A DNA stretch of 64,000 bases, from NCBI GenBank assembly GCA_030647905.1, contig JAUSJA010000027.1, positions 62,001-126,000 of the forward strand, given 5' to 3'. Under the pieces are notes generated by a model that saw nothing but the letters and a program-made list of their open reading frames with translations, was not told the origin of the DNA and did not search any database. The position numbers and the translations under genes are program-made. Positions 1 to 64,000 of the stretch are shown here, in pieces. Source of the stretch: Gemmatimonadaceae bacterium (GTDB taxonomy: Bacteria > Gemmatimonadota > Gemmatimonadetes > Gemmatimonadales > Gemmatimonadaceae). Positions within the stretch are counted from its first letter, which is position 1. Each line of letters opens with the position of its first letter.

Positions 1-287
1 AGATCGATGAGAGGTGCATCGGCGGCCGCAGACGATTGAAACAGCGTTTCACCACGCTCGTTAAGAAGCCTGACCCCCGACCCGACCGGACGCCCGAGAA
101 TGAGAGCGCGCGCTCCGGGCGCTTCCGCCAACTCATCCGCCAGACGTATTGCGGTTTCATGGATGACGCGATCCAGCTCATCATAGTGCGTGCGATTGTG
201 CACCGCATAGCTGTAGATACAGGCAACCGCTACAACCAGGACGCTGAGACCAGCGTACCACATGGCAAGGCGCAGCCGAAGCGACAT
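1..287 (-). CDS. Sensor histidine kinase, N-terminal part (cut by window edge)
   Basis: Reading leftwards from an ATG at 287, the frame stays open to the window edge (95 codons seen). It encodes a short basic N-terminus, one hydrophobic membrane segment (about residues 9-28) and the start of an extracytoplasmic sensor region. This is the usual beginning of a CusS/EnvZ-like sensor kinase. The catalytic domains lie outside the window, so the kinase call rests on this N-terminus and on the OmpR-type regulator gene at 488-1162, upstream on the same strand. No other in-frame start exists, because a TGA lies 11 codons upstream (318-320). The stop of a possible 50-codon reading frame lies one base before this ATG. 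Confidence 0.7.
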   Translation of the reverse strand, partial: MSLRLRLAMWYAGLSVLVVAVACIYSYAVHNRTHYDELDRVIHETAIRLADELAEAPGARALILGRPVGSGVRLLNERGETLFQSSAAADAPLID

Positions 288-288
288 G

Positions 289-441
289 TCAGCGCCGACG
301 ACTGGCGGATAACGCCATCATCGCAGTATTCTCAGCGAACGGGGAGTTCTCCGAATCGTTCCGGCAAGGCTGGCTGAGGTCATACAGAGGGATGCCGAAT
401 AACACAGCGGCTACGCCAGCTATGACGAGTCGACGCCTCGT
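289..441 (-). CDS. Possible 50-aa membrane/secreted micropeptide with ACG start
   Basis: The 200-bp gap between the regulator and the kinase holds an open minus-strand frame that begins three basic residues and a hydrophobic run (about residues 5-19), like a signal peptide or small membrane anchor. It ends with a TGA one base before the kinase ATG, which suggests translational coupling. A good Shine-Dalgarno (GGAGGG, 447-452) lies at the right distance from position 441, but the codon there is ACG rather than ATG, GTG or TTG. Either ACG is used as a rare start, a point mutation has silenced the gene, or the frame is chance. No family recognised. Confidence 0.3.
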   Translation of the reverse strand, partial: TRRRLVIAGVAAVLFGIPLYDLSQPCRNDSENSPFAENTAMMALSASRRR

Positions 442-487
442 TGGTTCCCTCCTTTGCTGCTCATGCGTTGGGAGAAACGACAGAGTC

Positions 488-1162
488 TCAAGCCTCTCGA
501 AGGACGTATCCCGCGCCGCGAAAGGTATGTATCAGCCGCATCTCCCCCGCCGCCTCGAGCTTGTGGCGAAGCTGCTTCACGTATACCTCGACGATATTGG
601 AGCTGCCCGCGACTTCGAAGCCCCACACACGGTCCATCAGGAGATGTTTCGGAATGACCCTCCGGGGGCGCATGAGGAACTGACGCAGCACCTCATACTC
701 CGTTGACGTCAGGTCAATCACCCGGTCGCCCCTCTGCGCCTGCCTCGTCCCCGTATCGAGCGACAGATCGGCGAACCGCATCACTTCCGGATGGTCGATC
801 TCGGAACGTCGGAGCAACGCCTTGATTCGCGCGATCAGAACCTCGAATCGGAAAGGCTTGACGACGTAGTCGTCCGCCCCGAGCTCAAGTCCTTTCACCT
901 GGTCCGAGGCACTGTCACGGGCGGTAAGCATCAGCACGGGCAAGTTCTCGTCGACGCGGCGCAGACGCGCCAGCACCTCGTAGCCGTCGATACCGGGCAA
1001 CATGATATCCAGGATCGCCAGGTCAGGTGCATGATCTCGCGCGATGGCAAGTGCCTGCTGGCCCGATGACGCAACGTCCACCGAGAAGCCGTCGTATGCC
1101 AGTCCTCGCTTCAGGACGCTCGTGACACTCGGATCATCGTCTATCAGTAGAATGCGCTGCAT
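488..1162 (-). CDS. OmpR/PhoB-family response regulator
   Basis: 224-residue DNA-binding response regulator. The receiver domain (about 1-115) has the acidic pocket (Asp8-Asp10), the phospho-acceptor Asp52, Thr80 and Lys102. The winged-helix effector domain (about 130-222) ends with the typical recognition helix and hairpin (RGAGYVL). The ATG at 1162 is preceded by a near-perfect Shine-Dalgarno (GGAGGAGG). A longer open frame exists upstream but lacks such a site. It is transcribed towards the truncated sensor kinase at 1-287, presumably its partner. The stimulus is unknown; copper or redox is possible, given the neighbouring Met-rich and cytochrome genes. Confidence 0.93.
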   Translation of the reverse strand: MQRILLIDDDPSVTSVLKRGLAYDGFSVDVASSGQQALAIARDHAPDLAILDIMLPGIDGYEVLARLRRVDENLPVLMLTARDSASDQVKGLELGADDYVVKPFRFEVLIARIKALLRRSEIDHPEVMRFADLSLDTGTRQAQRGDRVIDLTSTEYEVLRQFLMRPRRVIPKHLLMDRVWGFEVAGSSNIVEVYVKQLRHKLEAAGEMRLIHTFRGAGYVLREA

Positions 1163-1402
1163 GCCTCCTCCTGTCGATCGGCGTGATTCATTGCTTGCAG
1201 CATCGCAGAAACCTTTTTCTCTCGCAGCCGGGTAAATGCCTAACGCTGTAAGGGTTTCCCCCATGATATTCCAGGCCGTGCCGGACGGTGGCAGCCGCGC
1301 ATGACCTCCAGCTTGGCTAGCCAAGAGCGCGCGCGAGCACCTCGATCCCTTTCATCCCGCTTCCGAATCTGGCAATGCTCTCCCGGTGCCGGTCCACTGG
1401 AT

Positions 1403-1594
1403 ATGCCGGCACCTGTCGCGCCGAGCCGCATGAAGTCGCACGAGACGCCCGCGCCGGGCAGGCTGGAATCCGCTTCAGCCAGCACCGTCAAGCGATCGAA
1501 GGTCACCACAACGAAGCCTCCCGCCAAGCCCGACCCGATGAAGGGAATGCCTGGCATGGATCACAGCAAGATGAACATGGGACCGAAGAAGTAG
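1403..1594 (+). pseudogene. Met/His-rich copper-binding-like C-terminal tail (fragment)
   Basis: A 63-codon plus-strand frame ends in a short Met-rich stretch (MKGMPGMDHSKMNMGPKK), a composition known from periplasmic copper-handling proteins. The part before it is Pro/Ser/Thr/Lys-rich and shows no domain, signal peptide or convincing ribosome site. I read it as the surviving tail of a larger protein or a very small copper-binding peptide. It is convergent with the gene at 1638-2204, which also has a Met-rich segment, so both may relate to copper. The 240 bases between the regulator start (1162) and this frame show no other gene. Confidence 0.35.
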
Positions 1595-1637
1595 GCCCGC
1601 ACTTCCAGGTCGGGACGACGACCGCAGAAGCCAGCGC

Positions 1638-2204
1638 TCACTGCGCCCGGGCGCTCCGGGACTTCGCCAGCAACGCTGCTCCGCCAGCGAAGCTGAGCAG
1701 GATCAGAGCGCCGATGATCGTCCACTCGACCGGGGTCGTGCGGGTCTCGATCTTCATCATTTCCGCGGAGGCTTTCATTCCCGGCATGTCAGCCATCTCT
1801 CCGCCGGCGGCCATCTGCGGCATGCCGCTCGCCGCCGCGGCAACGACTGCCGGAGGACCAACCGTCACTTCAGTTCTCCCTGCGATGTCGCCGTCGGCGG
1901 CGATCAGCACCAGCGTGTAAACTCCTGCAGGAACCGCGACCGGTACCGTGACGCCTGCGGCAAGCGCGCCAGTCGCCCCCGTTCGCACACTTCCGAGAAC
2001 ATAGTTGTCCAGTACACCGCGCAGCTCTGCCTTCAGGTTGGCATTGTTGCCGAGCTTCTCGCCGGTCATGCTGATGGTGCCGCCTACACCAACCTGCTTC
2101 GAGGCTACTCTCAGCACGCCGCCGCCGTGCGCATACGCCACCGACGAAGTTCCCGCGGAAAGCGCGACTGCCGCGGCGACGCCCATTGCCAGAAATCTCC
2201 TCAT
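1638..2204 (-). CDS. Membrane-anchored Ig-like protein with Met-rich linker
   Basis: 188 residues: a signal peptide (about 1-24, ending near AYAHGGG), a beta-sandwich/Ig-like region (about 27-115), a Met-rich linker (about 125-150, with MPQM, MADMPGM and AEMM clusters) and a single C-terminal membrane helix followed by basic residues. The His directly after the signal peptide plus the Met clusters recall CopC-type periplasmic copper binding, but no exact family is recognised. The start follows a strong Shine-Dalgarno (GAGGAGG) that overlaps the end of the cytochrome b gene, only 10 bases upstream, so the two form an operon. Likely role: periplasmic metal-binding partner of the cytochrome b. 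Inferred only. Confidence 0.7.
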   Translation of the reverse strand: MRRFLAMGVAAAVALSAGTSSVAYAHGGGVLRVASKQVGVGGTISMTGEKLGNNANLKAELRGVLDNYVLGSVRTGATGALAAGVTVPVAVPAGVYTLVLIAADGDIAGRTEVTVGPPAVVAAAASGMPQMAAGGEMADMPGMKASAEMMKIETRTTPVEWTIIGALILLSFAGGAALLAKSRSARAQ

Positions 2205-2214
2205 GCCTGCCTCC

Positions 2215-3273
2215 TCACATTCCCATGTGCTGCTGTTGTGGTGCGAACACTCCGTAGATGATGCCACCGACGTACAGGGACAGCATGATAAGCGATACGA
2301 TGGTCAGGAGACCGTGCCGCGGATGTCCTTCGCGGGGCCTGTCGACCAGCGGAATGATGAAAAGGAACCCGAAGATGATTATCGGAGCGATCACCATTCC
2401 CCACATCCCGAACTGGTTCTCGACCGCGTAGATCCAGAGGAAAGGCCAGAACGGCTTGGTCAGCTCCACGCCTTCGACCGACGGATGTCCGATCCCCGGC
2501 GGAAAGAAAGCCGCGAGCGTACCGGCGAGACCGACGAGCAGCAGCGAGTATCCCACCAGCTTCGGAAGGTGGTCGGAGAACCGGCTCGTCTTCGGCTCAG
2601 CCGCGTTTATTCCGATCGCCCTGATGAGCCAGAAGTGGACTGCCACGAGCGCGAGCATGACGAGCGGAAGAAGGCTCACATGCGCGCTATGCAGCCGGCT
2701 CAGCAGACTCGTGCTGGCCGTGAAGTCGGGGCTTAGCGGCATACCGATCGCCCCCGTCATCTTTGCACCGGCGATCGCGTGCTCGAGCGCCTCGCCACCC
2801 TCCTGGTCGGCGCGCAACACGGTGCCCGTAAACGCAAGCGCGAAGAGCACCGCGAAGAGCCCGACACCCGCCCACCATGTCACCTCGCGCGGCTTCACAT
2901 AGCTGCGCCGCCAGAAGACATAGCTCATGTGCAGGAACACCGACACCAGAACTATGCTCGTCGCCCAGTAATGAAGCCCGCGAATCCACATGCCCAGGCG
3001 GACGCGCGTCATTATGTACATCAGGCTGTCGTGCGCGCCCACCGGGCTCGGGTTGTAAAACTGATCGAGCAGCACGCCGGTCACTATCAGCAGCGTGATC
3101 CCGGCGAAAGTGAGGCCGCCGAGCATGTAGGCGAGACGGTTCGCCGAAGGCGGAACGGGGTAATCCACTGCATCGAGCGCCAGGCGTTCTCGCGCGCCGC
3201 CACGGGCGGCAGCGCGTGCAGTCCTCGGCGCTGCGTCAGCCACGCCGGTATCCGTCTGCTGCTGATCGGGCAA
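2215..3273 (-). CDS. Cytochrome b (bc-type, fused b6/subunit IV) membrane protein
   Basis: 352 residues with about eight membrane helices. Two pairs of histidines spaced for two b hemes are visible: His101/His115 in helix 2 and His198/His213 in helix 4. The C-terminal half is the subunit IV-like region. Such proteins oxidise quinol and pass electrons to a Rieske or cytochrome c partner. Here no Rieske or c1 gene is adjacent, which is unusual; the next gene encodes a Met-rich anchored protein instead. The likely start is TTG at 3273, seven bases after a GAGGAG ribosome site. The longer upstream open frame has no cytochrome-like sequence. Confidence 0.88.
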   Translation of the reverse strand: MPDQQQTDTGVADAAPRTARAAARGGARERLALDAVDYPVPPSANRLAYMLGGLTFAGITLLIVTGVLLDQFYNPSPVGAHDSLMYIMTRVRLGMWIRGLHYWATSIVLVSVFLHMSYVFWRRSYVKPREVTWWAGVGLFAVLFALAFTGTVLRADQEGGEALEHAIAGAKMTGAIGMPLSPDFTASTSLLSRLHSAHVSLLPLVMLALVAVHFWLIRAIGINAAEPKTSRFSDHLPKLVGYSLLLVGLAGTLAAFFPPGIGHPSVEGVELTKPFWPFLWIYAVENQFGMWGMVIAPIIIFGFLFIIPLVDRPREGHPRHGLLTIVSLIMLSLYVGGIIYGVFAPQQQHMGM

Positions 3274-3450
3274 GTCGTCCTCCTCGCAGGAAGCTTCGCC
3301 GCATGGCAAGCGTGTGTGAAGCGCTGCCCGGCTGATTTTATTCAAAGCAAAAGCTAGCCCCGGCACATCGCCCACGCAACGTGCGAACCGCCAGTGGAAC
3401 GTTTTTGCTTTACGCGGCGTAAAATTGTCAGGCCCGTGTCTTGAAGGGGG

Positions 3451-3633
3451 TTGGAGACGTTTCGAGGCATTCACATTACCCCCCGGGGAGGGAGCGCACT
3501 GATGGACACCGTTGAGGGCGGCTACTCGCCCGATGAAGCAGGCGAGTTCATATTCGCCTGCGGAATGAACATGGTTCGCGGCAAGCTGGTCGTGGAGCCG
3601 CAGGCGAAATGGGATCACCGCCTCTACCGATAA
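3451..3633 (+). pseudogene. Cupredoxin-domain C-terminal fragment
   Basis: The 60-codon frame contains, from about residue 24, the characteristic end of a small cupredoxin domain: YSPDEAGEFIFACGMNMVRG followed by a Val-rich strand. The Cys-x-Met-x-Met segment is the copper-ligand loop of cupredoxin_1 proteins, which often sit at the end of copper ATPases or as short periplasmic proteins. The N-terminal half of the fold, with the first His ligand, is absent, and no signal peptide is seen. It is therefore most likely a truncated gene, although a short protein from the ATG at 3502 could still be made. It lies just upstream of the secreted SnoaL-like gene. Confidence 0.5.
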
Positions 3634-3649
3634 CGAGGAGAGTTGAACA

Positions 3650-4150
3650 GTGCGTTTTCCATCTGGCGTGAAGATCGGGGCTGCGTGCATCGCCGCAGCG
3701 GTAACACTGGGCGCGGCAGGGCCGCCGGATACGGCAGAGTCGCCGGCAAATTCCGCGCATGCTGACTCTGCAGCGGTAGCCGCCACGGTGGGCGCCTTTC
3801 ACGAGGCGCTCGCAAACGCCGACAGCGCCAGCGCGCTCGCTCTTCTCGCTCCCGATGCGATGATCCTCGAGAGCGGGGGAACGGAGACCAGAGCGGAGTA
3901 TCGGTCGCACCACCTCGCCGGCGACATCGCCTTCGCGAAAGCAGTTCAGGAGACGCGCGGGCCGTTGAAGCTCACTGTCGAGGGCTCGACAGCGTGGACG
4001 GTCGGCACAAGTACGACCCAGGGGGAGTACAACGGAAGGCAGATCAATTCGTCCGGGGTTGAATCGATGGTGCTCACAAAGGACTCAGGCGGATGGCGCA
4101 TCCGGTCCATCCACTGGTCGTCACGCACCCGTCGCGCGCCCGCCAGCTGA
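3650..4150 (+). CDS. Secreted SnoaL-like/DUF4440 (NTF2-fold) protein
   Basis: 166 residues with a signal peptide (about 1-24) and an NTF2-like fold (about 40-160). It resembles DUF4440/SnoaL proteins: an N-terminal helix followed by the phrase LLAPDAMILESGG, then strands ending in GGWRIRSIHWSSR. These domains bind small ligands or act as small enzymes; the substrate cannot be read from sequence. The start is a GTG at 3650, with GAGGAG nine bases upstream. Similar proteins often accompany copper-resistance genes, and here it follows a cupredoxin fragment, but a role in copper handling is only inferred. Confidence 0.8.
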   Translation: MRFPSGVKIGAACIAAAVTLGAAGPPDTAESPANSAHADSAAVAATVGAFHEALANADSASALALLAPDAMILESGGTETRAEYRSHHLAGDIAFAKAVQETRGPLKLTVEGSTAWTVGTSTTQGEYNGRQINSSGVESMVLTKDSGGWRIRSIHWSSRTRRAPAS

Positions 4151-4220
4151 GATCCCCAGGCGACCCTCGCTGCCCCAACCTCCCCGTTTCAAGTAACTTG
4201 CAGGGTCCAAAGCCGAATCC

Positions 4221-6494
4221 ATGAAGCGTAAAGACGCCCTCGATTACCACTCATCGGGGCGGCCTGGCAAGATCGCTGTCGTTGCCACCAAGCCGCTCAA
4301 CAACCAGCGCGACCTCGCCCTCGCCTATTCCCCAGGCGTGGCGGAGCCCTGCCTCGAGATACAGAAAAACCCCGAAGACACCTACAAGTACACGGCGCGG
4401 GGCAACCTCGTCGCGGTCGTCACCAACGGCACCGCGGTCCTCGGGCTGGGCAACATCGGCGCGCTCGCGGCCAAGCCGGTCATGGAGGGGAAGGCCAACC
4501 TCTTCAAGCAATTCGCCGACCTCGACGTGTTCGATCTCGAAGTCGGCTCGGAGGATCCGGACGACGTAATCCGCTTTTGCCAGCTCCTCGAGCCCAGCGT
4601 CGGTGGCATCAACCTCGAGGACATTCGCGCGCCTGACTGCTTCTATATAGAAGAGAAGCTGCGCGAGACGCTCCGCATTCCGGTCTTTCACGACGACCAG
4701 CACGGCACCGCGATCATCTCCGGCGCGGCGCTGCTCAACGCGCTCGAGATCACTGGCCGCGACATCACACAGGTGCGCTGCGTGTTCTCCGGCGCGGGCG
4801 CGGCCGCCATCTCCACCGCCGAGCACTACGTGCGGCTCGGCGTGAAGCGGGAAAACATCCTCCTGAACGACCGCCAGGGCGTGATCTACAAGGGCCGTGC
4901 GGGAACCATGGATCCGTACAAGGCGCGCTTCGCCAACGAGACCAGCGCCCGCACCATCGCGGAAGCGCTCGACGGCGCCGACGTCCTGGTCGGCCTGTCA
5001 GTCGCGGGCGCCGTGACCGGCGACATGGTCGCAAAGATGGCGCCGAATCCGATCATCTTCGCCCTCGCCAACCCCGATCCGGAGATTCTCCCGGAGGAGA
5101 TCCGCGCGGTCCGTTCCGACGCGATCATCGCGACAGGCCGGAGCGATTACCCCAACCAGGTCAACAACGTACTCGGGTTTCCGTTCATCTTCCGCGGCGC
5201 GCTCGACGTCCGCGCGACGGAGGTGAACGAGGCGATGAAGATGGCGGCTACGCGCGCGCTGGCGCTGCTGGCCAAGGAGGACGTGCCCGAAAGCGTGTCG
5301 CGCCTGTACGGGCTCTCATCTGTCAAGTTCGGTCCGGACTATCTCATTCCCTACGCGTTCGATCCGCGCATTCTGCTCTGGGTCGCGCCCGCCGTCGCCT
5401 GGGCCGCGGTCGCCACCGGCGCCACGAGCCAGTTCATTGACCTCGACGACTACCGGGATAAGCTCGAGGCACGTCTCGGACGCGCGCGCGGCGTCATGCG
5501 CGGCATCATCAATCGCGCTGTGCGCGATCCGCGGAAGGTCGTCTTCCCCGAGGGCGAAGAGCCGAAAGTCATCCGCGCAGCGCAGCTCATCGTGGACGAA
5601 GGCATCGCCGAGCCGATTCTGCTTGGCAATCCCGACAACATCGCGCGCATCGCGAAGGAAAACGGGATCCCGCTCGCCGACATCTGCATCGAGGACCCAT
5701 CGAATTCGCCGCGTCGCGAAGCCTACGCGGACTACCTCTGGCGCAAACGGCAGCGAAAGGGACTGAGCCTCAGCGAAGCGCACCAGCTGCTGTACAACGG
5801 CAACTACTTCGGATCCGTCATGGTCGCGCAAGGCGACGCCGATGCGCTCGTCTCGGGCGTGAACATGCATTACCCGGAGACGATCCGCCCCGCGCTCCAG
5901 GTGATCGGGGCGTATCAGCGCGCCGAGGTCGTGAGCGGCCTCTACATGCTCGTCTTCGAAAAGCATGTTATCTTTTGCGGAGACACCACGGTCAATATCG
6001 ATCCGACCGCCGAGCAGCTCGCGCAGATCGCGTACTCGGCTGCGCGGATCGTTCGCACATTGGGGATCACGCCGCGGATAGCGATGCTCTCCTTCTCCAA
6101 CTTCGGGTCGGTGCACCACCCCGAGGCGGAGAAGGTGGCGCGTGCGGTGCAGCTGCTCCGGCAGCGCGATCCCGCAATCGTGGTGGACGGGGAGATGCAG
6201 GCAGATACTGCGCTCGACGAGGAGCTGCTCAGGTCGGCCTATCCGTTCAGCTCGCTCACCGAGCGCGCAAACGTGCTCATCTTCCCGAACCTCAGTGCGG
6301 GCAACATCGCCTACAAGCTGTTGAATCATCTTGGAGGTGCGACGGCGATCGGTCCGATCCTCGTCGGCATGAACCGTCCGGTGCACGTGCTTGAGCGCGG
6401 CGCGGACGTGCAGGATATCGTGAACATGGCCGCAGTCGCGGTGATGGACGCACAGTCTCGCGGCGCGCCTCTCGGTGCGCGACAGCCGGTGTGA
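4221..6494 (+). CDS. maeB: NADP-dependent malic enzyme (MaeB type, with PTA-like domain)
   Basis: 757 residues. The N-terminal malic-enzyme half (about 1-430) shows the YSPGVAEPC active-site segment, the [11 protein letters not shown] lysine region and an NAD(P)-binding motif ([10 protein letters not shown]). The C-terminal half (about 440-755) is a phosphotransacetylase-like domain, typically regulatory in MaeB enzymes (acetyl-CoA sensing). The enzyme decarboxylates malate to pyruvate in the cytoplasm, producing NADPH. The length matches the family. The next gene is PEP carboxykinase (35-bp gap), so this pair controls the flow between C4 acids and pyruvate/PEP and may be co-transcribed. Confidence 0.96.
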
Positions 6495-6528
6495 ACAGAC
6501 AGACAATCATATTTGAGGGATAGAAAGG

Positions 6529-8151
<1,623 letters not shown>

Positions 8152-8166
8152 GCACAAGGGTCGCGC

Positions 8167-9402
8167 ATGACATTCGAGATTCTGCGCGACCCGCTGTGGA
8201 ATAACATCCGGGTAGACGAGCTGACACTTCGGCTCGTTGACACCGCAGTCTTTCAGCGCCTGCGGTACGTGCGGCAGCTCGGGCTCGCGTATCTCGTATA
8301 TCCCGGCGCGACGCACTCGCGATTCGAGCATGCGCTCGGTACGTACCACCTGTCGCGCGGCTCGCTCGCGCTTCTCGCTGAACGTGACGGCTCACGGGAC
8401 GTCGGTCCCGAGGAGCAGGCAATCGTGCGAGCGGCGGCGCTGCTGCACGACGTCGGGCACTATCCGTTCTCCCATGCCCTCGAGGAGATCGGACAGCTTC
8501 ATCACGAGGATGTGGCCAGGCCGCTCATCACCACCGGGCAGGTCGCGTCGATCCTCGCCGATGGCATCGCCGCCGACGCGCCGCAGCGCGTGTTCGAGCT
8601 CATTCAAGGCACGAGCGCCAGCTCGCTGCAGGGGCTGATCTCCGGGTCGCTCGACCTCGACAAGATCGAGTATCTCAAGCGCGACGCTTTCATGTGCGGC
8701 GTGCCATACGGCGAGATAGACGTGGACCGTCTGACGAACTCGATGCTGATCCTGCACGACCCGCACTCCGGACGCCCCGTGCTCGGGGTTCTGGAGAAAG
8801 GGTTGTCGGCGCTCGAGTCGCTGCTGTTCGCGAAGTATCAGATGTACCGCAACGTCTACTGGCATCACGGGGTGCGCAGCGCGACCGCGATGTACAAGCG
8901 AATGGTGGATGACGCTCTCCGCATCGGCGCGATTGACGCCGAGCTTCTGCCGTCGTACACCGACGAGGGGCTGCTGCATCGCCTGGAGCACGCGCATCCC
9001 ACGCCGATTCTCGATGCGCTTCGGAGCAGGCATCTTTACAAGCGCGCGCTGGAATGGCCCGCAAGCCAGCTCGATGACGGATTCGGCGAATGGATCTCGA
9101 CCGACCGCGAGCGCACGCGCGAAGCGGAAGATGAGCTCGCCCGCGAGCTTGGCATGGCACCGGGTGACGTGCTTCTCGATTTCCCGATGAAGACGCAGAT
9201 GCTGGGGCTCGACATCCCGGTGCAGCGGCGCAGTGGCGAGGTGGAGCGGCTCACCGGCGAAGGCTGGCCGGGGACGATCAACCTGCCGACGCTTTCCGAG
9301 GAGCTCTACCGGAGCGCGCGGTGGCTTCGCGTTTTCGTCGCGAAGCGAATGGAGATAGCGCCAGGCCGCGTCAAGGCGATTCTCGACGCAATGCAGGCGT
9401 AA
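8167..9402 (+). CDS. HD-domain phosphohydrolase (dGTPase/SAMHD1-like)
   Basis: 411 residues. The HD metal site is visible as His55 (RFEHALG), the His94-Asp95 pair (LLHDVGHYPFSH) and a downstream Asp in the LDLDKIEYLKRDA segment near residue 162. This arrangement is that of the YdhJ/SAMHD1-like group of dNTP or nucleotide triphosphohydrolases. The exact substrate is unknown; removal of excess dNTPs is the family-based guess. It starts 15 bases after pckA and ends in a short convergent gap with aacS. Confidence 0.88.
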   Translation: MTFEILRDPLWNNIRVDELTLRLVDTAVFQRLRYVRQLGLAYLVYPGATHSRFEHALGTYHLSRGSLALLAERDGSRDVGPEEQAIVRAAALLHDVGHYPFSHALEEIGQLHHEDVARPLITTGQVASILADGIAADAPQRVFELIQGTSASSLQGLISGSLDLDKIEYLKRDAFMCGVPYGEIDVDRLTNSMLILHDPHSGRPVLGVLEKGLSALESLLFAKYQMYRNVYWHHGVRSATAMYKRMVDDALRIGAIDAELLPSYTDEGLLHRLEHAHPTPILDALRSRHLYKRALEWPASQLDDGFGEWISTDRERTREAEDELARELGMAPGDVLLDFPMKTQMLGLDIPVQRRSGEVERLTGEGWPGTINLPTLSEELYRSARWLRVFVAKRMEIAPGRVKAILDAMQA

Positions 9403-9446
9403 TCAGCGGGTTCCCGCCGTGTGCGTTGGCGCCACGGGCGGCGGGG

Positions 9447-11441
9447 TCACACTCCCTGCGCTCCTTTCTCGAACAGCTTCAATGATTCAGGGTTCGCCAG
9501 CGCATCGGTGTTGTTCACCGGCCGGCCGTGCAGCACTTCGCGGACGGCAATCTCGCTGATCTTGCCGCTTATGGTCCGCGGAATATCGCTCACCTGGACG
9601 ATTTTTTTCGGGACGTGAATCGGGCTCGTGTTGTCCCTTATCTGCTTTCTGATGCGGTCGCGCAGCGCATCGTCCAGCGTGTCGCCTTCGCGCAGCCGGA
9701 CGAAGAGCACGATCTGGACGTCGCCCGATGCCCCCTCGCCGATCTCCTGACCGACGGCGACGCTCTCGACGATCTCCGGCAACTGCTCCACCTGCCGGTA
9801 GATCTCGGCCGTCCCGATTCGCACGCCGCCGGGGTTGAGTATCGCGTCGCTGCGGCCGTAGATGATCATTCCGTCGTGGCCGGTGAGCTCGGCCCAGTCG
9901 CCGTGCCGCCACACATTCGGAAACTTCTCGAAGTAGGCAGCGCGATACTTCGATCCGTCGGGGTCGTTCCAGAACTCGACCGGCATGCTGACGAAGGGCC
10001 GGGTGCATACGAGCTCCCCCGGCTCTTCCACCACCGGATGGCCCTCTTCGTCGAATATGTGCACCGCCATGCCGAGAGCGCGGCACTGGATCTCGCCGCG
10101 ATATACCGGGCCGATGGGATTCCCGCCGGCGAAGCACGACACGATGTCGGTGCCGCCGCTGATGCTCGCAAGATGGACGTCCTGCTTGATCTTCGAGTAC
10201 ACGTAGTCGAAGCTGTGCAGCGCCAGCGGGCTTCCCGTCGAGAGAATAGTGCGCAGCGCCGACAGATCGTGTGATGCACCCGGCTCGAGCCCGTTCTTCT
10301 CGCACATCGCCAGGTACTTTGCGCTCGTCCCGAAGACGGTGAGCTTCTCGCGCGCCGCCATGTCCCAGAGCGCGTCGGCCTGCGAAGGAAAAGGCGCCCC
10401 GTCGTAAAGCACGATGGTCGAACCGACCGCCAATGCGCTCACCAGCCAGTTCCACATCATCCATCCAAGCGTGGTGAAATAGAAGACGCGGTCCTCACGC
10501 TTGAGATCGGCGTGCAGCAGCAGCTCCTTGTAATGCTGGAGCAGAGTTCCGCCGGCGCCATGCACCATGCACTTCGGCAGGCCCGTCGTCCCCGACGAAT
10601 ACAGGATGTACAGCGGATGATCGAACGGCAGCATCTCGAACTCGACGCTACCCCACGCGCTCGCCGAGAACTCGTTCCACGGGACCGCGTGCGCCAGGTG
10701 TGATATGTCCGGTTGCCTGTCGCCATAGGCTACCACGACCACCTGCTCGATTGATTCAATCCGCTCGACGACGTCAGCGACTCGCCCGAGGCAGTCTATC
10801 TTCCTGCCTGCGTACGTGTAGCTGTCCGCGCAGAAGAGAATGCGCGGCTCGATCTGTCCGAATCTGTCGAGCACGCCCTGCACGCCGAAGTCGGGAGAGC
10901 ACGACGACCACACGGCGCCGATCGAAGCGGCCGCCAGCATCGCGATGACCGCCTCGGGGATGTTGGGCATGAACCCCGCCACGCGATCCCCCGCGCGAAC
11001 GCCATGCTCACGGAGAGCCGCCGCCACGCGTGCCACCTCGTCGTGAAGCTGGGCGTACGACAGCACGCGTTGCCGGCCGCTCTCGTTCCATGCGACGATC
11101 GCGTCGCGCTCGTCGCGATACCGAAGGAGATTCTCGGCGAAGTTGAGCCGCGCACCGATGAACCAGCGGGGACCGTGATCGTGGTCGGGCGGCGCCATCC
11201 GGTCGACACCGCGCACGATCTCGTCCCAGGGATCCTCGTCGTCGCCGCGCGACGCCGAGACAAGTCCGGCGAACCGCCACATCGCCGGCCAGAATTTCTC
11301 CGGGTGGAGCACCGACCAGTGATAGAGGTCGTCGTACGACCCGCCGGCGTCGGCATGTCGCAGGAAAGCAGACATGTTCGCCTGCGCCACGCGCTCCGCC
11401 GACGGAATCCACATCGGCTCGCTGGTGCTATCCTGATTCAC
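9447..11441 (-). CDS. aacS: Acetoacetyl-CoA synthetase
   Basis: About 664 residues, an ANL-superfamily adenylating enzyme. The ATP loop YSSGTTGLPK, the acetoacetyl-CoA synthetase hallmark WFIGARLNFAENLL near the N-terminus, and the GRSDAILNPGGVRIGTAEIY hinge region are all visible. It activates acetoacetate with ATP and CoA. Upstream on the same strand is hmgA, whose pathway ends in fumarate plus acetoacetate, so the gene fits as the last activating step of tyrosine degradation. I chose the GTG at 11441 because it leaves the few residues normally found before the PxW motif. A TTG at 11465 and an ATG at 11414 are alternatives; none has a good ribosome site. Confidence 0.93.
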   Translation of the reverse strand: MNQDSTSEPMWIPSAERVAQANMSAFLRHADAGGSYDDLYHWSVLHPEKFWPAMWRFAGLVSASRGDDEDPWDEIVRGVDRMAPPDHDHGPRWFIGARLNFAENLLRYRDERDAIVAWNESGRQRVLSYAQLHDEVARVAAALREHGVRAGDRVAGFMPNIPEAVIAMLAAASIGAVWSSCSPDFGVQGVLDRFGQIEPRILFCADSYTYAGRKIDCLGRVADVVERIESIEQVVVVAYGDRQPDISHLAHAVPWNEFSASAWGSVEFEMLPFDHPLYILYSSGTTGLPKCMVHGAGGTLLQHYKELLLHADLKREDRVFYFTTLGWMMWNWLVSALAVGSTIVLYDGAPFPSQADALWDMAAREKLTVFGTSAKYLAMCEKNGLEPGASHDLSALRTILSTGSPLALHSFDYVYSKIKQDVHLASISGGTDIVSCFAGGNPIGPVYRGEIQCRALGMAVHIFDEEGHPVVEEPGELVCTRPFVSMPVEFWNDPDGSKYRAAYFEKFPNVWRHGDWAELTGHDGMIIYGRSDAILNPGGVRIGTAEIYRQVEQLPEIVESVAVGQEIGEGASGDVQIVLFVRLREGDTLDDALRDRIRKQIRDNTSPIHVPKKIVQVSDIPRTISGKISEIAVREVLHGRPVNNTDALANPESLKLFEKGAQGV

Positions 11442-11466
11442 AGCGGATACCGGGACTGCGGCCAAA

Positions 11467-12660
11467 TCAGCTCGTCGGCGGGCTGAACTGCCCGTGCTGC
11501 ACGTCCAGCCACGACTTGTGGTAAGCCGGGTCCTCGATCGCGGTCGCCGCCTTCGCGACCCTGAGCGGACGAAAGCTGTCCATCATCACCGCCAGCTCGT
11601 CGGTGTACCTGGCGCCGATGCTCGCCTCCGCGCGCCCCGGATGCGGACCGTGCGGAATTCCGTCGGGATGGTGCGTGATGCTGCCGAACTCGATTCCCTT
11701 GCGGCTCATGAACTCGCTCGACGCGTAGTAGAGAACCTCGTCCGAGTCCACGTTGCTGTGGTTGTAGGGCGCAGGAATCGCGTCGGGATGGAAGTCGTAG
11801 GGCCGCGGGCAGAACGAGCAGACGACGAATCCGTCGCCCTGGAACGTCTGATGAACCGGCGGCGGCTGGTGCACTCGCCCGACGATCGGCTCGAAGTCCA
11901 TGATGTTGAACGCCCACGGGTAGAAATAGCCGTCCCAACCGACGACGTCGAACGGATGGTGATCGAGCACAATCTCGTTGATCCCGTCGTACTGCTTCAC
12001 GAGGAGCGGAAAGTCGCCTTTCTCGTCGTGAGACTTCAGCTCGAGCGGACGCCGGATGTCGCGCTCGGAGTAAGGCGCGCCTTCCACCAGCTGTCCGAAT
12101 TCATTTCGATACCGCTTGGGAGTGCGGATGTGCCCGCGGCTCTCCATCACCAGCAGCTTCGTCTGCTCGCCTTCGAGGTTCAGGTGGTAGCGATGCAGGA
12201 TGCCGCGGTGCACGACAAGATAATCGCCCTCTCCGAAGGGAAGGTCGCCGTACACCGTCTCGAGAACGCCCTTCCCCTTGCTGACGTAAACCAGCTCGTC
12301 GCCCTGGGCGTTACGATAGAAGTAATCGTCGTTCCTGTCGGGCTCGACGTAGAGCATCGCGATGTCCTGATTGAACAGGAGCGGCATCCGGTCGAGCGTC
12401 GGGCTGCCACCCTTCTTCACGCGCGACGTGAGGAAGTGGCGGTGATGCAGAGTCCGATCATCGTCCGCCTCGTATTTCGTCTCCGTCACACGGCGCACTG
12501 ACTTCACCATCGTCGGCGGATAGATGTGGTAAAGCAGAGACGACGTCCCGGTGAAGCCATCGTGCCCCATCAGCTCTTCGGCGTAGAGCCCGCCGTCGGG
12601 CTTCCTGAAGGCGATATGCCTCTTCCGGGGAATGGATCCAAGCGTATGGTAGTTCGGCAT
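11467..12660 (-). CDS. hmgA: Homogentisate 1,2-dioxygenase
   Basis: 397 residues. This Fe(II) enzyme opens the ring of homogentisate to maleylacetoacetate. The C-terminal half holds the family signature around HPDAIPAPYNHSNVDSDEVL and the metal-ligand region (THHPDGIPHGPHPGR). The N-terminus (YHTLGSIPRKRH) is also typical. The length is somewhat shorter than the ~440-residue proteobacterial/animal enzymes but normal for the bacterial short form. It lies 35 bases downstream of hpd, which makes its substrate, and 25 bases upstream of aacS, which can use the acetoacetate produced later. The gene for maleylacetoacetate isomerase/fumarylacetoacetase is not in the window. Confidence 0.96.
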   Translation of the reverse strand: MPNYHTLGSIPRKRHIAFRKPDGGLYAEELMGHDGFTGTSSLLYHIYPPTMVKSVRRVTETKYEADDDRTLHHRHFLTSRVKKGGSPTLDRMPLLFNQDIAMLYVEPDRNDDYFYRNAQGDELVYVSKGKGVLETVYGDLPFGEGDYLVVHRGILHRYHLNLEGEQTKLLVMESRGHIRTPKRYRNEFGQLVEGAPYSERDIRRPLELKSHDEKGDFPLLVKQYDGINEIVLDHHPFDVVGWDGYFYPWAFNIMDFEPIVGRVHQPPPVHQTFQGDGFVVCSFCPRPYDFHPDAIPAPYNHSNVDSDEVLYYASSEFMSRKGIEFGSITHHPDGIPHGPHPGRAEASIGARYTDELAVMMDSFRPLRVAKAATAIEDPAYHKSWLDVQHGQFSPPTS

Positions 12661-12695
12661 TCAGCTGCTCCCCAGGTGCGACCTGTCGACGTGCT

Positions 12696-13820
12696 TCAGA
12701 GATTCCCGCGAAGGTCCTGCTCGCGTTCGAGCGCCTCGAACAGCGCTTTGAAATTTCCCGCCCCGAAACTCTTCGCGCCCTTCCGCTGAATGATCTCGTA
12801 GAAGACAGTGGGGCGGTCCTCGACGGGCTTGGTGAAGATCTGGAGCAGATACCCCTCGTCGTCGCGGTCCACCAGAATTCCGAGGTCACGCAGCGGCGCG
12901 ATGTCTTCGTCTATCTTGCCGACACGCTCGGTGACGCTGTCGTAATATGTCGCGGGAACGCGCAGGAACTCCACGCCGCGATCGCGCAGCCCGGTTACGG
13001 TGGTGATGATGTCGTCCGTGGCCATGGCGATGTGCTGCACTCCAGGACCGTCGTAGAACTCGAGGTACTCGTCAATCTGCGACTTCTTCTTCCCCTGTGC
13101 CGGCTCGTTGATCGGGAACTTGATGCGCCCGTTGCCGTTCGACATCACCTTCGACATGAGAGCCGAATATTCGGTGGCGATGGTCTTGTCGTCGAACGAG
13201 AGAATGTTGGTGAAGCCGAGCACTTGCTCGTAGAAGCCGACCCACTTGTTCATCGCGCCCAGCTCGACGTTTCCGACGCAGTGGTCAACGTACCTGAGAC
13301 CCGCCGGCTTCGGCTTGTATACCGACGTCAGCGGCACGAAGCCGGGCATGAACAGACCGCGATAGTCGCTCCGCTCGACGAGGCTGTGGATCGTGTCGCC
13401 ATAAGTGTGAAGCGCGGCGATCACGATCTCACCGCTGTCGTCCTTCATGACGGTCGGCTCCATCGCCGACTTCGCCCCGCGCTCGACGGCAAGCGCGAAC
13501 GCGGTGCGCGCATCGTCCACCCACAGCGCGATGTCGCGGACCCCGTCACCGTGCCTGTGAATGTGATCCGCGATCGCACCCGATGACCTGATGGGCGTCG
13601 TGAAAATGAAGCGGACCTTGTCCTGCTGGAGGAGGTAGCTGGCGGCGTCGCGGAAGCCGGTCTCAGGCCCGCGGTAGGCGACGAGCTCGAATCCGAAAGC
13701 GGAGCGATAGAAGTGACTGGCCTGCCTGGCGTTTCCGACGTAGAACTCGATGAAGTCGGTGCCGTTGATGGGGAATGTATCCGTTGCCGTCGACGGCGCG
13801 GGCAATGCTGCGGTTGCCAT
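12696..13820 (-). CDS. hpd: 4-Hydroxyphenylpyruvate dioxygenase
   Basis: 374 residues made of two vicinal-oxygen-chelate halves. The iron ligands of the C-terminal half are visible: His in YVDHCVGNV, His in GVQHIAMATDDI and Glu in VFYEIIQRKGAKSFGAGNFKAL. The enzyme converts 4-hydroxyphenylpyruvate to homogentisate, the substrate of the next gene, hmgA. The start follows a weak purine stretch. Just upstream (about 13835-13865, plus strand) is a short run of imperfect repeats of a GTTACCC-type unit with no obvious function. First gene of the hpd-hmgA-aacS unit. Confidence 0.97.
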   Translation of the reverse strand: MATAALPAPSTATDTFPINGTDFIEFYVGNARQASHFYRSAFGFELVAYRGPETGFRDAASYLLQQDKVRFIFTTPIRSSGAIADHIHRHGDGVRDIALWVDDARTAFALAVERGAKSAMEPTVMKDDSGEIVIAALHTYGDTIHSLVERSDYRGLFMPGFVPLTSVYKPKPAGLRYVDHCVGNVELGAMNKWVGFYEQVLGFTNILSFDDKTIATEYSALMSKVMSNGNGRIKFPINEPAQGKKKSQIDEYLEFYDGPGVQHIAMATDDIITTVTGLRDRGVEFLRVPATYYDSVTERVGKIDEDIAPLRDLGILVDRDDEGYLLQIFTKPVEDRPTVFYEIIQRKGAKSFGAGNFKALFEALEREQDLRGNL

Positions 13821-13845
13821 GGTTTTCTCCGTTACCCGTTACCTG

Positions 13846-14064
13846 CTACCCGTTACCCGTTGCCCGTTCCCTCCCGCGCGCTTCGGCAAGCTTGCGGGCT
13901 ATCCCGCGATAAAACGCCGCGTCGGCGGGTTTCTGCTGTTCCTCGAGCCCGAGCGCGGCGAGCTCGATGGCGTAAAGTATGTTGCCGAGGTAGAGCTGAG
14001 CTGTCGCGGCGACTGTTTCAGTCCCGTCGGCGGAAGGAGGAGCCGGGTAGCCAGCCTCATCCAT
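13846..14064 (-). CDS. Small conserved-looking helical protein coupled to PP2C
   Basis: 72 residues, mostly helical and soluble, with an Ala/Leu/Glu-rich middle (IELAALGLEEQQKPADAAFYRG). Its ATG at 14064 overlaps the last codons of the PP2C gene by eight bases, so it is probably translated by coupling. No domain recognised. The overlap and coding-like amino-acid composition argue that it is real. It could be an accessory of the phosphatase or an unrelated small protein. Confidence 0.55.
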   Translation of the reverse strand: MDEAGYPAPPSADGTETVAATAQLYLGNILYAIELAALGLEEQQKPADAAFYRGIARKLAEARGRERATGNG

Positions 14065-14851
14065 GCGACCGGCCCTGCGGAACGGGGGTTACCTCCCCCG
14101 TCGCAAACCGTGTGTCGGAGGTGATGACTTTCACGACGATCGCCGTGATGTTGTCTATTCCGCCATTGTTGTTCGCGTCCGCAATCATCGCATTCACGAT
14201 GCGCTCCGGCGTAGCGCGTGACTGAAGAAGCTGCTGGAGCCGCTTGTCCTCGACCATTCCCGTAAGACCGTCGCTGGCAAGGAGAAAGACGTCGCCGACC
14301 TGTGTCTCACCGGTGATGATGTCGGGCTCGATCTCGTTGCTCATGCCGATGCAGCACGTGATGACGTTGCTCTGCGGATGATGCCTCGCCTGCTCGGCCG
14401 TGATGAGCCCGGCGTCCACCTGCTCCTGGACCAGCGAGTGATCTCGCGTCAGCTGCCTCATCTCGCCGTCGCGGACCAGGTAGATGCGCGAATCGCCGAC
14501 ATGCCCGATCATATAGCGCGTGTCGGACAGAAGAAGCGCCGACGCAGTGCTGCCCATTCCCGTCTTCTCCACCTCGCTCATCGTGCGCTGGAAGACCTGA
14601 CGGTTGGCGAGGCGAAGAGTGGACGCCAGCCTCCGACCGGCCTCTTCGGCCGCGAGATCGTTGACGTCGGCGAGCTCGCTGGCGATGAGATCAACGGCCA
14701 TCTGGCTGGCGATCTCGCCCGCCGCATGGCCCCCCATGCCGTCCGCGACGATGAAGAGGCCGCGGTACTCGTTGGCGTCGGCGTAGAGGTTGTCCTCGTT
14801 CCCCTTGCGCAGCCTGCCCGTATCGGTTCTAGCTGAGACAGCCAGGTGCAC
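14057..14851 (-). CDS. PP2C-family Ser/Thr phosphatase (Stp1/PrpC-like)
   Basis: 264 residues from the GTG at 14851. PP2C metal-binding motifs are all visible: RKGNEDN near the N-terminus, DGMGGHAAGEIAS (about 35-48), SDGLTGMV and the C-terminal GGIDNITAIVVK. It dephosphorylates Ser/Thr residues, normally opposing a Hanks-type kinase. No intact kinase gene is present here, though a collapsed one lies at 41018-41467. A longer reading from 14905 (GTG) is possible but lacks a ribosome site, whereas GGGGAG lies nine bases before 14851. A small coupled gene follows. Confidence 0.9.
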   Translation of the reverse strand: MHLAVSARTDTGRLRKGNEDNLYADANEYRGLFIVADGMGGHAAGEIASQMAVDLIASELADVNDLAAEEAGRRLASTLRLANRQVFQRTMSEVEKTGMGSTASALLLSDTRYMIGHVGDSRIYLVRDGEMRQLTRDHSLVQEQVDAGLITAEQARHHPQSNVITCCIGMSNEIEPDIITGETQVGDVFLLASDGLTGMVEDKRLQQLLQSRATPERIVNAMIADANNNGGIDNITAIVVKVITSDTRFATGEVTPVPQGRSHG

Positions 14852-14929
14852 TAATGAGCGCTCCCCGCGATGCGCGGGCAAGAAAATGTCAATGGATTGG
14901 CTCACAAAAAGGTTAACTCAGTACACAAA

Positions 14930-16792
14930 CTACGCCACAGTCCACGGGGGCAGCAAGCGTTGTCCTGCCCGAAGTATTTCTTCCCCGCTCTGAAGCCGCC
15001 AGAGGCGCTCGTAGAGTCCGCCCCGCGCAAGGAGGGCTTCGTGGGTCCCCCGCTCGACCACCTCGCCGTGGTGCAGGACGAGAATCTCGTCGGCGCTGAC
15101 GATGGTGCTCAGCCGGTGGGCGATGGCGATCGTCGTGCGCCCCTCCATGAGAATCGCCAGGGCGCGCTGAATCTCCGCCTCGATCTCGCTGTCCACGGCG
15201 CTCGTCGCTTCATCCAGAATCAACAGCGAAGCATCGGCTGCCACGGCCCGTGCGAATGACAGCAGCTGACGCTCCCCGACACTGAGTGAAGCTCCCCGCT
15301 CGCCAAGCTGCTGGCCATAGCCACCGGGCAGACGGCGGACTATGCGGTCGGCGCCGACCTTCGCCGCCGCTTCCGCGACCTCGTCGTCGGTGAGCGGATT
15401 CGAAAGCCGGATATTCGTCGCGACGTCGCCCGCGAAGAGGAAAATGTCCTGCTGAACGTAGGCGATCAGCCCGCGCAGCTCGTCCAGCGGCATCTCCTCG
15501 ATGTCCACGCCATTAACGAGGATTCTGCCCCGCTGCGGCCGGTAGAACCGCATCAGCAGGTTCACGATTGTGGTCTTGCCCGCACCGGTATGCCCGACGA
15601 TAGCGAGCGTCCTGCCCGGCTCGGCCGTGAACGAGACGCCCTTCAGCACCCACTCCGGCTCTGCCGGCGCGCCCGAAGACCTGCCGGCGACATGGCCGAC
15701 GTCATAAGCGAACCAGACTCCGTCGAAACGCACCTCGACTTTCATCCTCTGCCGCTCGCGCGGCCCAGTGCGAATCGGGATAGTCGAGGGCTCAGTATCG
15801 AGGAGCATGAAGATCCGCTCCGAGCTCGCCATCGCGCTTTGAAGGATGTTGAATTTTTCGGCGAGGTCCTGGAGCGGCTGGTAGAATCGCCGGCTGAGCT
15901 GGAGAAATGCGGCCAGCGCGCCCACGGTGAGAGTATTGGCGTGAACGAGCGAGGCGCTGACGACGACCAGCAGCGCGACCGCAACTGACGTCAGCACCTC
16001 GATCGCCGGAAAATAGATGGCGTATACAGTGATTGACCTCTTGTGCGCCTCCAGATGGTCCGCGTTCAGCTTGCTGAATCGCTCCGCTTCGTGCTCCTCG
16101 CCTCCGAACAGCTGCACGATGCGCATTCCGGTGATGCGTTCCTGGAGGAAGGAGTTGATGCGCGCGAGCCGGGTCCGAATGTCGCGATAGGCGTCGCGAA
16201 CGCCGGTGCGGAACCAGTCGGACACTCCTGCCACCAGAGGAATCACGAGCAGCACCGCAATTGACAGCCGCCAATCGAGGAGAAACATCGTCACGCCGAT
16301 CGCGATCAGCGCGAAGAGGTCGCCGAGTCCGGAGACGACACCCGAGGTGAAGAGTTCGTTCAGGGTCTCGACGTCGGACGTCACGCGGGTGATGAGGCGG
16401 CCGGCGGGATTTCTGTCGAAGAAGGCGACGGACAGGCGCTGAAGATGCGCAAAGATCTCGATCCTGAGATCACGCATCACGCTCTGGCCGAGAAGATTGG
16501 TCAGCATCGCCTCGCCGAAGGAGCAGATGAACTGGGCGACGAGCGTGACAGCGAAGAGAATCGCGGCACGCACGATCGCTCCTTCGTCGCGCTTCGGAAG
16601 GGCGACGTCTATGACCTGCCGTGTGAGGAGAGGACCGGCGAGCTGAAGCACGCCTTCTATGAGAAGCAGCGCCAGCGCGGCGGCGACGAGCGCCTTGTAC
16701 GGGCGGACATACTTCAGCAGCCTCCGCATGAGGCGCGCGTCATATGTTCTCGCCAGCGCGTCTTCTTCGTGCAGGGTTGCGGGGCTCGACAT
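14930..16792 (-). CDS. ABC exporter, fused membrane and ATPase (MsbA-like)
   Basis: About 620 residues. The N-terminal six-helix export domain (about 25-320) is followed by an ATPase domain (about 345-600) with Walker A GHTGAGKTTIV, the variant signature LSVGERQLLSFARA (Val in place of the usual second Gly), Walker B LLILDEATSAVD and the H-loop IAHRLSTI. It should work as a homodimer or with a partner, exporting lipids, drugs or peptides; the substrate cannot be told from sequence. The ATG at 16792 is chosen because the sequence upstream of it is not transporter-like. Confidence 0.92.
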   Translation of the reverse strand: MSSPATLHEEDALARTYDARLMRRLLKYVRPYKALVAAALALLLIEGVLQLAGPLLTRQVIDVALPKRDEGAIVRAAILFAVTLVAQFICSFGEAMLTNLLGQSVMRDLRIEIFAHLQRLSVAFFDRNPAGRLITRVTSDVETLNELFTSGVVSGLGDLFALIAIGVTMFLLDWRLSIAVLLVIPLVAGVSDWFRTGVRDAYRDIRTRLARINSFLQERITGMRIVQLFGGEEHEAERFSKLNADHLEAHKRSITVYAIYFPAIEVLTSVAVALLVVVSASLVHANTLTVGALAAFLQLSRRFYQPLQDLAEKFNILQSAMASSERIFMLLDTEPSTIPIRTGPRERQRMKVEVRFDGVWFAYDVGHVAGRSSGAPAEPEWVLKGVSFTAEPGRTLAIVGHTGAGKTTIVNLLMRFYRPQRGRILVNGVDIEEMPLDELRGLIAYVQQDIFLFAGDVATNIRLSNPLTDDEVAEAAAKVGADRIVRRLPGGYGQQLGERGASLSVGERQLLSFARAVAADASLLILDEATSAVDSEIEAEIQRALAILMEGRTTIAIAHRLSTIVSADEILVLHHGEVVERGTHEALLARGGLYERLWRLQSGEEILRAGQRLLPPWTVA

Positions 16793-16915
16793 CCAGCGGT
16801 ATGGTAACGGCAGATATGTCGCCACGCCACCGACGTCGGGGGAATGGTACGCAGGTTGCACTCCCCCGAGGTTGCAGTCCAGCTATCTGGGCTCATTTCA
16901 CCCTACGGAGGAGAG

Positions 16916-17182
16916 ATGAATTTTCTCGCATGGATCGTCCTTGGCCTGATCGCAGGAGCGATTGCCAAGGCAATTATGCCGGGCAACGACCCTGGTGGAA
17001 TCATCGTCACGATGATCATCGGTATTGTCGGCGCAGTCATCGGCGGTTTCCTCGGCAGTACGCTGATGGGAGCCCCGCTGACGGGCTTCTCGCTCCAGAG
17101 CATGCTGCTCGCGGTCGTCGGAGCGCTGATTCTTCTCTGGATCTACAGAATGTCCACGCGGGGCCGTACTCGAGTACCATAG
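16916..17182 (+). CDS. GlsB/YeaQ/YmgE-family small membrane protein (copy 1)
   Basis: 88 residues, three membrane helices with the Gly-rich family pattern (GLIAGAIAKAIMPGNDPGG, then IIGIVGAVIGGFLG). The start is set by a strong ribosome site (GGAGGAG) six bases before the ATG. Members are called transglycosylase-associated or stress-response membrane proteins, but their mechanism is unknown. A related gene follows 34 bases downstream. Confidence 0.92.
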   Translation: MNFLAWIVLGLIAGAIAKAIMPGNDPGGIIVTMIIGIVGAVIGGFLGSTLMGAPLTGFSLQSMLLAVVGALILLWIYRMSTRGRTRVP

Positions 17183-17216
17183 CGGCCACGGCCTCGGCAG
17201 GGTGAGGGAGTAGTCC

Positions 17217-17477
17217 ATGCCGCTCTGGCTCTACTGGATCCTTCTCGGTCTGGTAGCGGGAACATTGGCCAAGTTCCTGGTGCCAGGGCGGGATCCATCT
17301 GGCTGCATCGTCACGATCCTGCTCGGAATCATCGGCGCGGTGATCGGCGGGTTCATTGGAACCCGCTTCGGCTGGGGCACCGTATCCGCCGGCAGCTTCG
17401 ATCTCAGATCGGTCGCGCTCTCCACCTTAGGGGCCATCGTCCTGCTCCTCGCCGGGAGATTGGTGAGGCGCCTTTAG
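17217..17477 (+). CDS. GlsB/YeaQ/YmgE-family small membrane protein (copy 2)
   Basis: 86 residues with the same three-helix layout and motifs as the preceding gene (GLVAGTLAKFLVPGRDPSG, IIGAVIGGFIG). The two are a diverged tandem pair on one likely transcript. GGTGAGGGAG upstream provides a ribosome site. A Cys replaces the Gly-Ile start of the second helix (PSGCIVTIL). A large perfect-arm palindrome starts six bases after the stop codon and may form the transcript end. Confidence 0.92.
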   Translation: MPLWLYWILLGLVAGTLAKFLVPGRDPSGCIVTILLGIIGAVIGGFIGTRFGWGTVSAGSFDLRSVALSTLGAIVLLLAGRLVRRL

Positions 17478-17482
17478 TTCAA

Positions 17483-17575
17483 GAGCGTTTTTTACCACAG
17501 ATGGCACAGATGGGCACAGATGAAAACCCCGGGGTTTTCATCTGTGCCCATCTGTGCATCTGTGGTAAAGCGCTC
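17483..17575. repeat. 93-bp palindromic element built of CACAGATG units
   Basis: Two arms of about 45 bases meet without a loop at CCCCGGGG (17527-17534) and differ by only one bulge and one or two mismatches near the ends. Each arm contains three CACAGATG units at 9-10 base intervals, then AAAACCCC. Elements of this kind (ACCACAGATG... palindromes) occur scattered in intergenic regions of several phyla and resemble REP/MITE-like repeats. It sits between the GlsB pair and uvrA and could also end transcription. Confidence 0.85.
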
Positions 17576-17628
17576 TGGGAATCGGGGTTTCTTCGGCATT
17601 GCCGCCCCCGAGTGAATAACTTGCAAAC

Positions 17629-20466
17629 GTGAAAGAGAGCATCGTCATCCGCGGCGCCCGACAGCACAATCTCAAGGGATTCGATCTCGAGATTCCGCGC
17701 CGCACCTTCACTGTCATCACCGGGCCCTCGGGATCGGGCAAGTCGTCCCTCGCCTTCGATACGATCTACGCCGAAGGACAGCGCCGGTACGTCGAATCGC
17801 TGTCGGCATACGCCCGCCAGTTTCTCGAACGCATGGAAAAGCCGGACGTCGATTCCATTGACGGATTGTCACCCGCTGTCGCCATCGAGCAGCGGAATCT
17901 GACCAAGACATCGCGCTCCACGGTCGGCACCGCCACCGAGATCTACGACTACCTCCGCCTCCTGTGGGCACGCGTCGGACACACACACTGCCCGGTCTGC
18001 GCGCGCGAGATGAAATCCGACACGGTGCAGTCAGTCGCCGATACGGTGCTTCGGCTGTCGCCTGGAATCCGGTTCTACGTCGCTTTCCCGCTCCGCCTTT
18101 CCGAGCGCGTCACGCACGCGGTCGTGGTGGAGAATCTGCGCGCGCAGGGTTTTCTGCGCGTTTACGCCAGTGGCGCAATGTTGCATCTCGACGACCTCGC
18201 CGGATCGAATACAGATCTCACCAGGGTCGCCGAGGTGCTGGTAGTCGTGGACCGACTGGCGCTGTCAGACGATGTCGGAGCACGTCTCAACGACGCCATC
18301 GGAACCGCTTTCGCCGACGGCGATGGCGAGTGCGTAATCGTTCTCGCGGATACGCTGGAGAAGCTTCGCTTCACCGAAAGATTCGAGTGTCCCTACGACG
18401 GCGCCCGCGCACCGGCGCCGTCGCCCCAGTTGTTCTCGTTCAACAATCCACGCGGCGCGTGCGAGCGATGCAATGGCTTCGGCGCGGTGCTCGAGTACGA
18501 CGAGTCTCTCATCGTTTGCAATCCCGACCGCACTCTCCGGGACGGTGCAATAGATCCGTGGACGAAGCCGCGCTACGACAACAAGCGGCGCGCTCTCGCC
18601 GACTTCGCGAGGCGCGAGGACATTCCGATGGACAAGCCGTGGCGCGAGCTCACCGCGTCGCAGCAGCACATCCTCCTCAACGCACGCACCCGCGGCTACA
18701 AGGGCATCCTGCCCTTCCTCTCCGACCTCGAGGAGAAACGCTACAAGCAGTACATCCGGATCTTCCTTCGCCAGTACCAGACGGCGCAGGAATGTCCCGA
18801 CTGCCACGGCGCCAAGCTGAAGCCGGAAGCGCTCAACGTGCGGGTGGACGGCCGCACCATCGCCGAGATCTCGGACCTCGCTGTGGGCCGTTTGTGCGAG
18901 TGGGTGGATGAGCTCGTCCTGTCGGAGTTCGAGCAGTCGGTCGCCGAGACGATTCTGCGCGAAGCGCGCGAGCGGATCAGATTTCTGCGCGACGTTGGAC
19001 TCGACTACCTGTCGCTCAACCGTGCGACGCGCACGCTGTCCGGCGGTGAAGCGCAGCGAATCGGTCTCGCGAACTCACTCGGATCGCAGCTCGTGGACAC
19101 TCTCTACGTTCTCGACGAGCCATCCATCGGACTGCATCCGCGCGACATGAGCCGCCTCCTCGGTCTCCTGAAGCGGCTTCGCGACTCGGGCAACACCGTT
19201 CTGGTGGTCGAGCACGACCTGGCGGCGATCGAGGCGGCGGACTTCATGGTCGAGCTCGGTCCGGGCAGCGGAGAGCATGGCGGCGAGGTGGTATTCGCCG
19301 GACCAATGTCGCGCGTGCACGAGAGTCCCCTTACCGGAAAGTATCTCACCGGGGAGCGGGAGATTCCGCTTCCGCTGGAGCGCAGACGGGTGGGTCCAAG
19401 ATGGATCACGCTCACCGGCGCGAGAGAGCACAACCTGCAGGGCGTTGACGTTCGGATTCCGCTCGGCGCCATGACAGTGGTCACCGGCGTTTCCGGGTCG
19501 GGAAAAAGCACTCTCGTGCATGACGTCCTGTTCCGCGCGCTCGAGACGCTGATCGAGGGCGAGAACACCGCCAAGCGTCACCTCGGCGAAACGGTCGGAT
19601 CATATTCGACGCTCACCGGCTGGGATGCGATAGACGAAGTCGTGATGATAGACCAGAGCCCGATCGGTAAATCGCCCCGGTCGAATCCGGTCACGTACAT
19701 CAAGGCGTTCGACCAGATCCGATCGATCTTCGCCGACGCGCTGGTCGCGCGGCAGCGCAAGTACACGCCGAGCACGTTCAGCTTTAACGTCGAGGGCGGG
19801 CGGTGCGAGGATTGTGAAGGCGCCGGGTCGCTCGAGGTCGAGATGGTGTTCATGGCCGACGTTCATGTCCCGTGCGACGCGTGCGGGGGCAAGCGGTTCA
19901 AGCCGGAAGTGCTCGACGTCAAGGTGAATGGGAAGAGCATCGCGGACGTGCTCGAGCTCACCGTGGACCAGGCGATCCGGTTCTTCCCGCGCGAGGAGAA
20001 GCTCGGCCAGGCGCTGTGGCAGCTCCAGCAGGTCGGACTGGGATACCTTCGCCTCGGTCAGCCGGCGACGACGCTCTCGGGCGGTGAGTCGCAGCGAATC
20101 AAGATCGCGCGCGAGCTGGCCGCAGCGGGACGGAAGCGCGGGCGCAAGCTGTACATCATGGACGAGCCGACGACGGGGCTGCACCTCGAGGACATCCGGA
20201 AGCTCACTGAGGTTCTCGACCGGCTGATCGAGCATGGCCACACGCTGCTTCTCATCGAGCACAATCTCGACATCGTCAAGATCGCGGACTGGATCATTGA
20301 TCTAGGGCCGGAAGGCGGCATCGGTGGCGGACTCCTCGTGGCGATGGGCCGGCCCGAAGAGATCGCCGCGGTGCCCCAATCGTACACCGGACAGTTTCTC
20401 GCGCCCATCCTGCGCAAGTCACCATTGCCTGTCGCGACCGAGAAGCGGCAACGCGTGGCGCGCTAG
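17629..20466 (+). CDS. uvrA: Excinuclease ABC subunit A
   Basis: 945 residues, the DNA-damage recognition ATPase of nucleotide excision repair. Two ABC modules are visible: Walker A at residues 32-39 (GPSGSGKS), signature [12 protein letters not shown], and in the second half [11 protein letters not shown] with [12 protein letters not shown]. The C-terminal zinc finger is complete (CEDCEGAG...CDACGGKR). In the first zinc module the usual Cys-x2-Cys is Cys-Pro-Tyr-Asp, so one ligand is missing, while the later CERC pair is kept. The start is a GTG at 17629. The last codons overlap the convergent SDR gene by four bases. Confidence 0.97.
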
Positions 20467-21266
20467 CGATTCTCCTGCGCCATGCGCGCGAGCTTCGTGA
20501 CGAGCGCGCGCGGTGCGATCCTCTCCGCCTGCACCATGATCCTGTCGCGCACGCCCGGGATCGCGACACGCGTTCCCCGCATCATCGCCGCGTAGCCATA
20601 CCGCGCAACGTCATCGGCTGCGGCGACGCCGAGCCTGGTGAACAATCTGGAATTGGAGGTGCCCGCCGTTTTGGCGAAATGCGTCGCCGTCGCGCCAGGG
20701 CAGAGGCATGTCACCGTGACGTCGCTATTGCGCAGCTCCTCGGCGAGCGCCTGGGAGAAGCTGAGGACGTATGCCTTGGTTGCGTAGTACACCGCCATCA
20801 GAGGGCCGGGCTGGAATGCGGCAGTGGAGGCGACGTTCATGACGCGCCCTTCCCTGCGTTGCAGCATTGCCGGAAGAAACAGCTTCGCGAGGTGTGTGAG
20901 CGCGGCGATGTTGACCTGGATCATGTCCAGCTCGCGATCCAGGTCGGTGTCGCTGAACTCGCCGCCCAGCCCGAAGCCAGCGTTGTTGATGAGGAAATCA
21001 ACGCGCTTTCCCTCCGCCGTGACGGCATCGAACAATCTTTGCGGTGACGCCGGATCCGCGAGATCCGACGCGATGACCATGACTTTGACGCCGTACTTTC
21101 CTTCGAGAGTCCCCGCCGCGGCCTCGAGGGCATCGCGGTGGCGCGCGACGAGGATGAGATCATGACCGTGGGCGGCGAGCTGCTTTGCGAGCTCCAGGCC
21201 GATGCCGGCCGAGCCCCCGGTTACGAGGGCGGTCTTTTTCTGATTTGATTTTGACGTGGTGGTCAT
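20463..21266 (-). CDS. Short-chain dehydrogenase/reductase
   Basis: 267 residues, classical SDR. The N-terminal NADP-type motif TGGSAGIG (about residues 16-23), the NNAGFG loop and the catalytic YYATKAY (Tyr-x3-Lys) are present. It resembles the DltE/YqjQ-like group of uncharacterised SDRs. The substrate is unknown. The ATG at 21266 is favoured because the family begins about ten residues before the TGG motif; there is no strong ribosome site. The gene ends inside the stop codon region of uvrA. Confidence 0.92.
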   Translation of the reverse strand: MTTTSKSNQKKTALVTGGSAGIGLELAKQLAAHGHDLILVARHRDALEAAAGTLEGKYGVKVMVIASDLADPASPQRLFDAVTAEGKRVDFLINNAGFGLGGEFSDTDLDRELDMIQVNIAALTHLAKLFLPAMLQRREGRVMNVASTAAFQPGPLMAVYYATKAYVLSFSQALAEELRNSDVTVTCLCPGATATHFAKTAGTSNSRLFTRLGVAAADDVARYGYAAMMRGTRVAIPGVRDRIMVQAERIAPRALVTKLARMAQENR

Positions 21267-21396
21267 CTTGTCTGGGATATGGAGGGACGTCCTGGCGGGC
21301 TGGAGTGGATAATAGACGGCATCCAACGGCAAGGCGCATGCGACGAGCCATCGCGGTTGATTTAGGTCTTCGCCCGGCGTAGTTTTCTCAGACCAT

Positions 21397-21469
21397 TCCC
21401 GAGTAGCTCAGGTGGTAGAGCAGGTGACTGTTAATCACCGGGTCGGGGGTTCAAGTCCCTCCTCGGGAG
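21397..21469 (+). tRNA. tRNA-Asn (anticodon GTT)
   Basis: 73-nt cloverleaf: acceptor TCCCGAG pairs with CTCGGGA, the D-arm starts GCTCAGGTGGTAGAGC, the anticodon loop is CTGTTAA (anticodon GTT), and the T-arm contains GGTTCAAGTCC. The 3' CCA is not encoded. It is followed by an islet with a transposase remnant. Confidence 0.96.
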
Positions 21470-21502
21470 CTTTGTAAGTGGGTCCATGACAAGTAGTTAG
21501 GG

Positions 21503-21541
21503 AACAGGCTCAGGCGAACTTGCCCGAGCCTGTTTCTTTTT
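21503..21541 (+). terminator. Rho-independent terminator after tRNA-Asn
   Basis: A 13-bp stem (AACAGGCTCAGGC with GCCCGAGCCTGTT, one mismatch) closes a 6-base loop and is followed by TTCTTTTTA. It ends the tRNA transcript. Confidence 0.85.
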
Positions 21542-21653
21542 ATGCACCCAACCAACTACTGACCTTCATGAAATTGGGGTGAGGCCCCGGCGCGGGGATT
21601 CCGCACACGTACGCACATGTCGCGCGAAAGCGCTTACCCGAACTCGCTGAAGA

Positions 21654-22073
21654 TCAGTAACGGGGGATGTCCGGCGCCGCCTCCCGTGCCTTGATCTCGA
21701 TCGGCTCCGCGGCGCCCTCGCCGGGCGTCCGCGGGATGCCGTTCTCGGTGAAGAAGCGCGTCATGAATCGCTGCCCCTCACCGATCCGCTCGACCTCGAT
21801 CGCGACGGCGTCCACGGACTGCTCGAGGTGCGTCAAGCCGTCGGTGAACTCGCGGGGTAGGTCAGGGATCGCCGACCCCCCCCAGCGCCAGATACGGCGC
21901 GCGTAGCGCCTCGGTGCGAGCCGCCACACGAGGTACGCGCCGAGGAGCAGCAGCCCGGCATGTACGCCGGTATGGAGCAGTTCCCCCTCCGCGGCGGCGA
22001 TCCCCGCGCCGGCCAGGTTGACGACGATGAAGAGCACGGCCACCACCAGCCAGACCTTGGAGCGCCGAGTCAT
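21654..22073 (-). CDS. Small two-helix membrane protein, unknown
   Basis: 139 residues: two hydrophobic helices (about 8-28 and 37-50), a basic RRYARR turn and a soluble C-terminal part with a predicted amphipathic helix (about 75-108). No family recognised. The start is supported by AGGAGG nine bases upstream. It lies in the accessory stretch between tRNA-Asn and the amidohydrolase, next to a transposase remnant, so it may belong to an islet inserted beside the tRNA. A related-looking membrane protein follows at 22592. Confidence 0.65.
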   Translation of the reverse strand: MTRRSKVWLVVAVLFIVVNLAGAGIAAAEGELLHTGVHAGLLLLGAYLVWRLAPRRYARRIWRWGGSAIPDLPREFTDGLTHLEQSVDAVAIEVERIGEGQRFMTRFFTENGIPRTPGEGAAEPIEIKAREAAPDIPRY

Positions 22074-22310
22074 GAGGAACGCCTCCTGTGGTTGCTAGCT
22101 AGTGTCCGTCCTGAAACGGTGGTTTCTGTCGGGCGGTGAGTCAAGCCTGCATTCGTTGTGAGGCCTTTTGTGTGCGGCTTTGGCTTGATGTTGCGTGACG
22201 ATGTTTTTGTACGGCGTGCGGGCGCGCCTTTTGACACTGACGGCCAGATCGAAGCCACGCCGGAGAGAAAAACGATTTCTTCGGCGCGGTGAAGTTGGCT
22301 GCGTGGAGGT

Positions 22311-22510
22311 TCAGGCCAATCGGTGTCGCGCGAGAGTGAGCAGGTTGGCCGTGAGCACTCCCATTCGCACGTAGGCGACGAAGCCAGTCGCGCCTTTCCA
22401 CGTGCAGCGGTCCAGCCCGAAGGCGCGCTTGAGGAGCGAGATCACGCTCTCGATCCCGGCGCGAAATGCGCGGAGCTTTCGGTAGACCCAGCTGCTTTTC
22501 ACCATGTCGA
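22311..22510 (-). mobile_element. Transposase C-terminal remnant (IS with DDE domain)
   Basis: The frame ending at 22311 encodes about 65 residues of a DDE transposase end: a Glu-containing helix GIESVISLLKRAFGLDRC, then WKGATGFVAYV and a Leu-rich tail. The rest of the transposase is missing; the sequence upstream of about 22510 no longer matches and another gene ends at 22592. The downstream 22074-22310 stretch is probably the IS 3' end, with a possible terminal repeat near 22100 (AGTGTCCGTCCTGAAA). The element is dead. Confidence 0.75.
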
Positions 22511-22591
22511 GCACGGCCAGTCCGCGGCGCGCAGGATTCCGAACGAGATGCGAATCATGTGGGAGACCTCTCTCGGTAGAAAATGGTTGGC

Positions 22592-22921
22592 CTACGGGGC
22601 CCGCCGGGCGAGTCGCATCGCGAGCGCTCGACCCAGATACGCCGCAACGCCGGCGACGAGCAACGTGGCGGCGGCGATTCCGGGCGCGGACACCGCCATC
22701 ACGAGCAACGCGCCCCAGCAGACGAGCAACCCGAGCCACCACTTGCGCGGATACAGATACCCGACGATGAGCGCGCCGGGGATGTGCCACACCGCGACGT
22801 ACGCGGCCACCATGCCCGGCGACCAGCTCGTCGGGGAATCGGAGAAAGTGACGACGACTCCCCAGAAACCGGTGGCGAGCACCAGAACGATCGTTACGGC
22901 GAGTCGGGATCCCACGTTCAT
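22592..22921 (-). CDS. Four-helix membrane protein, unknown
   Basis: 109 residues with about four hydrophobic helices, short loops and a basic C-terminus (MRLARRAP). No domain recognised; the size and layout resemble small uncharacterised membrane proteins of mobile regions. The ATG at 22921 is preceded by AAGGTGG at correct spacing; an earlier start at 22981 lacks this. The downstream end abuts the transposase remnant, but the protein appears intact. Confidence 0.6.
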   Translation of the reverse strand: MNVGSRLAVTIVLVLATGFWGVVVTFSDSPTSWSPGMVAAYVAVWHIPGALIVGYLYPRKWWLGLLVCWGALLVMAVSAPGIAAATLLVAGVAAYLGRALAMRLARRAP

Positions 22922-23485
22922 CAGTGCCACCTTGACGTCACGAGAAGCAAACCTACAAGCAGACCGTGAGAACACCATCACGGGTGCGCCACTCTTTTCT
23001 ATCGCGTTAACACCACGTCGTGAGTTTCAGGACGCGCTCTAGCTAACGCCCATTATGCCGCAAGCGGAACAGGTGAACGCTGCGGTCCGACGCCGCGGCA
23101 TGGTCGCCTCGGCCACGGACCCTACGTGAGGCGGTACTGCGTGGTTTCAGTCGGCTGCGCCACACCGAGGAAGCGTGGAACGCCCATACCTTCGCCAGTG
23201 CCGGGGTCATATAGCTCCGCCAAGACACCCGTCCCGAGGCTCCCCCGGCGTTCATCGCGCTCTCGCTCCTGCGTTGACTGTTCTTCCTGACGGGTCTTAC
23301 GTGAGTGTTCCAGGGTCTCCCACGTGGTGTATGTATACCAGATAAGTCCGACAGCCGTGACCCTTCCCTTGTTGTGGAGGCATGCGGCACTGCCGTGCTT
23401 CGCCTGGGAAGCCGTCCGGCGAACCACCGCGCGTGAGCCCGCGACCATGCGCGCCGGAGAGACCAAATCCGCGTGATGGCGGGCG
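22922..23485. other. Gap with remnant of a membrane-anchored coding frame
   Basis: No intact gene. On the minus strand, about 23122-23370, the translation looks like a real protein end: one membrane helix (TAVGLIWYTYTTWETLEH), a charged coiled-coil-like stretch and a soluble tail to a stop at 23122. No start codon with a ribosome site is found, so it is probably a truncated islet gene. Near 23040-23100 is a GC-rich segment (TAACGCCCATTATGCCGCAAG) that resembles intergenic cassette sequences but lacks a full recombination site. Confidence 0.4.
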
Positions 23486-24832
23486 CTACCTGGCGCCCGC
23501 CCCCTTGTAGATAACTCCATTCTTCATCACGAAGCTCACGTGCTCCGTGCGATGGATGTCCTCGAGCGGATTGCCCAGCACGGCGACGATGTCGGCGAGC
23601 TTGCCCGCCTCGATCGAGCCGACGCGTTTCTCCCAGCCGAAAAGCTTCGCCCCGTTCAGCGTGCCAGCGGTGAGCGATGCGATCGGAGTCAGTCCTCCCC
23701 ACTCCACCATCAATCCGAACTCGCGCGCGTTGGTCCCGTGCTGAATGACACCGGCGTCGGTACCCAGCGCGATCTGCACCTTATGCGCGGCGGCGAGCCG
23801 GATGCCGTTTCTCATGGCTGCCGCCGCGGCAAGCGCCTTTTCCGCACGCAGACCCTTGAGCACGCCATTTTTCGCGAAGCCTTCGACCCCCGCGCCGGCC
23901 ATCAACGTCGGAACGAGAATTGTCCCGTGCTGCACCATCAGCTTTGCGCCTTCCTCATCGAGGAACGAGCCATGCTCGATGGACGCCACACCGGCGCGCG
24001 TGGCAATCTTGATTCCTTCGGTTCCGTGGGCGTGCGCCGCAACCTTGCGGCCCAGCTTGGTCGCCTCGTCCACGATCGCCTTCATCTCCTCGTAGGTGTA
24101 CTGCGTCGCTCCGACAGCGTCACCCTCGGATAACACGCCCCCGGTCGCGCACGCCTTGATGACGTCGGCGCCGTACTTCACCTGGTACCGCACGGCCGCC
24201 CGTACCTCTTCGGGACCGTTCGCGACTCCCTCACGGTAGCTCCGCTCGAGAAGTCCCGGACGCCAACCGTTGTCGTCACAGTGTCCGCCGGTGATTCCCA
24301 GGGCATGCCCCGCCGCCGCCATTCGCGGACCGATCGCTCTCCCGTCGTCAATCGCCTGGCGCAGCGCCATGTCACCGAAGTCGCCCGAGCCGACGACGCG
24401 AATGGACGTAAACCCGGCCATCAACGTCTTCTGCGCGTTCGACACACCGAGTATGGCGGCGTAGCCCGGGTAATCCTTGACGCTGGAGAGGTCCGCCATG
24501 GGATCGCCAAGCGTGCGTCCGGTGATGTGAGTGTGCGCATCAATGAAGCCGGGAAGCAGCGTCACGTCGCCAAGCTCCACTACGCGCGCCCCCGCGGGCA
24601 CTGCGACGCTCGACGCCGGCCCGGCGGCGACGATCCGGTCGCCCGTCACGACGATCGCCGCATTCAGCACTACCGCCGGGCTTGCGATGGTTATCATCCG
24701 CGCCGCCTTCAGCACGACAGTCTCCGGCGGTGCAGTCTGAGCGGCCGGTGCCTGCGCGCGCGATGCCGGCACGGCCGTCGTGACAAATAGGGCGGCGAGG
24801 AGCAGGCCGAGCGCGGCGCGAATGCGAGTCAT
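23486..24832 (-). CDS. Secreted amidohydrolase (imidazolonepropionase/prolidase-like)
   Basis: About 448 residues with a signal peptide (about 1-28, ending near SRAQA). The metal-dependent amidohydrolase barrel shows the DAHTH metal motif near residue 100, a later His in KVAAHAHGTEG, IEHGSFLDEEG, and Asp in ALGTDAGV. Family members hydrolyse dipeptides (Xaa-Pro, Xaa-Arg) or cyclic amides in the periplasm; the true substrate is unknown. The reading frame starts GTG-ATG; I take the ATG at 24832. It is the first stable gene after the tRNA-Asn islet. Confidence 0.9.
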   Translation of the reverse strand: MTRIRAALGLLLAALFVTTAVPASRAQAPAAQTAPPETVVLKAARMITIASPAVVLNAAIVVTGDRIVAAGPASSVAVPAGARVVELGDVTLLPGFIDAHTHITGRTLGDPMADLSSVKDYPGYAAILGVSNAQKTLMAGFTSIRVVGSGDFGDMALRQAIDDGRAIGPRMAAAGHALGITGGHCDDNGWRPGLLERSYREGVANGPEEVRAAVRYQVKYGADVIKACATGGVLSEGDAVGATQYTYEEMKAIVDEATKLGRKVAAHAHGTEGIKIATRAGVASIEHGSFLDEEGAKLMVQHGTILVPTLMAGAGVEGFAKNGVLKGLRAEKALAAAAAMRNGIRLAAAHKVQIALGTDAGVIQHGTNAREFGLMVEWGGLTPIASLTAGTLNGAKLFGWEKRVGSIEAGKLADIVAVLGNPLEDIHRTEHVSFVMKNGVIYKGAGAR

Positions 24833-24874
24833 CACGGTAATCTCATTTGTGAAGTGTGGTCCTTCGATGTCATA

Positions 24875-25783
24875 TCAACTGAGCGTTCGCGCAGGCCCGG
24901 TAACGACCCGCAGCGCCAACGGGCAGGAAATTACGTCGAGCGAAGCGGTTCGCGCACGGTGCAGCTCTCCGTCGGTCTCGTACGTGGGCGCCGCCTCGAA
25001 CTTCAACTCGAATGACCGCGAGCGCTCCATCACGCAGCCTGGCTGGCTCTCGTGCGCTCCCATCGTCGCCGCCACGAGCATGGCGATCCTGCGCGCCGGC
25101 GGCAGAAAAAGGATGGAAACCGCGTCGAGGCAGCCATCAGTCACTGATGCGTTCGGGGCGATCCTGAACATTCCGCCGAAATTCGCGGAGTTCGCGATCA
25201 CCAGCAGCATGTGCAGCTGCGCCGGACGATGTGATTCCTCCGACCTTACCTCCACCTCGATGCCCGCGAACCCGAAAATCTGACGGACCGCCGTGTAGAG
25301 GTACACCGAGCTGCCACGCAGCCATCGCGTGCGCCTGATTTCCTCGAGCACCGCGACGTCGAACCCGAATCCGCAGCAGTTGACGAAGAAGACGTCCTCG
25401 ATCCGGCCGACATCCACCCGCGAACCGGCCGGCTCCACGCAAAGTCGCGCAATCGTCTCGGCGCTCGCTCTTTCCGTGCCGAGCACTTTGGCGAAGTCGT
25501 TACCTGTCCCCGCGGACATGACTGCTAGCCGCGCGTCGCTCCCGGAGTGAAGGATGGCGTTCGCGACATTGGATGTCGTGCCATCGCCGCCAACCGCGAC
25601 GAGAGTGGTGAACCCGTCGGCGATGGCCTGCCTGGCGCTACCGGCCTCGTCGCCCTTGTGAGCGGTCGTCCGGATGTCGCTCACGCCGATCTCGGCGAAC
25701 CGCGCCGAGATCTCGGGAATCATTCGCGCCGCGCGTCCTCTTCCCGCTACCGGGTTGACGATGACGCAGACGCGCTCATCCAT
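24875..25783 (-). CDS. YegS/DagK-family lipid kinase
   Basis: 302 residues. The diacylglycerol-kinase catalytic domain shows NPVAGRGRA at the N-terminus, the nucleotide-binding GGDGT at 65-69 and SAGTGNDFAK. The C-terminal half has a DG-type beta domain. It phosphorylates a membrane lipid (diacylglycerol, phosphatidylglycerol or sphingosine-like). The ATG overlaps the TGA of a short YciI-like frame (TGATG), so it is probably the second gene of a unit whose first gene has been truncated. Confidence 0.9.
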   Translation of the reverse strand: MDERVCVIVNPVAGRGRAARMIPEISARFAEIGVSDIRTTAHKGDEAGSARQAIADGFTTLVAVGGDGTTSNVANAILHSGSDARLAVMSAGTGNDFAKVLGTERASAETIARLCVEPAGSRVDVGRIEDVFFVNCCGFGFDVAVLEEIRRTRWLRGSSVYLYTAVRQIFGFAGIEVEVRSEESHRPAQLHMLLVIANSANFGGMFRIAPNASVTDGCLDAVSILFLPPARRIAMLVAATMGAHESQPGCVMERSRSFELKFEAAPTYETDGELHRARTASLDVISCPLALRVVTGPARTLS

Positions 25784-25926
25784 CAATGTGTGCCCAGCTG
25801 CTTCCAGGGCATGGCGGGAATATCCGCGCGCTCGGCGAATACTCCGGCAGCGAGCAATGGCCACACGCGCGCCTTGTCGGCGTCCGTGAACGAGAAGATC
25901 GCCATCCCGGTGACAGCTTCATCCAC
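25783..25926 (-). pseudogene. YciI-like domain C-terminal fragment
   Basis: About 47 codons end in a pattern typical of YCII-related proteins: a helix with TDADKARVW, then AAGVFAERADIPAMPWKQLG, in which the PWKQ ending is the family hallmark. The N-terminal half of the domain is missing, and the divergent DoxX fragment starts 55 bases away, so both genes look cut at a shared breakpoint. A GTG at 25926 could start it. Its TGA overlaps the lipid kinase ATG. Confidence 0.45.
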
Positions 25927-25980
25927 GTCTCCAACGGTGCAATGCGATACATGACGTTCGGACCCGACTATAATAGGACG

Positions 25981-26157
25981 ATGCAACGTCCGCGAAATCT
26001 CTTTTTTCTGTCCGCTCTGTTCATTTTCGCGGGAGCCATGCACTTCGTGATTCCGCGCGGCTATGCGGCGATAATGCCGCAATGGGTTCCGTTGCCCGGA
26101 CTGCAGCGCTTGGCGGGACTGGGACTGATCAGCGCTCAGCCCCGGACGACTTTGTAA
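25981..26157 (+). pseudogene. DoxX-like membrane protein, truncated
   Basis: 58 codons begin like DoxX/DoxD-family proteins (first helix LFFLSALFIFAGAMHFVIP, then AAIMPQWVPLPG), but after the first loop the frame jumps into LGLISAQPRTTL and stops. The normal family has four helices and about 120-130 residues, so about half is missing, consistent with an internal deletion or frameshift. The next gene starts on the other strand 10 bases later. Confidence 0.6.
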
Positions 26158-26166
26158 ACGCGCCCG

Positions 26167-26670
26167 CTAGTCTTCGAGCACCGGCTCGTACCCGTCGTCG
26201 CTCACCGGAGCCAGATGGCTGTTCCCGCTGAGAACCCGCGCGCATGTGTTCCAGCGAAGGATCGCGTCATCGTTGCCGGCCGGCCGGATCGCCTCGGCCT
26301 TCTCGTACCAGTCCATCGCCTCGCGGAGCGACTCGTACACGATCGCCCCGGAGCCCATCCCTCCCTGCGCCAGCAGCGCCTGGCCTCTTCGCTCGGCGAT
26401 CATCCCGGAGTAGTAGGCGCGCTGATACTCGTCGGTGATGCGCGCGAGATACTCCTTCGCCCGCATCACGCCCGACACCGCGACGCCGCTGTGCAGATCG
26501 GTGAGAGCGAGGACCAGCATCACGAGCACCTGCTGGTTCTCCGGATCCACCTCAAGGATGTCGAGGCAGATGCTCTCTGCCGCCCACGACTGGTTGAGCA
26601 GGCGATAGCGCTCGGCCTTCTGAATCGCGCGGGGAATGGCGTCGCGCGAGATCGGCTTCAGCTTGAACAT
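26167..26670 (-). CDS. TPR-like soluble protein, unknown
   Basis: 167 residues, all-helical, with a TPR-like pair in the N-terminal half (RYRLLNQSWAAESICLDILE, VDPENQQVLVMLVLAL) and a second helical repeat around MDWYEKAEAIRPAGNDDAIL. No signal peptide. TPR proteins act as adaptors; no partner is evident. The ATG is chosen as first Met of the frame. It is followed by a short zinc-ribbon-like gene in the upstream direction (26762-26977). Confidence 0.75.
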   Translation of the reverse strand: MFKLKPISRDAIPRAIQKAERYRLLNQSWAAESICLDILEVDPENQQVLVMLVLALTDLHSGVAVSGVMRAKEYLARITDEYQRAYYSGMIAERRGQALLAQGGMGSGAIVYESLREAMDWYEKAEAIRPAGNDDAILRWNTCARVLSGNSHLAPVSDDGYEPVLED

Positions 26671-26761
26671 GTGCTCACCTTCTACTCGGAGACCGACGTC
26701 GTGTAGCTCTCGAGGTGCCCGTTCGACGCCGGATCTGCACTACATCGACGCCCACCACCGG

Positions 26762-26977
26762 CTATTTCTTTTCCTGCTGGGTCTTGTCGGCGACGTACAG
26801 CTCGAGATAGCCACACTCCTCGCAGACGAACGGCATCACGACGAGGCCCGAATTGGGATTGATCGTTCCGTCAGTGGCGCCGCCCGTCATGTTCACGAGA
26901 GCCTTCAGAGTCTCGGTGCGGTTCATCCGTGCGCTGGGGTGGTTGATGCAGTAGCGCTTCCCTTCCTTGATCGGCAT
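26762..26977 (-). CDS. Small zinc-ribbon-like protein, unknown
   Basis: 71 residues. Two half-sites suggest metal binding: Cys10-x2-His13 near the N-terminus and CEEC (Cys52, Cys55) followed by GYLELYVADK. This is the layout of short zinc-ribbon proteins. No specific family recognised. Starts MPIKEGKRYC at 26977. It lies upstream of the TPR-like gene on the same strand, and the Spy-like gene lies further upstream. Confidence 0.65.
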   Translation of the reverse strand: MPIKEGKRYCINHPSARMNRTETLKALVNMTGGATDGTINPNSGLVVMPFVCEECGYLELYVADKTQQEKK

Positions 26978-27041
26978 GCAGTGTCCCGTGAATGGGTTGG
27001 TGGTCTGGGGAACGGTGGCCAAATGTAGGGATGCTCGTACG

Positions 27042-27578
27042 TCACAGCCAGAAGCGCCGTCCCTCGAAACGCTGCTTCCGCTGCTCCGCGGCGGCATCCC
27101 ACTTCGCCCGCTGCTCGGCGGTGAGCACCGTGCGAACTTCGTTCTGCACCTGCGTGCGGAGCGCGGTGACACGCTGACGGGACTGCTCGCGCTGCTGCGC
27201 GAAGCGCTGACGCGTCGCGGCTGAGGTGTCACCCTTCTGCCGTGCATCGCGAAGGACCTTGAACTGCGTCTGTCCCTGCTCGCGCAGCGACTTGAGCTGC
27301 GGCTGATACTTCTCGTGGATGGCCTTGATGCGCGACTTCTGCGCATCGGTGAGATTGAGCTCCGCCATCAGGCGGCCCTGACACTGTCCGCGTCCGAAGT
27401 GTCCACGCGGACCGCGCATCCATCCGCCGCGCGCTCCTTCCATGCAGCCATGACGCGGCCCGCCGTCGCGCATCCCGCGACCCGTGCTGTCCGGCTTCGC
27501 TGGAACCTGGGCTCCGGCGATCACCGCCATTCCAACCGCTACAACGGCGCCAAGGGCAGCCGTGCGAATTTTCGACAT
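27042..27578 (-). CDS. Periplasmic Spy/CpxP-like LTxxQ protein
   Basis: 178 residues: a signal peptide (about 1-23, AGAQ), a Gly/Arg/Met/His-rich low-complexity region (about 30-70), and a helical domain with two LTxxQ motifs (LNLTDAQ and VLTAEQR) separated by a long charged helix. Spy/CpxP proteins act as ATP-independent periplasmic chaperones or metal-responsive stress proteins. The Gly/Met/His-rich N-terminal part could bind metal. The sequence fits a standalone gene; ribosome site GGAGG lies upstream of the ATG. Confidence 0.85.
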   Translation of the reverse strand: MSKIRTAALGAVVAVGMAVIAGAQVPAKPDSTGRGMRDGGPRHGCMEGARGGWMRGPRGHFGRGQCQGRLMAELNLTDAQKSRIKAIHEKYQPQLKSLREQGQTQFKVLRDARQKGDTSAATRQRFAQQREQSRQRVTALRTQVQNEVRTVLTAEQRAKWDAAAEQRKQRFEGRRFWL

Positions 27579-27680
27579 CGAACCTCCATATCGTTAGCGT
27601 CCTACGCCTTGTGCGTGTGACAACTGGTAGACGTGGTGGAACGCGCGACGTTAGGGAAACTTCGATGGAACATTCGCAGA

Positions 27681-28412
27681 TCAGCCCGCCGCCGCCTCGG
27701 GCACGGCACCGAACCTTCGCTCGCGGGCGTGGAATTCCTCGACGGCCGCGGCGAGGTTGGCCGGCGAGAATTCGGGCCACATGCGGCGCGTGAAGTAGAG
27801 CTCGGCGTAGGCGCACTCCCAGAGCAGGAAGTCGCTCAGCCGCTGCTCGCCGCCGGTGCGGATGAGCAGGTCAACGTCACGTGAGGCGCCAACGCCGTTG
27901 TCAACCTGCGAGAGCAGCCGCGCGAACGCGGCGCGCTCGGCGTCGAGGTCGGCGTGCGGCTCGGCGCGCATGTGGCGCGCTGCGCGGAGCACGGCGTCGC
28001 GCGCGGAATAATCCACCGCGATGCGCAGCTCGAGCGTGCGGCCTTCGCGCGTGGCGCTCTCGGCGTTGCAGATCGCCCGGAGAAGCTCGGCGGGAATGCG
28101 ATCGCGCCGGCCTATGATCTTCATTCGCACGCCGTTCGTCACGCAGCGGGCGACCTCCGAGACCAGGTAGCGGCGGAAGAGGCGCATCAGCAGCGCAACT
28201 TCGCGCGAGGGCCGGCGCCAGTTGTCGGCGGAGAACGCGTACAGCGTCAGCGTGCCTATTCCGCAGTCGGGCGCGGCCTCGACGATCTTGCGGACCGTGC
28301 GCGCGCCGGCGATGTGGCCGGCCGTGCGGAGATGTCCGCGCGCCGTGGCCCATCGGCCGTTGCCATCCATGATTATCGCGACGTGAATGCCGCGCGGAGT
28401 GCTGGTGCTCAT
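27681..28412 (-). CDS. uppS: Isoprenyl transferase (undecaprenyl diphosphate synthase)
   Basis: 243 residues. Hallmarks: [10 protein letters not shown] (about 13-22, catalytic Asp in the diphosphate-binding loop), the [14 protein letters not shown] helix, and the C-terminal [27 protein letters not shown]. It makes the long-chain polyprenyl carrier for cell-wall precursors. The gene lies 19 bases downstream of a regulator gene on the same strand. Confidence 0.95.
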
Positions 28413-28431
28413 GTTCTGAATGTCGTGGGGG

Positions 28432-28812
28432 CTAACGATCCCGGGTGGCGCGGATCAGGGCTTCCATATGGTCGAGGTAGCGCTCGAGCGCGCGGCGGCC
28501 GGCCGCCGTCAGACGATACTGCGTCTTCGGCATCCGTCCCTGGAACGACTTGGTGCATGCGATGTACTCGGCTTCCTCAAGCTTGCGGGCATGCACGCTC
28601 AGGTTTCCGTCGGTCGTGTTCATCAGCTTCTTCAGGTCGCTGAAGCTCAGCGAATCGTTCACCGCGAGCGCGCTGACGATGCCGAGCCGCAGACGCTCGT
28701 GTATGAGACGATCGAGCTCCTCCGCCTTCTGCGCGGGAGGGCGGCGCAGCGCGGCGCCTTTCATTGGACTGCGCGTGCCGGAGTCATCCCGTGCCGCGCC
28801 ATTCTTAGCCAC
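28432..28812 (-). CDS. Winged-helix transcriptional regulator (ArsR/PadR-like)
   Basis: 126 residues from the GTG at 28812, which is preceded by GGAG at five bases and overlaps the stop region of the membrane protein gene, implying coupling. The DNA-binding domain (about 30-110) reads [41 protein letters not shown] and so on, a winged helix of the MarR/ArsR DUF2250-like group. Its C-terminus is a coiled tail ([16 protein letters not shown]). It probably controls the gene pair in which it sits. It is the downstream member of a membrane protein/regulator pair. Confidence 0.85.
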
Positions 28813-29422
28813 CGTAACTCCTGGCGATTGGGATACCGAACGCGATGTGCAGACCTCCGAATGCCAGACCGAGTATCCAGTGGCTCCAGTCTGCGGGAAT
28901 GAAAAGCGACAGGGCGCCAGCAACCATGAAGCAGAGGCCCATCACGGGAACGATCTGCACCGAGAACGCACCGCCGGCGACCACCGCGGTACCGTAGAGA
29001 AGCAGCCAGACGCCCGGAATCACTTCGAGCATCCCTGCCCGATACAACACGAAGGTCAGCAGTGCGCCGACGATCATCGGCGGCGAGAAGCTGAGCACGA
29101 ATTTCCGCCCGGGCCCGGAGAGCAGCGGCATTTTCGCCGCCCGCGCCTTCCGGACCATCGCCCAGACCATGATCAGCGGCGATAGAATCGCAGATACCAG
29201 CCAGATGTTGAGCGCACCCGTCGCCGTCTGCTGCAGCGAGGCGACAATCGCGACAACGATCGCAATCACGCCGATGGCAACCATTCCCCATCCCGAAACC
29301 GCGGTGAACGAGCCCGCCGCCTCCATCGTGTTCCTGATGAACGCGAGGTTGTCCATCGCGCGGCCGTGGAGCGATGAAAGCTCCTTCGGGGGCGGTGGCC
29401 TGAGCGGGCGGACCGATGTCAT
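28805..29422 (-). CDS. Polytopic membrane protein, unknown, paired with regulator
   Basis: 205 residues with about six membrane helices (starting at roughly residues 35, 60, 92, 118, 145 and 170). The N-terminal soluble stretch has a proline run (PLRPPPPKELSSLHGRAMDN). No characterised family. It overlaps the following regulator gene by eight bases, a frequent arrangement in these phyla where a membrane protein and a small winged-helix regulator work together. A consensus-like promoter ends right at the start codon, so the mRNA is probably leaderless, in line with the absence of a ribosome site. Confidence 0.8.
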   Translation of the reverse strand: MTSVRPLRPPPPKELSSLHGRAMDNLAFIRNTMEAAGSFTAVSGWGMVAIGVIAIVVAIVASLQQTATGALNIWLVSAILSPLIMVWAMVRKARAAKMPLLSGPGRKFVLSFSPPMIVGALLTFVLYRAGMLEVIPGVWLLLYGTAVVAGGAFSVQIVPVMGLCFMVAGALSLFIPADWSHWILGLAFGGLHIAFGIPIARSYGG

Positions 29423-29428
29423 GTGCAT

Positions 29429-29458
29429 ATCATATGGCGGCTTCCCGAGGGATGTCAA
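29429..29458 (-). promoter_or_regulatory. Consensus sigma-70 promoter, leaderless transcript
   Basis: On the minus strand, TTGACA (29453-29458) and TATGAT (29429-29434) are separated by 18 bases. The expected start point falls on or within a base or two of the ATG at 29422, predicting a leaderless mRNA for the membrane protein/regulator pair. Confidence 0.7.
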
Positions 29459-29522
29459 GTACTTTGCCCTACAAAGCGCGGCCGCCCGCAAACCCGTGGA
29501 GTGTCACGGCGCCCAGCTCACG

Positions 29523-30146
29523 TCAGCTCAGCGAGATCGGCCCCGGCAGCGGATCACTGGCCGGGAAACTCTGCTCCACCATCTTGTCCAGCCGCCGCTC
29601 ATCGATCTCTTCCGCAAGCATCGCGATCAGGTTGCCGCAGAACGCGGGCAGGTCCTCCTGCCTGCGGCTCGTCAGGAGGTTCTGGTCCACCGCCACCTGC
29701 TTGTCCACCCATGATCCGCCCGCGGCACGGATGTCCTCGGCGATGTCCGGATGCGATGTCACAGTCCGGCCCTCGAGCGCGCCCGCTTCGGCGATGATGC
29801 GCGGCGCATGACAGATCGCGGCGACCGGCTTATCCAATTCCATGAAGCCACGCACCAAGCCCACCGCTTCGGGAGTCGCCCGCAGCGCTTCCGTGTTGCG
29901 GATGCCGCCAGGAAGAACCAGGGCGTCGAAATCCCGCGCGCTGACTTCTCCGGCGAGACGATCCACATTGAACGTGTCCGCCTTTTCTTCGTGAATGAAT
30001 CCCTGAATAGTCCCCGCCTTGAGCGACACAAGCGTGACCTCGGCGCGGGCCTCCTTCAGCGCCTGCCAGGGCGCGGTAAGCTCCACCTGCTCGACACCGT
30101 CCGTGGCCAATACAGCGACCTTCCGACCCGTCAGATCTCCCGCCAT
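29523..30146 (-). CDS. PfpI/DJ-1-family protein (class I glutamine amidotransferase-like)
   Basis: 207 residues. The nucleophile-elbow motif AAICHAP places Cys112 and His113 in the DJ-1/PfpI active site, with Glu20 as partner. The family includes YhbO/PfpI general-stress proteins with proposed deglycase, chaperone or peptidase activity. Expected to be cytoplasmic; there is no signal peptide. An extra C-terminal helix (about 165-207) follows the core fold. The ATG at 30146 is preceded by GGGGGATTG. It diverges from the DUF5916 gene, from which it is separated by a 149-bp intergenic region with no further features seen. Confidence 0.92.
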   Translation of the reverse strand: MAGDLTGRKVAVLATDGVEQVELTAPWQALKEARAEVTLVSLKAGTIQGFIHEEKADTFNVDRLAGEVSARDFDALVLPGGIRNTEALRATPEAVGLVRGFMELDKPVAAICHAPRIIAEAGALEGRTVTSHPDIAEDIRAAGGSWVDKQVAVDQNLLTSRRQEDLPAFCGNLIAMLAEEIDERRLDKMVEQSFPASDPLPGPISLS

Positions 30147-30295
30147 TCAATCCCCCTGCCGTTATTGTCAGGCACGGTCCTGACCAGTCAGGAAACGTGC
30201 CACAGTTGGACGATGTTGACGCACATCCCGAGCGCGTACACATTTAACGTCCATACCCACGTTTCCTCCAGCCACCCGGATTGCGCGAGGATTTA

Positions 30296-32917
30296 TTGAG
30301 TCGCACGGTCGGCGTACTGTTGCTGCTTGCGTTCCTGGGTACTCGCTCGTCGGCCTGGTGCCAGAGCAGTTCCGCGCCGACGTCAAAGGAGTTGCGCGCT
30401 GCGCGTGTGGCTGATGGACGCATCCACATTGACGGCCACCTCAATGAGACCGCGTGGGCAACAGTTAAAGCAGGGACCGACTTCACCCAGAGGGATCCCT
30501 CCGACGGTACCCCGGCCAGCGAGCGCACCGAGGTACGCGTTCTTTACTCGGAATCCGCCATTTACGTTGGGGTTCGCGCCTTCGATTCGGAGCCCAGACG
30601 AATTATCTCCGAGGTCGCGCGCCGCGACCGCACCGTTCAGGCCGACGAGATCTCCGTTTTCTTCGATTCCTATTTCGACAGGCGGACGGCCTTCGAGTTC
30701 GCGGTAAATCCGAGTGGCGCCATTCGGGACGTGTATTACCAGGACGAGTACACGAGCGATATCTCCTGGGATCCGGTTTGGGAAGTGGTCACCAGCGTGG
30801 ATAGCGCCGGCTGGACGGCTGAGTACCGCATCCCGCTCACGCAGCTGCGCTACGATCGGCGTGGCAATCGCTGGGGATTTCAGGTGATGCGCCGGGTTCA
30901 GCGTAAATCCGAGCGCGCCTACTGGATGCCATACTCGAAAAAAACGAGTGGTCTGGCATCGCGCTTTGGGACATTGACAGGCCTCGATAGCTTGAGCCAG
31001 CCCGTGCGGTTGGAACTGCGTCCATATACAGTGAGCTCACGCCGGACACGCAAGGCAAGCTCCGTCGGCTCGTACGCCCCGCCTGTGGATACGCGGCTTA
31101 GTGGAGGTGGAGACGTCAAACTCGGCTTGACGTCCAACTTGACTCTGGATGTTACAGTGAACCCGGATTTCGGTCAGGTCGAAGCCGACCCATCGGTTGT
31201 AAATCTGTCCGCTTTCGAGTCGTACTTTCCGGAGAAGCGGCCGTTTTTCGTGGAAGGTTCCGGACTCTTTGGAACCTACGTTCAGCAAGGCCAGGTGTTT
31301 TATTCGCGCAGAATCGGGCGAAGTCCGCAAAGCGGCGCGGCCCCGCCGCCGAATGGTAGCGTCGAGATTCCCGATCAGACGCGAATTATCGGCGCGGCTA
31401 AACTGACCGGAAAGAAGGTCCGCGGCTTCAACGTTGGACTCGTTAGCGTTATGACAGCTCAAGAAAAAGCGCTTCTGCGCGATTCAGCCGGAAACGTTTC
31501 CGGTGATTCGCCAGTTGAGCCGCTTACGCATTATCTGGTCGGACGACTGGAAAAGGATTTCAGGAACGGATCGAACACCGTCGGCGCAATGATAACCGGC
31601 GTCAATCGAAAGCTGACTCCGGAGCTGAGGTTTCTGCGCTCTTCGTCATACGTCGGTGTTGCTGACGGCGTGCATCGCTGGGCGAACGGGACATACGCAT
31701 TGCGCTGGAACATCGCCGGAAGCGATATCCGCGGAAGCAGAGCCGCTATCACCGCCGCTCAAAGATCATCCTTTCGATATTACCAGCGTCCTGATGCTCG
31801 TCATACAGACCTTGACACAAGCCGGACGGAGCTCAGCGGTTGGACCGCGACAGCAAACTTCGGCAAGGAGACGGGAACGTGGACCTACTGGGGGTTGGCC
31901 AGTCAAACCTCTCCGGGCTTCGACGTAAACGACCTGGGATTCCAGTTTGGAGGCGACAATCGCGATTTACGCGTTGGAGCGGGCTACAATCATACACGTC
32001 CGAAGGGGGTTTTCAGGGATTATCAGATCAGCGCTACCGGATGGCGAAGATGGACTACCGGCGGGGAGCTGATCGAAACTTTTTTTCCATTCGTCTATGT
32101 GGGGGCCACGTTTAAAAATAACTGGACGCTTATGGCAAATCCGATGAATGTGGATTTCAGCCGGCGTTGCATAACATGTTTGCGCGGAGGCCCATCACTT
32201 CGTACGGATCCCTTTCATGCCCACTTTCTGAGAATTACGACCGATCGTAGACGCAATATTGCCTTTGGCATGGAAGGTTACTGGAACGCCGCCTTTACCA
32301 CTGGTCCGCGCGCGGGATCCGTCGCACAAACTCTCTACTGGAAGGCGAGTGAGACACTGAATGGCAGCGTGACGACCAGGTACTCGCCGTCGGATGATCC
32401 CTACCAGTATGTGACAGCTCGGCGGGCGTTGGACTCGACGCGGTATGTGCTCGGCGAAATTCACCAGAAAACGGTGTACCTCACCAATCGCCTCAACTGG
32501 ACGGTCAATCCCAAACTTTCATTCGAGTTCTATGCCCAGCCATTCGTGTCATCAGGTTCGTATGACAATTTCAAGCAGGTTGTAGATCCGGCGGCGAAGA
32601 GTCTCGCGAATCGCTTTTCCCCGTTGCCTGGATTCACCTGTGGAAATACGGGTGTATGCTCAACCGATTACAATGCGGATGGCGTAGCCGAATTCTCTTT
32701 CGGGCGTCCCGACTTTCGCTTTCTCCAGCTGAGATCGACCGCCGTACTGCGTTGGGAATATCGGCCCGGGTCGGTGCTTTTCGTCGCCTGGCAGCACGGG
32801 AGAACCGGCTCGGAAAGCAATCCAACATTCAGCGGGTTCGGCGATTTCCCGGATATTTTGAAGATTCGTCCCGACAACACCGTCCTCGTGAAGGCGAATT
32901 ACTGGGTGAATTTCTAA
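30296..32917 (+). CDS. DUF5916 outer-membrane protein with N-terminal CBM9-like domain
   Basis: About 873 residues. The signal peptide (about 1-25) is followed by a CBM9-like carbohydrate-binding module (about 35-215: IHIDGHLNETAWA and a YVGVRAFDSEP strand), then a large beta-rich region with many aromatic, amphipathic strands and a C-terminal residue pattern ending in NYWVNF (terminal Phe), typical of an outer-membrane barrel. Family DUF5916 is of unknown function, probably a receptor or transporter for glycans. I chose the TTG at 30296, five bases after GAGG; a TTG at 30281 gives a longer form. Confidence 0.88.
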   Translation: MSRTVGVLLLLAFLGTRSSAWCQSSSAPTSKELRAARVADGRIHIDGHLNETAWATVKAGTDFTQRDPSDGTPASERTEVRVLYSESAIYVGVRAFDSEPRRIISEVARRDRTVQADEISVFFDSYFDRRTAFEFAVNPSGAIRDVYYQDEYTSDISWDPVWEVVTSVDSAGWTAEYRIPLTQLRYDRRGNRWGFQVMRRVQRKSERAYWMPYSKKTSGLASRFGTLTGLDSLSQPVRLELRPYTVSSRRTRKASSVGSYAPPVDTRLSGGGDVKLGLTSNLTLDVTVNPDFGQVEADPSVVNLSAFESYFPEKRPFFVEGSGLFGTYVQQGQVFYSRRIGRSPQSGAAPPPNGSVEIPDQTRIIGAAKLTGKKVRGFNVGLVSVMTAQEKALLRDSAGNVSGDSPVEPLTHYLVGRLEKDFRNGSNTVGAMITGVNRKLTPELRFLRSSSYVGVADGVHRWANGTYALRWNIAGSDIRGSRAAITAAQRSSFRYYQRPDARHTDLDTSRTELSGWTATANFGKETGTWTYWGLASQTSPGFDVNDLGFQFGGDNRDLRVGAGYNHTRPKGVFRDYQISATGWRRWTTGGELIETFFPFVYVGATFKNNWTLMANPMNVDFSRRCITCLRGGPSLRTDPFHAHFLRITTDRRRNIAFGMEGYWNAAFTTGPRAGSVAQTLYWKASETLNGSVTTRYSPSDDPYQYVTARRALDSTRYVLGEIHQKTVYLTNRLNWTVNPKLSFEFYAQPFVSSGSYDNFKQVVDPAAKSLANRFSPLPGFTCGNTGVCSTDYNADGVAEFSFGRPDFRFLQLRSTAVLRWEYRPGSVLFVAWQHGRTGSESNPTFSGFGDFPDILKIRPDNTVLVKANYWVNF

Positions 32918-32929
32918 GGCGTCCACACT

Positions 32930-34003
32930 ATGCCTCTTGTAGACCTTTACGGCCACGAAGAACTCCGGACCCGCCTGTCGCGCGCTGCCGGCGCCGGCTC
33001 ACTTCCCGCAAGCCTGCTCTTGCACGGTCCGCGCGGCACGGGGAAGCAGCGACTCGCCCTCTGGCTTGGCCAGTTGCTGCTCTGTGAGAATCCCCCTCGC
33101 CCCTGCGGGAAGTGCAGGAACTGCCAGTACTCCCGCAATCTCACACATCCGGACCTCCACTGGTACTTCCCCCGACCGCGGCTCAAGGACGCTGACCCCG
33201 ATCTCGCCGACGTCAGGGACGATTACCAGGACGCGATCGCCGAACGCGTCTCCAACGGGGGACTCTACGCGGCCCCACCAGGCAATGAAGGGATCTTCGT
33301 CGCCACGGTGCGAGCCATCGTTCAGGAAGCCGTCATGTCGCCGGCGATCGGGAGCCGCAAGGTCTTCGTGATTGGCGACGCCGAGCGGATGGTATCGCAG
33401 GAAGGCGCGGACCAGGCGGCAAATGCGTTTCTCAAGCTGCTCGAGGAGCCGGCGCATAACACGAACATCATTCTCACGTCGAGCGAGCCCGGTGCGCTTC
33501 TTCCGACGATTCGCTCGCGCACGGTGGCGGTGCGTGTCGCGCCGCTGCCCGAGCCCGCGGTCAGGGCATTCCTCTCGGATCCGGTCGTGGAAGAAGCGCT
33601 CGACACAGCCCACGGCGCCCGATCCATCAACGAGCGCATACAGCTCGCTTCGGGTGCGCCCGGCACGCTGTTCGGCGACGATGCGCGGGGCCGTGCGATG
33701 GCGGCGGCCCGCCGGCTTCTCGACGCCGCCGCCGCACCGCAGGTATCAGAGCGCCACGCGGCGGCGATGGCTGTGGGAGCATCGGGAGCCCGCGGTAGCT
33801 TCACAGACGTGCTCGATTCACTCATCCTGATACTCGCCGAGCGCATGCGGGCGGCGCTTCACGATGGCAATGAGCAGCGCGCGCTTGCAGTCAGCCGCGC
33901 GGCCGACAGTGTAGGCCGCGCCAGACTCCTCGCCGGCGGGAACGTCAATCCGCAGCTCATCACATCGAGCCTGCTGCGCGATCTCTCAGCCGCTGTACGA
34001 TGA
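32930..34003 (+). CDS. holB: DNA polymerase III delta' subunit
   Basis: 357 residues, clamp-loader AAA+ protein. The P-loop (HGPRGTGK, 33-40) and the delta' zinc module Cys52, Cys59, Cys62, Cys65 ([14 protein letters not shown]) are visible, followed by [18 protein letters not shown] and PTIRSRT, the family's LLEEP and sensor-1 motifs. It loads the sliding clamp with delta and tau/gamma. It lies 13 bases after the DUF5916 gene, and its stop overlaps the moaC start (ATGA). Confidence 0.93.
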
Positions 34004-34479
34004 GCGATCTCACTCACACCGACGAGTCCGGCCACGCAAGGATGGTTGACGTAGGCGCGAAGAACCGGTCCGACCGCTTCGCCCGCGCGTCGGGTGCGAT
34101 CAGGATGTCGGCGACGACGCTGGACGCCATTCGCGCCAATGCGCTGAAAAAAGGAGACGTGCTCGCGGTCGCCCGAATCGCGGGAATCATGGCCGCCAAG
34201 CGCACGTCCGACACGATCCCCCTCTGCCACCAGATTGCGCTGACCGACGTGGGCGTGGAGTTCGTTCTCGACGATACGCTTCCCGGCGTGCGGGTACAGA
34301 CATATGCGCGCACGCTCGACAGAACCGGTGTCGAGATGGAAGCACTGACCGCCGCCGCGGCTGCGCTCCTCACCATCTACGACATGGCGAAGGCGCTGGA
34401 TCGCGGAATGACGATCAGTGAGATCGCGCTGATCGAGAAAAGCGGTGGAGCGTCGGGAGACTGGAAGAGCCCGGGCTGA
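34000..34479 (+). CDS. moaC: Cyclic pyranopterin monophosphate synthase
   Basis: 159 residues, molybdenum-cofactor biosynthesis (step after MoaA). The family motifs are all present: [19 protein letters not shown] at the start, [26 protein letters not shown] and [19 protein letters not shown]. The protein is full length. Its ATG overlaps the stop of holB, so the two are probably co-translated, an unusual pairing of replication and cofactor genes. It is followed by a convergent gene. Confidence 0.97.
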
Positions 34480-34494
34480 GCCGCGCTTTCGGCA

Positions 34495-34842
34495 CTACAC
34501 TTCCGCGGCGAGCTGCTTCGCGGCGTCGCTGATCCGCCGAATGTAGGCCGTGAGATCCTCGTCCGCCGTGCGCGGGGGGAGAACGAACTCCGGATTCTGA
34601 GGATCGGTGGAGCTCGGCATGTTCACCATGAGATCGCCGCCGCGCTCGATCACCGCGTTCTCGAACAGCTCGACGGCGCTGAGCAGGTCCGCGAGCTGCG
34701 CCGCGTCTTCGTCGGCACTGACTTCCACACCCTTCTGCAGAAGGCGGCCAGATATCTCCGTAGCGGCGTCCGCGCGCTCCTGCCTCCGGTGCGGGTCCAG
34801 CATTTCGTTGCGCAGCTCCGATCCGTCTGGCGGCAAATGCAT
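34495..34842 (-). CDS. Small soluble protein, unknown
   Basis: 115 residues, mainly helical, without a signal or membrane segment. Noteworthy are two acidic helices (about 40-60: VSADEDAAQLADLLSAVELF) and a proline-containing linker, PSSTDPQNPEFVLPPRTADE. It is convergent with moaC and divergent from the large VPS10-like gene. No family recognised. The start is the ATG at 34842 after an ACAGGGAGACAGG ribosome-site-like stretch. Confidence 0.6.
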   Translation of the reverse strand: MHLPPDGSELRNEMLDPHRRQERADAATEISGRLLQKGVEVSADEDAAQLADLLSAVELFENAVIERGGDLMVNMPSSTDPQNPEFVLPPRTADEDLTAYIRRISDAAKQLAAEV

Positions 34843-34975
34843 CCTGTCTCCCTGTTGTGGTGGCCAACCGATCTACCTGCAAGACGCGTCCCGCGGTGTC
34901 GGCGCCCTTGCCGATATCGCGCCTGATCGGCTAGTTAGAGGCCTTCAAAGCCCCCACCCCCCGGAGCAGCCCGCC

Positions 34976-37900
34976 GTGCACAGAAAGCAATTCCGCATCG
35001 TCGCCTCGGCCGCCTTGATCGCGGCTATCCCCTTCGTAGCGGACGCGCAGAGCACCACCGCGTCCAGACCTTCGGCATCATCCGCCGCACCGTACGACAC
35101 GGCCGCCTTCGCGGCGTTCAAGTGGCGGGAGATCGGACCGTTCCGTGGAGGCCGCTCGGTCGCCGTCGCGGGCTCGGCCAGCCGGCCGTGGGAATACTAC
35201 TTCGGCACGACGGGCGGCGGTGTCTTCAAGACGACCGATGGCGGCATGACGTGGGCGCCGGTGACCGACAAGTTTTTCGGAGGTACGATCGGCGCGATCG
35301 CGATCAGCCAGTCGAATCCGGACATCGTCTACGTCGGGACCGGCGAGCACGCGATCCGCGGCAACGTGTCGCACGGGGACGGCGTCTACAAGTCCGCCGA
35401 CGCGGGAAAGACATGGACATACATCGGACTGGCCGACACGAGACAGATTGGCCGCATTCGCGTCCATCCGAAAAATCCGGACATCGTTTACGTCGCGGCC
35501 CTGGGACATGTGTGGGGACCGAATGCGGAGCGCGGCGTATTCAAGTCGGAGAACGGCGGAAAGAGCTGGCGCCGCGTGCTGTTCCAGAGCGATTCCGCGG
35601 GCGCCGTGGATCTGGCGATGGACGCGACCGACCCGAACACGCTCTACGCATCGTTATGGCATGCCTACCGCAAGCCGTGGAAGCTCGTCTCCGGCGGCAC
35701 CGGAAGCGGAATATTCAAATCCACCGACGGTGGCGAGAACTGGACCAACATCACGCGTAATCCGGGACTCCCCTCAGGAATACTGGGCAAGATCGGCGTC
35801 ACGGTCTCACCGGCGAATCAGCGGCGGCTGTGGGCTCTCATCGAAGCGGATTCGGGTGGAGTCTTTCGCTCCGATGACGCGGGCGCGACGTGGACGAAGA
35901 CCAACTCCGAGAGAAATCTCCGCCAGCGCGCGTGGTACTACACACGCATCTTCGCGGACACGAAGGACACGAGTACCGTGTATGCGCTCAACACGGGAAT
36001 GTATCGCTCCACCAACGGCGGGAAGACGTTCCGTCCGATTCAGGTGCCGCACGGCGACAATCACGATCTCTGGATCTCGCCGACTGACAACAACCGGATG
36101 ATCGAGAGCAACGACGGCGGCGCGAACGTCTCGTTCAACTCCGGGCGCACGTGGACCGAGCAGGACCAGGCGACGGCGCAGTTCTATCACGTCACGACCA
36201 CGAATCATTTTCCATATCGGGTCTGCGGCGCGCAGCAGGACAACTCGACGCTCTGCGGACCAAGCCGTTCGCCGGGCGGAATATCCAGAGACCAGTGGTA
36301 CGACGTCGGCGGCGGCGAGAGCGGGTATATCGCCGTGCGGCCGGACGATCCGGACATCATCTACGCCGGCTCGTACGGTGGCCTGCTCACCCGCCACGAT
36401 CAGCGCACCGGGTTCGAGCGCAACATCAATCCGTGGCCCGACAATCCGATGGGCCACGATGCCGCGGATGCGAAGTACCGCTTCCAGTGGACTTTCCCGA
36501 TCGTGATCTCGCCGCACGACGCGAAGACGATCTACGTCGGAAGCAGCGTCGTGTTCAGGTCGAAGAACGACGGCCAGAGCTTCGAGCCGATCAGCCCCGA
36601 CCTCACGCGCCACGATCCGCGGACACTCGGTCCATCGGGCGGTCCGATCACGAAGGACCAGACGTCGGTCGAGTACTATGCGACTGTGTTCGCGATCGCC
36701 GAGTCACCGGTGACGCCCGGAGTGATCTGGGCGGGTTCGGATGACGGGCTGGTGCACGTGACGCGCGACAACGGCAAGTCGTGGAAAAACGTCACGCCGC
36801 CGAACATTCCGGAGTGGAGCCGCATTTCCATCATCGAGCCCTCGCATTTCGTGCCGGGCACGGCATACGTGGCGTCCAATCATTTCCAGATGGACGACAT
36901 GCGGCCCTACATCTATCGCACCACCGATTACGGCGCGACGTGGCAGCTCGTCGTGGACGGAATTCCGCCGACCGAGTTCGTGCGCGTCGTCCGTGAAGAC
37001 CCGGTGCGCCGTGGCCTGCTGTTCGCCGGCACGGAACGCGGTGTGTGGGTCAGCTTCAACAATGGCGGCGCATGGCAGTCGCTGCGGCGCAATCTGCCGT
37101 TCGTACCGGTTCACGATCTCGCTGTGAAGGAAGGCGATCTCGTAGCGGCGACGCACGGCCGCTCATTCTGGATCCTCGACGACGTCTCGGCGATGCGTCA
37201 GATGAACCCCGCGATCACGGCTGCCGCCGCGCATCTGTTCAAGCCGCGCGACGTGTATCGCGCGAACTTCAACGGCGGCGGCGGCACGGGCGCCGCGGGC
37301 GGTCATCCCACGGGACTGAATCCGCCGTCGGGAGCGATCGTGTACTACTGGCTCAAGGCGCCGAACCAGACCGTGACGATGGAATTCCTCGATCGCACGG
37401 GCAAAGTCATCCGTACCTTCACGAGCAACCAGGGTCCGCAGGCCGCGCGGGATTCCCTGCGCGCCGACAGCATCCGCACCGCGCGAGCCGACAGTCTCAA
37501 GCGGGCCGGACTCCCCGCCGACACCAGCGTCCGCACCGAAGCCCGCGGCGAAGAGACCGTGAGCGAGGACGGGCCACGTCGCCAGCAGGCTCCGCCGCGT
37601 GTATCCAATCGCGCGGGTCTGAACACGTTCGCGTGGAACCTCCGCTATCCGGACGCGTCGACGTTCGAGAACATCATCATGTGGGCAGCCGGCACGCAGA
37701 GTCCGGTGGCCGTCCCGGGCAGCTACACGGTACACATGCGCGTCAACGGCGTGACACAGTCCGAGTCGTTCAAGGTGGTGAAGGACCCGCGGTCGAAGGC
37801 GACGCAGGCCGATCTCGAGGACCAGTTCGCGTTTCTGCTGAAGGTGCGAGACGAGATCAGCAAGGCGAATGACGCCGTGAAGCTCGTCCGCAACATCCGC

Positions 37901-38317
37901 TCGCAGATCGCCGACAGGACGAGGCGCATGCCGGCCGACAAGCGAAGCGCGTTCGAGTCAAGCGCCAACGCGCTCGAGAGCCAGCTTTCCGCCGCTGAGC
38001 GGGAGATCTATCAGGTGCAGAACCGCTCGGGGCAGGATCCGCTCAACTACCCCATCCGCCTGAACAACAAGATCGCCGCGCTTGCCGGCGTGGCCGCCAG
38101 CACCGACGCGCGTCCGACCAGTCAGACGCTGGAGGTCTATCGCATCCTGTCTGCGCAGCTCGACGCGCAGCTCGGCAGGATCCGATCGGCGCTCAACCAG
38201 TCGCTCCCCATCCTGAACAGGGATCTGAGCGCCGTGAGTCTTCCTCCGATCGTCGAGAGCACAGCCGAGAGTCAACGGATCACGCGATCGAACCTCACGG
38301 GATTTTCGACCGTGTAG
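34976..38317 (+). CDS. VPS10/sortilin-like beta-propeller protein (BNR repeats)
   Basis: About 1113 residues. A signal peptide (about 1-23) is followed by a long series of BNR/Asp-box hairpins, visible as KTTDGGMTW, KSADAGKTW, KSENGGKSW, KSTDGGENW, RSDDAGATW and RSTNGGKTF, forming a large propeller (about 40-740). The C-terminal third has a beta-sandwich part and a helical tail of about 200 residues. Such secreted propellers bind sugars or peptides; the family is common in soil bacteria with unknown function. The start is a GTG at 34976 with GGAG nine bases upstream; the open frame upstream of it overlaps the minus-strand gene and is not coding. Confidence 0.9.
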   Translation: MHRKQFRIVASAALIAAIPFVADAQSTTASRPSASSAAPYDTAAFAAFKWREIGPFRGGRSVAVAGSASRPWEYYFGTTGGGVFKTTDGGMTWAPVTDKFFGGTIGAIAISQSNPDIVYVGTGEHAIRGNVSHGDGVYKSADAGKTWTYIGLADTRQIGRIRVHPKNPDIVYVAALGHVWGPNAERGVFKSENGGKSWRRVLFQSDSAGAVDLAMDATDPNTLYASLWHAYRKPWKLVSGGTGSGIFKSTDGGENWTNITRNPGLPSGILGKIGVTVSPANQRRLWALIEADSGGVFRSDDAGATWTKTNSERNLRQRAWYYTRIFADTKDTSTVYALNTGMYRSTNGGKTFRPIQVPHGDNHDLWISPTDNNRMIESNDGGANVSFNSGRTWTEQDQATAQFYHVTTTNHFPYRVCGAQQDNSTLCGPSRSPGGISRDQWYDVGGGESGYIAVRPDDPDIIYAGSYGGLLTRHDQRTGFERNINPWPDNPMGHDAADAKYRFQWTFPIVISPHDAKTIYVGSSVVFRSKNDGQSFEPISPDLTRHDPRTLGPSGGPITKDQTSVEYYATVFAIAESPVTPGVIWAGSDDGLVHVTRDNGKSWKNVTPPNIPEWSRISIIEPSHFVPGTAYVASNHFQMDDMRPYIYRTTDYGATWQLVVDGIPPTEFVRVVREDPVRRGLLFAGTERGVWVSFNNGGAWQSLRRNLPFVPVHDLAVKEGDLVAATHGRSFWILDDVSAMRQMNPAITAAAAHLFKPRDVYRANFNGGGGTGAAGGHPTGLNPPSGAIVYYWLKAPNQTVTMEFLDRTGKVIRTFTSNQGPQAARDSLRADSIRTARADSLKRAGLPADTSVRTEARGEETVSEDGPRRQQAPPRVSNRAGLNTFAWNLRYPDASTFENIIMWAAGTQSPVAVPGSYTVHMRVNGVTQSESFKVVKDPRSKATQADLEDQFAFLLKVRDEISKANDAVKLVRNIRSQIADRTRRMPADKRSAFESSANALESQLSAAEREIYQVQNRSGQDPLNYPIRLNNKIAALAGVAASTDARPTSQTLEVYRILSAQLDAQLGRIRSALNQSLPILNRDLSAVSLPPIVESTAESQRITRSNLTGFSTV

Positions 38318-38952
38318 CTATAGTGCCACCATTCCTTCTCGTAGTTCACGAAGCCCTGGCGCTCCATGACTTTCTTCAGGATCTGCCGGTTCTTCGCGAG
38401 GAATCCGCGCGCGTTCATCGTGTGCGCGGCAGCTGAGAAGTTGTCGAACGGGGTACCCATCGTTATCTCGGACTTGGTCGCCGTGTTGACCAACGTCAGG
38501 TCCACGGCGACTCCGAGGTTGTGCCGGCTTCGCGCGGCGATGTAGCCGTCGCGAAGGAGATCGCCGCGATTCGCGCGCTGCGTCCACGCGACCATCGCTT
38601 CACTTGCCCGCACGGGCCGGTAGGCGTCGAATATCTTGAGGCCGTAGCCCTGAGCGTGGAGATCTTCGTTCACGAGCGCGAGCGCGGCCGCGGCTTCGGC
38701 GCGTAGATAAGCCTTGTTCGCCTCGTACCCCGGTAATGGCACGCCAGTGAAGTTGTTCGACGTGGCATACCGCATGTCCACCACGAGCGAGCTGTCCACC
38801 CGCTGGAGGTCCACGAGCAGAGTGTCGGCGGCCTCGTCGGAAACCGTCGGCAGCTCGGGAGTGTTAACCGGTTCCGGAGCCCGCCGGTGCAGAACGCCGC
38901 AGCCACTGAGAAGTACGAGCAGCGCCGCGGCGCGCATAAATCGGAATGACAT
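38272..38952 (-). CDS. D-Ala-D-Ala dipeptidase (VanX/DdpX-like) lipoprotein
   Basis: 226 residues. A lipoprotein signal (LLVLLSGCG, lipobox Cys at about residue 18) is followed by the M15D dipeptidase domain. The zinc motif SRHNLGVAVDLTL (His and Asp ligands) and the C-terminal EWWHYSY with the catalytic Glu and His are visible. It should cleave D-alanyl-D-alanine in the cell envelope, in peptidoglycan recycling; there are no van resistance genes nearby. Convergent with the VPS10-like gene, overlapping its end by 46 bases. The start ATG is at 38952. Confidence 0.92.
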   Translation of the reverse strand: MSFRFMRAAALLVLLSGCGVLHRRAPEPVNTPELPTVSDEAADTLLVDLQRVDSSLVVDMRYATSNNFTGVPLPGYEANKAYLRAEAAAALALVNEDLHAQGYGLKIFDAYRPVRASEAMVAWTQRANRGDLLRDGYIAARSRHNLGVAVDLTLVNTATKSEITMGTPFDNFSAAAHTMNARGFLAKNRQILKKVMERQGFVNYEKEWWHYSYTVENPVRFDRVIR

Positions 38953-39077
38953 CCTGCTAAGATATGCGGGCGCGACCGGCGGTGTCAGCCTTGGGCCGCG
39001 CCACTCCTCGCCCGTATATTCCCCGCCTCGCTCAGGGAAAGGGGAATGCTCACTCGTCATCCTGTACACCTCGTCGC

Positions 39078-39659
39078 ATGAACTCACTGGAAATCATCGC
39101 GGCCGTCTTCGGGGTGGTGAGTGTCTTCCTGAGCGTCAGGCAGAATATCTGGAGCTGGCCGACGGCGATCGTGAACGTGGGGCTCTACATCGTCGTCTTC
39201 TACGAGGCAAAGCTGTACGCCGACACGGGCCTGCAGGTCATCTACGTCGTGCTCAACGCGTACGGCTGGTATCACTGGCTCTACGGAGGAAAGAATCGTA
39301 CCGGGCTTCCGGTCACCCGGACGGGAGCGCGGCTCGGCCTCTTCCTGATCGCCCTTGGCGGCATCGGCACGGCCGTGATCGGGACGTTCCTTGCCCGGAG
39401 CACCGACGCCGCCCTTCCCTATCTCGACGCAATGACGACCAGCACGAGTCTCGTCGCTCAGTGGATGATGACGCGCAAGCTGCTCGAAAACTGGCTGATA
39501 TGGGTCGCCGTGGATGTCGTCTACATCGGGATGTACATCTACAAGTCACTCTACGTGACGGCGGTGCTCTACTTCGTGTTCCTCGTCCTGTCGGCGATGG
39601 GATACACCAAGTGGCGGCAGACGGTCGCGGACGCCCGCGCCGAGCTCGTTCCCGTCTAA
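39078..39659 (+). CDS. pnuC: Nicotinamide riboside transporter PnuC
   Basis: 193 residues, seven membrane helices. The family's W-x-W-P-x2-N motif (WSWPTAIVNVGLY) is in helix 2, with WYHWLYGG and ENWLIWVAVD (Asn-Trp substrate site) further on. It moves nicotinamide riboside, feeding NAD salvage. Divergent from the VanX-like gene by about 125 bases; its stop codon overlaps that of the convergent MFS gene. No riboswitch recognised upstream. Confidence 0.93.
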   Translation: MNSLEIIAAVFGVVSVFLSVRQNIWSWPTAIVNVGLYIVVFYEAKLYADTGLQVIYVVLNAYGWYHWLYGGKNRTGLPVTRTGARLGLFLIALGGIGTAVIGTFLARSTDAALPYLDAMTTSTSLVAQWMMTRKLLENWLIWVAVDVVYIGMYIYKSLYVTAVLYFVFLVLSAMGYTKWRQTVADARAELVPV

Positions 39660-40870
39660 CCCGTCGCTTTGGCAGGCGATCGTTTCACGCGCGCGAGCGC
39701 GTGGATGGCGGCGATGCCAGCAGCCGGGCCGAGCGCGAGCATCGCGAACGACCATTGCCAGCCGATACGCGCGGCGAGAAACGGTACGGCCTGGATCGTC
39801 ACCATCGTGAGGAGAAAGCCGAGCGACGTCTGAACCGTGAGCGCCGTCCCTACCGCGTGGCTTGGCACCGACTCCGTGACGAGCGCGCTGAATTGCGCGC
39901 TGTCGGCGACGACGAAGAATCCCCAAACCAGCGCGACCGGCGCGAGGATCCACATGCTCGCTCCGTAGAAGAGTCCGACGATCAGCGAGCAAGTACCACT
40001 GGTCGCGAGCGCGATCGTCACCAGTCTCTCACGCGAGAAGCGATCGGCGAACAGTCCTCCCCATACGCATCCGGCCCCGCCGACAGCGATCGTCCCGAAG
40101 GCAATCAGCGACACCAGCGCCGACGAGTCGCGGTTCGGACGCGACAGCGCGGCGCTCGAGGCGAGATACGCAGGAATCCACGTCCAGAACGCGTACAGCT
40201 CGAACATGTGGCCGAGATATCCCCCTGTAGCGAGTCGCCATTCTCGCACGCGCGCCACGGTGGCGACGAGTCCCCACGAGAACGCCCGCGGCGCGAACGG
40301 GTACGGACCATCGGAATAGCCGGCGAGCACGAGGACACCGGCGATGAAGGCGCCGGCCGAGGCAGTCAGGATTACCGATGAGACGCCGACATCCGGTATC
40401 GCATGCACGAGGTACGGCGTCGCCTTTCCCACGGTGAGAGCGCCGACCACCGTCCCGATCGCCAGTCCCCGCTGAGTCCTGAACCATGTCGCGATCATTT
40501 TCATCGCCGGGGGATAGACGCCCGCGAGACAGAAGCCGGTCAGGAACCGCAAGGCGAGCGCGGCCGGGTAACCCGGAGCCCCGAGAATGCCCGCATTCAC
40601 CGCGGCGCCAGCGATCGCCGACATCGCGAACAGTTTCCTCGACTGTATCACGTCGGCGAGATTGAGCGTCGCCGATACGGCGGTCCCGGCGACGAACCCG
40701 AGCTGAACGATCGTCGTCAGCCATCCGGTCTGGGCCGCATCGAGCGACCACCGCGCCGCAAGCTGCGCCGACACGGCGCTCGCGGCGAACCAGAGCGACA
40801 TTCCGAGCAGCTCTGCCAGCGAGAGAAGCGCGAGGATGCGCCATCGGCGGGGATGGGAGTCACCATTCAT
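39656..40870 (-). CDS. MFS transporter (nitrate/NarK-like or CynX-like)
   Basis: 404 residues, twelve membrane helices and the classical MFS loop patterns between helices 2-3 and 8-9 (WGGLFADRFSRERLV). An N-terminal helix LAELLGMSLWFAASAV is typical of this group of exporters or anion carriers. The substrate is not determined. The ATG at 40870 is taken; no strong ribosome site is seen, and the sequence upstream contains none of the transporter pattern. Confidence 0.87.
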   Translation of the reverse strand: MNGDSHPRRWRILALLSLAELLGMSLWFAASAVSAQLAARWSLDAAQTGWLTTIVQLGFVAGTAVSATLNLADVIQSRKLFAMSAIAGAAVNAGILGAPGYPAALALRFLTGFCLAGVYPPAMKMIATWFRTQRGLAIGTVVGALTVGKATPYLVHAIPDVGVSSVILTASAGAFIAGVLVLAGYSDGPYPFAPRAFSWGLVATVARVREWRLATGGYLGHMFELYAFWTWIPAYLASSAALSRPNRDSSALVSLIAFGTIAVGGAGCVWGGLFADRFSRERLVTIALATSGTCSLIVGLFYGASMWILAPVALVWGFFVVADSAQFSALVTESVPSHAVGTALTVQTSLGFLLTMVTIQAVPFLAARIGWQWSFAMLALGPAAGIAAIHALARVKRSPAKATG

Positions 40871-41017
40871 GCGGAGAGAAACTAACCCGTTGCCCGTGGC
40901 CGGCATCGGGACGCTGAACACGGTCCTTTGCCCCAATGCGCTTCTTGACTGTAATTTGCCCGTCCATAGGTTCCGCAGGTCGGCTCCCATTCCGGTATCG
41001 GCCTTGGCTCTCCCCAT

Positions 41018-41467
41018 CGAACGGTTGCGCGCGGCGCCGTCCCCGACCACATCGAACGGGCCGTGACGAAGGCGATGGCGACGGACCCCACCGCTCGTTT
41101 CACGTCCACCGCGCTCTTCGCTCAGGCCCTTGGAAGCGAAATACTCGCGACTCCGACCGATACCGCCACACTTCCGCAGGCGGCAGTATCGGCGGCGAAA
41201 TCGGTTGCAGTGCTGCCGTTCGCCAACATGAGCGCGGACGCCGCCGATTATGCGCGGCGTGCGCTGGCGATCAATCCCGACGATCCCCTGCTGCTCTACA
41301 ATATCTCCTGCATGTACGCGATGCTCGGCAATCCGGACGAGGCGCTCAGTTGCCTGGAGAAGGCCGTGGACAAGGGATACGGCCAGAAGGACTGGGTGGA
41401 GCATGATTCGGATCTCGACTCGCTGCGCCAGCTACCGCGATTCCAGACGATCGTCGCGGCGATGTAG
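41018..41467 (+). pseudogene. Ser/Thr kinase with TolB-like/TPR region, internally deleted
   Basis: The frame joins three pieces of a normally >800-residue protein: the end of a Hanks-type kinase domain (VPDHIERAVTKAMATDPTAR and so on), the start of a TolB-like domain (KSVAVLPFANMSAD), and then directly the last TPR repeats and conserved C-terminus (WVEHDSDLDSLRQLPRFQ). Catalytic residues and most TPRs are missing. A deletion inside the gene (the join falls right after NMSAD) and loss of the 5' part best explain it. The join keeps the frame, so a peptide could still be made. A GMC oxidoreductase gene starts 14 bases later. Confidence 0.75.
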
Positions 41468-41480
41468 GATCGGACGCAGA

Positions 41481-43118
41481 GTGTCATTGGGACAAGCGGC
41501 AGTTGCGAACTCAGAAACATTCGACTATGTGGTGGTTGGCTCCGGATTTGGCGGCAGCGTTTCCGCGATGCGCCTGACGGAAAAGGGCTACCGCGTGCTC
41601 GTGCTGGAGCGCGGCAAGCGCTACCGCGACCAGGATTTCGCGCGCAGCAACTGGATCGTCTGGAAGTATTTGTGGCTGCCCGCGCTGCGCTGTTTCGGTA
41701 TCCTGGAAATGTCGCTCCTCAACGGCGTGCTGATTCTCCACGGCAGCGGCGTTGGCGGCGGCAGTCTGGGGTACGCCAACGTCCTCCTGGAACCGGGCGA
41801 TGAGTTGTTCGATGCGCCGGCGTGGCGCGATCTCGCCGATTGGAAGACCCTCCTGCGTCCGCATTACGATACAGCGCGCCGAATGTTGGGCGTGACCGCG
41901 AATCCGCGCGAATGGCCCGCCGACCGCGCGTTGAAAGCGATCGCCGAAGAGCTGGGGCAGTTGAATACGTTTGGCCCAACCGAGGTCGGCGTCTTTTTCG
42001 GTGAGGAAGGCAAGACGGTTCCCGATCCCTACTTCGGCGGCGAAGGCCCGGCGCGCGCGGGTTGCCAGCACGTCGGTGCGTGTATGGTCGGCTGCCGCAA
42101 CAACGCCAAGAACACGCTCGTCAAAAATTACCTCTATTTTGCCGAAAAGTGGGGCGCGCAGATTCAAGCGGAAGCCCGGGTGCATGACATCCACCCACTA
42201 CCGGCACTGCAGCCCGATGGCGCGCGCTACGAAATTGAATATCACCGCTCCACTGGGTGGTTGTTCAAGCCGCCGCAGCGGGTTCGCGCACGCAACATCG
42301 TGCTGTCGGCGGGCGTCCTGGGCACGCTGGGTCTCTTGTTCCGCTGCCGCAACATCACGCGCTCGCTTCCCGATCTTTCGCCCCGCCTCGGCGAGATGGT
42401 GCGGACGAACAGCGAAGCACTCCTTGCCATCCTCAATCGTGATCGCCAAGCCGACTTTTCAAAAGGCGTTGCGATCACTTCGATTTTCAGCGCGGATGCG
42501 GTCACGCGGGTTGAGCCGGTGCGTTATCCCGCGGGCTCATCTCTGATGCTGTTCCTGACGGCGGCGCCGTTGATCGAAGCCGGCAACAACATCCTGGCGC
42601 GGCTCCTCAAGATTATCTGGACGACGGTCCGTCATCCGATTGATTTTGTAAATGCGCGTTTGCTTCCCCCGACGGCGCGGCGCACTACGATCCTCCTGGT
42701 GATGCAGACGACGGACAATTTCATGCGCCTGCGTTGGAAGCGGCATCTCTCCACGCTCTTTCGCCGCAGGTTGGTTTCCGAACGAGACCGCGAGCGCCCC
42801 GTACAAGCCGAGATCGACATTGCCCACCGCGTGGCGCGCGCGTTCGCTGCCAGGACGAATGGCATCGCCTTGGGTGCGCTGAACGAGAGTCTCCTGAATA
42901 TTCCGACGACCGCGCACATCCTGGGCGGCTGCCCAATTGGGCGCGACGCGGAACAGGGCGTGGTGGATTTGGGTTTCCAGGTGCACAACTATCCGGGCAT
43001 GTACGTGGTGGATGGCTCGATTGTGCCCGCTAATCCAGGCGTCAATCCCAGTCTCACGATCACCGCGCTAGCCGAGTACGCCATGAGCCGGCTGCCGGCT
43101 GCCACCCGACGAGTCTGA
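41481..43118 (+). CDS. GMC-family FAD oxidoreductase (cholesterol-oxidase-like)
   Basis: 545 residues from a GTG. The FAD Rossmann motif VVVGSGFGGSVSA (about 18-30) and the second GMC signature region near the C-terminus are visible, as are the choline/glucose-oxidase HLGG-type HILGGCPIG and NPSLTITALAEY ending. These FAD enzymes oxidise alcohols or sterols. There is no signal peptide; the closest groups are cholesterol oxidase-like. The codon choice looks slightly less GC-biased than neighbours, so recent transfer is possible. Confidence 0.9.
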   Translation: MSLGQAAVANSETFDYVVVGSGFGGSVSAMRLTEKGYRVLVLERGKRYRDQDFARSNWIVWKYLWLPALRCFGILEMSLLNGVLILHGSGVGGGSLGYANVLLEPGDELFDAPAWRDLADWKTLLRPHYDTARRMLGVTANPREWPADRALKAIAEELGQLNTFGPTEVGVFFGEEGKTVPDPYFGGEGPARAGCQHVGACMVGCRNNAKNTLVKNYLYFAEKWGAQIQAEARVHDIHPLPALQPDGARYEIEYHRSTGWLFKPPQRVRARNIVLSAGVLGTLGLLFRCRNITRSLPDLSPRLGEMVRTNSEALLAILNRDRQADFSKGVAITSIFSADAVTRVEPVRYPAGSSLMLFLTAAPLIEAGNNILARLLKIIWTTVRHPIDFVNARLLPPTARRTTILLVMQTTDNFMRLRWKRHLSTLFRRRLVSERDRERPVQAEIDIAHRVARAFAARTNGIALGALNESLLNIPTTAHILGGCPIGRDAEQGVVDLGFQVHNYPGMYVVDGSIVPANPGVNPSLTITALAEYAMSRLPAATRRV

Positions 43119-43125
43119 GTCCAGC

Positions 43126-43157
43126 GATGGCCGGACGCCGATGGCCGGACGCCGATG
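43126..43157 (+). repeat. 14-bp tandem duplication
   Basis: GATGGCCGGACGCC is repeated twice in a row plus a partial third copy, in the intergenic space between the oxidoreductase and ferritin genes. It may be a simple slippage product. Confidence 0.8.
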
Positions 43158-43216
43158 CTTGCAGCGTCGGCCCAGGTACGCTAGCGTCTCAGCAACCTTA
43201 CCGGGAGATACAAACA

Positions 43217-43717
43217 ATGCTGAGTCCGAAGCTGCAAGGCGCCCTCAACGACCAGATCAACGCGGAACTCGGCTCCGCCTACCTCTACCTGGCGATGGCC
43301 GCCCACTTGGAAGCGTCCAACCTCCAGGGCTCGGCCCAGTGGATGCGACGGCAGGCCCGCGAGGAGGTATCGCACGCCATGAAGATCTTCGACTTCGTGA
43401 ACGATTGCGATGGCCGGGTTGTGCTGAAGGCGATTCCTGAGCCGCAGGCCGAGTTCTCGTCCACCGTCGAGATCTGGGAGTCGACGCTGAAGCAAGAGCG
43501 GGGTGTGAGCGCAAGCATCCACGCCCTGTATGCGCTTGCGTCGCAGGAGAAGGACTACGCGACGCAGACGATGCTGCAGTGGTTTGTCACCGAGCAGGTG
43601 GAGGAGGAGAAGACGGCGAAGACGATTCTCGAACAAGTCAAGAGGATCGGGCCGTCCAACTCGGCGATCTACTTCCTGGACCGCCACCTTGGGAAAGATG
43701 CGGAAGCCAAGAAGTAG
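43217..43717 (+). CDS. ftnA: Bacterial non-heme ferritin
   Basis: 166 residues. All ferroxidase-centre residues of the bacterial FtnA type line up by position: Glu17, Glu50, His53, Glu94, Gln127 and Glu130. It stores iron as a 24-mer. The start ATG at 43217 is preceded by GGGAGA at seven bases; the longer frame from 43127 contains the tandem repeat and is not ferritin-like. It lies about 2.4 kb from a large minus-strand iron/redox cluster, and may add storage to that iron physiology. Confidence 0.95.
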   Translation: MLSPKLQGALNDQINAELGSAYLYLAMAAHLEASNLQGSAQWMRRQAREEVSHAMKIFDFVNDCDGRVVLKAIPEPQAEFSSTVEIWESTLKQERGVSASIHALYALASQEKDYATQTMLQWFVTEQVEEEKTAKTILEQVKRIGPSNSAIYFLDRHLGKDAEAKK

Positions 43718-43740
43718 TGCCTGGCGACTTGGCGGGACAT

Positions 43741-44073
43741 TCAACGTTCCTTGTTCGCAGTGGGTCCGGTGCGTCGGCGCCGTGCAGGTGGTCCCATGTG
43801 CTCGACGTAGCTGCGCAGCACGGCGTTCATGCGTGACTGGTACCGCGGGCCGGCCGCGCGAAACCACTCGAGCACATCCGCATCCACGCGGAACGAGATG
43901 GCCTCCTTCGTAGACGGCACGACAACGCGCGCGTCCTTCCAGAAGTTGTCGGGAAGAAACGGCAGCTCCGATGGCGCGGTGCGCTCAATCTCGGCGTCCG
44001 TCATCCGGCGGAGGCGCGCCAAGTCGGCCTGACCGTGCTTCGCGGTGTTAGAGAACCTGGATCGCTTTTCCAT
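43741..44073 (-). CDS. brnA: BrnA-type antitoxin
   Basis: 110 residues. N-terminal helix, then a stretch ending in a ribbon-helix-helix-like DNA-binding part, with the BrnA signature AISFRVDADVLEWFRAAGPRYQSRMNAVLRSYV (seen in part here as ISFRVDADVLEWF). It neutralises BrnT and represses the operon. It overlaps brnT by 26 bases, in the usual toxin-first order. The C-terminus carries an extra Arg/Pro-rich tail. Confidence 0.9.
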   Translation of the reverse strand: MEKRSRFSNTAKHGQADLARLRRMTDAEIERTAPSELPFLPDNFWKDARVVVPSTKEAISFRVDADVLEWFRAAGPRYQSRMNAVLRSYVEHMGPPARRRRTGPTANKER

Positions 44074-44341
44074 ATCGCGTGCGCTCCTTGCGATTGCTTA
44101 CGCGTGCACTGATGATACGCCGAACCTGGGTCCCATCCGTGCGGATCCGATCGGTGAAGACGACGCTGAGTGGCAAACCCTCAGCGAGGCCCAACGCGAT
44201 CATCCGTCGCTCGCCATAGTCGGCCCGATCATCCGGATACTGGACGTAGATGCCGCGAAAGATCTGCGACGCAAACGCGAAGTCGAACCCTCGGCGCTGG
44301 AGGTTCTCGTCGTTCTTGGCGGGATCCCAGTCATATTCCAC
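44048..44341 (-). CDS. brnT: BrnT-type toxin (ribonuclease)
   Basis: 97 residues of the BrnT family: WDPAKNDENLQRRGFDFAFA near the N-terminus, a central ERRMIALG segment and the C-terminal RRIISARVSNRKERTRY, which carries the basic residues of the RNase site. It cleaves RNA to arrest growth until neutralised by BrnA. The start is a GTG at 44341 without ribosome site; a promoter 7 bases upstream predicts a leaderless mRNA. The partner antitoxin gene overlaps its end. Confidence 0.9.
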   Translation of the reverse strand: MEYDWDPAKNDENLQRRGFDFAFASQIFRGIYVQYPDDRADYGERRMIALGLAEGLPLSVVFTDRIRTDGTQVRRIISARVSNRKERTRYGKAIQVL

Positions 44342-44347
44342 CGGGAT

Positions 44348-44376
44348 AATCTACGTATGTATATACGCTAGCGCAA
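44348..44376 (-). promoter_or_regulatory. brnTA promoter with partial palindrome in spacer
   Basis: Minus-strand -35 TTGCGC (44371-44376) and -10 TAGATT (44348-44353) are 17 bases apart; the spacer carries the partly symmetrical CGTATATACATACG (44354-44367), a candidate operator for BrnA autorepression. The start point would coincide with the GTG of brnT. Confidence 0.4.
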
Positions 44377-44663
44377 GAGTCGGCAGATCCGTCCAGCGTT
44401 CCAAGGCCGTACGGGTTGCTCAACTCCGCCCGGCGACCAAGGCGAGTTGCGGCTATGCTTCTGAACGCACTCCAATCATGTGCGATCTCGCGCAGAGAGG
44501 ATGAGTCACCGTCAAATTGGTTAGGCAGCTTCTTGGATTGGCCGCCGACAGTCCGGCCAATAAACCATTCGTAGTTGTCCATTCGGTCAGTGAGGTAGCG
44601 TCTCTTGAGCACTCCCAGGACTACGCTTTGGAAACTGGACTCTGACGTCCCTTCTGAGCGACG
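44377..44663. other. Intergenic region between brnTA and epimerase gene
   Basis: No complete gene. On the minus strand the frame from about 44600 leftwards has protein-like composition (RRYLTDRMDNYEWFIGRTV, then a Ser/Asp-rich stretch) and may be the remnant of a gene cut by the toxin-antitoxin insertion, but no family is recognisable. No ribosome site or terminator was seen. Confidence 0.3.
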
Positions 44664-46115
44664 ATGAAGATCCTCGTCACTGGCGCCACCGGGTACGTCG
44701 GGGGTCGCCTCATTCCGCGCCTGCTCACCATGGGGCACGAGATCGTCTGCCTCGCACGGGATCCCTCGCACATTTCCGGACGCGGCTGGGAGCGGGTCGA
44801 CGTCCGCCGAGGGGACGCGCTCGATGCTGGAAGCCTCCTCCCGGCGATGGAGGGCGTGGACGTCGCGTACTACCTCATCCACTCCATGACGCAGGGCAAG
44901 GGGAAATTCGAGGACCACGACCGGATGGCCGCCGAGCATTTCGGCATGGCCGCGAGCGCGGCCGGCGTGCGTCGGATCATCTACCTCGGCGGGCTTGGCA
45001 AGGCCGACGAAGCGCTCTCTCCGCATCTCGCGTCGCGGCACGAAGTTGGCCGCATCCTGCGTTCCTCCGGGGTGCCAGTCACAGAGTTCCGCGCCGCGGT
45101 GATCGTGGGCTCGGGAAGCATCTCGTTCGAGATCATCCGGTACCTCACCGAGGGGCTCCCCGTGATGTTCACGCCACGATGGATGGCGACGCGCTGCCAG
45201 CCGATCGCGATCGCGAACGTGCTCGACTACCTGACGCTCGCGCTGCAAGAGCCGGGTTCGGTGGGGCGCACACTGGAGATCGGCGGTCCCGACGTGCTGT
45301 CGTACCGCGAGATGATGCTGGGCTACGCAGCAGCGCGAAAACTCACTCGAATTCTCATTCCGCTCCCGGTGCCGACGCCGAGACTGTCGGCGCTGTTCCT
45401 CCATATGATCACCCCAATCCCGACGTCGATTTCGCGCGCGCTGATCGAAGGCATGCGCAACGAAGTCGTGGTGCACGATCACGCTGCAGAAGCGTTGTTC
45501 GCGGTGGCACTCATCCCATACCACGAGGCGGTTCGGCGCGCGCTGCAGCGCATTCAATCGGGCGACGTCGAGACCTACTGGACCGGTGCGCGGACCGGAC
45601 TCCAGCCGGGAGTCACACTCAAGGTTTCCGAAGGAATGATCCTCGACGAACGCCGGGTCGAGTCGGCAACCAGCGCCGCCGAGTTGTTCGCGACGTTCTC
45701 CGGGATCGGCGGTGAACGCGGCTGGTTCTATGGCGAAGGGGGATGGAAGCTGCGAGGGGCGATGGATCGGCTCGTGGGAGGCGTCGGATTGCGACGAGGA
45801 CGCCGCAACCCCGACGAGTTGCGTCCGGGCGACGCGCTCGACTTCTGGCGGGTGGAAGCGGTGGACCCGGGACGCCTCGTCCGCCTGCGTGCCGAAATGA
45901 AAGTCCCGGGCCGGGCGTGGCTGCAATTCGAGGCCTCGAACAGGCCCGGAGGGGGCGCGCTACTCGTGCAGACGGCGTTCTTCGAGCCGTACGGCTTCCT
46001 CGGCCTGCTCTATTGGTACCTGCTGCACCCCATCCACGAGCTGTTCTTCGCCGGAATGTCGCACGCGATCGCGCGCCGCGCCGAGCGCGCGGGCACGAAA
46101 CCGCCACGCTCTTAG
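44664..46115 (+). CDS. NAD(P)-binding epimerase/DUF2867 fusion protein
   Basis: 483 residues. An extended-SDR Rossmann domain (about 1-210) starts with TGATGYVGGRLIPRLL; the SDR tyrosine-lysine pair is replaced, as in the atypical NmrA-like branch. A C-terminal DUF2867 domain (about 320-480, ending with FEPYGFLGLLYWYLLHPIHE) completes the typical SDR/DUF2867 architecture. The function is unknown; probably NAD(P)H-dependent redox sensing or reductase. The ATG at 44664 is the first Met of the frame, with GAGCGACG upstream. Confidence 0.9.
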   Translation: MKILVTGATGYVGGRLIPRLLTMGHEIVCLARDPSHISGRGWERVDVRRGDALDAGSLLPAMEGVDVAYYLIHSMTQGKGKFEDHDRMAAEHFGMAASAAGVRRIIYLGGLGKADEALSPHLASRHEVGRILRSSGVPVTEFRAAVIVGSGSISFEIIRYLTEGLPVMFTPRWMATRCQPIAIANVLDYLTLALQEPGSVGRTLEIGGPDVLSYREMMLGYAAARKLTRILIPLPVPTPRLSALFLHMITPIPTSISRALIEGMRNEVVVHDHAAEALFAVALIPYHEAVRRALQRIQSGDVETYWTGARTGLQPGVTLKVSEGMILDERRVESATSAAELFATFSGIGGERGWFYGEGGWKLRGAMDRLVGGVGLRRGRRNPDELRPGDALDFWRVEAVDPGRLVRLRAEMKVPGRAWLQFEASNRPGGGALLVQTAFFEPYGFLGLLYWYLLHPIHELFFAGMSHAIARRAERAGTKPPRS

Positions 46116-46149
46116 GTAGCGTCAGCGGCCACGCGCAACGGCGGGCCGG

Positions 46150-46686
46150 CTACGCAGCGGGCTTCGGGTGCCGGATCTTCGCCCAGCGCTCCTCGAAGTT
46201 GAACTCCTTGAAGGTCGGGCTCTTTTCGTTGTGGCAGGAACGGCACTGCCGTTCAATCGCGGCCTTGTCCTCGTGCGGGGTCATCCCAGCGGCAATCGAG
46301 AGTGCCTTGTCCTTCATGACCGACATCTTCCGGTACGCCGATCCCGGGCCGTGGCAGGCTTCGCACTGCACGCCGAGCTTCCGGTGCTCGGGCTCGCTGC
46401 TGCGCATCGTGTGGCACTCCAGACACTCGGGCGCGTCCTTCGCCGGCACCGCAAGACCCTTGGATTTGGCGATCTCATCCGCGCGCGGCGTCGACAGCGT
46501 GTTGTACGCTTCCGCGTGCTTCGACTGCTTCCAGATGCCGGCCTGGTTGCCCGATTTCTCCGACTTGTGGCACATGACGCACTGCTCGACGCCGACGTAG
46601 CTGCCCACTGACTTCTCCTGCGCCAACGCGGCGCCGGGAAGGAGCGCGAATGTGACGCCTACGATCCGAAAAATACACCGTGTCAC
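46150..46686 (-). CDS. Tetraheme cytochrome c (c554-like), periplasmic
   Basis: 178 residues with a signal peptide (about 1-23, ALAQ). Four CxxCH heme sites are visible: CVMCH (36-40), CLECH (88-92), CEACH (108-112) and CRSCH (148-152), in the spacing of the cytochrome c554 family; extra histidines (such as His57 and His101) may serve as axial ligands. It should carry electrons in the periplasm. The GTG at 46686 follows AGGGGGA. The gene lies 40 bases downstream of the sensor kinase in the minus-strand cluster that contains a cytochrome-porin and Feo genes. Confidence 0.93.
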   Translation of the reverse strand: MTRCIFRIVGVTFALLPGAALAQEKSVGSYVGVEQCVMCHKSEKSGNQAGIWKQSKHAEAYNTLSTPRADEIAKSKGLAVPAKDAPECLECHTMRSSEPEHRKLGVQCEACHGPGSAYRKMSVMKDKALSIAAGMTPHEDKAAIERQCRSCHNEKSPTFKEFNFEERWAKIRHPKPAA

Positions 46687-46726
46687 GTGATCCCCCTGGT
46701 CGTTTGATTGGACGTACGATGAAAGT

Positions 46727-48214
46727 TCAAGTGGCGGCCGCGTCCGCGGTTGGCACCACCGCCGGGAACTCAAGCCGTACCGTCGTGCCGTGCCCCACCG
46801 CGCTTTCGATGCGGGCGTTACCACCGTGCAACTGCATGATGGACTGCACGATTGCCAATCCCAGTCCGGCTCCGCCGGTGACGCGTGCCTGCCCCTCTTC
46901 GACCCGATAGAATCGTTCGAAGACGTGCGGCAGATGGGACGTAGAAATGCCGGGCCCCGTGTCGCTCACTCGCACCTCCACGCCACCGTCAACTTTTTGC
47001 GTAGCGGTCATCGTCACGCGGCCCTCGTTCAGCGTGTAATTGAGCGCGTTGGCTAGCAGATTACTTACGGCCTGCCGGAAGAGGACGGAATCGCCATTGA
47101 GCCAGGCGTCACCCTCGCACTCCACGCCGATATGGCGCTCGGCGGCGAGTGCTTCATAGAAGTCGCACACGGCATCCAGCTCTCGCCGGACAGGAAAGCG
47201 CGTGTGTTCCACGGCGTGGTTGGGATCCTCAGCGCGCGCGATGAAGAGCAGTCCGTCGATAAGCCGCGACAGTCGCACCAGTTCCTCGAGGCTCGATCCA
47301 AGCACCTGCTGGTACTCTTCCGGGGTTCGCGCGCGCGCCAGCGCCACTTCGGCCTCGCCGCGCAGGTTGTTGATGGGGTTACGAAGCGCGTGCGCAAGGT
47401 CGGCTGAGAACTGGGAGAGGCGGGTGAATGCGGCCTGCAGGCGATCGAGCATGGCGTCGAAGTCACTGGCCAGTCCGCGCAGTTCCGTGGGCCACGGCCG
47501 CTCGTCGCAGAGCCGGGCGTCGAGCCGGCTGGCGGATATGGCCTGCGCGCGGCGCGAGATGTCGTTGACCGGCTGCAGTGCGACGCGCGCGACCACCACG
47601 CCCACCGCCACCGCCGCGAGCAGGCCCAGGCCGAGCACCGCGATCAGCTTCGCGCGGTAGTCCGCAAGGATTTGCGTCGTAGCCGAGACGTCCAGTGCCA
47701 CCTGCAGCTGGCGGTACTCGGCGCCGACTCCTGTCGCTGTGCCGGTAGCGGCGAGCAGCAGATAGCGGTGGTCGTCGCTTGCCTTGCACGCCGAACACTC
47801 GTCCGGACCGACCGGCCCGCTGGTCGGCGGTGGAAAGGCCGACGACGGGACGAGCGTGTCCATCCCCGGAGTCTCGAGAAGGGTGACGCCACGGCCGTCG
47901 ACGATCCGAAGGTAATACTGCAGCGGGCCTCCCTCGCCGGCCTCGTGCTCGATCTCGCTGGAGAGCGCGTCGGCGCTGGTGGGGTATTGCGCCACCAGGT
48001 GACGCAGCACCAGCAACTTGCTCGCCACGAGCCGCCGGTCCTGTCGGTGCAGTTCACGGATGAGTCCCCAGTACAGGAAGCTCGCGGCGATGAGCAGGAG
48101 CGCGACGGTTGATCCAGCGTAATGTTGGGTCAGTCGGCCGGCGATTGACCACGGCCGGCGCGCGCGCGTACCGACAGTGCCCTCGTGCGGTGGGCTACTG
48201 TTCGTCGAGGACAT
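46727..48214 (-). CDS. Sensor histidine kinase with unusual H-box
   Basis: 495 residues: membrane helix (about 33-53), a periplasmic sensor domain (about 55-185) with Cys140-x2-Cys143, a second helix (about 187-210), HAMP linker, dimerisation/phospho-acceptor helix with His275 ([14 protein letters not shown]) and a catalytic ATPase domain ([17 protein letters not shown]). The H-box lacks the Glu normally directly after the His and has Asn in place of the usual Thr, so phosphatase or kinase balance may differ. It overlaps the response regulator gene by 20 bases. Likely signal: periplasmic redox or metal state, given the C-x2-C and the neighbours. Confidence 0.92.
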
Positions 48215-48866
48215 ACCCGACTCCGCGCACGGTCCGAATGAGCTTCAGGGGAAACGGATCGTCGACCTTCGTCCGGAGCCGGCGCACCGCGACGTCCACG
48301 ACGTTGGTGTCGCTGTCGAAGTTCATCTCCCAGACCAGCTCGGAAATGAGCGTGCGCGACAGCACCTCGCCTCGCCGCCGAACGAGCAACGAGAGCAGCG
48401 CGAACTCCTTGGGCGTGAGATCGAGACGCTGTCCGGCGCGCGATGCGCGGTGCCGGAGAATGTCGAGCTCGAGGTCGGCGACGGTCAGCGTCTCCAGCTG
48501 CCGGCTCGGCCCGCGCCGCAGGATCGATCGGATGCGGGCGAGGAGTTCGGAGAACGCGAACGGTTTCACCAGGTAGTCGTCGGCGCCGCCCTCAAGCCCC
48601 TTGACCCGGTCGACCACAGTGTCGCGGGCCGTCAGAAAGAGCACGGGCGTCTGGCGGCCGGCGCGGCGCAGGGACGTGAGCACCGACCATCCATCGCGGC
48701 CGGGCATCATCACGTCGAGAACGATGAGGTCGTAGTACTCGCTCAGCGCGAGGGACAGCCCGTTATCGCCATTGAGCGCCACGTCAACCACGAAGCCGGA
48801 CTCAGTGAGTCCGTGGTGCAGGTAGTCGGCGGCCTTGCGCTCGTCGTCCACGATGAGAATGCGCAT
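48195..48866 (-). CDS. OmpR/CusR-like response regulator
   Basis: 223 residues. Receiver domain with Asp7-Asp8, phospho-acceptor Asp51, Thr79 and Lys101; winged-helix effector (about 125-220) ending [10 protein letters not shown]. The closest style is the heavy-metal regulators CusR/IrlR. Its end overlaps the kinase start by 20 bases, so they are a true pair. It sits 128 bases downstream of the cytochrome-porin gene and presumably controls it and the iron-transport genes. Confidence 0.93.
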
Positions 48867-48994
48867 GACGGTACCCGAAGGGGGAGAAGGCCGGCCGCCA
48901 ACCCGTCCGAATCAGAACCGGGGGGGCGCGTCACTCGACCGGAGCTGGCGCACCGTGCCGGTCCGGTCGAGCGACGCTTCAAACATACGAGTTG

Positions 48995-50275
48995 CTAGAA
49001 GGCCCACGTAAGCTGGCCGAACAGCCTGCCATCCGTGTACTTCGTCGTGCCGGCGGTCGAGATGCCGCCATTGAGGTAGGTGTTCTTCAGCGTGTACTCG
49101 AGATTCCAACGCGCGCCGGACTTCTCGCTCTGGAAGAAGTAACCGTTCACGCCGAACATGATCATCGACACTTCATTGCTCTTGAGGTCGGTGTTCGGAT
49201 CGAGGCGGTCGTAGCGGGTGTACACGCCGTACTTCTCGTTGAAGTTGTAGTCCGCCAGCGCGTAGTAGCCAGCGTTGTTGGTCTTGTTCCCGGCCGCATT
49301 CATCGTCTCTTCGCCGGCAAAGTATGTGCCGACCACGCGCCAATTATCGCGCACGAAGCGGCCGACGACGCCGGTCTTGTTGAATGCGTCCTTGAACACG
49401 ATGTCGGTGCTGGGATCCTGCTTGGTCTTGTAGTTGGAGAATTTGCCGTTGTAGCGCATCACGCCGATGCCCGACGCGTTGTCGTCGAGGTTCACCAGCG
49501 CGGTCGCGTAGAAGTCCTTGTCGCGGTCGGCGTCGAGCGAGTTCGTAGTGGACGCATCCGAACCGTTCAGCGCGCCGAGCGAGACGTCGAAGCGTTTGTG
49601 AATGATCGATGCTTCGAGCCCCTGCTGGCGGGTGAACGGGCGGTAGGTGTTGCTGTTGCCAGCCAGCGCCTCATTCAGCACAATCGCGCGCTGCTCGGCG
49701 CTGCGCGCGCCGACGCCGAACACGTGCATCAGCTCCGGCACGATCGAGCCGGCCCGGACCTTCAGGAACGCCTGCTCGCCGCTGCCGATCGGTGCGTTGT
49801 ACTGCAGGAACGCCTCGGCCAGCTTTTTGCGCGACGCGTCACCCTGCACGATGTTGCTGCCGGACGTCGAACCGGTGTTCTCACTCAGGTAGATCTCGGC
49901 GAAGTACGACAGGCGGTTGCTGAGCGCGCCGCCGCTGTAGATGGCCATCGAGTGTAGCTCGAACTGCGTCAGCGCCCGGTTCGCGTACAGGTTCCCCGTG
50001 CGCGCGGCGTCCCAGTGGTCGTTGGTCAACCGGGCCTTGAACAGGAGGCTGAAGTAGTTCTCCAGTTTCTGGTCCTTCTCGTTGAACTTCAGCGCTTCGG
50101 ACCGGTGCCCGTTCTTCAGGAAGTCCAGCCCTTCCTTGGTGAGCTGGTTGGTTGGCGTGGCGTGGCACATCGAGCACGACACGCCGAGCTGACGCGACCA
50201 CGCAGGAATTGCGTGGAGGTTAGCAGGTGCGAGCAGCGCGACCAACGCAATTAGTGCCAATGCATGTCTTTTCAT
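48995..50275 (-). CDS. Monoheme cytochrome fused to outer-membrane barrel (Cyc2-like)
   Basis: 426 residues: a signal peptide (about 1-22, LHA), directly followed by one heme site (SRQLGVSCSMCH, Cys34-His38), then about 370 residues of alternating amphipathic, aromatic-rich strands ending in a terminal Phe (LFGQLTWAF), as in an outer-membrane porin. The stretch A-x-P-x3-RQ-x-G-x2-C-x2-C-H before the barrel is close to the heme signature of Cyc2 iron oxidases, which have one heme plugged in a porin barrel; the later Pro-x-Leu-x3-Phe-Gly part of that signature is not kept. Location in the outer membrane is inferred. It lies in an iron/redox cluster; electron transfer across the outer membrane is the leading guess. 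Confidence 0.82.
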   Translation of the reverse strand: MKRHALALIALVALLAPANLHAIPAWSRQLGVSCSMCHATPTNQLTKEGLDFLKNGHRSEALKFNEKDQKLENYFSLLFKARLTNDHWDAARTGNLYANRALTQFELHSMAIYSGGALSNRLSYFAEIYLSENTGSTSGSNIVQGDASRKKLAEAFLQYNAPIGSGEQAFLKVRAGSIVPELMHVFGVGARSAEQRAIVLNEALAGNSNTYRPFTRQQGLEASIIHKRFDVSLGALNGSDASTTNSLDADRDKDFYATALVNLDDNASGIGVMRYNGKFSNYKTKQDPSTDIVFKDAFNKTGVVGRFVRDNWRVVGTYFAGEETMNAAGNKTNNAGYYALADYNFNEKYGVYTRYDRLDPNTDLKSNEVSMIMFGVNGYFFQSEKSGARWNLEYTLKNTYLNGGISTAGTTKYTDGRLFGQLTWAF

Positions 50276-50467
50276 GAAAGCCGGTCCGGTTGCGGGTGAG
50301 TGCGGGAGCGTACGCAGTCGGTCGGTGCTCCCAGTGCGAATAAGTCTGTGACCCGCTCGCTGACCGGAGGATGACCGGGAGATTACAGTTCTGTCATCTG
50401 GCGTGGCGTGCACTCCGCGCCCTGCTCTCATTGTGACCCGGTGCGCCCATCAGCAGTGCGCCTCGCC

Positions 50468-50611
50468 TCAACCGCATCCCGGCCCGCACCCGCCGCCGCC
50501 GCGCGGGCGTGCCGCGCCCGAGACGGCCCTCCACGCGCGCCGCGCGAGAAACGCGGCGCACATCAGCACGATGGCCGCCGCGATCACGCGCTGTACCCAC
50601 ATGGCGGTCAC
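50468..50611 (-). CDS. FeoB-associated Cys-rich membrane peptide
   Basis: 47 residues from the GTG at 50611 (alternative ATG at 50602). One membrane helix (VIAAAIVLMCAAFLA) and a C-terminal tail ending GGGGCGPGCG match the small FeoB-associated Cys-rich proteins. It overlaps the feoB stop by four bases and has GGAGG six bases upstream of the GTG. Presumed helper of Fe(II) uptake. Confidence 0.8.
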   Translation of the reverse strand: MTAMWVQRVIAAAIVLMCAAFLARRAWRAVSGAARPRGGGGCGPGCG

Positions 50612-52608
50612 GCGCCACCTCCGATGCCGAGGGCGAGACCACCCCGGTACACCAGCAGCCCCGCGCCGTAGGCGAGGCCGAGCATGTAGGCGAACTGGAG
50701 CGCCGCCCAGCCCGCGCCGCGCACGCCGCCGCCCATCTCGCGCATGGTCACCGCGATAGTGCTCGTGCACATCAGCGCGAAGACGTAGAAGCACATCAAT
50801 CCGATCGCGACGAGCGGCGTGTACACGGCCGTCCCGGTGGCGGGATTCCGCTCCGCGCGCAGGCGGGACGCCAGCGCCTGCGGCGCACTCTCCGTGCTCG
50901 AGACACCGTAGATCGTCGCCATCGTCGACACGAACACCTCGCGAGCGGCGAACGAGGCGACCATCGATACCCCGATCTTCCAGTCGTATCCGAGCGGCCG
51001 CACCGCCGGTTCGATCGCGTGGCCGATGCGGCCCAGCGCAGATTGCTCGAGCCGCGCTTCCTGCGACAGCACCCGTTCCGCCGCCGGCTTGGGATAGCTG
51101 GCCAGCGCCCAGAGCAGCACGGAGATCGCGAAGATGATTGTGCCCGCCTTGCGCAGGAACAGTTGCACCCGTTGCCACACGGACGACGCGAGCACCCGGG
51201 CGCTCGGCCAACTGTACGATGGGAGCTCGATGATCAGTGCCCGCGTGGCCGAACGCAGCAGCGTGCGCCGGAAGACCGCCGCCGCCGCCAGCGCCGCCAC
51301 CGTGCCGAGGAGATACATGCCGAGCAGCGTCAGTCCCTGCAGGTTGAACAGGCCCGCCACGGTCGTGGCCGGAACGAATGCGCCGATGAGCAGCGTGTAG
51401 ATCGGCAGGCGCGCCGAGCAACTCATCAGCGGCAACACCATGATCGTCGCCGCGCGCTCCTTCGGCTGCTGGATGGTGCGCGTCGCCATGATCGCCGGCA
51501 CGGCGCAGGCGTAACCGGAAATGAGGGGAATGAAGCTCTTCCCCTGCAGCCCGAGCGGACGCATGAACCTGTCCATCACGAACGCCGCCCGCGCCATGTA
51601 GCCGGAATCCTCGAGGAGTCCGATGCAGAGAAAGAGCACGGCAATCTGCGGCAGGAACACGACGACGCTGCCGACGCCCCCGAGCGCTCCATCGACGAGC
51701 AGGCTGCGCAGCTCGCCCGCCGGCAACGCCGCGCGCAGCAGATATCCCGCCGCGTCAATGAGCGCCTGCACCGCATCGCCGAGCGGGCGAGCCCAGGTGA
51801 ACATCACCTGGAAGACCAGCGTCATCAACGCGAGGAAGATCAACGGACCCCACACACGGTGCAACGCGATGGCGTCGACGCGGTCGCTGACCGCGTGCGC
51901 CGTCCGCGCGCTTCGGGACACGGTGCGCTCCAGCACCGAGCCGATCCACCGGTAGCGACGGTCGGCGTCGGCGCCCGCAGACGCCATGTCGTCGCCGCCT
52001 GTCGACGACAGCGCGCCGCTTGCCCCAATCGTGGAGAGCGGCAACGACGGCGCGAGGGCGATCGCGTGCCGCAGGCGATCGATGCCCTCGTGCCGCGTCG
52101 CCACCACGGGCACCACCACGGCGCCCAGTTCGTGGATGAGCGCGGGCACGTCCACCTGGATGCCGGCGGCGGCGAGGCGGTCGGCGCGATTGAGCGCGAT
52201 CACCGTCGGACGTCCGAGCTCGAGGATCTGCGTCGCCAGATACAGGTTGCGCTCGAGGTTCTCGGCATCGACGACCACGACGATCACGTCGACGGGCGGC
52301 ACTCCCGGCGCCGTGCCGTTGAGCACATCGAGCGCGATCGCCTCGTCCGGCGACTCCGCGACGAGGCTGTAGCTGCCGGGAAGGTCGATGACGATCACCC
52401 GCGACGCACCGTCGTGGGTATAGCCGCCCTCGACGCGCTCCACGGTGACGCCGGGAAAGTTCCCGACGCGTTGTCGCATACCCGTGAGTGCGTTGAACAG
52501 CGTGCTCTTCCCGCTGTTCGGGTTCCCGATGAGCGCCACCCGAAGCGCGGCTGGCGCCGGCGGCGGCGGCAACTTTCTGGCGCGCAGGGCCCGGCTGGCG
52601 GTGGGCAC
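50608..52608 (-). CDS. feoB: Fe(II) transporter FeoB
   Basis: 666 residues, shorter than the ~770 of enterobacteria. The N-terminal G domain shows G1 GNPNSGKST (28-36), G3 DLPGSYSL and G4 NRAD; the membrane part contains the two Gate motifs (SGYACAVPAIMATR and SCSARLPIY) with their conserved Cys. It moves Fe(II) into the cytoplasm. It starts with a GTG inside the last codon region of feoA. Unusual: the cytosolic domain has a Gly/Pro-rich N-terminal extension. Operon with feoA and the Cys-rich peptide. Confidence 0.96.
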   Translation of the reverse strand: MPTASRALRARKLPPPPAPAALRVALIGNPNSGKSTLFNALTGMRQRVGNFPGVTVERVEGGYTHDGASRVIVIDLPGSYSLVAESPDEAIALDVLNGTAPGVPPVDVIVVVVDAENLERNLYLATQILELGRPTVIALNRADRLAAAGIQVDVPALIHELGAVVVPVVATRHEGIDRLRHAIALAPSLPLSTIGASGALSSTGGDDMASAGADADRRYRWIGSVLERTVSRSARTAHAVSDRVDAIALHRVWGPLIFLALMTLVFQVMFTWARPLGDAVQALIDAAGYLLRAALPAGELRSLLVDGALGGVGSVVVFLPQIAVLFLCIGLLEDSGYMARAAFVMDRFMRPLGLQGKSFIPLISGYACAVPAIMATRTIQQPKERAATIMVLPLMSCSARLPIYTLLIGAFVPATTVAGLFNLQGLTLLGMYLLGTVAALAAAAVFRRTLLRSATRALIIELPSYSWPSARVLASSVWQRVQLFLRKAGTIIFAISVLLWALASYPKPAAERVLSQEARLEQSALGRIGHAIEPAVRPLGYDWKIGVSMVASFAAREVFVSTMATIYGVSSTESAPQALASRLRAERNPATGTAVYTPLVAIGLMCFYVFALMCTSTIAVTMREMGGGVRGAGWAALQFAYMLGLAYGAGLLVYRGGLALGIGGGA

Positions 52609-52898
52609 TAGACCAGGGGTCGCACGGTGATGGCCATCGCGACCGATTCATCGAGCGCCAGCCGCGCGCCCTGCACGTCCAGCAGAATGCCATTTCGCGT
52701 GCCGACGACGGCCACGGAGGCTCCTTCGAACACGCCGAGCGACCGCAGGCGGCGTGCCTCGAGTGAAGGACAGCCGAGGCAGACGATGAGCGCCCGCCAT
52801 CCGGACGCGCACGAGCCGAGCGGACAATGTTCGCAGCTCGCCTCCGCTGCAGTGGGCCCGGCGCTGGCGGGGCGAAACCAACTAAGGAGTCGCGTCAT
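52608..52898 (-). CDS. feoA: FeoA-like protein with Cys-rich N-terminus
   Basis: 96 residues. The C-terminal SH3-like FeoA domain (about 35-95) reads ARRLRSLGVFEGASVAVV...GARLALDESVAMAI. Before and around its start are five cysteines in C-x2-C, C and C-x2-C arrangement (ASCEHCPLGSCASG, VCLGCP), which is not usual in FeoA and could bind a metal or Fe-S centre. The ATG at 52898 is the likely start; an ATG at 53030 would add a 44-residue extension containing a Val-Glu-Arg repeat. It overlaps the feoB start. Confidence 0.85.
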   Translation of the reverse strand: MTRLLSWFRPASAGPTAAEASCEHCPLGSCASGWRALIVCLGCPSLEARRLRSLGVFEGASVAVVGTRNGILLDVQGARLALDESVAMAITVRPLV

Positions 52899-52973
52899 GA
52901 CACGCCGCCACCAACGGCGCTCGCGGGTGCCAGAGCCGCGCGAGCGCCCAGGCTGCTGCACCGCCGCGTCGCC

Positions 52974-53009
52974 GACGCGCTCGACGCGCTCGACGCGCTC
53001 GACGTGCTC
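52974..53009 (-). repeat. Four 9-bp tandem repeats upstream of feoA
   Basis: GACGCGCTC occurs three times in a row and a fourth time with one change. It falls in the region before the feoA start codon, where a fur or other operator could be expected, but has no known regulator's pattern. It encodes a Val-Glu-Arg repeat if the longer feoA frame is translated. Confidence 0.8.
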
Positions 53010-53097
53010 GAACATCGGCACGTCCGTCATGCCGTAGAGCCTCGCGATCTCCGGGCGCCCGAACCCGCCCGAGCGCGCCGTGCGATGATCCCGCGAA

Positions 53098-53289
53098 TCA
53101 ACGATCCGTGCTCCCGTTCGGGAGATTCTGATCCGTCGTGACGAATACGTCGCACGCGGTAGTAGCGAGGCGCATCAGTTCGCCGTTCTCAATGCCGGTC
53201 GACCCGAGTCCGCGGACCGTATGGACGTCATGGCCGCGAATCTCTGCCGCAAGGTCCAGTGGCGGGTTCTCGTCAAGCAGCACGCGCAC
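53098..53289 (-). pseudogene. DUF5615 (PIN-like toxin) protein, C-terminally truncated
   Basis: 63 codons from a GTG: MRVLLDEN..LDLAAEIRGHDVHTV and CDVFVTTDQNL are the typical DUF5615 N-terminal signature and acidic site, but the C-terminal strand and helix are lost, replaced by PNGSTDR and a stop. It overlaps the DUF433 frame by about 17 bases, the usual antitoxin-toxin order. Confidence 0.7.
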
Positions 53290-53437
53290 CAACCAGAGGC
53301 GAGTCGCGAGCTGAATCGAGCGCCGCGACCGCCTGATGGCGCCTCACCGATGGAAACTGACGGAGGAATTCGTCGAGCGTTTCGCCGCCCTCGAGGTAGT
53401 CGAATAGCGACTGCACCAGGACGCGCGTGCCGAAAAA
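53273..53437 (-). pseudogene. DUF433 antitoxin C-terminal fragment
   Basis: The frame encodes GTRVLVQSLFDYLEGGETLD and continues EFLRQFPSVRR..., the conserved C-terminal half of DUF433 antitoxins, ending with a TGA inside the toxin gene. The N-terminal half is missing upstream of about 53437, where a poly-T/C run begins. With the truncated DUF5615 gene it forms a decayed toxin-antitoxin module. Confidence 0.7.
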
Positions 53438-53775
53438 AAGGGGGTTCCGCCAAGATTGTTGGGGTTACTGTGGACGCTTGCGGTTGGGCTCATATCGAAC
53501 GCTCGGCGAATGCCGTCCTTCAGTATACACCGATCCAGGCTCGTGTGTCTGACTCTCTATTCACCTGCACGGGATACTACCCCTGACTCTGCCAACGCGG
53601 CAAGACTCGTCGCAATATCTGCTAACTCGCCCCGCAGGCGGACCCGCATCAAATGAAACGCCAGTGACCATAGCCGACGCGTCTGGCGGAACGAGTCACA
53701 TCGCCGCAACTTCGCGAATCGATCCGTGCCGTGCGCGTCACGCCTGACGGACGTACGCGCCCCCGCCATCCAGCT
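53438..53775. other. Gap upstream of CocE hydrolase
   Basis: 338 bases without a recognised gene, somewhat less GC-rich than the surroundings. It probably contains the upstream remains of the DUF433 gene at its left end and the hydrolase promoter at its right end. No hairpin or clear promoter stands out. Confidence 0.5.
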
Positions 53776-55740
53776 ATGGAGCCGCCCGTGCTCACATTCA
53801 CCGCATATCGTTTTCGCGCGTTCGCCATCGGCCTGCTGGTCGCCGCCGCCCCAGCCGCTTTGCCCGCGCAGGTGACGACGCTGCCGAGCGAGACGCCGGC
53901 GACGCTTGTGCCGACGAACGATGGCTTCGACCACACGCGGCGCGACGTCATGATCCCGATGCGCGACGGCGTGAAACTCCATACCGTCATCCTCGTGCCG
54001 AAGGGCGCGCGCCGAGCGCCCATCCTGCTCACGCGCACGCCGTACGACGCAACCGCGCTGACGAGCCACGCCAACAGCGCGCACCTCGGGCCAAACCTCA
54101 ACGGCTACGACAACGCGCTCGATGTCATCCTCGGCGGCGGCTACATCCGCGTCGTGCAGGACGTGCGCGGCAAGTATGGCTCGGAGGGCGACTATGTGAT
54201 GAACCGTCCGCTGCACGGCCCACAGAACCCGACGTCCGTCGACCACGCGACCGATACGTACGACACCATCGACTGGCTCGTGAAGAACATCCCCGAGTCG
54301 AACGGCAACGTCGGCATCCTCGGCATCTCATACGACGGGTTTCTGCCGCTGATGGCCCTCGTGAACCCGCACCCGGCGCTCAAGGTGAGCGTGCCGATGA
54401 ATCCGATGGTTGACGGCTGGATGGGCGACGACTGGTTTCACAACGGCGCATTCCGCCAGCAGAACATGCCGTACATCTACGAGCAAGCCGGGACGCGCGA
54501 CAATTCGGCAAAGTGGTGGAGCACGCACTACGACGACTACGACATGTTTCTGCAGGCGGGCTCGGCAGGCGAGCTTGGACGGCGGCGCGGGCTTGAGCAG
54601 GTCGGCTTCTGGCGCAAAGTGCTCGCGCACCCCGCGTACGACGCATTCTGGCAGGACCAGGCGATGGACAAGATGCTCGCGGCGCAGCCACTCAAGGTGC
54701 CGGTGATGCTCGTCCACAGCCTCTGGGACCAGGAGGACATCTACGGCGACATCGCTGTCTACAAGGCGCTTGAGCCGAAGGACACGAACAACGATAAGGT
54801 CTTCCTCGTCCTCGGCCCGTGGCATCACGGCCAGGAGATCAAGGACGGCTCATCGTTAGGCGCGCTCAGGTTCGAGAGCAACACGTCGCTCACCTTCCAG
54901 CGCGAGGTGCTGCGCCCGTTCCTCGATCACTACCTGAAGGACGAGGCGCCAAAGGCCGACGTCGCGCCGGTGACCGCTTTCGAGACCGGGACCAACACGT
55001 GGCGCCGGCTGACGGCGTGGCCGGCCGGGTGCGCCAGCGGGTGCACCGTGCGCGCGACACCGCTCTACCTGCAGCCGCGCCTCAAGCTGGCCTTCGCGGC
55101 GCCTGACGCTGGCGGTCCCGCCTACGACGAGTACGTCTCCGATCCGGCGAAGCCCGTACCGTTTCGCGCACGCCCCACGCGCCCCACCGGCTACGACAAC
55201 GGCCTGACGTGGTCTGAGTGGCTCGTCGACGACCAGCGTGAAGCGTCGGGACGCCCCGACGTCCTCGCCTTCACTTCGGACGCGCTCACGGAGCCAGTCA
55301 AGGTCAGCGGCCAGGCCATCGCCAACCTCGTTGCGTCGACCGACGGCACCGACGCCGACTGGGTCGTGAAGCTGATCGACGTTTACCCCGACGAGGTCGC
55401 CGCGCAGCCAGCGATGGGTGGCTATCAGCTCATGGTTGCCGCCGACATCTTCCGCGGCCGCTATCGCGAGAGCTTTGAGACGGCGAAGCCGATCGAGGCG
55501 AACAGAGCGCTGCCGTATCGCTTCGCGTTGCCGACGGCGAACCACGTGTTCTTACCGGGTCACCGCATCATGGTCCAGGTGCAATCGTCGTGGTTCCCGC
55601 TCTACGACCGAAATCCGCAGTCGTTCGTGCCAAACATCTTCTGGGCGAAGCCCGCAGACTATCGGAAGGCGGTGCAGCGGATCTATCACGCTCCGGGGCA
55701 GGCGAGTTACGTGGAGCTGCCGGTGGTTATAGCGCGGTGA
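53776..55740 (+). CDS. Secreted CocE/NonD-family hydrolase (X-Pro peptidase/AEH-like)
   Basis: 654 residues. Signal peptide (about 1-32, LPAQ), then an alpha/beta-hydrolase domain of the S15/CocE group with catalytic Ser in GILGISYDG, Asp in LWDQEDIYGD and His in LGPWHHGQ, and a C-terminal jelly-roll domain (about 440-654). Such enzymes act on ester or amide bonds: alpha-amino acid esters, cocaine-like esters, X-Pro peptides. The C-terminal part has a second, frameshifted copy at 57679-58137. A downstream outer-membrane protein gene follows on the same strand. Confidence 0.92.
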   Translation: MEPPVLTFTAYRFRAFAIGLLVAAAPAALPAQVTTLPSETPATLVPTNDGFDHTRRDVMIPMRDGVKLHTVILVPKGARRAPILLTRTPYDATALTSHANSAHLGPNLNGYDNALDVILGGGYIRVVQDVRGKYGSEGDYVMNRPLHGPQNPTSVDHATDTYDTIDWLVKNIPESNGNVGILGISYDGFLPLMALVNPHPALKVSVPMNPMVDGWMGDDWFHNGAFRQQNMPYIYEQAGTRDNSAKWWSTHYDDYDMFLQAGSAGELGRRRGLEQVGFWRKVLAHPAYDAFWQDQAMDKMLAAQPLKVPVMLVHSLWDQEDIYGDIAVYKALEPKDTNNDKVFLVLGPWHHGQEIKDGSSLGALRFESNTSLTFQREVLRPFLDHYLKDEAPKADVAPVTAFETGTNTWRRLTAWPAGCASGCTVRATPLYLQPRLKLAFAAPDAGGPAYDEYVSDPAKPVPFRARPTRPTGYDNGLTWSEWLVDDQREASGRPDVLAFTSDALTEPVKVSGQAIANLVASTDGTDADWVVKLIDVYPDEVAAQPAMGGYQLMVAADIFRGRYRESFETAKPIEANRALPYRFALPTANHVFLPGHRIMVQVQSSWFPLYDRNPQSFVPNIFWAKPADYRKAVQRIYHAPGQASYVELPVVIAR

Positions 55741-55829
55741 GGGCGTTCGTCCCACTGGCGGCCGTTTGCTCTTGTGCCGCGGCGCGCGCGCCCACATATA
55801 ACCAGCAACCCTTACCACGAGGAGTCGGC

Positions 55830-57338
55830 ATGGATCGACCTCTTGTTAGTGCACGGCACGCGATCGTACGGGTCTTGAACCCCATTCTTTGTGTGACGCT
55901 TTGCTGCGGCGTGCTCGCGGTCCCCATCGAAAGCTCGGCACAGGTAGTGACGCCTAAAACATTGCCAGTGCTCCAGGGCGGCCAGTTCGACATGTTTCCG
56001 TCAGCTCGCGCCGGTATGGGCGGGACGACCATTGCCGTTGACGACACTCTGCTCGATCCGTTCGTCAATCCGGCCAAGGCGACGCGTATTGGCGTGAGTC
56101 ACATCTTTGCAGCTCCTTTCTTCCATAGTGTGTCGGGCGCCAGGGGAGGGGGACGGAGCCTCCCCGTTGGCGCTGGTGGATCGTGGGGAGCCTGGTCGGC
56201 GACGGGGCTGTTCACATTTCAGCAGTTGGATCGTGCCGGCCCGACCTGGAACTTGTCGACCAGCGATCGGTCGGCATTCAATCAGTATGTCGCTGGGTCC
56301 ATCGCTCGGCGCCTGACGCCGTCCACCAGCGTCGGGCTTGGCGTTCAGCTCGCGGCCCTCGACGCGATCGACGGCGTCGATCTTCTCTACGCGGGTAGCG
56401 ATCGCATCGAACAGTCCGGCAGCCTGGCCGATTTTCGATTTGGCCTTACGAAAGAAGTTGGCACGGACCGCCATCTCGAGGTCATGCTGGTGCACTCGCG
56501 CACCGACATGCGTCACGATGTCAGGTTTACCACGTGGCGCTGGGATCCGGTTGCCCGCCGCAACATTCGGGAACAGCGCACCGACCTCAACCAGGATCGA
56601 ACCCATATTTGGGGTCTGCACAGCGAGTACTCGCGCCCGGTTGGATCCGAAGGCTGGCATCTGGGCTGGCTCGGCACCGTGAATCGCTTGTCGCACCCCA
56701 GGATTCCCAACTACGTCATCCAGAACATCCCGCGCGATCCCGGCACTACGTACAGCTTCAACGCTGGTGCGGGAATTGGCCGCTCGGTGCGCGGAACTTC
56801 CTTCGCCGCCGATCTGATCTATGAGCCGATGTTTGCAGACACCTGGGCAGACGCGGCGACAGAAACCGCCGTTATTGGTGGCGGAACGATCAAGGCCGGT
56901 GCGAAGACGGTTGAAAACACCTTTCGCTTCGCCAACATCAAGATGCGTCTGGGTGCGGGGCGGGATATCGTGATCCGCCGCGAGGGGAGCACGGTCCTCG
57001 GCTACCAGGTGGGACTTGGACTGTACGCGATCAACTACCGGCTGCAACAAGCCAATCATGTGCAGCGGACGTTCCGCACGCAACGCGAAGACTGGGTAGA
57101 GTGGTCGCCGACTCTTGGCCTCCGCCTCCGCTCGCGAGACCTGGACGTGCTGTACAATTTCTCGCTCACTTGCGGCCCCGGCGCTTGCGGTCAAACCCAA
57201 GGGGGCGGCCAAGTCTTTGGGACCCCGGACATCCTGCGCACCGCAGGCGGAATCATCGCCGCGCCAAGCGGTGAGCTTTTCATGCAGAGTGGCACACTCA
57301 AGATCCACAAGCTCACCATCTTGCTACCTGTCCGTTAA
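55830..57338 (+). CDS. Outer-membrane beta-barrel-like protein, unknown
   Basis: 502 residues with a signal peptide (about 1-35, SSAQ) and a series of amphipathic, aromatic strands; near the N-terminus is the conserved MGGTTIAVDDTLLDPFVNPAK stretch, which resembles the start of UPF0164/PorV-like membrane proteins. No Cys/His clusters. Function unknown. The ATG at 55830 follows a GAGGAG site. A long hairpin follows the stop codon. Confidence 0.8.
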   Translation: MDRPLVSARHAIVRVLNPILCVTLCCGVLAVPIESSAQVVTPKTLPVLQGGQFDMFPSARAGMGGTTIAVDDTLLDPFVNPAKATRIGVSHIFAAPFFHSVSGARGGGRSLPVGAGGSWGAWSATGLFTFQQLDRAGPTWNLSTSDRSAFNQYVAGSIARRLTPSTSVGLGVQLAALDAIDGVDLLYAGSDRIEQSGSLADFRFGLTKEVGTDRHLEVMLVHSRTDMRHDVRFTTWRWDPVARRNIREQRTDLNQDRTHIWGLHSEYSRPVGSEGWHLGWLGTVNRLSHPRIPNYVIQNIPRDPGTTYSFNAGAGIGRSVRGTSFAADLIYEPMFADTWADAATETAVIGGGTIKAGAKTVENTFRFANIKMRLGAGRDIVIRREGSTVLGYQVGLGLYAINYRLQQANHVQRTFRTQREDWVEWSPTLGLRLRSRDLDVLYNFSLTCGPGACGQTQGGGQVFGTPDILRTAGGIIAAPSGELFMQSGTLKIHKLTILLPVR

Positions 57339-57342
57339 GCAC

Positions 57343-57396
57343 GTAGCGAACGATGGGGAGAAGAACCATCCGGTTCCTCTCCCCATCGTTCGCTAC
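57343..57396 (+). terminator. 25-bp hairpin after the outer-membrane gene (terminator-like)
   Basis: Arms GTAGCGAACGATGGGGAGAA... and its complement (one mismatch) enclose the loop ATCC. It immediately follows the stop codon at 57338 but is not followed by a T run, so it may stabilise the mRNA end rather than end transcription by itself. Confidence 0.65.
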
Positions 57397-57433
57397 CTGA
57401 TCGAGGCTCACTAATTTGCGGCGCTACATCCAA

Positions 57434-57475
57434 TGACCCGGGCGGGTCTCGAACCCGCGACCTACGGATTAAAAG
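57434..57475 (-). repeat. Attachment-like copy of tRNA-Lys 3' end (left repeat)
   Basis: 42 bases identical to 60247-60288 within the intact tRNA-Lys gene, covering the discriminator base, acceptor 3' strand, T-arm and anticodon loop. The match starts at the 3' end of the tRNA and stops within the anticodon region, the classic att core of tRNA-integrating elements. To its right, the sequence to about 57678 holds no recognised gene. Confidence 0.9.
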
Positions 57476-57678
57476 AAATGAGGCCCACAACACCCCCTAC
57501 AGAGGGGCGATAGCACCGGAAATAATGAAATGTCTGTCCAATGTCTGACAGGCTCAATCTTATCGAAGTCTCGGAGGTTTCCCGAAGTGGCGGCGTAATA
57601 ACGTTCCGTCCTTCTTTTCTATTTCCCACACCGGGCCAAGATTTGCCGGAGGCAGGTTGCCGGGGAAGAAATCCGGGG

Positions 57679-58137
57679 AACGGACGGAGCCGGTCAAGAT
57701 CAGCGGCCAGGCCATCGCCAACCTCGTTGCGTCGACCGACGGCACCGACGCCGACTGGGTCGTGAAGCTGATCGACGTTTACCCAGACGAGGTCGCCGCG
57801 CAGCCAGCGATGGGTGGCTATCAGCTCATGGTTGCCGCCGACATCTTCCGCGGCCGCTATCGCGAGAGCTTTGAGACGGCGAAGCCGAATCGAGGCGAAC
57901 ACAGCGCTGCCGTATCGCTTCGCGCTGCCGACGGCGAACCACGTGTTCCTACCTGGTCACCGCATCATGGTCCAGGTGCAATCGTCGTGGTTCCCGCTCT
58001 ACGACCGAAATCCGCAGTCGTTCGTGCCGAACATCTTCTGGGCGAAGCCCGGAGACTATCGCAAGGCAGTGCAGCGGATCTATCACGCTCCGGGGCAGGC
58101 AAGCTATGTGGAGCTGCCGATGGTCGTTGCGCGGTGT
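57679..58137 (+). pseudogene. Frameshifted duplicate of CocE hydrolase C-terminus
   Basis: The segment is nearly identical to 55285-55740, the last ~150 codons of the hydrolase at 53776-55740. An extra A near 57889 (GCCGAATCGAGG versus GCCGATCGAGG in the first copy) breaks the frame. The 5' part is absent. It must be a duplication remnant carried inside the tRNA-Lys islet, and cannot be a working enzyme. Confidence 0.85.
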
Positions 58138-58244
58138 GAGGCCGCGTGCGGCGCCCGGAACCCCGCTTCAGTCATTTCTGCTCGGGTAGAAGGAACTCCA
58201 ATCTGGGCGCTCCTGCGGAGATTAGCCGGCGCCCAGTCGACCCT

Positions 58245-58637
58245 CTATTCCGTCGTTTTGCCGTCGAAGTGTTCGTCGTCCTTCTCCGCGTCGGCGCGGG
58301 TATGGTGGACAACGCCGTCCCGATGATTCGGCGGCGCATAGAGCGTATAGAGCTTCAGTGGAGCACTGCCGGTATTGATGATGTTGTGATTTGCCCCGGC
58401 CGGGACGAGCACGGCGAAGCCCGCGCGGATCGGCGTCCGAACGCCATTGAGAACCGCCTCACCGGTCCCCTCCTCCACGCGAAAGAACTGGTCGAGCTTG
58501 TGGACTTCCGCCCCGATCTCTTCCTTGGGCTTCAACGCCATGACGACGAGCTGGCAGTTCTTTGCCGTATAAAGCACCCGGCGAAACTCGTCATTCTTGA
58601 CGGCGAGACCCTCGATGTCTTTCACAAAGCCTTTCAT
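58245..58637 (-). CDS. Cupin-domain protein
   Basis: 130 residues. A double-stranded beta-helix cupin: the first motif H-x-x-x-x-F-x-V-E-x-G is seen as GAEVHKLDQFFRVEEGTGEAV and the second as PAGANHNIINTG, so a metal site is likely. The role is unknown; in this setting it may scavenge or bind a ligand for the neighbouring peroxidase. It lies 46 bases downstream of the diheme protein gene, GGGGGAGGAG upstream of its ATG. Confidence 0.88.
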   Translation of the reverse strand: MKGFVKDIEGLAVKNDEFRRVLYTAKNCQLVVMALKPKEEIGAEVHKLDQFFRVEEGTGEAVLNGVRTPIRAGFAVLVPAGANHNIINTGSAPLKLYTLYAPPNHRDGVVHHTRADAEKDDEHFDGKTTE

Positions 58638-58683
58638 AAACGACTCCTCCCCCGAGTAATCGGCTTCCGCCTCAGCTAGCGGC

Positions 58684-60051
58684 CTACAGCACCCGCATGA
58701 AGGCCACCAGGTCCTTCTTCTCCTGTTCATTGAGCTTCAATTCCAGGACGAGGTTAAAAAACTCCACCGCGTCCTCCAGCGTCAACAGGCGGTCGTCGTG
58801 CAGGTAAGGAGGCGAGTCCTTGATGCCGCGCAGCGGGAAGGTCTTGATCGGGCCGTCGGCCGACGCTTTGCGACCGTTGATCGTGACCTCCTTGAAGAAC
58901 CGCTCCACCTTCAGGTTGTGCATGGTGTTGTCGGTGTAATACGGCGGGGTGTGGCAGCTCGCGCACTGGCCCTTCCCGGAGAAGATTCCCTGGCCGCGCA
59001 TCTCGCTCTCGCTGGCTTTGGCAGGATTGAGCTTGCCGAAGACGTTTAGCTTCGGCGCGGGCGGGAAGTCGAGCAGCGCCTGGAACTCCGCCATGAAATG
59101 CACCTGGCTTCCGCGTTCGAGGACGTTGGTGCCTTTACGCGCCGCGTCGGCCGGGATGCCGTCGAAATAGGCGGCTCGCTGCTCGAACTCGGTGAAGTCC
59201 TCCACGGTCTTCATCGCCCGTTGCGAACCGAACAGGCGCTGAATGTTCAGGCCCCGCAGCGATGGCGTGTCGATCCGATGCCGATGCTCATTCGGCCGAA
59301 TATCGCCAACCGTGTGGGTGGAGGCGTTCGTATGGCCGTTGGCGTGACAGTCGAAGCAGGCCACGCCCTGAGAGGCCTTCAAGCTGCGTCGGTCTTCGAT
59401 GGCGTTGAACTGCTGCTGGGGAAACGGCGTGACCAGCAACCGCAATCCTTCGAGTTGCTTGGGATTGAGGATGTCCTTGAACAACTCGTTGAAGTTGCTG
59501 AGCGTCACGAGTTTCCCTTGCGAGACGTCGCCCAGATCCGGCCTTGTTGTCAGATAGATCGGTGCCGGGAACTCGGGCAGGAAATGATCCGGCAAGTCGA
59601 AGTCAAGGTCGAAGCGAGTCAGATCCCGATCGGTCTGCTTCTTCGTTTCCTCGATTAGGAATTTGGGGAAGATCATACCGCCCGCTTCATGGTGGGGATG
59701 CGGCAACGGAAGAAAGCCGGCCGGCCATAGCTGCTTTTCCTTGACTTCCTCCGGCGACAAGGCGGCGAGTTTCTCCCAGGTCCCCATTCCCGCGGGCAAC
59801 TTGACGCGCACGCCGTCTTGCACCGGCTTGCCGCGCGACATGGCCGTTCCCTTGGCCGGCCGGTCAGCGAGGTCGTAGCGCTGCGCGAGCAAATCCTGTT
59901 GGCGCTTCGCGAACGTCGGTTTCTCCGCTTGAAGGCGTTTTACCAGGGTGGGGAAGTCTTCAGCGACGACCGAAGGTGTCTGCGCGAAGCTGACAACCGC
60001 CGTGGCGGGCAATGCGGCCAGGAACCATCCCATTCGAGACCAAACTGACAT
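58684..60051 (-). CDS. Diheme cytochrome c peroxidase-like protein
   Basis: 455 residues with a signal peptide (about 1-24). Two CxxCH heme sites, CFDCH (232-236) and CASCH (363-367), lie in the second half, as in the CCP/MauG superfamily, but with an N-terminal extension of ~200 residues and no clear peroxidatic motif; a short form of the N-terminal extension contains HPHHEAGGMIFPKFL. It may be a periplasmic peroxidase or electron-transfer protein. Good ribosome site AAGGAG. It forms a unit with the cupin gene and is cargo of the tRNA-Lys islet. Confidence 0.88.
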   Translation of the reverse strand: MSVWSRMGWFLAALPATAVVSFAQTPSVVAEDFPTLVKRLQAEKPTFAKRQQDLLAQRYDLADRPAKGTAMSRGKPVQDGVRVKLPAGMGTWEKLAALSPEEVKEKQLWPAGFLPLPHPHHEAGGMIFPKFLIEETKKQTDRDLTRFDLDFDLPDHFLPEFPAPIYLTTRPDLGDVSQGKLVTLSNFNELFKDILNPKQLEGLRLLVTPFPQQQFNAIEDRRSLKASQGVACFDCHANGHTNASTHTVGDIRPNEHRHRIDTPSLRGLNIQRLFGSQRAMKTVEDFTEFEQRAAYFDGIPADAARKGTNVLERGSQVHFMAEFQALLDFPPAPKLNVFGKLNPAKASESEMRGQGIFSGKGQCASCHTPPYYTDNTMHNLKVERFFKEVTINGRKASADGPIKTFPLRGIKDSPPYLHDDRLLTLEDAVEFFNLVLELKLNEQEKKDLVAFMRVL

Positions 60052-60246
60052 GGCGGACTCCTTCTGAATGTGTCGAAGTGATGAGACTTTCAATCGTATA
60101 TCCCGTCCGGAGGCGGCGCAGTCGGGGAAATCGGCTCTCAGGGGGAAGTCGCGGCGCAGTCGGTGAGGTTCTCTTGAGAGCCCGCTTCGCTCACCAACCG
60201 CATAGATAGCCGCACAGGGGGTTCCCCACTGCGAGCCTAAGGTTAG

Positions 60247-60319
<73 letters not shown>

Positions 60320-60444
60320 TCGTTGTGATTCGCTGATTCTACAACGTTGACCCGTGCGATGGCTACTGGCGCGTCACCTCAGTTTCCGCAATTGTCACAA
60401 AACCCCCCTCGCCGCCGTAGGTTTCCGGAGCGACACTCAACCCA

Positions 60445-60714
60445 ATGAAAATGACAACTGCGAACTCCAGCTCCTCCCCGCATGCCGAGGAGCACAAGGT
60501 CAGTGCCGACAAGCTCCTCGAGAAGGTCAAGCAGATCATACGCGAGGGAAATGCGCGCAAGATCAGCATCCGCAACGACGCGGGCAAAAGCTTGATGGAA
60601 ATCCCTCTCACGATGGGCGTCATCGGCGTGGTGCTCGCCCCGGTGTGGATCGCCATCGGCACGATCGCCGCACTCGCCGGACACTATACCATCGTCGTCG
60701 AGAAGCGCACATGA
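60445..60714 (+). CDS. DUF4342 protein
   Basis: 89 residues. Conserved DUF4342 pattern: a helix with EEHKVSADKLLEKVKQIIREGNARKI, then strands (ISIRNDAGKSLMEIPLTMGVIG) and a hydrophobic helix ending TIVVEKRT. Function unknown; often near cell-envelope or protease genes. Its stop TGA overlaps the ATG of the M16 metallopeptidase (ATGATG), implying coupled translation and perhaps a common membrane role. Confidence 0.88.
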   Translation: MKMTTANSSSSPHAEEHKVSADKLLEKVKQIIREGNARKISIRNDAGKSLMEIPLTMGVIGVVLAPVWIAIGTIAALAGHYTIVVEKRT

Positions 60715-63560
60715 TGTCTATTCGAGCTCTCTCACTCCCGGCGCTGCTTCTTCTCGCGGCCCCGGCTGTCGCGCAACAGACCGCACCCGTGCCGGCTGCC
60801 ACTCCGGTATCCCTCTCGACCCAGCTTCCGGTTGACCGGAAGGTCCGCATTGGCACTCTGCCAAACGGCATCCGCTATTACATCCGGCAGAACACGCGCC
60901 CCGAGAAGCGGGCCGAGCTACGGCTGGTGGTGAACGCTGGCTCCGTCCTCGAAAACCAGAGCCAGCTCGGCCTCGCGCACTTCCTCGAGCACACGGCGTT
61001 CAACGGCACGACGCACTTCGCAAAGAACGATCTCATCAAGTACCTCGAGTCCATCGGCGTTCGATTCGGAGCCGACCTGAACGCGTACACGAGCTTCGAC
61101 GAGACGGTCTACATCCTTCCGATCCCGACCGACACAGCGCGGATCGTGGATCAGGCCTTCACGATCCTCGAGGATTGGGCGCACGGCCAGACCTTCAACC
61201 CCACCGAAGTCGCCAACGAGCGTGGCGTGGTCCGCGAGGAATGGCGCGGCAGGAAAGGCGCCGGCGACAGAATGCTGCAGCAATGGCTTCCCGTTGCGTT
61301 CAAGGGATCGCGATACGCCGAGCGGCTGCCGATCGGTACCGAGCAGAGCATAATGGCGGCGACACCCGCCAAGCTCCGCGCGTTCTATCGCGACTGGTAT
61401 CGCCCCGACCTCATGGCGGTCATTGCGGTCGGCGATTTCGATCCCGTTGCGATCGAGGCGAAGATCAGAGAGCATTTCTCCAGGCTGCCGAAGGCCGTCA
61501 ACGCGCCGCGCCGCACGATGTACGACGTTCCCTCAAACAGGGACCCCATCGTCGCCATCGCCAGCGATAAGGAAGCGACGAACTCGAGCGTCAATCTCAT
61601 GTACAAGCTTCCCGCAACGAGCGTGAAGACGGTCGGCGATTACCGCACGATGCTGATGGAGCGACTCTATCTCCAGATGCTCAACAGCCGCTTCTCCGAG
61701 ATCAGCGAGAAGCCGGACGCACCGTTTCTCGGCGCGGGAGCATCGAAGGGAGGCTTCTTCGCCCGCACCACCGAGGCGTTCACTCTCGCCGCGAACGTGA
61801 AGGACGGCGGAGTCGAGCGAGCAACCGAAGCGCTCCTCACCGAATCGCGCCGCGTGGACCAGTTCGGATTCCTGCAGTCCGAGCTCGACCGCGTGAAGCA
61901 GAACGTTCTCCGCTCCTACGAACGCTCGTACGCCGAGCGCGACAAGACGCAGTCGGGCTCGTTCGTCGAGGAGTACATCGGCAACTACCTCGAGACCGAA
62001 GCGATCCCCGGCATCGAGTACGAATACAAGCTCGCGCAGGATCTTCTGCCGACGATCACCCTGGCCGAGGTGAACAATCTCGCGAAGCGGTGGATAACGG
62101 ACGAGAATCGCGTGATCATCGCGCAGACTCCGATCAAGGAAAGCGTCCCTGTTCCGACGAAGAGCGGAATTCTCGCCGCGTTCGATCGCGCCGCCAAATC
62201 AACGATCGCAGCGTGGACGGAGAATCTCTCGGAGGACAAACTGATCGCCACCGCGCCAGCGGCGGGAAAGATCATCTCATCGAAGCCGATCTCGAGCATC
62301 GGTGCAACCGAGTGGACGCTCTCCAACGGAGCGCGCGTCATCGTCAAACCGACGGACTTCAAGGACGACCAGGTGCTCTTCTCGGCGTACAGCGCCGGCG
62401 GCACGTCGCTGGTCAGCGATCCTGACTTCATCTCGGCAGCGCTCTCATCGCAGGTGATGAGCCTGGGCGGGCTGGGAAGCTTCAGCCGCATTGATCTCAT
62501 GAAGAAGCTCACCGGCAAGGCCGCGTCCGTCAGTCCGGTGATCGGCGAGTTCACTGAAGGCCTCAGCGGCAGCAGCTCGCCCAAGGACATCGAGACGATG
62601 TTCCAGCTCATCTATCTCGATTTCACGGCGCCGCGCCTCGACACCGTGGTGTTCGCGACATTCCGTGGACAGGCAGCGACATTCCTCGCGAATCGCGGCC
62701 TTTCGCCCGAGGCGGTGTTCTCGGACACGGTGCAGGTGACGCTCGCGCAGCACGCCTTCCGCGCGCGGCCGATGACCCCGGCGGTATTCAACGAGGTGAA
62801 TCCGGACAGGGCACTCACGTTCTACAAGGATCGCTTCGCGAACGCCGGCGACTTCACGTTCGTTCTGGTCGGCAACGTGGACACTGTGGCAATCAAGCCG
62901 CTCGTGGAGACTTATCTCGCTTCACTGCCCGGCACCGGAAGAGTCGAGAAGGCGCGCGACAACGGCATCACGCGGCCGAAGGGCATCGTGCAGAGAGTCG
63001 TGCGGAAAGGGACCGAGCCGAAGGCGAATACCATTTTCGCCTTCACCGGGCCGTGCACGTACTCGCCGGAGAACCGGCTCACGCTGCGCGCGCTCAACAC
63101 GCTGATGCAGACGCGCCTGAACGAGACGCTGCGCGAGAAGCTTGGCGGGACCTACAGTCCTGGCGTCGGCGGAGGCTGCTCGCGCGAACCGCGCCAGGAG
63201 TACACGATCCAGATCTCGTACGGATCGTCGCCCGAAAACGTGGAAACTCTCTCCAGCGCCGTGTTCGCCCTGATTGACAGTCTCAAGGCCCAGCCTCCTT
63301 CCGTCGCTGACGTGGACAAGGTGAAGGAGGAGATCCTTCGGTCACGCGAAGTCGAAGTGAAGACCAACCCCTACTGGATCACCAACATCGCCGCACGCGA
63401 TCAGGCAGGAGAGGATCTCAGCGGACTCGGCTCGGCGTACGACGAGATGGTGAAGCGACTCACGCCGGCAATGATTCAACAGGCAGCGAAGACGTACTTC
63501 AACACCGCGAACTACGCGCGATTCGTTCTGCTCCCGGAGAATCAGGGCGCGACGAAATAG
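60711..63560 (+). CDS. Secreted M16-family zinc metallopeptidase
   Basis: 949 residues. A signal peptide (about 1-22, AVAQQ) is followed by the inverted zinc motif HFLEH (90-94, His-x2-Glu-His) with the distal Glu near 176 (NERGVVREE). The fold then repeats three more M16 domains, the second pair inactive, as in pitrilysin/insulysin-type enzymes of about 100 kDa. It degrades peptides in the periplasm or outside. The start is the first of two Met codons overlapping the DUF4342 stop. Confidence 0.95.
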   Translation: MMSIRALSLPALLLLAAPAVAQQTAPVPAATPVSLSTQLPVDRKVRIGTLPNGIRYYIRQNTRPEKRAELRLVVNAGSVLENQSQLGLAHFLEHTAFNGTTHFAKNDLIKYLESIGVRFGADLNAYTSFDETVYILPIPTDTARIVDQAFTILEDWAHGQTFNPTEVANERGVVREEWRGRKGAGDRMLQQWLPVAFKGSRYAERLPIGTEQSIMAATPAKLRAFYRDWYRPDLMAVIAVGDFDPVAIEAKIREHFSRLPKAVNAPRRTMYDVPSNRDPIVAIASDKEATNSSVNLMYKLPATSVKTVGDYRTMLMERLYLQMLNSRFSEISEKPDAPFLGAGASKGGFFARTTEAFTLAANVKDGGVERATEALLTESRRVDQFGFLQSELDRVKQNVLRSYERSYAERDKTQSGSFVEEYIGNYLETEAIPGIEYEYKLAQDLLPTITLAEVNNLAKRWITDENRVIIAQTPIKESVPVPTKSGILAAFDRAAKSTIAAWTENLSEDKLIATAPAAGKIISSKPISSIGATEWTLSNGARVIVKPTDFKDDQVLFSAYSAGGTSLVSDPDFISAALSSQVMSLGGLGSFSRIDLMKKLTGKAASVSPVIGEFTEGLSGSSSPKDIETMFQLIYLDFTAPRLDTVVFATFRGQAATFLANRGLSPEAVFSDTVQVTLAQHAFRARPMTPAVFNEVNPDRALTFYKDRFANAGDFTFVLVGNVDTVAIKPLVETYLASLPGTGRVEKARDNGITRPKGIVQRVVRKGTEPKANTIFAFTGPCTYSPENRLTLRALNTLMQTRLNETLREKLGGTYSPGVGGGCSREPRQEYTIQISYGSSPENVETLSSAVFALIDSLKAQPPSVADVDKVKEEILRSREVEVKTNPYWITNIAARDQAGEDLSGLGSAYDEMVKRLTPAMIQQAAKTYFNTANYARFVLLPENQGATK

Positions 63561-63568
63561 GGGATGAG

Positions 63569-63919
63569 CTACACGTACCCCGCCCGGATGTGCAGCGGCC
63601 ACTGAACGAGATGCCGCACGTCCGGGTCACCCCAGTGGCGAGCAAGCGCCGGTTTCACCGGCGCCACCGGATAGTGAGGCCGATACCGGGAATAGAGTGC
63701 CGCGCCGCCGGAGAAGAGATCCCTGAATTGCGTCACGCCGGGGAATATGCGGCACGTCGAGGAGCTCAGCGACGATACCCATCGCCGAGCCTGCCTCGGG
63801 CTACATCTTCGGAAGTTCGGAAGGAGCGCCTTGTCCACGACGTGGATCACTCCGTTGGACTGATACACGTTGTAGGTCGAGATGAGAGCGGCCGCAGCTG
63901 CGATGGCTCTTTGGTGCAT
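63569..63919 (-). pseudogene. Fasciclin-domain fragment
   Basis: In the minus frame starting near 63919, about 25 codons (63806-63880) match the C-terminal strand-helix signature of fasciclin (FAS1) domains (YQSNGVIHVVDKALLPN). The usual N-terminal part is absent upstream, and the frame continues into unrelated sequence to 63569. It is likely a truncated or rearranged FAS1 protein gene. The window ends shortly after at 64000. Confidence 0.55.
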
Positions 63920-64000
63920 CGTCGCTCTCCTGAAGCTGGCTCGGCTCAGATCACCGCGACATCGCGTGCCGCAGCTCGGCCACCTTGCCTCGTACACCGT

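Follow-up and report, generated by a model that had tools for sequence, protein, structure and literature searches.

The stretch of Gemmatimonadaceae DNA analyzed here (64,000 nucleotides, hereafter the window) carries on its minus strand, in this order, feoA, feoB, a 333-bp interval with a CusR-type promoter box, a cytochrome-porin gene, a response regulator, a histidine kinase and a tetraheme c554-like cytochrome (Table 1). The porin reading frame opens with an ATG at 50275, and its translation begins with a signal peptide that has an LHA end and finishes at the C-terminus LTWAF. A preliminary description made from the sequence had noted one CxxCH after the signal peptide and a terminal Phe, and both hold: a single CSMCH follows the LHA end, and Phe closes the protein. 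A sequence search found full-length orthologs with 44–63% identity in other phyla, so the reading frame did not arise by chance. The porin matched no Pfam or NCBIfam family over cut-off, and a sequence search of the PDB with it returned no clear relative.

Table 1. Coordinates and supporting evidence for features of the cytochrome-porin locus (positions in the window)
Feature	Position	Strand	Basis
Cytochrome-porin gene, 426 aa, signal peptide residues 1-22	48995..50275	-	ORF and full-length orthologs
Single heme-binding motif CSMCH, residues 34-38	50162..50176	-	Invariant in 53/53 rows compared
Cytochrome domain, ~38 residues, IPAWSRQLGVSCSMCHATPTNQLTKEGLDFLKNGHR	50096..50209	-	In register with Cyc2-like relatives; pLDDT ~78-88
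His57 of porin	50105-50107	-	Within cytochrome domain
16-stranded barrel	48998..50053	-	AlphaFold2 models; OprP match
Invariant His108, strand 2	49952-49954	-	Predicted topology
Invariant His184, loop between strands 5 and 6	49724-49726	-	Predicted topology
CusR/AgrR-type box ATGACAGAACTGTAAT (as read on the minus strand), 107 bp upstream of porin ATG	50382..50397		Exact match to ATKACANNNNTGTMAT
Response regulator, CusR/CopR type	48195..48866	-	TIGR01387, 338 bits vs cut-off 279.2
Sensor histidine kinase, CusS/CopS type	46727..48214	-	TIGR01386, 382 bits vs cut-off 292.55
Periplasmic tetraheme cytochrome, c554-like, four CxxCH (true start probably nearer 46700)	46150..46824	-	PF13435 E 9e-14
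feoB, ferrous iron importer, co-oriented, 333 bp upstream of porin	50608..52608	-	TIGR00437, 507 bits vs cut-off 315.65
feoA	52608..53030	-	PF04023 E 1e-8

The closest points of comparison are the Cyc2 proteins of Acidithiobacillus ferrooxidans and Mariprofundus ferrooxydans PV-1 (PMC8406198), which share with this porin a signal peptide, an N-terminal CxxCH, a predicted 16-strand OprP/OprO-like barrel and a length of more than 365 residues. Two general criteria for Cyc2 are a single N-terminal CxxCH in a protein of at least 365 residues, here CSMCH at 34–38 of 426 aa, and a C-terminally fused 16-strand OprP/OprO-like porin, which the predicted structure also contains (16 strands, OprP Z 24.6). 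Cyc2 further carries two signatures, A-x-P-x-F-A-R-[QK]-[TY] five residues before CxxCH and P-x-L four residues after it; the published Cyc2 tree excluded any sequence that lacked P-x-F-A-R-[QK]-[TY] (PMC8406198). The porin has neither, reading A-I-P-A-W-S-R-Q-L before the heme and N-Q-L after it (mostly W-Q-L in the porin clade), with the L alone kept. Throughout the clade, the pre-heme motif is W-S-R, W-A-R or F-G-R (the last in Bdellovibrionales) in place of F-A-R, and the proline position of P-x-L is occupied by N, W, M or Y in the core clade. A match to the Cyc2 pattern before the heme, as claimed in the preliminary description, is therefore partial: A, P, R and Q agree, but the F, A and T/Y of the published motif differ.

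That description had also taken the P-x-L-x3-F-G part after the heme to be replaced. We find instead that the region is homologous and in register with Cyc2-like proteins without gaps, so that the apparent replacement is a set of substitutions and not a different module. Relative to the longer Cyc2-like form CHxxxxPxLxxxGxxFxxxG[YF], the porin retains L45, G49, F52, G56 and R58 and has His in place of Y/F57; the post-heme motif of the core clade is CHATPTxQLxxxGLxFLxxGHR. The porin clade and 27 Cyc2-like relatives show little or no variation at A22, P24, R28, C34, C37, H38, G49 and F52, and all but one keep L45. Within the cytochrome domain, the porin and Cyc2 share the invariant A-x-P, R, CxxCH, L, G and F. 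What sets the core clade apart are His57, His108 and His184, invariant in 20/20 sequences; in the 27 relatives the same columns hold F or Y at 57, Pro at 108 in 23 and mostly Arg at 184. The core clade also differs from these relatives by many invariant charged residues in the barrel strands and loops.

We judge it improbable that the porin is a genuine Cyc2 with ordinary Cyc2 function that has diverged, for instance within Cluster 3. Architecture, size and fold are indeed alike and the cytochrome domains are homologous, but both Cyc2 signatures fail and the three family-specific histidines belong to a separate clade (support 100/99 in a tree of the porin family and its Cyc2-like relatives). 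Of the two options raised in the preliminary description, a separate monoheme porin family thus fits better than a divergent Cyc2 cluster. Because it fails both motifs, the clade would have been filtered out of the published Cyc2 catalog. By those motifs the porin is not Cyc2; its family is almost certainly a sister to Cyc2.

The mature porin, modeled with AlphaFold from a 35-row alignment, gave pLDDT 84.6, pTM 0.85 and exactly 16 strands. This model supersedes an earlier, weak fold (17 rows, signal peptide kept, pLDDT 64), which also had 16 strands. The top structural match of the predicted barrel was OprP (Z 24.6, rmsd 3.2 over 310 residues), with OprO tied. These phosphate porins (2o4v, 4rjw and 4rjx, Z 24.4–24.6) are only ~13–16% identical to the protein, however, and have no heme domain. 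The topology would place His108 in strand 2 and His184 in the strand 5–6 loop, a region that folds into the pore in general porins. The preliminary description had proposed that a one-heme cytochrome is joined to a barrel of the outer membrane and called for a structure prediction. The models support this: both return a 16-strand barrel, and the predicted fold is OprP/OprO-like, as for Cyc2. Keffer and others likewise describe the Cyc2 barrels as OprO/OprP-like with 16 strands (PMC8406198).

The genome that contains the window encodes a second, canonical Cyc2-like cytochrome-porin (FPAFARQTGLACSSCHFQKYPAL; G000:C25, locus L002; L077 5742-10635). This paralog has the same architecture and is 39% identical to the porin over the first 56 residues, but it keeps FARQT and P-x-L, and no CusR-type box was found at L002. 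It lies downstream of iron-sulfur, NrfD (PF03916) and cytochrome c genes that look like a quinone-linked electron chain; a search of plasmids with it gave weak matches only, and none were found in phages. In the window's phylum, cytochrome-porins of the Cyc2-like type, having both A-x-P-x-F-A-R-[QK] and P-x-L, are common (loci L003-L041): the window protein has matches at E <= 1e-6 in 37 of 395 genomes there, and the tree contains at least four groups.

The porin-regulator-kinase order of the window recurs in ten Opitutaceae-type loci (L042, L044-L049, L051, L074 and L075), with identities to the window of 57–63% for the porin, 75–87% for the regulator and 49–56% for the kinase. In the more distant Acidobacteriota loci L093-L097, a regulator and kinase also adjoin the porin (48–52% and 32–36% identity), and in the Bdellovibrionota loci L053 and L054 a two-component system of another type lies beside it. 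The window's regulator is 57% identical to E. coli CusR. Kinases over the TIGR01386 cut-off were found in only 2 of 31 relatives' genomes, the window's own and G038. No two-component system tied to a Cyc2-type gene was reported in the open-access literature searched, and this linkage, together with a CusR-type box and the three histidines, distinguishes the porin from Cyc2.

The box was first found on comparison of upstream regions, as a palindrome common to them. It matches the AgrR box ATKACANNNNTGTMAT footprinted in Cupriavidus metallidurans (PMC7380067) as well as a box, ATGACAATTTTGTCAT, that our analysis located between E. coli cusR and cusC. Within the 64 kb of the window it is the only match to ATKACANNNNTGTMAT at up to one mismatch (0.13 expected). 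At the same tolerance, the box occurs once per locus in 11/11 loci with a CusR-type system, the window included, at 103–196 bp upstream of the porin, or 354–455 bp upstream where a small cytochrome gene comes first; it was found in 0/15 searched loci without such a system. G038 serves as a useful positive control for this search: there, genes of the same two-component family stand ahead of genes for an outer-membrane protein and RND-type efflux, and the interval that separates these from the kinase contains the box with one mismatch. Together, the system-bearing loci, the remaining loci and G038 give good support to direct control of the porin by the neighboring regulator, and we consider it very probable that the porin is governed through this box by its own two-component system. 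The porin belongs to a distinct family of fused cytochrome-porins, of the same kind as Cyc2, and is a real and conserved feature. Its linked metal-type two-component system and operator were both absent from the preliminary description.

CusR-type regulators are best known for copper and silver. A CusR-regulated porin might serve copper or silver detoxification by oxidizing or reducing copper at the outer membrane. Regulator and kinase both score over the cut-offs of heavy-metal families, the box equals the AgrR/CusR box, and the same two-component family stands beside RND-type efflux genes in G038. CusRS, CopRS and AgrRS (PMC7763554, PMC10100754, PMC7380067) share the family models and the DNA box but act on efflux or copper-resistance genes; the target in the cassette is a cytochrome-porin. 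Against a copper role, no copper efflux genes were seen in the cassettes, and the neighbors are cytochromes, not cuproproteins. The Cu(I) ligands of CusS and CopS are His42, Phe43 and His176 in CusS numbering (PMC7763554, PMC10100754); all three are missing from 11/11 cassette kinases, in which these columns hold E/S/G/N, L and T/N. The periplasmic domain of the 11 kinases instead has an invariant E-[IV]-E-H-E. The efflux-linked kinase of G038 lacks the three copper ligands too, so ligand loss by itself does not exclude copper sensing; E-[IV]-E-H-E, however, is missing from the G038 kinase. With this evidence on both sides, we regard a copper or silver role as very doubtful.

A Glu/His site of this kind would be better suited to a metal such as Fe(II) than to Cu(I). 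The Fe-sensing ExxE motif was rejected as a candidate, as E-A-x-E occurs in some cassette kinases but is not invariant; the open-access literature searched yielded nothing on the RExxE motif of BqsS. A heme-bearing sensor was likewise rejected, the kinases having no CxxCH. The window's kinase is the only one among the cassette kinases with a CSACK cysteine pair, in a periplasmic loop (47700-47800, minus strand).

Candidate electron partners lie next to the porin at several loci. A c554-like homolog, 51% identical to that of the window, directly follows the porin in G312, and a gene for a small monoheme protein lies directly upstream of it in L042, L047-L049, L074 and L075. L043 has a single gene run of porin, monoheme cytochrome c and six-heme NapC/NirT protein, and in L094 a NapC/NirT protein is encoded ~6 kb from the porin. 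Just beyond the porin and c554 genes of G312 (L076 6350-12371) are 7-, 10- and 16-heme cytochromes and an unnamed 500-aa protein, possibly a porin-cytochrome conduit. Elsewhere in the window, the gene at 58684-60093 (minus strand) encodes 469 aa that include CFDCH and CASCH, two CxxCH motifs, and have no Pfam match; the product is perhaps a cytochrome c peroxidase-like diheme protein.

NapC/NirT proteins more often serve outward electron transport, and their presence as neighbors makes outward flow a serious rival to an inward one. Respiratory electrons would then leave quinol, travel along NapC/NirT-type and periplasmic cytochromes and reach acceptors that enter the barrel, such as humics or Fe(III) in soluble or chelated form. 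The gene arrangements in L043 and L094 and the multiheme cytochromes of G312 agree with such export, as does the lack of RuBisCO in most hosts. On the other side, NapC-type proteins are able to run both ways, a narrow barrel with a single heme is ill suited to reaching solid acceptors, and the nearest characterized relatives, Cyc2, oxidize Fe(II) (PMC8406198). We rate export as rather unlikely.

Iron is favored as the substrate of the porin by the known activity of Cyc2, by feoAB directly upstream and by a ferritin gene at 43217-43714. The last (plus strand, PF00210 E 3e-40) is ~2.4 kb away from the cassette on its cytochrome side, so that genes for iron storage and ferrous import stand on both sides of the cassette. 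Within the window's genus, feoB is uncommon, with only 2 of 19 genomes carrying it. Against an iron reading, feoAB was rejected as a constant partner, its linkage being limited to the window and one distant relative, an Armatimonadota locus with feoB near. No RuBisCO is encoded in 15 of the 18 carrier genomes, the window's own among them, which makes a Cyc2-like lithoautotrophic life unlikely for most carriers.

We propose that a sensor kinase with E-[IV]-E-H-E would detect a non-copper metal signal, probably Fe(II), and that metal-triggered phosphorylation of the regulator would then switch on the porin. A small reductant, most likely Fe2+, would enter the charged barrel lumen and pass an electron to the heme. 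From there, the electron would move to a periplasmic cytochrome, which in the window may be the c554-like tetraheme protein; elsewhere the acceptor may be a small monoheme cytochrome, or a cytochrome together with a NapC/NirT protein. We consider it likely that the porin transfers electrons across the outer membrane, and a role in extracellular electron transfer is plausible. Fe(II) as the substrate with inward electron flow is closer to an even call, falling slightly short of one. As a whole, we lean towards reading the locus as an inducible one-heme outer-membrane electron conduit from a family sister to Cyc2.

The family is thinly scattered. Full-length relatives occur in Opitutaceae and other Verrucomicrobia (56–63% identity), Acidobacteriota (55–58%) and Bdellovibrionota (44–48%). 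Among sampled genomes, the porin was found in 2 of 395 from the window's phylum (the window's own and G312), 3 of 323 from the Opitutales-type group (centre included), 2 of 291 from the Bdellovibrionota group, with two weaker relatives, and 3 of 347 from the Acidobacteriota group, with eight weaker relatives. Within the window's genus, it is absent from all 18 of the other genomes. In the tree, the window and G312 form a pair (100/99) nested within the Opitutaceae group. This nesting and the patchy occurrence point to horizontal transfer of the porin cassette between phyla; no orthologs of the porin were found in plasmids.

More tentatively, and with some doubt, we suggest that this is a separate family with metal ligands of its own (His57, His108 and His184) and a sensor of Cus descent that now responds to Fe(II) or to some metal other than copper, spreading horizontally as a self-regulated cassette. 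If so, heterotrophs of several phyla would gain an inducible, non-Cyc2 source of electrons from extracellular metal ions. Cyc2 is a marker gene for neutrophilic iron oxidation, and since its catalog was screened by a motif that the porin family fails, members of the family would have been left out by design. Should these porins indeed conduct electrons through the outer membrane, the Cyc2 marker would overlook metal redox chemistry in their Opitutaceae, Acidobacteriota and Bdellovibrionota carriers. The linked two-component system and box offer a way in, as the inducing signal would point to the substrate.
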